In this document: positions 1 to 32,866 of the stretch, piece after piece
How the letters are laid out: every line of letters begins with the position of its first letter
How positions within the stretch are numbered: the first letter of the stretch is position 1
Assembly (NCBI GenBank): GCA_003963315.1
Contig: RXJP01000069.1
Span: forward strand, 1-32,866
Direction: 5' to 3'
Source of the DNA: Rhodocyclaceae bacterium
Lineage (GTDB): Bacteria > Pseudomonadota > Gammaproteobacteria > Burkholderiales > Rhodocyclaceae
Length of the DNA stretch: 32,866 bases
Position numbers and translations under genes: made by a program
Notes under the pieces: generated by a model
Databases searched by the model: none
The model's input: only the letters and a program-made list of their open reading frames with translations
Told to the model about the DNA's origin: nothing

Positions 1-2391
1 GAAGAATTCCCGGGCCTGCTCCACGGTCATCAGCAATACATCGTGGATGGTCTTGCCCTTGTAGCGGATTTCCAGGGTTTCCCGGTTGTAGCGTTTACCG
101 TGGCAGACGTCGCAGGGCACGAAGACGTCGGGCAGGAAATGCATTTCCACCTTGATGACGCCGTCGCCCTGGCAGGCTTCGCAACGGCCACCCTTGACGT
201 TGAAGGAGAAGCGACCCGGTTCGTAGCCGCGCTGGCGGCTTTCCGGCACTCCGGCGAACAATTCCCGGATGGGCGTCAGCAGGCCGGTATAGGTGGCGGG
301 ATTGGAGCGGGGCGTGCGGCCGATGGGGGATTGATCGACATTGATCACCTTGTCGAAGAATTCCAGGCCTTCTATGGTGCCGTAGGGCGCTGGCTCGACC
401 GCAGAGCCGTACAGATGGCGGGCCGCCGCGGCGTACAGGGTGTCGTTGATCAGGGTGGACTTGCCAGAACCCGAGACCCCCGTGACACAGGTCAACAAGC
501 CTACCGGCAGGGACAGGGAGACATCCTTGAGATTGTTGCCGCTGGCGTTGCCAATCAGCAACTGGCGCTCCGGGTCCGGTGCGGTGCGGGTCTTGGGCAC
601 TTCGATGCGGCGACGACCGGACAGGTAGGCGCCGGTCAGCGAATCGGGGTTCTTCTCCACCTGGGCCGGTGTGCCGTGGGCCACCACATGGCCGCCGTGC
701 TCTCCGGCGCCGGGCCCCATATCCACCACATAGTCGGCGCTTTCGATGGCCTCCTGATCGTGTTCCACCACGATGACGGTGTTGCCGATGTCCCGCAAAC
801 GCACCAGGGTTTGCAGCAGGCGGCTGTTATCCCGCTGGTGCAGGCCGATGGAGGGTTCGTCGAGAACGTACATTACCCCCGTTAGACCGGAGCCGATCTG
901 GCTAGCCAGGCGGATGCGCTGGGCTTCGCCGCCGGAGAGGGTTTCCGCCGAGCGGTCCAGGGATAGGTAGTCCAGGCCGACGTTGATGAGAAAGCCGAGG
1001 CGGCTGTCCAGTTCCTTGACGATCTTGTCCGCCACCTGCATCTTGTGGCCGGAGAGTTTCAGTTGGCTGAAAAAGTCGCGGCAATGGCCCAGGGCCAGCC
1101 CACTGATGCCGGCGATGGTCTTGCCGCCGATGAAGACGTGGCGGGCTTCCTTGCGCAGGCGGGTGCCCCCGCAATCGGTACAGGGGCGGGAATTCAAATA
1201 TTTGGACAATTCTTCCCGCACAGCCAGGGAATCGGTTTCCTTGTAGCGCCGTTCCAGATTGGGCAGGATGCCTTCGAAGTTGTGGGTACGGTCGAAGCGG
1301 GTGCCCCTTTCGTTGAGGTAGCGGAACTTGATCTGTTCCTTGCCTGAACCGTAAAGCACGATCTGCCGGGTTTTTTCAGGCAGCTTTTCGAAGGGGGTGG
1401 CGGTGTCGAAACCGTAGTGGTCGGCGAGGGATTCCAGTATCTGGAAATAGAACTGGTTGCGCTTGTCCCAACCTTTTACCGCGCCGGCTGCCAAGGATAA
1501 ATGGGGATAGGCCACCACCCGGGACGGATCAAAGAACTGGATTTGTCCCAAGCCGTCGCAGGTAGGACAAGCGCCCATGGGATTGTTGAAGGAGAACAGC
1601 CGCGGCTCCAACTCCTGTAAGGCATAGGAGCACACGGGGCAGGCGAAGCGGGCGGAAAACAGGTATTCCTTGTCCGTATCCATCTCCACGGCGATGGCGC
1701 GGCCTTCGGCATGGGTCAGGGCAGTTTCGAAACTTTCGGCTAGGCGCTGACGCTGATCGGCCCGTACCTTGAGCCTATCCACCACCACATCCACCGAATG
1801 CTTGGTGCTCTTGGCCAGCTTGGGCAGGGCGTCGATGTCGTACACCTTGCCGTCGACACGCAGCCGGACGAAGCCCTGGGCCCGCAGCTCGGAAAACAGC
1901 TCCACCTGTTCGCCCTTGCGATTGGCCACCACCGGAGCCAGGATCATCAGCTTGGTGTCTTCGGGCAAGGCCAGCACATGGTCCACCATTTGCGAGACGC
2001 TCATGGCTTCCAGGGGCAGGTTGTGCTCCGGGCAGTGGGGCGTGCCGGCACGGGCATAGAGCAGGCGCAGGTAGTCGTGGATTTCCGTCACCGTGCCCAC
2101 GGTGGAACGGGGGTTGTGGCTGGTGGCTTTCTGTTCGATGGAGATGGCCGGGGAAAGGCCCTCGATCAGATCCACATCGGGCTTTTCCATCAATTGCAGG
2201 AATTGCCGCGCATAGGCGGAGAGGGATTCCACGTAGCGCCGCTGCCCCTCGGCATAGAGGGTATCGAACGCGAGGGAGCTTTTACCGGAACCGGACAAGC
2301 CGGTAATTACCGTCAACTGGTTGCGCGGGATGTCCAGATTGACGTTTTTCAGGTTGTGGGTGCGGGCACCGCGGATCTTCAGGTATTCCAT
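1..2391 (-). CDS. uvrA: UvrABC excinuclease subunit A, 3' end cut off by window edge
   Basis: UvrA is the damage-recognition ATPase of nucleotide excision repair; it loads UvrB onto damaged DNA in the cytoplasm. Reading leftward from the ATG at 2391, the frame stays open for 797 codons to the window edge. The start reads [14 protein letters not shown], and the first Walker A (GLSGSGKSS) is at residues 31-39. Further on come the first ABC signature ([11 protein letters not shown]), a [11 protein letters not shown] Walker B segment, a second Walker A (GVSGSGKST), and a zinc module with paired CxxC motifs (CEACQ and CDVC). The frame ends at [10 protein letters not shown], so about 145 residues are missing compared with the roughly 940 usual for the family, including the second ABC signature. 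It is divergent from the yajR-like gene, with 82 bases between the starts. I see no LexA-type CTGT-N8-ACAG box there, so SOS control is not shown. Confidence 0.98.
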
Positions 2392-2473
2392 AGCGCAATG
2401 ATGGGGTGGGGGGCAGCGAACAAGCTAATATACCGGCTTTTCCGCCCCCAACTTTTACAGCTTTTTATAAGAA
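2392..2473. promoter_or_regulatory. Divergent intergenic region uvrA / yajR-like
   Basis: These 82 bases must hold the uvrA promoter and probably that of the yajR-like gene. The AT-rich stretch near 2426-2433 could serve as a -10 on either strand (TAATAT on plus, TATATT on minus), but no good -35 stands at the right distance. I see no SOS box. No Shine-Dalgarno sequence precedes the yajR-like ATG, where the upstream bases are TTTTTATAAGAA. Confidence 0.4.
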
Positions 2474-3835
2474 ATGACCGCATCTGAAATGCGGGCAACG
2501 ATAGCGCTTGCCCTGGTATTCGCGTTGCGCATGTTCGGCATGTTTTCCATCTTGCCGGTGCTGGCGATCCATACCCAATCCATGCCTGGCGGCAACAGTC
2601 CTTTCCTGATCGGCATTGCCCTCGGCATTGACGGACTGGCCCAGGCGCTGCTGCAAATCCCCTTCGGCCTACTGTCCGACCGCTATGGCCGCAAGCGGAT
2701 GATCTATATCGGCCTGACCCTTTTCGCCTTGGGCAGTTTCGTCGCCGCCGGCGCACACGATCTGCACATGATCATCCTCGGCCGCTTGATTCAGGGTACC
2801 GGCGCCATGTCGGCGGCAGTCATCGCCCTGGTCGCCGATCTAACCCAGGAAGAGCACCGTTCCAAGAGCATGGCCATCATCGGCATGAGCATAGGCGTGA
2901 CCTTCGGCGTCTCCATGGTGGCGGGGCCGGCGTTGAACCACTGGATAGGCGTGCCGGGCATCTTCGCCATTACCGGCGTACTGGCTTTCCTGGCCATGGC
3001 GGTGGTGCGTTTTGTGGTGCCCGATCCCCAGGTCAGCCGGGTTCATAGCGACGCGGAAACCGTTCCCGGGCAGATCGCTTCCGTGCTCCGCAACACGGAA
3101 CTTCAGCGGCTCAATTTCGGCATTTTCAGCCTCCATGCCGCCATGCGCGGTTTGTTCGTCGTCATTCCCCTGGTGCTGATCCAGGTGGGTGGATTGGCGG
3201 GTGCGGACCACTGGAAGGTTTATTTGCCCATCATGGCCATTTCCTTTTTCGCCGCGGTGCCGGCCATCATCGTCGCCGAGAAGTACGGGCGCATGAAGCC
3301 TGTGTTCTGCGGGGCCGTCGGTCTGCTCTGCCTGTCCACCCTGCTCATGGCCGTATTTATCGGCAATTTCGTCGGCGTTGTCACGACACTGTTTCTCTTC
3401 TTCGTCGCCTTCAATCTGCTGGAGGCCACCCTGCCGTCGCTGATTTCAAAAATCGCCCCGGCTGGTAGCAAGGGAACGGCCATCGGCGTCTACAACAGTT
3501 TCCAGTTCCTCGGCCTGTTTCTCGGCGGCGCCCTGGGCGGTTTCCTGGCGCAGCATGTGGGCAGCGCATCCGTGTTCGTCTTCTCCGGCGGCCTGGCTCT
3601 GGCTTGGTTCATGTTGGCGCTTTCCATGAATCCGCCACCCCGGGTGCGGACTTGCATGTTCCACCTGGGGGAGATGGAAGATTCCCTGGCGGGAAGGTAT
3701 GCTGCCGCCTTCGCCGCTTTGGATGGCGTAATGGAAGCGGTCGTTATTGGTGCCGAAGGCGTGGCATACTTAAAAATTCGCATCGGTGAGTGGGACGAGT
3801 CCGGTGCGCTTCGATTGATAGAAAAGGGAGTGTGA
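2474..3835 (+). CDS. yajR: YajR-type major facilitator transporter with C-terminal cytosolic domain
   Basis: This is a 453-residue inner-membrane MFS transporter, probably an exporter of the drug:H+ antiporter type; its substrate is unknown. The first half carries MFS motif A ([11 protein letters not shown], about residues 65-75) after two N-terminal helices. Segments such as [33 protein letters not shown] and [26 protein letters not shown] match what I remember of E. coli YajR. After the twelfth helix, residues from about 395 form a hydrophilic tail with a ferredoxin-like look ([18 protein letters not shown]), corresponding to the YAM domain that marks YajR. The gene sits between uvrA and ssb, which are direct divergent neighbours in E. 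coli. The stop is one base before the ssb start, so the two are probably co-transcribed. Family assignment is strong; transport direction and substrate are inference. Confidence 0.85.
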
Positions 3836-3836
3836 A

Positions 3837-4319
3837 ATGGCGTCAGTGAATAAAGTGATTCTCGTAGGCAATCTGGGTAAGGACCCGGAAACTCGTTACA
3901 CCCCCAACGGCGACCAAATCACCAATATCACGGTGGCCACCACCGATACCTGGAAAGACAAAGCCACCGGCGAACGGCGCGAAGCCACCGAATGGCATCG
4001 CATCGTCTTCTTCGGCAAGCTGGCGGAAATCGCCGGCCAATATCTGAAGAAGGGTTCCCAGGTGTACATCGAAGGACGCCTGCGCACCCGCAAGTGGCAA
4101 GGGCAAGATGGCCAAGACCGCTACACCACGGAAATCAATGCCGACGCCATGCAAATGCTGGGTCGGCGCGAAGGCAGCGGTGGTCCGGAATACGATCAGC
4201 GTCCGGCCGCTTCTTCTTCCGGCGGCGGTAGCAGCCGCAGCAGCGCCCCCGCCAGCCGCCCGGCTCCTCCTCCCAGCGGAGGCGGCTTGGGCGATTTCGA
4301 GGATGACATCCCCTTCTAA
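3837..4319 (+). CDS. ssb: Single-stranded DNA-binding protein
   Basis: SSB is the tetrameric single-stranded DNA-binding protein of replication, recombination and repair. The 160-residue product opens with the typical OB-fold start ([21 protein letters not shown]) and contains [37 protein letters not shown] Gly/Ser/Pro/Ala-rich linker follows from about residue 115. The acidic tip DFEDDIPF is the conserved site that docks partner proteins. Length and architecture are normal. A GGAG Shine-Dalgarno sequence lies 6 bases before the ATG, inside the end of the yajR-like gene, suggesting co-transcription and translational coupling. An additional ssb promoter inside the transporter gene is possible but not identified. 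Confidence 0.98.
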
Positions 4320-4346
4320 GCCGCTCCGCCACGGCGGCCAAGTTCT

Positions 4347-5714
4347 GTGACCCCGATTCCAGCCCGCCGCCGACTGGCGGAACGCCTCCGTCGCGCCTCT
4401 TGGCGCGACATGGTGTTGATCGGACTGCCTTCCCTGCTGGTGGTGGCCGCGGCATTCTGGGCCGCCGCCCAGTTTGTCCAACCGGCGCCGCCCAAGCAAT
4501 TGATCCTCGCCACCGGCGGCGCTGGTGGCGGCTACCAGCGTTATGCCGCTGCCTACAAACCCTTGTTGGCGGAAGAGGGCATCACCTTGGTAGAGCGGCC
4601 GACGTCGGGCGCCATGGAAAACCTGGCCCTGCTGCGTGATCCCGACAGCGAGGTGGACGCCGCCTTCATCCAGGGCGGCGTGGTGGACAAGCGGGAAGAT
4701 GACGACCTCTATTCCCTGGGGGCCATCTATCAGGAGCCGGTTTGGATTTTCTATCGGCCTTCCCGCTTTGGCGACAAGGAAGTGCCAGACCGCTTGTTGC
4801 AGCTCAAGGGCATGCGCGTTGCGGTAGGGGCCAGCGGTAGCGGCAATCGGCACCTTGCCCTGGAGTTGTTGCAGCTGAATGGGCTGGATGACCGCCATGT
4901 CACCCTGCTCGAGGCTGGTGGTATCACGGCGGCCGAAGCCTTGCAGAAAGGCCGCGCCGATGCGGCCATCGTGGTCGGGCCGGTGCAGTCGGCGGCGGTG
5001 TGGACGCTGCTCTATGCGCCAGGCATCAAGGTCATGAATCTGGCCCAGGCCGATGCCTATACCCGTAGGCTTGCCTATTTGAGCCATCTGGTGCTACCCA
5101 GGGGCAGCGTCGACCTGCTGCGGGACATTCCCGACCGCGACATTCATCTGCTGGCGCCCACTGCCACCTTGGCTGTGAAGGAGGGTACCCATCCCGCCCT
5201 GGTGGACCTGCTCTTGCAAGCGGCATCGGAAACCCACAACGGCCACGGTTTGCTGCAAAAGGCGGGGGATTTCCCCAAGGCCCAGGCGGTGGAGTTTCCG
5301 CTCTCCCCCCGGGCCGAGCATTTCTACAAATCGGGCAAGCCCCTGCTGCAACGCTATTTGCCCTTCTGGGCGGCGAATCTGATCGACAGGCTGGTGGTGA
5401 TGCTGATTCCCCTGATCGCCGTGTTGTACCCGGTGGCCAAAATGGCGCCGTCCCTTTATGGCTGGCGCATTCGTTCGAGGATCTTCAAGCGTTACGGAGA
5501 GCTCAAATTTCTCGAGGCGGAAGCCTTGGCCGAGGATAGCGGCGTGCAACGCCAGGCCCTGTTGCAGCGGCTTGATGCCATTGAACGCGACGCGGCGAGG
5601 ATTCCTACCCCCTTGGCCTTCAGCGACATGCTTTACACCTTGCGCGGCCACATCGAGATCGTGCGGGCGGCCATCCTGCGCCAAGACGGGCGCCAGCCCG
5701 AGAACAAGTCCTAG
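4347..5714 (+). CDS. Membrane-anchored TAXI-family solute-binding protein (orphan)
   Basis: This 455-residue protein starts at a GTG. A basic N-terminus (RRRLAERLRRASWRD) precedes a membrane helix at about residues 21-44. A TAXI-type TRAP solute-binding domain follows, with ILATGGAGGGYQRYAAAYKPLL, TSGAMENLALLRD and DAAFIQGGV near its start, and covers roughly residues 50-340. A second helix (about 348-370, VVMLIPLIAVLYPVAKM) leads into a charged, probably cytosolic tail of about 85 residues. Secreted TAXI receptors normally pair with a TRAP permease, but none lies nearby. The tethered, two-helix layout suggests a sensor or scaffold rather than a free periplasmic receptor; this is inference. 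The gene follows ssb by 27 bases and ends 6 bases from the convergent rfaE2. An internal ATG at 4410 is a less likely start because it would cut into the first helix. Confidence 0.8.
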   Translation: MTPIPARRRLAERLRRASWRDMVLIGLPSLLVVAAAFWAAAQFVQPAPPKQLILATGGAGGGYQRYAAAYKPLLAEEGITLVERPTSGAMENLALLRDPDSEVDAAFIQGGVVDKREDDDLYSLGAIYQEPVWIFYRPSRFGDKEVPDRLLQLKGMRVAVGASGSGNRHLALELLQLNGLDDRHVTLLEAGGITAAEALQKGRADAAIVVGPVQSAAVWTLLYAPGIKVMNLAQADAYTRRLAYLSHLVLPRGSVDLLRDIPDRDIHLLAPTATLAVKEGTHPALVDLLLQAASETHNGHGLLQKAGDFPKAQAVEFPLSPRAEHFYKSGKPLLQRYLPFWAANLIDRLVVMLIPLIAVLYPVAKMAPSLYGWRIRSRIFKRYGELKFLEAEALAEDSGVQRQALLQRLDAIERDAARIPTPLAFSDMLYTLRGHIEIVRAAILRQDGRQPENKS

Positions 5715-5720
5715 GCCGGT

Positions 5721-6212
5721 CTAAAGCCTGCGGATTTTTTCCACCAGCGCCGTGGTGGAGCGTTCATGGAGGAAGGGGATGGAATGCACGGTTCCGCCCC
5801 AAGCCAATACTTCGCCATAGCCCACGATCTTTTCCACCGGCCAATCGCCGCCCTTGACCAATATGTCAGGCCGCACTTCGAGGATGCGTTGCAGCGGCGT
5901 GTCCTCGTCGAACCAGGTGACCAGGGATACGCATGCCAGCGAGGCCATCACTGCCAGCCGGTCCTCCAGCTTGTTGATCGGCCGGTCATCCCCCTTCCCC
6001 AGGCGCTTGACCGAGGCGTCGCTGTTGAGCGCCACCACCAGGCCTGCGCCCAAGGCACGGGCCTGGGCCAGGTAGGTGACATGGCCGCGATGCAGTATGT
6101 CGAAGCAGCCGTTGGTGAACACCAAGGGCCGGGGCAGCGCAGGGAGGCGATCCGCCAGTTGTTGTGGTGGGCAGATCTTGGCTTCGAAATCAGGCGAAGG
6201 ATAAGTCAACAC
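5721..6212 (-). CDS. rfaE2: D-glycero-beta-D-manno-heptose 1-phosphate adenylyltransferase
   Basis: RfaE2 (HldC) transfers AMP to heptose 1-phosphate to make ADP-heptose for the lipopolysaccharide inner core. The 163-residue product is the stand-alone nucleotidyltransferase half of HldE: LVFTNGCFDILHRGHVTYL carries the HxGH active-site motif, followed by ALNSDASVKRLGKGDDRPI, ILVKGGDWPVEKIVG and the C-terminal ERSTTALVEKIRRL. The sugar-kinase half (RfaE1) is not in the window. The likely start is a GTG at 6212 with a TTG just after it. No clear Shine-Dalgarno sequence is visible, and the gene begins 5 bases after dolP, so coupling to upstream translation is likely. Together with the gmhA-like gene two places upstream, it forms a partial ADP-heptose module. 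Confidence 0.93.
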   Translation of the reverse strand: MLTYPSPDFEAKICPPQQLADRLPALPRPLVFTNGCFDILHRGHVTYLAQARALGAGLVVALNSDASVKRLGKGDDRPINKLEDRLAVMASLACVSLVTWFDEDTPLQRILEVRPDILVKGGDWPVEKIVGYGEVLAWGGTVHSIPFLHERSTTALVEKIRRL

Positions 6213-6217
6213 GGGGG

Positions 6218-7488
<1,271 letters not shown>

Positions 7489-7545
7489 TCAACGGAAGCC
7501 CGGATTTTAGCCGCTGCTGCCCGGGGCTCCCTGGAAATAAACCCC

Positions 7546-7911
7546 TCAAAGCACGACAAATACTTCAATCAGCACCCGTTTCCAGGGGTTCGGGTCTTCC
7601 CGTAGAGCGGCGATGCGGGCTTCGACCCGGCCGCCCCGATCCAGTTCCTCGGCCACGCTGCGGTTCTCCGCTCGGGGCAGATAGCCCAGCTTCTCGCCCC
7701 GCCATTCCACCCGGATGGCCCTGGGGTCGTGGCGATTGTCGGGTTCGCGCACCAGGGTCAGGGCGTCGCCCACTTTCATCTCTTCCCAACGCACTTTGCC
7801 GGCGTAGTACTGGAAACCGGCCAGGGGCGAGCTTTGCACCAGCATTTTGATGGTTTGCGCATGGCCTGTGGCTATGATTAGGGCAATCAGACTAATCAGC
7901 AGCAAACGCAT
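7546..7911 (-). CDS. Exported HIRAN-domain protein
   Basis: From the ATG at 7911 this encodes 121 residues: a hydrophobic signal peptide (MRLLLISLIALIIATGHA, cleavage likely before QTIK) and then a single HIRAN domain filling the rest (AGFQYYAGKVRWEEMKVGD, LVREPDNRHDPRAIRVEW, KLGYLPRAENRSVAEEL). An upstream in-frame ATG at 7938 would add nine residues (MKTNWNGYA) and weaken the signal peptide, so I prefer 7911; neither start has a strong Shine-Dalgarno sequence. HIRAN is best known as a DNA 3'-end-binding module in SNF2-family proteins such as HLTF, so its presence behind an export signal is notable and a nucleic-acid role outside the cytoplasm is unproven. The gene overlaps the 3' end of yraN by 20 bases, and 72 bases separate it from gmhA. 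Confidence 0.82.
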   Translation of the reverse strand: MRLLLISLIALIIATGHAQTIKMLVQSSPLAGFQYYAGKVRWEEMKVGDALTLVREPDNRHDPRAIRVEWRGEKLGYLPRAENRSVAEELDRGGRVEARIAALREDPNPWKRVLIEVFVVL

Positions 7912-8284
7912 CGCGTATCCATTCCAGTTTGTTTTCATCCAGGGCGGAGAGCAGCACGCAGTCGAAGCGACAAGGGCGTTCGCCGTGGGCCTGCAGGTAA
8001 TGCCGGGCAGCGAGGATCAGGCGTTGTTGTTTGGCCGGGGTGATGCTGGCCCCCGCACCGCCGTAGGCGGCGTTGCTGCGCAGGCGGACTTCGACGAACA
8101 CCAGGGTGTCGCCGTCTTCGCCGATGAGGTCGATCTCGCCGCCCCGGACGCGGTAATTGCGGGCCACAATCCGCAGCCCGCGGCGGGTGAGCCAGGCGGC
8201 GGCGAGGTCTTCCGCCGCTGCACCGCTGTTTTTCAGCTTGCGCGGGGGAGCGGCGGAACGGAGAATGCGGGCGATGAACGACAT
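7892..8284 (-). CDS. yraN: YraN family protein (UPF0102), predicted nuclease fold
   Basis: The 130-residue product from the ATG at 8284 has the UPF0102 pattern: SGAAAEDLAAAWLTRRGLRIVARNYR, then GGEIDLIGEDGDTLVFVEVR, where the D and ExR residues resemble the PD-(D/E)XK nuclease core, then GGAGASITPAKQQRLILAARHYL and FDCVLL near the end. Its function is unknown; a Holliday-junction-resolvase-like fold is known for the family. The frame is open upstream to 8386, but family length (about 120-130) and an AGGTG Shine-Dalgarno sequence 8 bases before 8284 favour this start. It is divergent from rsmI, and the two coding regions overlap by 11 bases at their start codons. Confidence 0.92.
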   Translation of the reverse strand: MSFIARILRSAAPPRKLKNSGAAAEDLAAAWLTRRGLRIVARNYRVRGGEIDLIGEDGDTLVFVEVRLRSNAAYGGAGASITPAKQQRLILAARHYLQAHGERPCRFDCVLLSALDENKLEWIRDAFAAD

Positions 8285-9137
8285 CGACAAAGCACCTGGA
8301 AGCAACAAGACAACGGCATTGTATGTGGTGGCTACCCCCATGGGGAACCTGGCGGACATCACCCTGCGCGCCCTGGAAACCCTCAAGGCGGTGGACGCCG
8401 TGGCCTGCGAAGATACCCGCCACGCCCGGCGCTTTCTTGACCACTACGGCATCCGTGCCGCCACCTTCGCCCTGCATGAACACAATGAGCAAGAGGCCGG
8501 CGCCAAGCTGATCGACATGCTGCGGCAGGGAAAATCGGTGGCCATGATTTCCGATGCCGGCACCCCTGCCATTTCCGATCCCGGTGCCAAAGCCGTGGCG
8601 GCGGTGCAGGCCGCCGGCTTTGCGGTGATTCCCTTGCCCGGCCCCAATGCGGCCGCCACGGCCCTGTCGGCCTCCGGCATTACCGATGCACGTTTCCTTT
8701 TCGTCGGGTTCCTGCCGCCCAAGGCGGCGGCAAGGCGGGCCGAAATCGAGCGACTGAAGTCGGTGGATGCCGCCCTGGTGTTCTACGAAGCACCCCATCG
8801 CATCGAGGAGACCATTACCGACCTGGCCGCGGTGTTGGCGCCGGAGCGGGAGCTGGTGGTGGCGCGGGAACTGACCAAGCTGTTCGAACAGATCGTCCGT
8901 CTGCCCATCGCCGAAGCGCCGGCCTGGCTGGCGGCGGACAGCAACCGCCAACGAGGAGAGTTCGTCCTCATCATTTCGGCGCCGAAGGAACGTAGCGGCC
9001 TGGATGGGGAGGCGGAACGGGTGCTGAAGGCCCTGCTGGCCGAGCTGCCCACCAAGCAGGCGGCCAAGCTGGCGGCGGAAATCACCGGGGTGTCGAAGAA
9101 CGATCTCTATCAGCGCGCCCTGGCCCTAAAGGAGTGA
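8274..9137 (+). CDS. rsmI: 16S rRNA 2'-O-ribose C1402 methyltransferase
   Basis: RsmI methylates the ribose of C1402 in 16S rRNA, next to the P-site, using S-adenosylmethionine. The 287-residue product has the SAM-binding tetrapyrrole-methylase fold: [59 protein letters not shown] and [16 protein letters not shown]. The C-terminus ([23 protein letters not shown]) matches the RsmI tail. The open frame extends upstream to 8157, but the ATG at 8274 gives the family-typical N-terminus of about 14 residues before LYVV, with GGAG 10 bases upstream. The first 11 bases overlap the start of yraN on the other strand. Confidence 0.96.
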
Positions 9138-9167
9138 GCCCCCGGTTACCCCTGACTCAGTCTTTCC

Positions 9168-9185
9168 ATCGCCCGAATCGGCGAT
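9168..9185 (+). other. Small hairpin just upstream of pyrC
   Basis: ATCGCC and GGCGAT form a perfect 6-base-pair stem around the loop CGAATC, ending 10 bases before the pyrC ATG. No U tract follows, so it is not an intrinsic terminator. It may sit in a leader that affects pyrC translation, but that is speculation. A GATAAT that could pass for a -10 overlaps its right arm. Confidence 0.35.
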
Positions 9186-9195
9186 AATTGGACCC

Positions 9196-10233
9196 ATGCA
9201 AACGCTTACCCTGATCCGCCCCGACGATTGGCACCTGCACCTGCGGGATGGTGCCGCCCTCAAATCCGTATTGCCCGATACCGCCCGCCGCTTCGGCCGG
9301 GCCATCGTCATGCCCAACCTCAAGCCGCCAGTCACCACGGTGGCCCTGGCGGCGGAGTATCGGCAGCGCATCCTGGCGGCCTTGCCGGCCGGCATGACGT
9401 TCGAGCCGCTGATGACGCTGTATCTCACCGACAACACGCCTGCTGCCGAGATCGATGCCGCCAAGGCCAGCGGTTTCGTCCATGGCGTCAAACTCTATCC
9501 CGCCGGCGCCACCACCAACTCCGATGCCGGCGTCACCGACCTGAAGAAGTGCAGGGCCACCCTGGCCCGCATGGAGGCCCTGGGTGTGCCTTTGCTGGGG
9601 CACGGCGAAGTGACCGATCCGGCGGTGGACGTGTTCGACCGGGAATCGGTCTTCATCGATACGGTGTTACGCCCGCTGCTGCGGGATTTTCCTGGTCTCA
9701 AGGTGGTGTTGGAGCACATCACCACCCGCGAGGGCGCGGATTTTGTGTCTTCGACCGGCCCCAACGTGGCGGCCACCATCACCGCCCATCACTTGCTGCT
9801 CAATCGCAACGCCATCTTCGCCGGCGGCGTGCGTCCCCATCATTACTGCCTGCCCATCCTCAAGCGCGAGATCCATCGTCAGGCGCTGGTCATGGCCGCC
9901 ACCTCGGGCAATCCAAAATTCTTCCTCGGCACCGATTCGGCGCCCCATGGCCAAAGCACCAAGGAAGCCGCCTGCGGCTGCGCCGGTTGCTACACCGCCC
10001 ATGCGGGTATCGAGCTTTATGCCGAGGTCTTCGAAGCGGCTGGCGCCCTGGATAAGCTGGAAGCTTTTGCCAGCCGCAACGGCCCTGCCTACTATGGTCT
10101 GCCTGTCAATACCGGCACCATCATCCTGACCAAGGAATCCTGGCCGGTGCCGGCCAGCCAGTCCTACATCGATACCGACGCCCTGGTGCCTCTGCGCGCC
10201 GGGGAAACCGTTGCCTGGAAGTTGAAGGAGTAA
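9196..10233 (+). CDS. pyrC: Dihydroorotase (class II)
   Basis: PyrC closes carbamoyl-aspartate to dihydroorotate, the third step of pyrimidine synthesis. The 345-residue length and motifs fit the E. coli-type enzyme: DDWHLHLRD with metal ligands His13 and His15, [18 protein letters not shown] with Lys99 as the residue expected to be carboxylated, LGHGEV with His136, EHITT with His174, and TDSAPH with Asp247. The remaining sequence is family-typical, including an apparent cysteine-rich stretch (ACGCAGC) after the Asp loop. It lies 58 bases after rsmI, while the following lipoprotein gene starts 6 bases after its stop, so those two are likely co-transcribed. Confidence 0.98.
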
Positions 10234-10239
10234 TTCGAC

Positions 10240-10674
10240 ATGCGCAGCCTGATGCTCGCCCTGAGCGCCGCCCTGCTCCTCACCGCTTGCGGCGGCGGAG
10301 ACGATGTTTCCTATCTCGTTGGTGGCAGCAAGACGCAATACCTGTCCGTGCAGCGGGAGCGCACTTGGCTGTGGAGCGACTGGCAGGTGTCCGTGGTGGT
10401 GTCCCGTTATCCCGATTGCGTACGTCGCCATCACGTGAAGAATGTGTCCAAGGATGTTGTCTTCAAGGTGGAGCTGTATCGCCCCCTGGAGGGCGGCTTC
10501 ATCCTGCACCAGGGTAAGCGTTGGTATGTGGCCGACACCGCCCAATGCCAATTGCAGCAATTCGAAGAACCGCCGGCGGAACCCGGCGACCTGCTGGGGA
10601 CTTTTGCCGAAGTGAATGGCGCCCTGCAGTTCAAGGCAGAAGACGCAGCCAAAGGCAAAGCTGCCGGCAGTTAA
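10240..10674 (+). CDS. Small predicted lipoprotein, unknown function
   Basis: The 144-residue product begins with a lipoprotein signal peptide and lipobox LTAC, so Cys17 is the likely lipidated residue, followed by GGGDD. The mature part has no domain I recognise; it is rich in Trp and aromatic residues (YLSVQRERTWLWSDWQVSVVVSRYPDC) and has further cysteines near residues 60 and 105 that could pair in the periplasm. The residue after Cys17 is Gly, not Asp, which favours sorting to the outer membrane. AAGGAG at 10224-10229, at the end of pyrC, gives a good ribosome-binding site. Gene reality is well supported by the signal peptide, start context and tight spacing. Confidence 0.8.
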   Translation: MRSLMLALSAALLLTACGGGDDVSYLVGGSKTQYLSVQRERTWLWSDWQVSVVVSRYPDCVRRHHVKNVSKDVVFKVELYRPLEGGFILHQGKRWYVADTAQCQLQQFEEPPAEPGDLLGTFAEVNGALQFKAEDAAKGKAAGS

Positions 10675-10680
10675 GTCTGG

Positions 10681-11463
10681 ATGGATGCGGAGACATTCTC
10701 CCGGCAAGTCCTCTACGCCCCCTTGCGGCCCTGGCTGGAACGGGGCGTTTCCACGCTGGATGAACTGAACGCCGGAGCCCATCGCCTGGGCTTGCGCAGC
10801 GGTGGCGGGCAGCCCTTGCAGTTCGTGTCGCCGGGGCAGGTTGGGGCCGTGGGATACGAAGCCCAGGCCTACCGCCACGGCCAGGTGGAAACCCGGCCCG
10901 ACAATTGGCACGACCTGTTCGGCGCTTACGTCTGGCTGTCCTTTCCCAGGGCCAAGGCTGCCATGAACCGCCGCCACTGGCAGGCTTTGCAACTGGAATC
11001 CACATCCCGCCGCGGCCCCGCCCGGGATGCCTTGACCCAATTCGACGAGTGCGGCGTGGTGGTGCTGAGCACCGACATGACCTTATGGCAGGGCATCCGC
11101 GCCCATCGCTGGCGCGAAACTTTTGCCGACCGGCGGGCCGCGGTGGCGGAGCATCTGCGCTTCCTGGTCTTCGGCCACGGCAGCTACGATGCCTTGCGGG
11201 CGCCCTTTGTCGGCCTGTGCGGTAAGGCGGTGTGCTTTGAGGTGGCATCGCTCCCCGACGACGTTCCCGCCCAGACGACCCTGGCCGATGAACTGTTGGC
11301 AGATCTGTTCGAGACGACGGAGGATCTGAGCCCGCGCCACTGGCAACCCCTGCCGCTGCTGGGCATCCCCGGCGCCACTACGGACAACGAGGAGGCGGGC
11401 TACTACGACGATGTGCGGCAGTTTCGTCCTGCTCGTACGTCAGACAACCCTGATTCGGGCTAA
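10681..11463 (+). CDS. DUF3025 family protein
   Basis: The 260-residue protein matches my memory of DUF3025, a proteobacterial family of unknown function. Recognisable parts are the N-terminal LYAPLRPWL, the family core TRPDNWHDLFGAYVWLSFPRAKAAMNRRH (about residues 71-100), FDECGVVVLS, RFLVFGHGSYD, and the C-terminal LPLLGIPGA with YYDDVRQFRP. There is no signal peptide or membrane helix, so it is probably cytosolic. It begins 6 bases after the lipoprotein gene, with no clear Shine-Dalgarno sequence. Its stop codon lies 4 bases before the apparent -10 of rnpB, so the 3' end of this gene also carries the rnpB promoter. Confidence 0.85.
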   Translation: MDAETFSRQVLYAPLRPWLERGVSTLDELNAGAHRLGLRSGGGQPLQFVSPGQVGAVGYEAQAYRHGQVETRPDNWHDLFGAYVWLSFPRAKAAMNRRHWQALQLESTSRRGPARDALTQFDECGVVVLSTDMTLWQGIRAHRWRETFADRRAAVAEHLRFLVFGHGSYDALRAPFVGLCGKAVCFEVASLPDDVPAQTTLADELLADLFETTEDLSPRHWQPLPLLGIPGATTDNEEAGYYDDVRQFRPARTSDNPDSG

Positions 11464-11467
11464 CCCG

Positions 11468-11473
11468 TACAAT
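11468..11473 (+). promoter_or_regulatory. Probable rnpB promoter -10 element
   Basis: TACAAT matches the sigma-70 -10 consensus at five of six positions and ends 6 bases before the likely 5' end of the RNase P RNA. The bases between (CGCGGC) form a GC-rich discriminator, a feature of growth-rate-controlled stable RNA promoters. The -35 at the expected distance (near 11444-11450, in the DUF3025 coding end) is poor, so the full promoter is not certain. Confidence 0.6.
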
Positions 11474-11479
11474 CGCGGC

Positions 11480-11940
11480 GGGAAGTTCGCCAGGCAATCG
11501 CGGTATCGCTTGTCGGTATCGAGGAAAGTCCGGGCCCCATAGAGCAGGATGCTGGCTAACGGCCAGGCGTTATAAGCGATGGCAACATCGCCCAAGGCGA
11601 CAGAAAGTGCAACAGAAAGATACCGCCGATGGCTTCGCCCGGCTTTGACGCCGTAAGGCGGCAAAGTCCCTCTTTAGTGAGTGGGAGAAGAACAGGTAAG
11701 GGTGAAATGGTGGCGGGTCGCGAGGCCCGGCAGCGCCACGCAAGTGGCGTTGAGGTAAGAGCCCACCGCGTTCCCGGTGACGGTGGACGGCACGGTAAAC
11801 CTCATCCGGGGCAAGGCCAAATAGGGGAGCGACGGCGTGGCTCGTGCTGCTCCCGGGTAGGCTGCTTGAGGTCGTCGGTAACGGCGGTCCCAGAGGAATG
11901 ATTGCCCACGACAGAACCCGGCTTATCGGCGGACTTCCCA
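11480..11940 (+). ncRNA. rnpB: RNase P RNA, bacterial type A, enlarged
   Basis: This is the catalytic RNA that trims tRNA 5' leaders. Ends are set by P1: GGGAAGTTCGCC at 11480-11491 pairs with GGCGGACTTCCC ending near 11939. Universally conserved blocks are present: GAGGAAAGTCCGGGC at 11521, CAGGTAAGGGTGAAA before 11710, GGCAAGGCCAAATAGGGG near 11810-11827, CCGGGTAGGCTGCTTGAG, and ACAGAACCCGGCTTAT at 11911-11926. The span of about 461 bases exceeds the 377 of E. coli. The extra length lies in P9 and P12, where four added hairpins can be drawn, three capped by GNRA tetraloops (GTAA at 11653, GCGA at 11720, GCAA at 11740). The gene lies between DUF3025 and mraZ. Confidence 0.97.
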
Positions 11941-12030
11941 TCCCCCTTTCCTCTCCCCTTATTCGCTGTGAATTGCGACACGGGGCGATTTGTCGCCTAT
12001 TTTCACAAGCTACTTTCAGTTGACCTGCTA

Positions 12031-12061
12031 TTACCCTTGATTTTTAAGGGTAAACGTTTTT
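12031..12061 (+). terminator. Candidate intrinsic terminator after rnpB
   Basis: TTACCCTT (12031-12038) and AAGGGTAA (12046-12053) form a perfect 8-base-pair stem around GATTTTT, followed by ACG and TTTTT. The stem is AT-rich and therefore weak for an intrinsic terminator. A smaller hairpin further upstream, GCGACA pairing with TGTCGC near 11977-11998, precedes TATTTT and is an alternative for rnpB 3' end formation. Confidence 0.5.
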
Positions 12062-12124
12062 GCTTGGCCTGCCGAAAGTCATGCTAAGTCCTTGTCTTGC
12101 CTGAATAAACCCAGGGGAAATTCC

Positions 12125-12177
12125 TTGACTGGGGTAGTTTTGGGTAATAAAGTGGGAAGAAGTGGGGGATAGTGGGT
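12125..12177 (+). promoter_or_regulatory. mra promoter with MraZ-box ladder
   Basis: A -35-like TTGACT (12125-12130) is followed after 17 bases by TAAAGT, a modest -10. Overlapping and following it are TGGG motifs at 12130, 12141, 12153, 12163 and 12173; the last three have an exact 10-base spacing in the form GTGGGNNNNN. MraZ is known to bind TGGGN repeats separated by 5 bases and to repress its own operon. The location just upstream of mraZ fits autorepression of the dcw cluster. The TTGACC at 12020 could mark an extra upstream promoter. Confidence 0.8.
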
Positions 12178-12221
12178 AAACGATCCGTTTCCGGCCCCCA
12201 TCCGCTTTGTGGGGAGAGGGC

Positions 12222-12683
12222 ATGTTTCAGGGCGCGACATCGCTGAATTTGGATGCCAAGGGGCGCATGGCCGTTCCTGCCCGGCATCGCGATGCGCTTC
12301 TGGCCGCCGGTGGCGCTGGTCGCCTGGTGCTGACCACCCATCCCCATCGCTGCCTGTTGCTTTATCCCGAACCGGCCTGGTTGCCGATTCGCGACCAAAT
12401 CCTGGCCGCACCGTCCTTCGATCCCCGCGCCGCCGCCGCCAAACGCGTGCTGGTGGGTAATGCCCGGGACGAATCCCTGGATGGCGCCGGTCGACTGCTC
12501 ATTGCACCCGAACTGCGGGACTACGCCGCCCTGGACAAACAGGTGTGGCTGGTGGGTATGGGTTCCCATTTTGAAATTTGGAGCGACGCGGGTTGGAAGC
12601 GTCAGCACGAGGTGGCTTTCGAGGCGTTGGCGGGTAACGACGGTAGTGCCCCGCCGCCGGGGTTCGAGGGTATTTCGCTGTGA
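12222..12683 (+). CDS. mraZ: Transcriptional regulator MraZ
   Basis: MraZ is a DNA-binding repressor of the dcw operon, built from two SpoVT-AbrB-like halves that oligomerise into a ring. From the ATG at 12222 the product is 153 residues; the opening [26 protein letters not shown] is the first repeat, and [38 protein letters not shown] is the second. An upstream in-frame GTG at 12207 would add five residues, but the GGGAGAGGG Shine-Dalgarno sequence sits properly for 12222. The TGGG repeats just upstream are its expected operator. Its stop overlaps the GTG start of rsmH. Confidence 0.97.
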
Positions 12684-13600
12684 GTCGCGCCCACGTCAGC
12701 GTGCTGCTGACGGAGGCGGTGGAAGCCCTGAACGTGCAGCCGGATGGTGTCTATGTGGATGCCACCTTCGGTCGTGGCGGCCACAGCCGGGAAATCCTGG
12801 CCAGGCTGGGGCCGGCGGGGCGCTTGATCGCTTTGGATCGCGATCCGGCAGCCATCGCCGCCGGTGCCGGGGTGAAGGATCCGCGCTTCCAGTTGGAACA
12901 TGCCTGGTTCGGCGAACTGGATCGGGTGTTGGAAGGGTTGGGCGTCGCCCAGGTGGATGGCGTGCTGATGGATATCGGTGTGTCCAGCCCACAGTTGGAC
13001 GACGGAAGCAGGGGTTTCAGTTTTCGTTTCGATGCGCCCCTGGATATGCGCATGGACACGAGCAAAGGGGAAACCGCCGCCGAGTGGCTGGCGCGGGCCG
13101 AGCAGCAGGAAATTACGGAGGTGTTAAAAGACTATGGTGAAGAACGGTTTGCTTATGCGATTGCAAAGGCGGTTGTGGCTGCTCGGAGCAGCGGTGGTAT
13201 TGCAACCACAGGACAGTTTGCCGCGCTCGTGGAAAAAGCCGTGCGCACACGGGAACCGGGTCAGCACCCGGCGACGCGCAGCTTCCAGGGGATACGGATT
13301 TTCATCAATCGCGAACTTGAGGAGCTGTCGCTAGCCCTTCCCCGCGCCGTGGCGCGTTTGAAGCCCGGCGGTCGGCTCGTGGTGATCAGCTTCCATTCCC
13401 TCGAAGATCGCATCGTCAAACAATTCCTACGCGACGAAGCGACTTCCGTTCAGCCACCCAAGGGCGTTCCCGTCCGGGCGGCGGACCTGCCTCCTCCCAA
13501 CATGAAGCTTATCGGCAAGGCCATCAAGGCCTCTGCCGCCGAAGTGGCCGCCAATCCTCGTTCCCGTAGCGCCGTGATGCGGGTGGCGGAAAAGTTGTAA
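12680..13600 (+). CDS. rsmH: 16S rRNA m4C1402 methyltransferase
   Basis: RsmH (MraW) methylates the base N4 of C1402 in 16S rRNA, the same nucleotide whose ribose is methylated by RsmI encoded earlier in this window. The 306-residue product starts at GTG within the mraZ stop (GTGA). Motifs: [13 protein letters not shown], the SAM-binding [14 protein letters not shown] (about residues 28-41), [72 protein letters not shown] and the C-terminal [15 protein letters not shown]. All core family blocks are present. Confidence 0.98.
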
Positions 13601-13604
13601 CGCC

Positions 13605-13874
13605 ATGGCTCGCCTCAATCTCATCCTCCTTGCCATTGCCGTGACTTGTGCGCTGTCCGCAGTCACTGCTAATCACAAGGCGCGCAAGTTGTTCATTGAG
13701 CTGGATCGGGAACAGAGCCGCATGCATCAGTTGGATGTGGAGTGGGGCCAACTGCAATTGGAGCAGAGCACCTGGGCCAGCCATGCCCGGATTGAAAAAA
13801 TCGCCCGGGACAAGTTGCAGATGAAAACCCCCGACCCCAAGCAGACCTTGACCCTGGATGGGGGTAAGCAGTGA
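13605..13874 (+). CDS. ftsL: Cell division protein FtsL
   Basis: FtsL is a small bitopic divisome protein that forms the FtsQLB complex and activates FtsWI. The 89-residue product has a short N-terminus, one membrane helix (LNLILLAIAVTCALSAVTA, residues 4-22), and a periplasmic coiled coil (KARKLFIELDREQSRMHQLDVEWGQLQLEQ, broken only briefly) ending with the conserved ARIEKIARDKLQMKTPDP. It fits between rsmH and ftsI, as expected, and its stop overlaps the GTG start of ftsI. It is short compared with the E. coli protein (121), because the cytoplasmic tail is nearly absent, which is common in betaproteobacteria. Confidence 0.95.
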   Translation: MARLNLILLAIAVTCALSAVTANHKARKLFIELDREQSRMHQLDVEWGQLQLEQSTWASHARIEKIARDKLQMKTPDPKQTLTLDGGKQ

Positions 13875-15589
13875 AGTTCTCCAGCAGCCCGGTGCTCTCC
13901 CAGGCGGTGCCTGCCTGGCGTTCGCGCTTTGTGGTGCTGATGCTGATGCTGGCCTTTGCCTCCCTGGTGGGACGTTCCTTATATCTGCAAGGCATCAACA
14001 ACGATTTCCTGCGGGGCAAGGGCGAGGCCCGCTATGAACGGGTGCTGGAAATTCCCGCCACCCGGGGCCGCATCATGGACAGGCAGGGAGACGTGCTGGC
14101 GGTGTCCACGCCGGTGAAGTCCATCTGGGCCATTCCCGACGACGCCAAGCTGCAACCGGCCCAGGCTCGCCAGCTCGCCCAATTGTTGGAAATGGACGTG
14201 CGCGAACTGAACCGCAAGCTCTCCAGCGACAAGGATTTCATTTTCATCAAGCGCCAAATTCCGCCGGATGTGGCCGATCAGATCGCCGCCCTCAAGTTGC
14301 CCGGCATCCATCAGCAGCAGGAATACCGTCGCTACTATCCCGTCGGCGAGCTGACCGCCCATATGCTCGGTTTCACCGGTGCCGAGGATGAAGGCCAGGA
14401 AGGCGTGGAGCTCGCCTTCAACGAACAGTTGGCTGGCAAACCCGGCAGCCGCCGCGTCATCAAGGACCGGCGCGGCAACGTGGTGGAAGACGTGGAGTCC
14501 ATCCGTTCGCCCCAGGACGGCAAGGACATCAACCTTGCCCTGGACGACAAGATCCAATACATCGCCTACTCCAATCTCAAGCAGACCCTGGATCAGTTCA
14601 AGGCCAAGGCCGGTGGCGCCGTGGTGCTGGATACCCGCACCGGCGAAGTGCTGGCCTTGGTGAATCTGCCTACCTACAACCCCAACAATCGTTCCAAGCT
14701 GTCCGGCGCCCAGTTGCGCAACCGCGCCCTGACTGATACCTACGAGCCCGGTTCCACCATGAAACCCTTCACGGCTGCCATCGCGCTGGAGAAGGGCAAG
14801 TTCCGCTACGACACCCCGGTGCAGACCGCCCCCGGCCGACTCACCATCGGCAACGCCACCATCCACGATTCCCATCCCAATGGCGTGTTGACCGTGGCCC
14901 AGGTAATCCAGAAGTCTTCCAACGTCGGCATCTCCAAAATCTCCCTGACCTTTCCCCCGGAAACCATGTGGGACATGTACGACAGCCTCGGCTTCGGCAC
15001 TCCCTTGAAGCTTGGCTTCCCCGGAGAAGTGGGCGGCCGGCTGCGGCCTTGGAAAAAATGGCAGCCCATCGAGCAGGCCACCATGTCCTATGGCAATGGT
15101 ATTTCCGTGACCCTGATCCAATTGGCCCGGGCCTATCTGGTGTTTGCCCGGGACGGTGATCTGATTCCGCTCTCCCTGACCAAGCTGGATACGCTGCCGC
15201 CCCAGGGCAAGGCCATCTTTTCCGCCCAGACCGCCAAGGAAGTGCGCTCCATGATGGAACTGGTGGTGCAGCCCGGAGGTACCGCCACCAAGGCGCAGGT
15301 ACCCGGCTATCGCGTGGCGGGCAAGACGGGCACCGCCCACAAGCTGGAGGGGGGGCAGTACGCCAACAAGTACGTGGCTTCTTTTGTCGGGCTGGCTCCG
15401 GCTTCCGACCCGCGCTTGATTGTGGCAGTGATGGTGGACGAACCTTCCAATGGCATCTACTACGGCGGCGATGTGGCCGCGCCGGCCTTCTCCCGCATCA
15501 TGGCTGGATCGCTGCGCACCCTCGGGGTGGCCCAGGATGCACCTCTCAAGCCGGTCATCATCACCACCGATGCCAAGGAGGAATTTTGA
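13871..15589 (+). CDS. ftsI: Septal peptidoglycan transpeptidase FtsI (PBP3)
   Basis: FtsI cross-links septal peptidoglycan and is a target of beta-lactams. The 572-residue product starts at GTG inside the ftsL stop. A short cytoplasmic tail precedes the membrane helix (FVVLMLMLAFASLVGRSLYL, about residues 20-40), followed by the pedestal domain (EIPATRGRIMDRQGDVLAVS). The transpeptidase domain has all three active-site motifs: STMK with nucleophile Ser295, SSN at 349-351 and KTGT at 485-488. Length equals the usual class B enzyme (E. coli 588). No RBS of note, consistent with translational coupling; the end overlaps the TTG start of murE. Confidence 0.98.
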   Translation: MKFSSSPVLSQAVPAWRSRFVVLMLMLAFASLVGRSLYLQGINNDFLRGKGEARYERVLEIPATRGRIMDRQGDVLAVSTPVKSIWAIPDDAKLQPAQARQLAQLLEMDVRELNRKLSSDKDFIFIKRQIPPDVADQIAALKLPGIHQQQEYRRYYPVGELTAHMLGFTGAEDEGQEGVELAFNEQLAGKPGSRRVIKDRRGNVVEDVESIRSPQDGKDINLALDDKIQYIAYSNLKQTLDQFKAKAGGAVVLDTRTGEVLALVNLPTYNPNNRSKLSGAQLRNRALTDTYEPGSTMKPFTAAIALEKGKFRYDTPVQTAPGRLTIGNATIHDSHPNGVLTVAQVIQKSSNVGISKISLTFPPETMWDMYDSLGFGTPLKLGFPGEVGGRLRPWKKWQPIEQATMSYGNGISVTLIQLARAYLVFARDGDLIPLSLTKLDTLPPQGKAIFSAQTAKEVRSMMELVVQPGGTATKAQVPGYRVAGKTGTAHKLEGGQYANKYVASFVGLAPASDPRLIVAVMVDEPSNGIYYGGDVAAPAFSRIMAGSLRTLGVAQDAPLKPVIITTDAKEEF

Positions 15590-17034
15590 ACGCCGGCCAG
15601 GTCCTCGAGGCATTGCAATCGCGTGGCGTGCAGCCGCGCAATCTGTGCATCGATTCACGCCGCGTGCAGCCCGGTGATGTCTTTCTGGCCTGGCCCGGCG
15701 CCGCCACCGATGGCCGTCGCTACCTGGCCGATGCGGCAGCCAAGGGCGCTGCCGCCCTGTGTTATGAAGCCGATAAGGCCGACGTTCCAGTCTTTCCGAT
15801 TCCCTCGCTTGCCATACCAAACCTGGCTGGATTGGCGGGGGCGTTGGCCCATGAAGTTTACGGTCGGCCTTCGGAGAAGCTCTGGCTATGTGGTGTGACG
15901 GGCACCAATGGCAAGACGTCCGTTTCTCAATGGATCGCCCAGGCACTGAATGAAGTGGGACGCAGGTGTGCCGTGATCGGCACTTTGGGTAACGGCTTTA
16001 TCGAGCACCTGGTCGACAGCCCCAACACTACGCCCGACGCCGTGACCCTGCACCGGGATCTGGCCGGCTTCGTCGCTGCGGGCGCGACTGCCTGCGCCAT
16101 GGAAGTGTCGTCCATCGGCCTCGATCAAGGGCGAACCAATGGCGCCCGTTTCCATACCGCCGTGTTCACTAACCTGACCCGGGACCATCTCGAATACCAC
16201 GGCACCATGGAGGCTTATGGCGCGGCCAAGGCACGTCTATTCCACTGGCCAGGCCTGGCCACTGCGGTTGTGAACCTGGACGATCCCTTTGGCCGGGAAC
16301 TGGCCATGCAGTTACGCGGTCGGACGCCCACCATCGGCTATACCCTGGAAGACCAGGACGGTGCAGATCAAATACTCCGCGCGGAAAATTTCATCATGAC
16401 GGCCACCGGCCAACGCTTCACCGTGGCGGGCGAGAATATTGAAACGCCCCTGTTGGGACGTTTCAATACCGCCAACCTGCTGGCAGTGCTTGGCGCCTTA
16501 CTGGCGGCGGGGTTGCCTTTGGTCCAGGCCGCGGCCAGTCTTGGCAAGCTGCAAGCCCCTCCTGGGCGTATGGAGCGGGTCGGCGGAGAACATGGCCCCT
16601 TGGTAGTGGTGGATTACGCGCACACCCCCGATGCTTTGGAGAAAGCGCTGACCACCCTGAGGGAAACCGCCCTGGCCCGCAAGGGCCGCCTGCTCTGCCT
16701 GTTCGGCTGCGGCGGCGACCGCGACCCGGGCAAGCGCCCCTTGATGGGCGCGGTGGCGGAACGCTTGGCGGATGGCGTGCTGCTCACCAGCGACAATCCC
16801 CGCAGTGAATCGCCACAAGCCATCCTCGACGCCATTGCCGCCGGGATGCGGTATCCCGCCCCCCAGGAATCGGATCGGGCATCGGCCATCCGCCGCCTGA
16901 TCGCCGATGCCGCGAATGAGGACGTGATTCTGCTGGCGGGCAAGGGGCACGAACCCTACCAGGAGATCGCAGGCCAGCGCCTGCCCTTCTCCGACACCGA
17001 AACCGCCCGTCGCGCACTGGAGAGCCGACCATGA
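15586..17034 (+). CDS. murE: UDP-MurNAc-tripeptide synthetase (meso-DAP adding)
   Basis: MurE adds meso-diaminopimelate to UDP-MurNAc-L-Ala-D-Glu. The 482-residue product has the P-loop TGTNGKTS with Lys110, EVSSIGLDQGR, the ligase block GRFNTANLLAVLGALLAAG, VVVDYAHTPDALEKAL, and DNPR at 403-406, the motif that recognises meso-DAP rather than lysine. The best start is an uncommon TTG at 15586 overlapping the ftsI stop (TTGA), with a very strong AAGGAGG at 15575-15581, four bases away. Its end overlaps the ATG of murF (ATGA). Confidence 0.97.
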   Translation: MNAGQVLEALQSRGVQPRNLCIDSRRVQPGDVFLAWPGAATDGRRYLADAAAKGAAALCYEADKADVPVFPIPSLAIPNLAGLAGALAHEVYGRPSEKLWLCGVTGTNGKTSVSQWIAQALNEVGRRCAVIGTLGNGFIEHLVDSPNTTPDAVTLHRDLAGFVAAGATACAMEVSSIGLDQGRTNGARFHTAVFTNLTRDHLEYHGTMEAYGAAKARLFHWPGLATAVVNLDDPFGRELAMQLRGRTPTIGYTLEDQDGADQILRAENFIMTATGQRFTVAGENIETPLLGRFNTANLLAVLGALLAAGLPLVQAAASLGKLQAPPGRMERVGGEHGPLVVVDYAHTPDALEKALTTLRETALARKGRLLCLFGCGGDRDPGKRPLMGAVAERLADGVLLTSDNPRSESPQAILDAIAAGMRYPAPQESDRASAIRRLIADAANEDVILLAGKGHEPYQEIAGQRLPFSDTETARRALESRP

Positions 17035-18422
17035 AACTCAGCTTGATCGAAGCGGCCCTGGCCATTGGCGGCACCACCCGGGGCGGCGATGCCCAGTTGA
17101 ATGGTGTGACTACCGATTCCCGCAATGTCCAACCGGGGCAGTTGTTCGTCGCCCTGCGCGGCGAGCGTTTCGACGGCCATGATTTCGTCAAGGATGTCAT
17201 TGCCCAGGGCGCCGCTGCCGCCCTGGTGGACCGCAACTGGGCCGCAGATCAAACCCTTGATCTGCCCTTGTTGGCGGTGGACGACACCCGTATCGGCTTG
17301 GGCCACCTGGCCGCCTATTGGCGTGACAAATTCGCTATTCCCCTGTTGGGCATCACGGGGAGCAATGGCAAGACCACCGTCAAGGAAATGTGCGCGGCGG
17401 TATTGCGCACCCATCTGGGCGCGGATGCCGTGCTGGCGACGGCGGGAAATTTCAACAACGACATCGGCCTGCCGCTGACGCTGCTCGGTCTCGGTGCCGA
17501 ACACAAGGCCGCCATCATTGAAATGGGCATGAGCCATCCCGGCGAGATCGCCTATCTGACCCGCATCGCTTCCCCCACCGTGGCCTTGGTGAACAACGCC
17601 CAGCGCGCCCACCTGGAAGGGTTGGGCACCGTGCGCGATGTGGCGGCGGCCAAGGGCGAAATCTTCCAGGGCTTAGGGGCGGACGGCATCGCCGTGTTCA
17701 ACGCCGACGACCCCAATGCCGACCTGTGGCGCACCCTGGCGGCGAACCATGTCATGCTCAGCTATGGCCTGGAGAGTAGCGAAGGGCGCCGCGCCGACGT
17801 GTCGGGCAAGGTGCAGTTGCGCCATTTTTCCAGCCTGGTTTCCCTGGATACGCCGGTGGGCTCGGCCGAGTTCGAATTGCCCGTGCCGGGCTTGCACAAT
17901 GCGCGCAATGCCCTGGGCGCTACCGCCGCCTGCCTGGCAGCCAAGGTGACCCTGGATGTCATCGTCCGCGGCTTGGGCGCTTACGGCGGGGTCAAGGGCC
18001 GCTTACAACCCAAGGCCGGCCGCAGCGGTGCCCGGGTGGTGGACGACACCTACAACGCCAACCCCGATTCCATGCGCGCCGCCGTGGATGTGCTGGCGGC
18101 GTTGCCTGGCAAGCGTATCTTCGTCATGGGCGACATGGGCGAAGTAGGGGAGGCCGGCGGCCAGTTCCACGATGAGTTGGGGGGCTACGCCAAGAGCATG
18201 GGTATCGATCGGCTCTATTGCCTGGGCGACCTGTGCGCCACCGCCGTGCACAACTTCGGCGAGGGCGGCCAGCATTTCGACAAGGTGGAGGCCCTGGTCA
18301 AGGCCCTGGAAAAAGAACTGGATGGGGAGACCACGGTGCTGGTCAAAGGGTCCCGCTTCATGCGCATGGAGCGGGTGGTGAACGCCATCACCGACAACGG
18401 AGAAAACAACAATGCTGCTTGA
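17031..18422 (+). CDS. murF: UDP-MurNAc-tripeptide:D-Ala-D-Ala ligase
   Basis: MurF attaches D-Ala-D-Ala to complete UDP-MurNAc-pentapeptide. The 463-residue product has the N-terminal substrate-binding part ([27 protein letters not shown]), the P-loop [10 protein letters not shown] with Lys114, the block [26 protein letters not shown], the [15 protein letters not shown] region and [14 protein letters not shown] in the C-terminal domain. All are standard for MurF. Its start overlaps murE by 4 bases; its end overlaps the start of mraY by 11 bases. Confidence 0.98.
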
Positions 18423-19581
18423 ACTTGCCCAATGGCTGGCGAAGGACATCCGTGCCTTCAGCGTCTTCAACTACATCACCCTGCGGGCGGTGATGGCCAC
18501 CATGACGGCCCTCACCATTTCCTTCGTCGCCGGCCCGGCCTTCATCCGTTGGCTGACGGAAAAGAAGATCGGCCAGCCTATCCGCGACGACGGCCCGCAG
18601 ACCCACCTGTCCAAGTCCGGCACCCCCACCATGGGCGGCGGCCTGATCCTGATCTCCCTGGGCATCTCCACCTTGCTCTGGGCCGACCTGTCCAATCGCT
18701 TCGTCTGGATCGTGCTGATCGTTACCTTCGGCTACGGTGCCGTGGGCTGGGTGGATGACTGGCGCAAGGTGGTGTACAAGAACCCGGACGGTCTTTCGGG
18801 CAAAGCCAAGTATTTCTGGCAATCCGTCATCGGCCTGGTGGCGGCCATCTACATCGCCTTCTCGATTTCGGCGCCGGACAACGAGCGGGTGATCCAGCTT
18901 TTCTTCCAGTGGGTGGGCAGCGGCTTCACCCTGGAGTTGCCTTCCAAGGCCGACTTGATCGTGCCTTTCTTCAAGACGGTGTCCTATCCCCTGGGCATGT
19001 TCGGCTTCATCCTGCTCACCTACTTCGTCATCGTCGGCACCAGCAACGCGGTGAACCTCACCGACGGCCTGGATGGCCTGGCCATCATGCCCACGGTGTT
19101 CGTCGGCTCGGCCCTGGGTATCTTCGCCTATGTGGCGGGCAATACGGTGTTCGCCAAATACCTGCTCATCCCCTACATCCCCGGAGCAGGGGAGCTCACC
19201 GTGTTCTGCGCCGCCATGGCCGGGGCGGGCTTGGGTTTCCTCTGGTTCAACGCCTACCCGGCCGAAGTGTTCATGGGCGACGTGGGTGCTCTCTCCTTGG
19301 GCGCGGCCCTGGGCACCGTGGCGGTGATCGTGCGCCAGGAGATCGTGCTGTTCATCATGGGGGGCGTTTTTGTCGCCGAGACCCTGTCGGTGATGATCCA
19401 GGTCAGCTACTTCAAATACACCAAGAAGAAGTACGGCGAGGGCCGCCGCATCCTGCTCATGGCGCCCCTGCATCACCACTTTGAAAAGAGCGGCTGGAAG
19501 GAAACCCAGGTGGTGGTGCGCTTCTGGATCATCACCATCCTGCTGGTGTTGTTCGGCTTGTCCACCTTGAAGATCCGCTGA
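18412..19581 (+). CDS. mraY: Phospho-MurNAc-pentapeptide translocase MraY
   Basis: MraY makes lipid I at the inner membrane by joining phospho-MurNAc-pentapeptide to undecaprenyl phosphate. The 389-residue polytopic protein has the family signatures: GTPTMGG, VDDWRKV with Asp115 and Asp116 (Mg2+/catalytic), [15 protein letters not shown] and [13 protein letters not shown]. About ten hydrophobic segments are visible. GGAGA lies a few bases before the ATG at 18412, within the end of murF. The following murD starts 10 bases after the stop. Confidence 0.98.
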
Positions 19582-19591
19582 AGAAACCGCG

Positions 19592-21103
19592 ATGAATCTC
19601 CACGGCAAACGCGTCCTCGTCCTCGGCCTCGGCGAATCCGGCCTGGCCATGGCCCGCTGGTGCGCCCGCAATGGGGCCTGGGTGCGGGTCGCGGACAGCC
19701 GCGCCGAACCGCCCTGCAAGGGCGCGCTGCTGAGCCAGGTGCCCACGGCGGATTTCGTGTGCAGCCATTTCGACGATCGTTTCGACAAGACGCTCCTGGC
19801 AGGTATCGAGCTGGTGGCTTTGTCTCCCGGCCTTTCCGGCGGGCTGATGCCGGTACTCCATGCCCGGGCCGACGGCGTTCCGGTGGTGGGTGAGATTGAA
19901 ATGTTCGCCTGGGCCTTGCGCGATCTGGGCTTGCGTAGCCCCGGCCAGGGCTATGCCCGGGTGTTGGCGATTACCGGCACCAATGGCAAGACCACCACGA
20001 CGGCGCTGACTGCCCATCTCTGCAATGCCGTCGGTCGCCATGCCGTGGCGGCGGGCAATATTTCCCCTTCCGCGCTGGATGCCCTGATGGATGCCCAGGA
20101 CCAGGGCCGCTATCCCGAGGTGTGGGTGCTGGAGTTGTCCAGCTTCCAGTTGGAGACCTTGGAAAGCCTGGATGCCGATGGCGCGGCTGTGCTGAACATC
20201 AGCGACGACCACCTGGATCGTTACGAAGACCTGGACGAATATGCCGGTGCCAAGGCCCGCGTCTTCTTCGGCAACGGGGTGCAGGTGTTGAACCGGGAGG
20301 ATGCCCGGGTCCGCAAGATGACCCTCGATGGCCGCCGCATCATCAGTTTCGGTCTGGATGCACCGGGCAGCACCGACGATTTTGGCCTGCGGCAGAACCA
20401 GGGTGAACCCTGGGTCGTCGAGGGCGACAGTTTTCTTTTGCCGGTCTCGCAACTGCCCATCGCCGGCCTGCACAACGCCGCCAACGCCATGGCCGCCCTG
20501 GCCCTGTGTCGCAGCATCGGCATCGCCCCGGTCAACCTGCTGCCCGGCTTGCGCAGTTTCCAGGGCTTGTCCCACCGGGTGGAGCGGGTCACCGAGATCA
20601 AGGGCGTCACCTATTACGACGACTCCAAGGGAACCAACGTCGGCGCGACGTTAGCTGCCATTACCGGACTCGGCCCCATCCTTTCCGCCCGCAGGGCACA
20701 AACCAGTCACCTCCCTTCCTCGGGAAGGGAGGCCGGGAGGGATGGCGGATTTCTTGGCTCCGCCAAGAATGAGGACGAGCCTCGGCTCGTTCTCATTCTT
20801 GGCGGGGACGGCAAAGGGCAGGACTTTGGCCCCTTGAAATCCGCCGTGGCTGAGCACGCCCGTGCCGTGGTGCTGATCGGCCGGGACGGGCCGCAGATCG
20901 AAGCGGCCATCCACGGCTGCGGCGTTCCCATGGTGACGGCCAAGGACATGGAACAGGCGGTGCGCCTGGCCGCCGCCGCAGCCCTGCCGGGGGACGCCGT
21001 ATTGCTGTCGCCCGCCTGCGCCAGTCTGGATATGTATCGCAACTACGCCCATCGGGCCGAAGCCTTCATCGCCGCGGTGAAAGCCCTGGAGGTGATGTCG
21101 TGA
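19592..21103 (+). CDS. murD: UDP-MurNAc-L-Ala:D-Glu ligase with an in-frame repeat insertion
   Basis: MurD adds D-glutamate to UDP-MurNAc-L-Ala. Visible motifs are VLGLGESGLAMARW at the N-terminus, the P-loop ITGTNGKTTTT with Lys133, VLELSSFQLETL, LNISDDHLDRY, LPIAGLHNAANAMAALAL, SHRVERV, YYDDSKGTNVGAT and LILGGDGKGQDFGPL. The 503 residues exceed the family's usual 440-470. The excess is about 35 residues (roughly 362-398) between the domain-3 helix ending ITGLG and the strand LVLILGGDGK, where family members join almost directly. This stretch is low in hydrophobics and is encoded by palindromic DNA. The frame is intact, catalytic motifs are unaffected, and the insertion falls at a probable surface turn, so the enzyme is likely active (the gene is essential). 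The stop overlaps the ftsW GTG. Confidence 0.95.
   Translation: MNLHGKRVLVLGLGESGLAMARWCARNGAWVRVADSRAEPPCKGALLSQVPTADFVCSHFDDRFDKTLLAGIELVALSPGLSGGLMPVLHARADGVPVVGEIEMFAWALRDLGLRSPGQGYARVLAITGTNGKTTTTALTAHLCNAVGRHAVAAGNISPSALDALMDAQDQGRYPEVWVLELSSFQLETLESLDADGAAVLNISDDHLDRYEDLDEYAGAKARVFFGNGVQVLNREDARVRKMTLDGRRIISFGLDAPGSTDDFGLRQNQGEPWVVEGDSFLLPVSQLPIAGLHNAANAMAALALCRSIGIAPVNLLPGLRSFQGLSHRVERVTEIKGVTYYDDSKGTNVGATLAAITGLGPILSARRAQTSHLPSSGREAGRDGGFLGSAKNEDEPRLVLILGGDGKGQDFGPLKSAVAEHARAVVLIGRDGPQIEAAIHGCGVPMVTAKDMEQAVRLAAAAALPGDAVLLSPACASLDMYRNYAHRAEAFIAAVKALEVMS
20710..20803. repeat. Palindromic insertion within murD
   Basis: Three stem-loops lie back to back. CCTCCCTTCC (20710-20719) pairs perfectly with GGAAGGGAGG (20723-20732). 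TTCTTGGC (20751-20758) pairs with GCCAAGAA (20762-20769). The latter is also the start of a 20-base arm (20762-20781) that pairs with 20784-20803 across a 2-base loop, with one G-U mismatch. The right arm encodes the native MurD strand LVLILGG, so the left arm looks like an inverted copy of host coding DNA. The first stem-loop, followed by CCGGGAGGG, resembles the repeat between murC and murB. Confidence 0.85.
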
Positions 21104-22317
21104 AACTCGCCAATCTGTTCGCGGGCATCAGCGACCGCTTCGCCTCCTCTGCCCCGTCGCGCTTTGCCAGTGGCGCCGGACAGCGCGCACCGGCCGAACT
21201 GGACGCTCTGTTGTTATGGCCGGCCCTGGGCTTGCTGCTGTTCGGCATGGTGATGGTGTATTCGGCTTCCATCGCCATGGCGGAAGGCAGCAAGTTCACC
21301 AACTATTCGCCTTACTTCTTCCTGGTGCGCCACGGCTTCTTCCTGGCCATCGGCTTGGTGGCCGGCGTGATGGCCTTCCAGATCCCCGTCCGCTTCTGGC
21401 AGCAGATCGCCCCGTGGCTGTTCGTCGCCGGGGTGGTGATGCTGGCCGTGGTGCTGATTCCCCATGTGGGCCGCTCGGTGAATGGCGCCCAGCGCTGGAT
21501 TCCCCTGGGCCCGGTGAATCTGCAACCCTCGGAGTTGATGAAATTCTTCGCGGCGCTCTATGCCGCCGACTACACCACCCGCAAGCTGGCCGACATGGAT
21601 TCCTTCCGCCGCGGCTTCGTGCCCATGGCGGTGGTGATGATGCTGGTGGGTGGCCTGTTGCTGCGGGAGCCGGACTTCGGCGCCTTCGTGGTGATCATCA
21701 GCATCGCCATGGGTGTGCTCTTCCTCGGCGGCATCAACGCCCGCCTGTTCGGCATCCTCTTCGTGGTCTTGCTGGCGGCCTTCGCCGTGCTGATCCTGAC
21801 TTCGCCCTATCGCCGCGAACGCCTGTTCGGTTTCATGGATCCCTGGCAGGACGCCTACGGCAAGGGCTACCAGTTGTCCCATGCCCTGATCGCCTTCGGC
21901 CGTGGCGAATGGTTCGGCGTCGGCCTCGGCGCCAGCGTGGAAAAGCTGTTCTACTTGCCCGAGGCCCATACCGACTTCCTGCTGGCGGTGATCGCCGAGG
22001 AGTTGGGGCTGGTGGGCGTCACCTTCGTCATCTTCCTCTTCGCCCTGGTGGTGCAGCGGGCCTTCGCCATCGGCCGTCAGGCCATCGTGCTGGAGCGGGT
22101 GTTCGGCGGGCTCGCCGCCCAGGGCATCGGCATCTGGCTCGGTGTGCAGTCTTTCATCAATATGGGCGTGAACATGGGCCTGCTACCCACCAAAGGCCTC
22201 ACCCTGCCCATGATGAGCTTCGGCGGTTCTGGCATCCTGGCTAACTGCGTGGCGCTGGCAGTGTTGCTGCGGGTCGATTACGAGAATCGCTCGGTGATGC
22301 GCGGGGTGCGAATATGA
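21100..22317 (+). CDS. ftsW: Septal peptidoglycan polymerase FtsW
   Basis: FtsW is the SEDS-family glycosyltransferase that polymerises lipid II at the septum together with FtsI. The 405-residue product has a cytoplasmic N-terminal tail of about 35 residues and then about ten membrane helices. SEDS landmarks are VMVYSASI, GRSVNGAQRWIPLGPVNLQPSELMK, LREPDFGAFVV with the conserved Asp, PEAHTDFLLAVIAEELG, and MGLLPTKGLTLPMMSFGGSG near the end. It starts at GTG, overlapping the murD stop. A 154-base gap with an inverted repeat separates it from murG, in contrast to the tight spacing before it. Confidence 0.97.
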   Translation: MKLANLFAGISDRFASSAPSRFASGAGQRAPAELDALLLWPALGLLLFGMVMVYSASIAMAEGSKFTNYSPYFFLVRHGFFLAIGLVAGVMAFQIPVRFWQQIAPWLFVAGVVMLAVVLIPHVGRSVNGAQRWIPLGPVNLQPSELMKFFAALYAADYTTRKLADMDSFRRGFVPMAVVMMLVGGLLLREPDFGAFVVIISIAMGVLFLGGINARLFGILFVVLLAAFAVLILTSPYRRERLFGFMDPWQDAYGKGYQLSHALIAFGRGEWFGVGLGASVEKLFYLPEAHTDFLLAVIAEELGLVGVTFVIFLFALVVQRAFAIGRQAIVLERVFGGLAAQGIGIWLGVQSFINMGVNMGLLPTKGLTLPMMSFGGSGILANCVALAVLLRVDYENRSVMRGVRI

Positions 22318-22340
22318 AACGGCTAGAGGCAACCGCTTTC

Positions 22341-22452
22341 AACACAGAGGCCACAGAGACACAGAGAACACAGAGGCGAAAACAAAAAAAGCTTTCAGCT
22401 TTCCGCTTTTGCCCTTTCTCTGTGACCTCTGTGTCTCTGTGTTCTCTGTGTC
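22341..22452. repeat. Long imperfect inverted repeat between ftsW and murG
   Basis: The left arm near 22342-22376 is made of CACAGAG units, and the right arm near 22418-22452 of CTCTGTG units. Aligned over about 34 bases they pair with only about four mismatches, separated by roughly 40 bases that include an A-rich run and CTTTCAGCTTTCCGC. No open reading frame or transposase is present, so it is a non-coding repeat of MITE or palindromic type. The murG Shine-Dalgarno AGAGAGG (22454-22460) sits immediately after the right arm. Similar CACAGAG-rich palindromes occur between genes in other bacteria, from memory. Confidence 0.85.
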
Positions 22453-22471
22453 AAGAGAGGTTTCGTTCCTC

Positions 22472-23527
22472 ATGAAGACCATCCTCATCATGGCCGGCGG
22501 TACCGGTGGCCACATCATGCCGGGCCTTGCGGTGGCCGATCATCTACGCAGCCTGGGTTGGCGCGTGGTCTGGATGGGCAATCCCGACGGCATGGAGGCT
22601 CGCTTGGTGCCGGGCCATGGCTTCGAAACCGCCTGGGTGAAGTTTTCCGCCTTGCGCGGCAAGGGCCTGGTGCGCAAGCTGATGTTGCCTTTCAATCTGC
22701 TCAAGGGTTTCTGGCAGGCGCGGCGCGAAATCAAGAAGGTGCGGCCTGATGTGGTGTTGGGCTTCGGCGGTTTCATCACATTTCCCGGCGGCATGATGGC
22801 GGCCCTGTCCGGCATTCCCGTGGTGCTGCATGAGCAGAACTCGGTCGCTGGCCTGGCCAACAAGGTATTGGCCAAATTCGCCACGCGCATCCTCACGGGA
22901 TTTCCCAATGTGTTGAAGGGCGGTGAGTGGGTGGGCAATCCGGTGCGTCAGGAAATCGCCCAATTGCCCACGCCGACACAACGCATGGCCGGCCGCAGCG
23001 GCCCCCTCAACATCCTGGTGGTGGGGGGCAGCCTTGGCGCCCAGGCTTTGAACGAGGCGCTGCCTTTGGCCCTGGCGCAGATGCCCGAAGGCGAAAGACC
23101 CGACGTAGTGCACCAGTCGGGGGAAAAACATATCGAGGGCCTCAAGGCCATTTACGCCCGTGCCGGCGTCAAGGGCCGCCTGGTGCCGTTCATCGAAGAC
23201 ATGGCCGGCGCCTACGCCTGGGCTGATCTGGTGATCTGCCGCGCCGGCGCCTTGACCATCGCCGAATTGTCGGCAGCGGGAGTGGCCAGTGTGTTGGTAC
23301 CGTTCCCCTATGCGGTGGACGACCACCAGACGGGCAACGCCCAGTTCCTTTCCCGGGTGGGCGCAGCGGTGCTGCTACCCCAAACCGAACTCAATCCGGA
23401 TACCTTGACCCTGCTGCGCAATATGAATCGTGGCCAACTGCTGGAAATGGGGGAAAAGGCCCGGGCCTTGGCCAAGCCGGACGCCACTGCCACGGTGGCG
23501 AAGATTTGTGCCGCACTCGCAAAATGA
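22472..23527 (+). CDS. murG: UDP-GlcNAc:lipid I GlcNAc transferase MurG
   Basis: MurG adds GlcNAc to lipid I, forming lipid II on the inner face of the membrane. The 351-residue product from the ATG at 22472 opens MKTILIMAGGTGGHIMPGLAVAD, containing the GGTGGH loop (residues 9-14). Further family motifs are GFGGFITFPGGMMAAL, VLHEQNSVAGLANK, VVGGSLGAQALNEA, DLVICRAGALTIAELSA and VPFPYAVDDHQTGNA. The open frame extends upstream to 22409, but that part is translated repeat DNA, so 22472 is chosen; AGAGAGG stands 11 bases before it. murC follows after 18 bases. Confidence 0.97.
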   Translation: MKTILIMAGGTGGHIMPGLAVADHLRSLGWRVVWMGNPDGMEARLVPGHGFETAWVKFSALRGKGLVRKLMLPFNLLKGFWQARREIKKVRPDVVLGFGGFITFPGGMMAALSGIPVVLHEQNSVAGLANKVLAKFATRILTGFPNVLKGGEWVGNPVRQEIAQLPTPTQRMAGRSGPLNILVVGGSLGAQALNEALPLALAQMPEGERPDVVHQSGEKHIEGLKAIYARAGVKGRLVPFIEDMAGAYAWADLVICRAGALTIAELSAAGVASVLVPFPYAVDDHQTGNAQFLSRVGAAVLLPQTELNPDTLTLLRNMNRGQLLEMGEKARALAKPDATATVAKICAALAK

Positions 23528-23545
23528 TGCGGGAGGAAAACCATC

Positions 23546-24934
23546 ATGAAACATAAAGTCAAAAGCATCCACTTCATCGGCGTCGGCGGCTCGGGCATGA
23601 GCGGTATCGCCGAGGTGTTGGTGAACCAGGGGTTCGAGATCAGCGGCTCCGATCTGGCGGAAAGCGCCACCACTCGCCGCCTGGCGGCGGCGGGCATCAA
23701 GGTGTCCATCGGCCACCAGCCGGAGAATGTGCAACAGGCCGACGCCGTGGTGGCCTCCACTGCGGTGAAGGAAGACAACCCGGAAGTCATCGCCGCTCGG
23801 GAACGCAGGATTCCCGTGGTGCCCCGGGCCCAGATGCTGGCCGAACTGATGCGCTTCAAGCAGGGCATTGCCATCGCCGGCACCCACGGCAAGACCACCA
23901 CCACCAGCCTGGTGGCCAGCGCCCTGGCGGCAGGCGGCCTGGATCCCACCTTCGTCATCGGCGGCCGGCTCAATTCCGCCGGGGTCAATGCCCGCCTGGG
24001 GCAGGGCGAGTTCCTGGTGGCGGAAGCGGATGAATCCGACGCCTCCTTCCTCTTCCTCTCGCCGGTGATCTCGGTCATCACCAACATCGATGCCGACCAT
24101 ATGGAAACCTACGGCCACGACTTCGGCAGGCTGAAGCAGACCTTCGTGGACTTCCTCCACCGCTTGCCCTTCTATGGCGTCGCCGTGCTCTGCCTGGACG
24201 ACCCCAATGTGCGGGAGATCATGCCCCGGGTGGCGAAACAGATCATCACCTACGGCCTCGACCCGGAAGCCAACATCCGCGCCGAGAACATCCGCGCCGT
24301 GGACGGCCAGATGCACTTCGACTGCGTCAAGACCAACGGCAAGGTGGTGCGCTTCCCGGTGGTGCTCAATTTGCCGGGCATCCATAACGTCAAGAATGCT
24401 CTGGCCACCATTGCCGTTGCCACCGAAGTGGGCGTGGCCGATGCGGCCATCGTCCGCGCCCTGGTCGAATTCAAGGGCGTCGGCCGACGCTTCCAACGCT
24501 ATGGCGAAGTGGCGCTGACCCATGGCGGCCAGGCGACCATCATCGACGACTACGGCCACCACCCGGTGGAAATGGCCGCCACCTTGGAAGCCGCCCGGGG
24601 CGCCTTCCCCGGCCGCCGCATCGTGTTGGCCTTCCAGCCCCACCGCTACACCCGCACCCGGGACTGCTTCGAGGATTTCGTCAAGGTGCTGAACGGCTGC
24701 GATGCCTTGTTGTTGGCGGAGGTTTACGCCGCCGGCGAGGCGCCCATCGTCGCTGCCGATGGACGCAGCCTGGCCCGGGCCATCCGCATCGCCGGCAAGG
24801 TGGAGCCGGTGTTCGTGGAGGACATCGCCAACCTGCCCCAGGCCATTCTCGATACCTGCCAGGACGGCGACGTGGTGATTACCATGGGCGCCGGGTCCAT
24901 CGGCGGGGTGCCGGGCAAGTTGGCTGGCGGGTGA
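23546..24934 (+). CDS. murC: UDP-MurNAc:L-alanine ligase MurC
   Basis: MurC adds L-Ala to UDP-MurNAc, the first peptide step. The 462-residue product has the N-terminal Rossmann motif [18 protein letters not shown], the P-loop [12 protein letters not shown] with Lys116, [40 protein letters not shown], and [31 protein letters not shown] and TMGAGSIG in the C-terminal domain. GGGAGGAAAA precedes the ATG. It is slightly shorter than E. coli MurC (491), mostly at the C-terminus, which ends at GKLAGG. The 156-base gap to murB contains a repeat. Confidence 0.97.
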
Positions 24935-24973
24935 CGTGATCGCAGGTCAAAAGACTCCGGTGGTTGGCAGCAG

Positions 24974-25085
24974 GTTCCCTCCCTTGACAAGGGGAGGGAC
25001 AGGGAGGCGTTTGCAGTTCGCGCAGACCGTAACCTCCCCCGCCCCCCCCTTCGACCAGGCTCAGGACAGGCTTATCAGGGGGGAG
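24974..25085. repeat. C/G-rich palindromic repeats between murC and murB
   Basis: Two units can be seen. The first (24974-25008) has a CCTCCCTT-GAC-AAGGGGAGG hairpin followed by GACAGGGAGG, closely like the first stem of the murD insertion. The second (25033-25085) starts with CTCCCCC and a run of C, contains CTTCGACCAGGCTCAGGACAGG, and ends with GGGGGGAG, so its ends can pair. No reading frame of note is present. The GGGGGGAG end is also the best Shine-Dalgarno sequence for murB. Confidence 0.75.
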
Positions 25086-25090
25086 CTCGC

Positions 25091-25993
25091 GTGTGGCGGT
25101 CGGCGATGACTTCTCTTCGCGGCGAACTGCGCAGCAACGAGCCCATGGGCAGACATGTGTCCTGGCGGGCCGGCGGGGCTGTGGATCGGGCTTATCTGCC
25201 TGCTGATCTGGAAGACCTGCAAGCCTTCCTTGCGCAATTGCCGGCCCACGAGCCGCTGTTGCTGGCGGGGCTGGGCAGCAACCTGCTGGTGCGGGACAAG
25301 GGCTTTCGCGGCACGGCCATCCTCACCCACGGCGCTTTGAAAACCCTGCGTCTGGAGCCGGACGGCCGCATCTACGCCGAAGCCGGGGTGGCCTCGCCCA
25401 AGGTGGCGCGTTTCGCCGCCAACCACGACCAGGCGGGGGCGGAGTTCCTGGCCGGCATCCCCGGCACCGTGGGCGGCGCCCTGGCCATGAATGCCGGTTG
25501 TTACGGTGGCGAGACCTGGCAGTTCGTGGACCGGGTGTTGATGCTGGCGCGGGATGGTGGTTTGCATGAGCGTTCCGCCGCCGAGTTCGACATCGGCTAT
25601 CGCCATGTGGCCCAGGCCGTGGGCCGTGACGAAATTTTCGCCGCAGCCTGGTTCCGCTTTCCCGCCGGCGATGGGCATGGGGCGCGGGAACGCATCCGCG
25701 AGTTGCTGGAGAAGCGCATTGCCAGCCAGCCCCTGCAATTGCCCAATGCCGGTTCCGTGTTCCGCAACCCTCCCGGCGACCATGCCGCCCGCCTGATCGA
25801 GGCCGCTGGCCTGAAGGGCCTGGAGATAGACGGGGCAAGGGTTTCCGAAAAGCACGCTAATTTCATTGTTAATCCCCAGGGCAAGGCCACGGCATCTGGG
25901 ATAGAAATGCTAATCGGCCGGATAAGGGCCGTCGTGGCCGAAAAATTCGGCGTGGAATTGATCCCGGAAGTGCGGATCGTGGGTGAGGAATGA
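25091..25993 (+). CDS. murB: UDP-N-acetylenolpyruvoylglucosamine reductase MurB
   Basis: MurB uses FAD and NADPH to reduce enolpyruvyl-UDP-GlcNAc to UDP-MurNAc. The 300-residue product (short type, about 300) has FAD-binding blocks [78 protein letters not shown], and the C-terminal [25 protein letters not shown] and [11 protein letters not shown] chose the GTG at 25091 because GGGGGGAG lies five bases before it; an ATG at 25106 would cost five residues but has no good Shine-Dalgarno sequence. The stop overlaps ddlB (ATGA). Confidence 0.95.
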
Positions 25994-26925
25994 CGGTGGC
26001 GGAAAAGAAATTTGGCAAGGTGGCCGTGATGTTCGGCGGCGATTCCGACGAGCGGGAAGTCTCGTTGAAGAGCGGGTCCGTCGTGCTCAAGGCCCTGCGC
26101 GCCGCGGGAGTGGACGCCCATGCCTTCGACCCCCGGGAGAAACCGCTGTCCGCCCTTCGCGAGGAGAATTTCCAACGGGCCTTCATTGCCCTCCATGGTC
26201 GTGGCGGCGAGGATGGCACCCTGCAAGGCGCCTTGGAACTGATGGGTATCCCCTATACCGGCAGCGGCGTGTTGGCCTCGGCCCTGGGCATGGATAAGTG
26301 GCGCAGCAAGCTGGTGTGGCAGGCGGCGGGTATTCCCGTGCCGGAGTTCGTCGTGGTGGAGGAGCACAGCGACTTCGCCGCCGTCGAAAAGCAGTTGGGC
26401 CTGCCCCTGTTTGTGAAGCCCGCCAATGAAGGCTCCAGCATCGGCATCAGCAAGGTCAAGGAGGCCGGCGGCTTGGCTACGGCCTACCAGTTGGCGGCCC
26501 AGTACGACCGCATCGTCATCGCCGAGCGCTTCATGGCCGGCGGCGAGTTCACCGTGGGCATCCTCGGCCATGGCGACCAGGCCCGGGCCCTGCCGGTGAT
26601 CCGCATCGTGCCCAAGGGCGAGTTCTACGATTACGACGCCAAGTACCTGCGCGACGACACCGAATACCGTATTCCTTCCGGCTTGAGCGAGGCCCAGGAG
26701 CAGGAGATGCAGGCCATGGCCCTCAAGGCTTTCGCCGTGCTGGGCTGCCGCGGCTGGGGCCGGGTGGACATGATGATGGACGGCGATGGCCGCATCGTCG
26801 CGCTGGAGGCCAATACGGCGCCGGGCATGACCGACCATTCCCTGGTGCCCATGGCGGCCAAGGCCGCGGGCCTGGATTTCCAGGCCCTGGTGGTTCGGGT
26901 ATTGGAGGAGGCCCGCCTTGGCTAA
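25990..26925 (+). CDS. ddlB: D-alanine--D-alanine ligase DdlB
   Basis: Ddl joins two D-alanines into the dipeptide used by MurF, with ATP. The 311-residue product is of the DdlB type: [77 protein letters not shown], and the ATP/Mg2+ stretch [20 protein letters not shown]. Length and all motifs are normal. It overlaps murB at ATGA and its 3' end overlaps the ftsQ start by 8 bases, so the three are tightly coupled. Confidence 0.97.
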
Positions 26926-27727
26926 AGACCCGGCGGCCAAATCTGCAAAGCCCTCCAAGCCTTCCCGGCCGGTGAAACCCGCCGTCGATGGCTTTTGGGA
27001 CAAGCCGCCCCTGCTGAATTTCGTCGCCGATCTATTGATGCTGTTCGCCGTGGTCGCCCTGGCCTATGCCGCGGTGCTGGCGGCGCGGCAATTGCCGGTG
27101 TTCCCCCTGCGCCAGGTGGTGGTGCTGGGCAAGCTGGACCAAGTGACGCGGACCCAGGTGGAGTACGCCGCCCGTACGGCCCTGAACGGCAACTTCTTCA
27201 CGGTGGATTTGAATGCCGTGCGTAGCACTTTCGAGAAGCTGCCCTGGGTGCGCCGCGCCGATGTACGCCGGCGCTGGCCCGACAGCATCGAGCTGACCAT
27301 CGAGGAGCAGGTGGCCGCCGCCCGCTGGAAGCAGGCCGACGGCGAATACCGTCTGGTCAATACCTATGGCGAAGTGTTCGTCGCCGCGACGGAAGACAAG
27401 CTGCCCGTATTCGCCGGACCGGAAGGCCTGGCGTCGCAGATGCTGGCCCGGCAAAAGGAGTTCACCGTGGCGCTGGCCTCCCTGGGCCGCACGCCGGTGG
27501 AAGTGAATCTGTCCCCGCGCCAAGCCTGGCAGTTGCGCCTGGACGACGGCTTGTTGCTGGACCTGGGCCGGGAGGAAAGCAAACATCCGGTGGCGGAGCG
27601 GTTGCAACGTTTCGTCGCCAGTTATCCGGAGGTGCGCAACAAGCTGCATCTTCAGCCGACGCTGATCGACATGCGTTATCCCAACGGTTTCGCCCTGCGC
27701 CAGGGCGGACCGCAAAAATCATCGTGA
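26918..27727 (+). CDS. ftsQ: Cell division protein FtsQ
   Basis: FtsQ is the bitopic hub of the divisome FtsQLB complex. The 269-residue product has a Lys/Pro-rich cytoplasmic tail ([19 protein letters not shown]), a membrane helix around residues 36-58 ([21 protein letters not shown]), a POTRA domain ([23 protein letters not shown], then [28 protein letters not shown]) and the FtsQ C-terminal domain. The start is a TTG at 26918, with GGAGGAGG at 26904-26911 and a 6-base spacer; it overlaps ddlB by 8 bases. The next in-frame start would remove the cytoplasmic tail. ftsA follows after 7 bases. Confidence 0.95.
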
Positions 27728-27734
27728 GCCGCCC

Positions 27735-28964
27735 ATGAGCAAGGAAACCCGAGAACTGATCGTCGGTCTGGATATTGGTACTTCCAAGATCGTCGCCATC
27801 GTCGCCGAACTGGACGACGAGGGACAGCTGGCCGTGCTGGGCATGGGCAGCCAGGACTCCGAAGGCCTGAAGAAGGGCATGGTGGTGAACATCGAAGCCA
27901 CGGTGAATTCCATTTCCCGCGCCATCCAGGAAGTGGAACTGATGACCGGCTGCAAGGTGAAGGAGGTCTATACCGGCATCGCCGGCAGCCACATCAAGAG
28001 CAAGGACAGCAACGGCATGGCCGTGGTGAAGGACCGGGAGGTGACCCAGTTCGACGTGGAGCGGGCCATGGAAGCCGCTGCCGCCACGCCCATTTCCGCC
28101 GATGACCAGATCCTGCACACCCTGGTGCAGGAGTTCATCGTGGACGGCCAGGACGGCGTGAAGGAACCCATCGGCATGGACGCCAAGCGCCTGGAGGTGC
28201 GGGTGCACCTGGTGACTGGCGCTGTCACTGCCGTGCAGAACATCGTGAAGTGCGTGCATCGCTGTGGCTTGGAAGTGGTGGACCTGGTGCTGCAACCCCT
28301 GGCCTCGGGCCATGCGGTGCTAACGGAAGACGAAAAGGACGTGGGAGTCTGCCTGGTGGATATCGGCGGCGGCACCACCGACGTGGCCATCTTCACCCAG
28401 GGGGCGATCCGCCACACGGCGGTGATTCCCATCGCCGGCGACCAGTTGACCTCGGACATCAGCATCGCCCTGCGCACCTCCACCCAGGACGCCGAGGAGA
28501 TCAAGATCGGCTACGGCGTGGCCCTGCAACAGTTGGCGGACCCGGAGGAGATGCTGGAGGTGCCCGGCGTCGGCGACCGTCCTGCCAGCAGCCTGTCACG
28601 GCAGACCCTGGCCGGTTTCATCCAGCCCCGGGTCGAGGAAATCCTGCAAAAGGTGCACGAGGAACTGGTGCGCAGCGGCTATGAGCGCCTGTTGCGGGCC
28701 GGCATCGTGCTCACCGGCGGTTCGGCGCAGATGCCGGGCATGATCGAACTGGGCGAGGAAATCTTCCACAACACGGTGAAGCTGGGCGCCCCCCACTATG
28801 AGGGGCCACTCAAGGAAGTCACCCGCAATCCCCGCTACTCCACTGCCATGGGGCTGCTGTTGGAAGGCCAGTCCCAGCGCAAGCGGGGCATCAAGGTGCG
28901 GGAGGGCAGTTCCTTCAAGCAGGTGCTGTCGAAGATGCGCTCCTGGTTCGAGAAGAATTTTTGA
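27735..28964 (+). CDS. ftsA: Cell division protein FtsA
   Basis: FtsA is the actin-like protein that tethers FtsZ to the membrane through its C-terminal amphipathic helix. The 409-residue product has the actin phosphate-1 motif VGLDIGTSKIVAIVAEL, the 1C domain in the middle (VYTGIAGSHIKSKDSNG), phosphate-2 VDIGGGTTDVAIF, VLTGGSAQMPGM and the terminal membrane-targeting helix (FKQVLSKMRSWFEKNF). Everything is in order. It begins 7 bases after ftsQ and is followed by 132 non-coding bases before ftsZ. Confidence 0.98.
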   Translation: MSKETRELIVGLDIGTSKIVAIVAELDDEGQLAVLGMGSQDSEGLKKGMVVNIEATVNSISRAIQEVELMTGCKVKEVYTGIAGSHIKSKDSNGMAVVKDREVTQFDVERAMEAAAATPISADDQILHTLVQEFIVDGQDGVKEPIGMDAKRLEVRVHLVTGAVTAVQNIVKCVHRCGLEVVDLVLQPLASGHAVLTEDEKDVGVCLVDIGGGTTDVAIFTQGAIRHTAVIPIAGDQLTSDISIALRTSTQDAEEIKIGYGVALQQLADPEEMLEVPGVGDRPASSLSRQTLAGFIQPRVEEILQKVHEELVRSGYERLLRAGIVLTGGSAQMPGMIELGEEIFHNTVKLGAPHYEGPLKEVTRNPRYSTAMGLLLEGQSQRKRGIKVREGSSFKQVLSKMRSWFEKNF

Positions 28965-29096
28965 GTTGTAGTGTTCAGTGGTGTGCAGTGAGAAGTCATG
29001 ACGATGAAGTGGAGGGCGGGAAACGTCCTTCTATTTCCCCGGTAAACAGCGGGGCCATCGTGGTGAAATCGGGAAAGACTATTGTTGGAGGCGAAC
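28965..29096 (+). other. ftsA-ftsZ spacer
   Basis: These 132 bases hold no gene. The beginning has repetitive GTGTTCAGTG/GTGTGCAGTG wording. CCCCG (29037-29041) pairs with CGGGG (29050-29054) in a small hairpin with no U tract. The ftsZ ribosome-binding site GGAGG (29087-29091) closes the region. A dedicated ftsZ promoter may be here, but no convincing -35/-10 pair is visible. Confidence 0.4.
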
Positions 29097-30272
29097 ATGT
29101 TTGAAATCGAGGAAGTGGTGGACCCCAGTCCCGCCAACACGACGATCATCAAGGTGATCGGTGTGGGCGGCGCAGGCGGTAACGCCGTGGAACACATGAT
29201 CCGCGAAGGTGTGAACGGCGTTGAGTTCATCAGCGTCAACACCGACGCCCAGGCCCTGCGCCATTCCGGCGCCAGCCATAAGCTGCAACTGGGCCCCGGC
29301 CTGGGCGCGGGCGGCAAGCCTTCCAAGGCCAAGGAACTGGCGGAAGTGGATCGCGAGCAGATCGCCGAAACCCTGCGCGGCGCCCACATGGCCTTCATCA
29401 CCGCCGGTATGGGCGGTGGCACCGGCACCGGCGCGGCGCCCATCGTGGCGGAAGTGGCCAAGGAATTGGGCATTCTCACCGTGGCCGTGGTGACGAAACC
29501 TTTCGAGTTCGAAGGCAACCGTATGCGCCTGGCCGAAGAGGGTCTGGCCGAGCTGTCCCAGCACGTGGACTCCCTCATCGTCATCCTCAACGAAAAGCTG
29601 ATGGAAGTGATGGGCGAGGATGTGGGCATGAAGGACGCCTTCAAGGCTGCCGACAACGTGCTGAAGAATGCCGTGGGCGGCATCGCCGAAATCATCAATG
29701 TGCCCGGCCTGGTGAACGTCGACTTCGAAGACGTGCGCACCGTGATGGGCGAGATGGGCAAGGCCATGATGGGCTCCTCTACCGCCGCCGGCGTGGATCG
29801 CGCCCGCATCGCCGCCGAACAGGCCGTGGCCAGCCCGCTGCTGGAAGGCATCGAACTGTCCGGCGCCCGCGGCGTGCTGGTGAATATCACCGCCAGCCAC
29901 TCCCTAGGCATGCGCGAAGTCAAGGAAGTCATGGCCACCATCCGCAACTATGCGGCGGAAGACGCTACCGTGATTTTCGGCACCGTGTTCGACGACGCCA
30001 TGGAAGACAACCTGCGTGTCACCGTGGTGGCCACTGGTCTCGGCGGCAAGATGGTGAAAAAGCAACCTGTGCTGACCCAGGTGCCCAACGTCACCTATGG
30101 CTTGCGCACCGGTACCGACAATATGGTGGTGGATGCCAACGCTGGCAGCGCCGACGCCATGCCGGCCGTGCTGCACGGTCGCGGCGCCCGCAATGCCGCG
30201 GTGGAAGCCATGACCTCCAGCGGTATGGACAAATACGACATCCCGGCCTTCCTGCGCAAACAGGCGGACTGA
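29097..30272 (+). CDS. ftsZ: Cell division GTPase FtsZ
   Basis: FtsZ is the tubulin-like GTPase that forms the Z-ring. The 391-residue product has IKVIGVGGAGGNAVEHM, the tubulin signature GGGTGTG at residues 106-112, TKPFEFEGNRM, the T7 loop region NVPGLVNVDFEDVRTVM and a variable linker from about residue 320. It ends in the conserved peptide DKYDIPAFLRKQAD, the docking site for FtsA and ZipA. The ATG at 29097, five bases after GGAGG, is preferred over an upstream TTG at 29082. Length is normal. Confidence 0.98.
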   Translation: MFEIEEVVDPSPANTTIIKVIGVGGAGGNAVEHMIREGVNGVEFISVNTDAQALRHSGASHKLQLGPGLGAGGKPSKAKELAEVDREQIAETLRGAHMAFITAGMGGGTGTGAAPIVAEVAKELGILTVAVVTKPFEFEGNRMRLAEEGLAELSQHVDSLIVILNEKLMEVMGEDVGMKDAFKAADNVLKNAVGGIAEIINVPGLVNVDFEDVRTVMGEMGKAMMGSSTAAGVDRARIAAEQAVASPLLEGIELSGARGVLVNITASHSLGMREVKEVMATIRNYAAEDATVIFGTVFDDAMEDNLRVTVVATGLGGKMVKKQPVLTQVPNVTYGLRTGTDNMVVDANAGSADAMPAVLHGRGARNAAVEAMTSSGMDKYDIPAFLRKQAD

Positions 30273-30287
30273 TCCTCGTATTACCAG

Positions 30288-30349
30288 CAAGCCCCGCGTC
30301 AGGGGGTGCGGCGGATCGCCTCCCGCCGTGGCCTTTGACGCGGGGTTTG
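30288..30349 (+). terminator. Long hairpin between ftsZ and lpxC
   Basis: CAAGCCCCGCGTCA (30288-30301) pairs with TGACGCGGGGTTTG (30336-30349) with one G-U, giving a 14-base-pair stem. Inside it, GGCGG...CCGCC can form a second short stem. T-rich but interrupted sequence (CCTTTGTTG) follows, so it may act as an intrinsic terminator for the dcw operon, or partly so. It lies just upstream of the likely lpxC promoter. Confidence 0.65.
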
Positions 30350-30361
30350 CCTTTGTTGCAA

Positions 30362-30370
30362 TGCTACAAT
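30362..30370 (+). promoter_or_regulatory. Likely lpxC promoter, extended -10
   Basis: TGCTACAAT is a TGn extended -10 with TACAAT (five of six). No good -35 lies 17 bases upstream, which an extended -10 can tolerate. Transcription would begin near 30377, about 23 bases before the lpxC ATG. Placement after the ftsZ hairpin suggests separate control of lipid A synthesis. Confidence 0.55.
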
Positions 30371-30399
30371 TGCGCCTAACTCACTGATTTCACGAAGCC

Positions 30400-31314
30400 A
30401 TGCTCAAGCAACGGACATTGAAGACGCTGGTGCGCACCACGGGGGTGGGCCTCCATTCGGGCGCCAAGGTCACCCTGGTGCTGCGTCCCGCCGCGCCGGA
30501 TACCGGTGTCGTCTTCCATCGCGTTGACCTCGATCCCGTGGTGACCCTTAAGGCCGACCCCTTCGGCGTGGGCGACACCCGTATGGCCTCCTGCCTGGAG
30601 AAGGACGGCGCCAAGGTGGGCACGGTGGAGCACCTGATGTCCGCCCTGGCTGGCCTGGGCATCGACAACGTCCATGTGGACGTGGATGCCGCCGAGATTC
30701 CCATCATGGACGGATCGGCCTCCCCCTTCGTCTTCCTGCTGCAATCCGCCGGGATCGAGGAACAGAATGCGGCCAAGAAGTTCATCCGGGTCAAGAAGGC
30801 TGTGGAAGTGAAGGAAGGGGACAAGTGGGCCAAGCTGGAGCCCCACGACGGTTTCCGTCTGTCCTTTTCCATCATCTTCAACCATCCCGCCGTGGATCAG
30901 ACGGGTAACACCACCACGGTGGATTTCGCCGACAACTCCTACATCCGCGAAGTGGCCCGGGCCCGTACCTTCGGCTTCACCCAGGATGTGGAAGCCCTGC
31001 GGGAGCAGGGCCTGGCCCTGGGCGGCAGCCTGGAAAACGCCATCGTGATGGACGAATATCGGGTGCTCAACGCAGAAGGCCTGCGCTACGCCGACGAGTT
31101 CGTCAAACATAAAGTGTTGGATGCGGTGGGGGATCTCTATCTGGCCGGCCATCCACTGCTGGCGGCCTTTTCCGCTCATAAATCGGGCCACGCCATGAAT
31201 AACAAGCTGCTGCGCGCCTTGCTGGCCGACGAGACGGCTTGGGAACTGGTCACCTTCGAGGATGAGTCCAAAGCCCCTGCCACGGTGGTGCGGCTGTATC
31301 CCCAGGCCGCCTGA
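30400..31314 (+). CDS. lpxC: UDP-3-O-acyl-N-acetylglucosamine deacetylase LpxC
   Basis: LpxC is the zinc deacetylase that commits precursor to lipid A. The 304-residue product has [33 protein letters not shown] with zinc ligand His78, [12 protein letters not shown] with His237 and Asp241, and HKSGHAMNN with His264 as the likely catalytic histidine. [12 protein letters not shown] and [12 protein letters not shown] are also conserved. The position right after ftsZ is the classical dcw end. The C-terminus is normal in length. It has its own likely promoter after the ftsZ hairpin. Confidence 0.98.
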
Positions 31315-31341
31315 GAAAGTCGGCGGCGAAGGGAGGCGGTT

Positions 31342-31524
31342 ATGTTCTTGATGCGCATCGCCGGCTTCCTGGCCGTGATCGTCGTGGCGGGCGGCATCCT
31401 CTGCTACCTCTTCACCGGCCAGCGCCGTTACCTGCAACTGGCCGGCCGGGTGGCCAAATGGGCCTTGATCTTCGTCCTACTGGTGTTCGGCCTGATGATC
31501 CTGGAGCGGATTATTGTTCTTTGA
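31342..31524 (+). CDS. Small two-helix membrane protein, unknown function
   Basis: The 60-residue product has two hydrophobic helices (about residues 4-24 and 40-57) separated by a basic loop, GQRRYLQLAGRVAKW. No family is recognised. GGGAGG lies 5 bases before the ATG, which supports translation. It follows lpxC by 27 bases and overlaps the end of the minus-strand dciA-like gene by 14 bases (convergent). It may share the lpxC transcript. I cannot assign a role. Confidence 0.7.
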   Translation: MFLMRIAGFLAVIVVAGGILCYLFTGQRRYLQLAGRVAKWALIFVLLVFGLMILERIIVL

Positions 31525-31984
31525 CCTTCACCCGCCGGGTGAAGCGTTCCAGAGCGCCCTTGAGGGGCGAGTCCTCCGGGAGTTGTGAGGATAGCTTTTC
31601 AAGTCCTTGTTTTGCCATTGCTTTTAGGCTGCTGCCGACAACTGGTTGCGCCGCGGGACGAGGTTCCGCAGGTTGCACTTTGACCTGCACTTCGCTAATC
31701 TCCACCCCCACCTGACGAAAAACGTCGGTCAACCGGGGGGCCACCTGCCGAATTTTGGCTGCCGCAGCACCGCTGCTGGCGAGGATGACCACCACACCCT
31801 GCTTCACATTGGCCACGCGGCCAGAACGCACCAGCGCAGGCGGCACCGCCTGTTCATAGGCCCGCTGGAGCCGCATCAAACGACTTGCATGGGCCGAGAA
31901 CCGGGCTAGACCGGAATCGGCATCGAGGAATTTGCCTAGGCTGTGAGCGGGCATCGAAATACATGAGAGGAGCAAGGCTTGCAT
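31511..31984 (-). CDS. dciA: DciA-like protein (DUF721)
   Basis: DciA proteins load or assist the replicative helicase DnaB in bacteria lacking DnaC or DnaI. The 157-residue product resembles the betaproteobacterial DUF721 family: LGKFLDADSGLARFSAHASRLMRLQRAYEQAVPPALVRSGRVANVKQGVVVILASSGAAAAKIRQVAPRLTD in several pieces, followed by a Pro/Ala-rich, probably flexible tail. The main domain is the N-terminal KH-like fold. A start at 31984 has a GGAGACGAG-like sequence upstream; a second ATG at 31954 (MPAHSLGKF) fits the family's usual N-terminus better. Function is inferred by family only. Confidence 0.78.
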   Translation of the reverse strand: MQALLLSCISMPAHSLGKFLDADSGLARFSAHASRLMRLQRAYEQAVPPALVRSGRVANVKQGVVVILASSGAAAAKIRQVAPRLTDVFRQVGVEISEVQVKVQPAEPRPAAQPVVGSSLKAMAKQGLEKLSSQLPEDSPLKGALERFTRRVKVKEQ

Positions 31985-32005
31985 ATTATTCTCGTCTCCA
32001 ACCGA

Positions 32006-32866
32006 ATGACAACGCGTTCCGTCACCCTGACCCCCCTGCGTCTGTTGGGGATGTTGGTGTTGCTGACCCTGACGTTGATGAGCCTGTCTTCCCTGTTCTC
32101 CTATCTCACCGTGCGCTATGCGGCGGAAATCCGCCATCCCTTCCTGCAAACCGTGATCCGTATGGTGACGCTCCAGGAAACTCAGCGGAATCAGGAGTAC
32201 ATGAAGGAAAACCTCAAGGTCATGGCAATCAAGCTGGGGGAAATGCAAGCCCAGCTCACCCGGCTGGACACATTGGGGGACAGGTTGGCGATCCAGTCCG
32301 GCATCCGTCCTGCGGACGTGAAGGGCTCGGCCCCGGACAAGGGCGGCCAGGGCGGTCCTCTGGTGCTGCCCTCTGACTTGACCACCCAGGAGCTGCAAAG
32401 GGCGGTGGATGCCCTCGCCCAGCAGGTGGAGAATCGCACCGACTCCTTGACCTTGATCGAATCTGAATTGTTCGAGCAACGGGTGCGCAAGAACTTCCTG
32501 CCCACCACCTTGCCGGTGAACGTGCAATGGAACGCCTCCGCCTTCGGTTGGCGGGTGGATCCCTTCACCGGCCTGCGGGCCATGCATGAAGGCGTGGATT
32601 TCCCCGCCTCCGTGGGGACACCCATCATGGCAGCAGCCTCCGGCATCGTGGTGTCGGCCGAATGGCATCCGGAATACGGCAATGTGATCGAAATCGACCA
32701 CGGCAACGAAATGACCACCCGCTACGCCCATGCCTCCAAACTGATGGCCAAGGTGGGCGATGTGGTCAAGCGCGGCCAGGTGATCGCCGAAGTCGGCTCC
32801 ACTGGCCGCTCCACCGGGCCTCACCTACATTTCGAGGTGCGCTTCCGCGGCATCGCCCAGAATCCC
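32006..32866 (+). CDS. M23-family peptidoglycan endopeptidase, 3' end cut off by window edge
   Basis: The frame from the ATG at 32006 remains open for 287 codons to the window edge. An N-terminal membrane helix (about residues 12-32) precedes a coiled-coil-like region of roughly 100 residues rich in Gln, Leu and Met. A LytM (M23) domain then begins around residue 165. Zinc motifs are visible: HEGVD (His194, Asp198) and HLHF (His273, His275). The layout matches membrane-anchored M23 proteins placed between lpxC and secA in betaproteobacteria. It could be an active DD-endopeptidase because the ligands are kept. It is divergent from the dciA-like gene, with 21 bases between the starts. Confidence 0.93.
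   Translation, partial: MTTRSVTLTPLRLLGMLVLLTLTLMSLSSLFSYLTVRYAAEIRHPFLQTVIRMVTLQETQRNQEYMKENLKVMAIKLGEMQAQLTRLDTLGDRLAIQSGIRPADVKGSAPDKGGQGGPLVLPSDLTTQELQRAVDALAQQVENRTDSLTLIESELFEQRVRKNFLPTTLPVNVQWNASAFGWRVDPFTGLRAMHEGVDFPASVGTPIMAAASGIVVSAEWHPEYGNVIEIDHGNEMTTRYAHASKLMAKVGDVVKRGQVIAEVGSTGRSTGPHLHFEVRFRGIAQNP

Follow-up and report, generated by a model that had tools for sequence, protein, structure and literature searches.

Elements of the MITE type, including the intergenic Correia/NEMIS and ERIC sequences, are about 100–150 bp long, carry inverted termini, lie between genes and hold no gene of their own. A target-site duplication is usual for MITEs, although not universal.

Other described systems pair a repeat with a protein. 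According to the accessible part of PMC8266576, REP palindromes and TnpA-REP (RAYT) form 'REPtrons', in which dispersed, high-copy palindromes, thought to be non-autonomous, are linked to one enzyme gene; enzyme and repeat co-evolve, and the enzyme is a relative of HUH-type transposases. The TAACTGA heptamers of Beggiatoaceae, as described in the main text of PMC4679880, are tandem direct repeats located near start codons and patchily spread across phyla, with one inverted set reported and little Shine-Dalgarno character. The intervening sequence of Coxiella 23S rRNA, associated with the S23 protein, is presented in the available part of PMC4990558 as a small selfish sequence of 428 nt with one small ORF. 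The GxxExxY family is named in passing in the accessible portions of the earlier literature.

The window analysed here (the whole stretch of 32,866 nucleotides) contains an inverted repeat between ftsW and murG. We assign a probability of about 0.68 to the reading that this repeat represents the gene-less, non-autonomous form of a small insertable element that, when complete, carries a GxxExxY gene.

Architecture of the repeat and its family

The arms of the repeat (Table 1) are 45 nt each, complementary at 37 of 45 positions and 42 nt apart, and both contain four CACAGAG heptamers at spacings of 9, 8 and 9. No other local inverted repeat in the window is as strong: the ftsW–murG repeat scores 22, and 2,000 shuffles reached 11 at most. 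This confirms the repeat that the initial annotation had placed between the two genes. The CACAGAG make-up proposed there also holds, whereas the proposed arms of about 34 bases, at 22341–22460, were too short. That proposal also included a strong hairpin formed by the operon mRNA, which is borne out by the sequence and by a folding prediction of −69.1 kcal/mol (z = −8.9; none of 200 shuffles equally stable). The Shine-Dalgarno-like sequence of murG does lie at the edge of the repeat; rather than starting two bases beyond the right arm, as had been thought, it falls within the arm terminus. In the predicted fold AAGAGAGG is partly paired, so that coupling between folding of the repeat and translation of murG is possible on this model.

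Table 1. Features of the ftsW–murG junction (window positions)
Feature	Positions	Strand	Remarks
ftsW (TIGR02614)	21100..22317	+	stop 13 nt 5' of element
Left arm, G-type	22331..22375	+	terminus AACCGCTTTCAA and four CACAGAG heptamers
Left-arm CACAGAG heptamers	22343-22349, 22352-22358, 22360-22366, 22369-22375		
Centre (loop)	22376..22417	.	42 nt, mostly unlike other copies' centres
Right arm, T-type	22418..22462	-	minus-strand reading AACCTCTCTTG and four CACAGAG heptamers
AAGAGAGG, Shine-Dalgarno-like	22453..22460	+	within right-arm terminus, 11 nt 5' of murG ATG
murG (TIGR01133)	22472..23527	+	ATG at 22472

No Rfam 15 family matches over the repeat at gathering score. The only match in the window is a bacterial RNase P RNA of class A (RF00010, 266.6 bits) at 11482-11941 on the plus strand, upstream of the division cluster.

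A genome-wide count of CACAGAG palindromes, which the initial annotation had suggested, found 46 arms in the 3.77-Mb assembly with the pattern AACACAGAGNNCACAGAGACACAGAG at no more than 3 mismatches, and none with the reversed control pattern. Most arms form inverted pairs with a total length of, as a rule, 103–146 bp, and share one layout: a terminus of about 12 bases with AACC[G/T]CTTT, four CACAGAG-like heptamers (spacings 9, 8, 9), then a centre followed by the same parts in mirror image. The ftsW–murG repeat is one copy of this dispersed family. The earlier hairpin interpretation is supported in part, having missed the identity of the repeat as a dispersed element with arms common to an element that bears a nuclease-family gene.

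The centres are mostly unrelated between copies despite the conserved arms, which is odd for copies of one MITE and counts against reading the family as an element. Some copies do have related centres: three palindromes of the same genome (L040 at about 1475; L011 at about 1415 and about 2555) have in their centres the sequence CCCTGTGGGACAGAG or a close variant of it.

Overlapping double detections (L050, L054) were removed from the 46 detected elements for the target-duplication and terminus-GAGG tests, leaving 44; the arm-likeness, arm-type and direction tests used 42, also without L094 and L098, whose right arms were misregistered. Among the 44, target-site duplication at the element ends showed no excess over mismatched pairs and none was found. 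A comparison of the palindrome with plasmids gave no match.

The gene-bearing form and its direction

Two GxxExxY genes are present in the genome. One (C41) sits in a 473-bp element whose arms belong to the AACACAGAGNNCACAGAGACACAGAG-pattern family and whose termini are closely similar; the second (C131) is enclosed by inverted arrays built from another heptamer, CACCAAG, of which this genome has 16 triples in all. The gene-bearing relative scores 141.5 bits with TIGR04256 (cut-off 35) and 139 with PF13366 (cut-off 22), the latter being PDDEXK_3 of the PD-(D/E)XK nuclease family. The catalytic residues of that family, D67, E77 and K79, are invariant in 76 GxxExxY sequences, aligned after four of 80 with stops in the matched stretch were left out. 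The predicted structure (mean pLDDT 95.7) is most similar to SSO0001, which we take to be a Cas4 protein (Z 9.6, 2.3 Å over 91 residues), a likeness that establishes a common fold but no function. A PDB sequence search with the family profile returned nothing, and Foldseek gave no match at E <= 0.001. Judged by its sequence and modelled PD-(D/E)XK fold, the protein of about 125 residues is presumably a nuclease. Its relatives occur on plasmids in 6 records of 72,556. A viral origin of the element was considered and rejected, as relatives numbered 0 both in viral contigs (two scans) and in phages.

GxxExxY/PF13366 is a large family, with at least 581 loci in one scan. Flanks were tested at 80 named genome loci drawn from these, less two with short flanks. 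Inverted flank repeats (score >=12) bracket 53 of the 78 genes; control ORFs at these loci show them in 2 of 227 cases, and shuffled flanks in 2 of 234. A spaced heptamer found de novo occurs in both flanks at 59 of 78 loci compared with 13 of 279 shifted places, or, by a stricter count, at 49 compared with 1; the 19 loci with no heptamer in both flanks count against the element reading. In the relatives, 29 of 30 scored loci have inverted flank repeats. These come from 33 loci, less three on truncated contigs; L149 is unscored and L148 scores 8. The weak or broken genes L127, L128 and L129, which lie outside the count of 30, are negative (7, 11 and 7). The commonest units, CACAGAG, CGCAGAG, CGCAAAG, CACGGAG, CACAAAG, CGCGGAG and CACGAAG, account for 54 of 76 loci with canonical arrays.

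By record title, loci with flank repeats include members of Pseudomonadota, Planctomycetes, Bacteroidetes, Chloroflexota, Acidobacteria, Verrucomicrobia, Cyanobacteria, Chlamydiales, Hydrogenedentota, Sumerlaeota, Omnitrophota and Geobacter relatives; many of these records are metagenome bins, so single phylum assignments may be wrong.

Genes for four-helix-bundle (TIGR02436, S23-like) proteins are also bracketed by inverted tandem arrays, at 22 of 26 loci (score >=12). Their units are of another, G/T-rich kind, for example AGGGGCT and GTGAACG (L230–L255; relatives such as G094, G106, G107 and G117).

The element has a direction. Pair-preserving covariation of the arms was sought, and the opposite was found: likeness is 0.739 within an element and 0.768 between elements. 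This reversed result led to the recognition of two arm types, and it arises because in 29 of 42 elements the two arms differ in type, one being G-type and the other T-type (permutation mean 18.8, p = 1.5e-4). All gene-bearing copies read (L118/L150, L119, L121, L126, L157, L039) have the G-type arm 5' and the T-type arm 3' of the gene, which implies that the gene-less copies are directed too. Read outward, the T-type arm ends in AAAGAGGTT or a variant. Among elements with neighbours classable both ways, this arm points towards the next gene's start in 17 and has the opposite orientation in 3. GAGG is present in 15 of 25 ends no more than 14 nt from a start codon, against 8 of 63 other ends (p = 1.6e-5); in both tests gene directions come from ORFs, not curated genes. 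These counts lend statistical support, across the family, to the AGAGG terminus as a putative ribosome site. In the window copy, 13 nt separate the ftsW stop from the G-type arm and 9 nt separate the T-type arm from the murG start, and the right-arm terminus seems to be the ribosome site of murG.

These features suggest how the element might work. A full element would measure about 475 bp, with the GxxExxY gene between two inverted arms, each made of a terminus of about 12 nt and four tandem heptamers. The nuclease would recognise the heptamers, perhaps as a hairpin or cruciform, and would drive the spread of both gene-bearing and gene-less forms. Copies would persist mainly where, within an operon, they fall after one gene's stop codon and ahead of the following start codon, since their 3' terminus can probably act as a ribosome site for the downstream gene; the junction preference would then result from selection for tolerable sites. 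At murG, the element would separate the gene from ftsW by a strong hairpin and supply its Shine-Dalgarno sequence. It may also change mRNA decay or processing, or the level of MurG, as the initial annotation had proposed.

Distribution among relatives and alternative origins

Four of 121 relatives carry the arm pattern: G000, G010, G016 and, with a single match, G057. G010 and G088 belong to one genus and have 49 arms and 0 arms, respectively. Across a 45-kb division-cluster block, the six palindromes and one GxxExxY element of G010 (7/7) are all missing in G088, where the flanks of the seven copies run on at both sides; six of the seven occupy gaps in G010 that separate one gene's stop codon from the start codon that follows. 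This difference may reflect loss from G088 instead of gain in G010. An inverted repeat of another kind, with GGGTTTCG-like units (G010:C1:667495-667601, L136), is also missing at the matching site of G088.

Between ftsW and murG, the palindrome is missing in most relatives read, and in several the two genes abut or overlap (for example L062, L070 and L071). G002 (L061), from another genus, has a CACAAAG/CACCAAG palindrome in the same gap, just upstream of murG, which is apparently an independent insertion. G010 has a palindrome 3' of murG. Together with the G002 copy, this indicates that the operon has been hit by insertions several times.

This distribution bears on another possibility, namely that the host retains the palindromes as functional hairpins in regulation or mRNA processing, acting as RNase III sites, barriers to decay or translational switches, and that GxxExxY genes merely landed in some of them. 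The stable hairpin, the conserved arms around unrelated centres, the operon-junction positions and the Shine-Dalgarno-like terminus would all suit such a role. We nevertheless consider it improbable, because G088 lacks whole units at the corresponding sites, the arm pattern is absent in 117 of 121 relatives, and the occupied junctions differ between genomes. Furthermore, GxxExxY genes of many phyla show the same layout with other heptamers, and compensating changes between arms were not found, but rather the reverse.

Gene and arrays are linked among the relatives. GxxExxY exceeds the cut-off in 22 of 121, and at least 20 CRCNRAG triple arrays are present in 20 of these 22 genomes, compared with 6 of the 99 without the gene (Fisher p = 1.3e-15, with kinship among genomes ignored). 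The six array-rich genomes without the gene count against the element reading. The array pattern is blind to CGCAGAT and CACGAAT units. At times its reversed control also gives nonzero counts (48 and 47 in G065, 8 and 10 in G055). G001 and G018 have the gene, yet show only 4 and 0 arrays; their CGCAGAT-type units escape the pattern.

The heptamer types of gene and palindromes also tend to match. CACCAAG triples number 16 in G000, 44 in G006 and 17 in G081, and at most 4 in each of the other 19 genomes; G000 and G006 have GxxExxY genes with CACCAAG arms, and the CACCAAG arrays of G081 adjoin gene places. CGCAGAG triples peak in G065 (53), and the gene of that genome likewise has CGCAGAG arms; G000, G010 and G083 are rich in CACAGAG triples, and their genes have arms of the CACAGAG kind. 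Two genomes are exceptions: G055 combines CACCAAG-type gene arms with 0 CACCAAG and 44 CACAGAG triples, and G117 has 33 CACAGAG triples while the arms of its best gene are CGCCAAG. Protein distance and heptamer distance correlate weakly (r = 0.16, p = 0.004).

The gene form also recurs at one site, just upstream of trpG, in several genera (G010, G060, G070, L157). In G004/L150 the element precedes a trpG with a broken downstream frame, and the G004 and L150 GxxExxY genes are identical. TIGR00566 exceeds its cut-off for the trpG of G010, and the others were identified by the same N-terminus; the genes 5' of the elements share a C-terminus, and we assume them to be trpE. The loci are L118, L119, L121, L126, L150 and L157; one copy, that of G070 (L126), is frameshifted. 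For the six intact genes that were compared, estimated dN is 0.18–0.34 (identical pair aside) and dS is about 2 or saturated, consistent with purifying selection. This pattern indicates that the gene form can stay long at one place.

Such long residence between trpE and trpG would also fit a different origin, in which an unrelated transposase, or recombination or replication slippage, moved the palindromes and GxxExxY is a passenger or a controller of the repeats, for instance a cruciform cutter. The lack of target duplication, the many copies per gene and the array-rich genomes without GxxExxY point the same way. A passenger, however, would need neither the strong co-occurrence of gene and arrays nor the partial matching of heptamer types, and we hold this account to be unlikely. 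The weakest alternative, that the inverted repeat arose by chance or is an ordinary intrinsic terminator, is suggested by the between-gene position and hairpin shape and is exceedingly improbable, as 22200-22600 contains 0 sites with a G+C-rich stem followed by a T run, and the shuffles and the 46-arm family refute a chance origin.

Comparison with known systems

Beyond this locus, GxxExxY genes could represent a so far undescribed class of selfish elements, very small in size and found in at least 10 bacterial phyla (by record title). In this class, a PD-(D/E)XK nuclease gene would sit between directed inverted heptamer arrays that its product recognises, with dozens of gene-less copies per genome, movement without target duplication and a 3'-terminal ribosome site that fits operons; the four-helix-bundle (S23-like) genes would form a second, parallel class. 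We advance this wider proposal tentatively, placing it somewhat short of even odds. No description of GxxExxY heptamer elements was found in the literature searched, most subscription papers and bioRxiv preprints being outside its reach. GxxExxY/PF13366 is a family without a known role, and the recurrent inverted heptamer arrays provide it with a testable substrate. A ribosome site in the terminus would, in turn, explain how insertions are tolerated in essential operons for division and cell wall synthesis.

The resemblance to MITEs lies in the short, gene-less, many-copy form with inverted termini, and in the presence, within one genome, of a gene-bearing relative that has the same ends (C41, 473 bp). 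In contrast to MITEs, there is no target duplication, the centres are mostly unrelated, and no DDE transposase is seen in the gene-bearing form.

Like the TAACTGA repeats, the arrays are tandem heptamers near start codons with a patchy phyletic spread. They differ in unit and in being inverted, and neither GxxExxY nor CACAGAG appears in the main text of PMC4679880. The Coxiella intervening sequence, as far as its accessible description goes, is likewise small with one ORF, and the TIGR02436 genes found here are also bracketed by inverted arrays; the present elements differ from it in protein family, in units and in occupying operon junctions instead of rRNA.

REP/RAYT, in its accessible description, shares with our locus the dispersed, high-copy palindromes linked to one enzyme gene. 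Whereas that enzyme is of the HUH, Y1 type, the gene between the repeats here is PF13366 PDDEXK_3, and the arms, of about 45 nt, consist of four tandem heptamers in a total of about 120 bp, with genome-specific units. Enzyme-plus-palindrome systems are thus already known from REP/RAYT, and the heptamer arrays with GxxExxY suggest another kind beside it.
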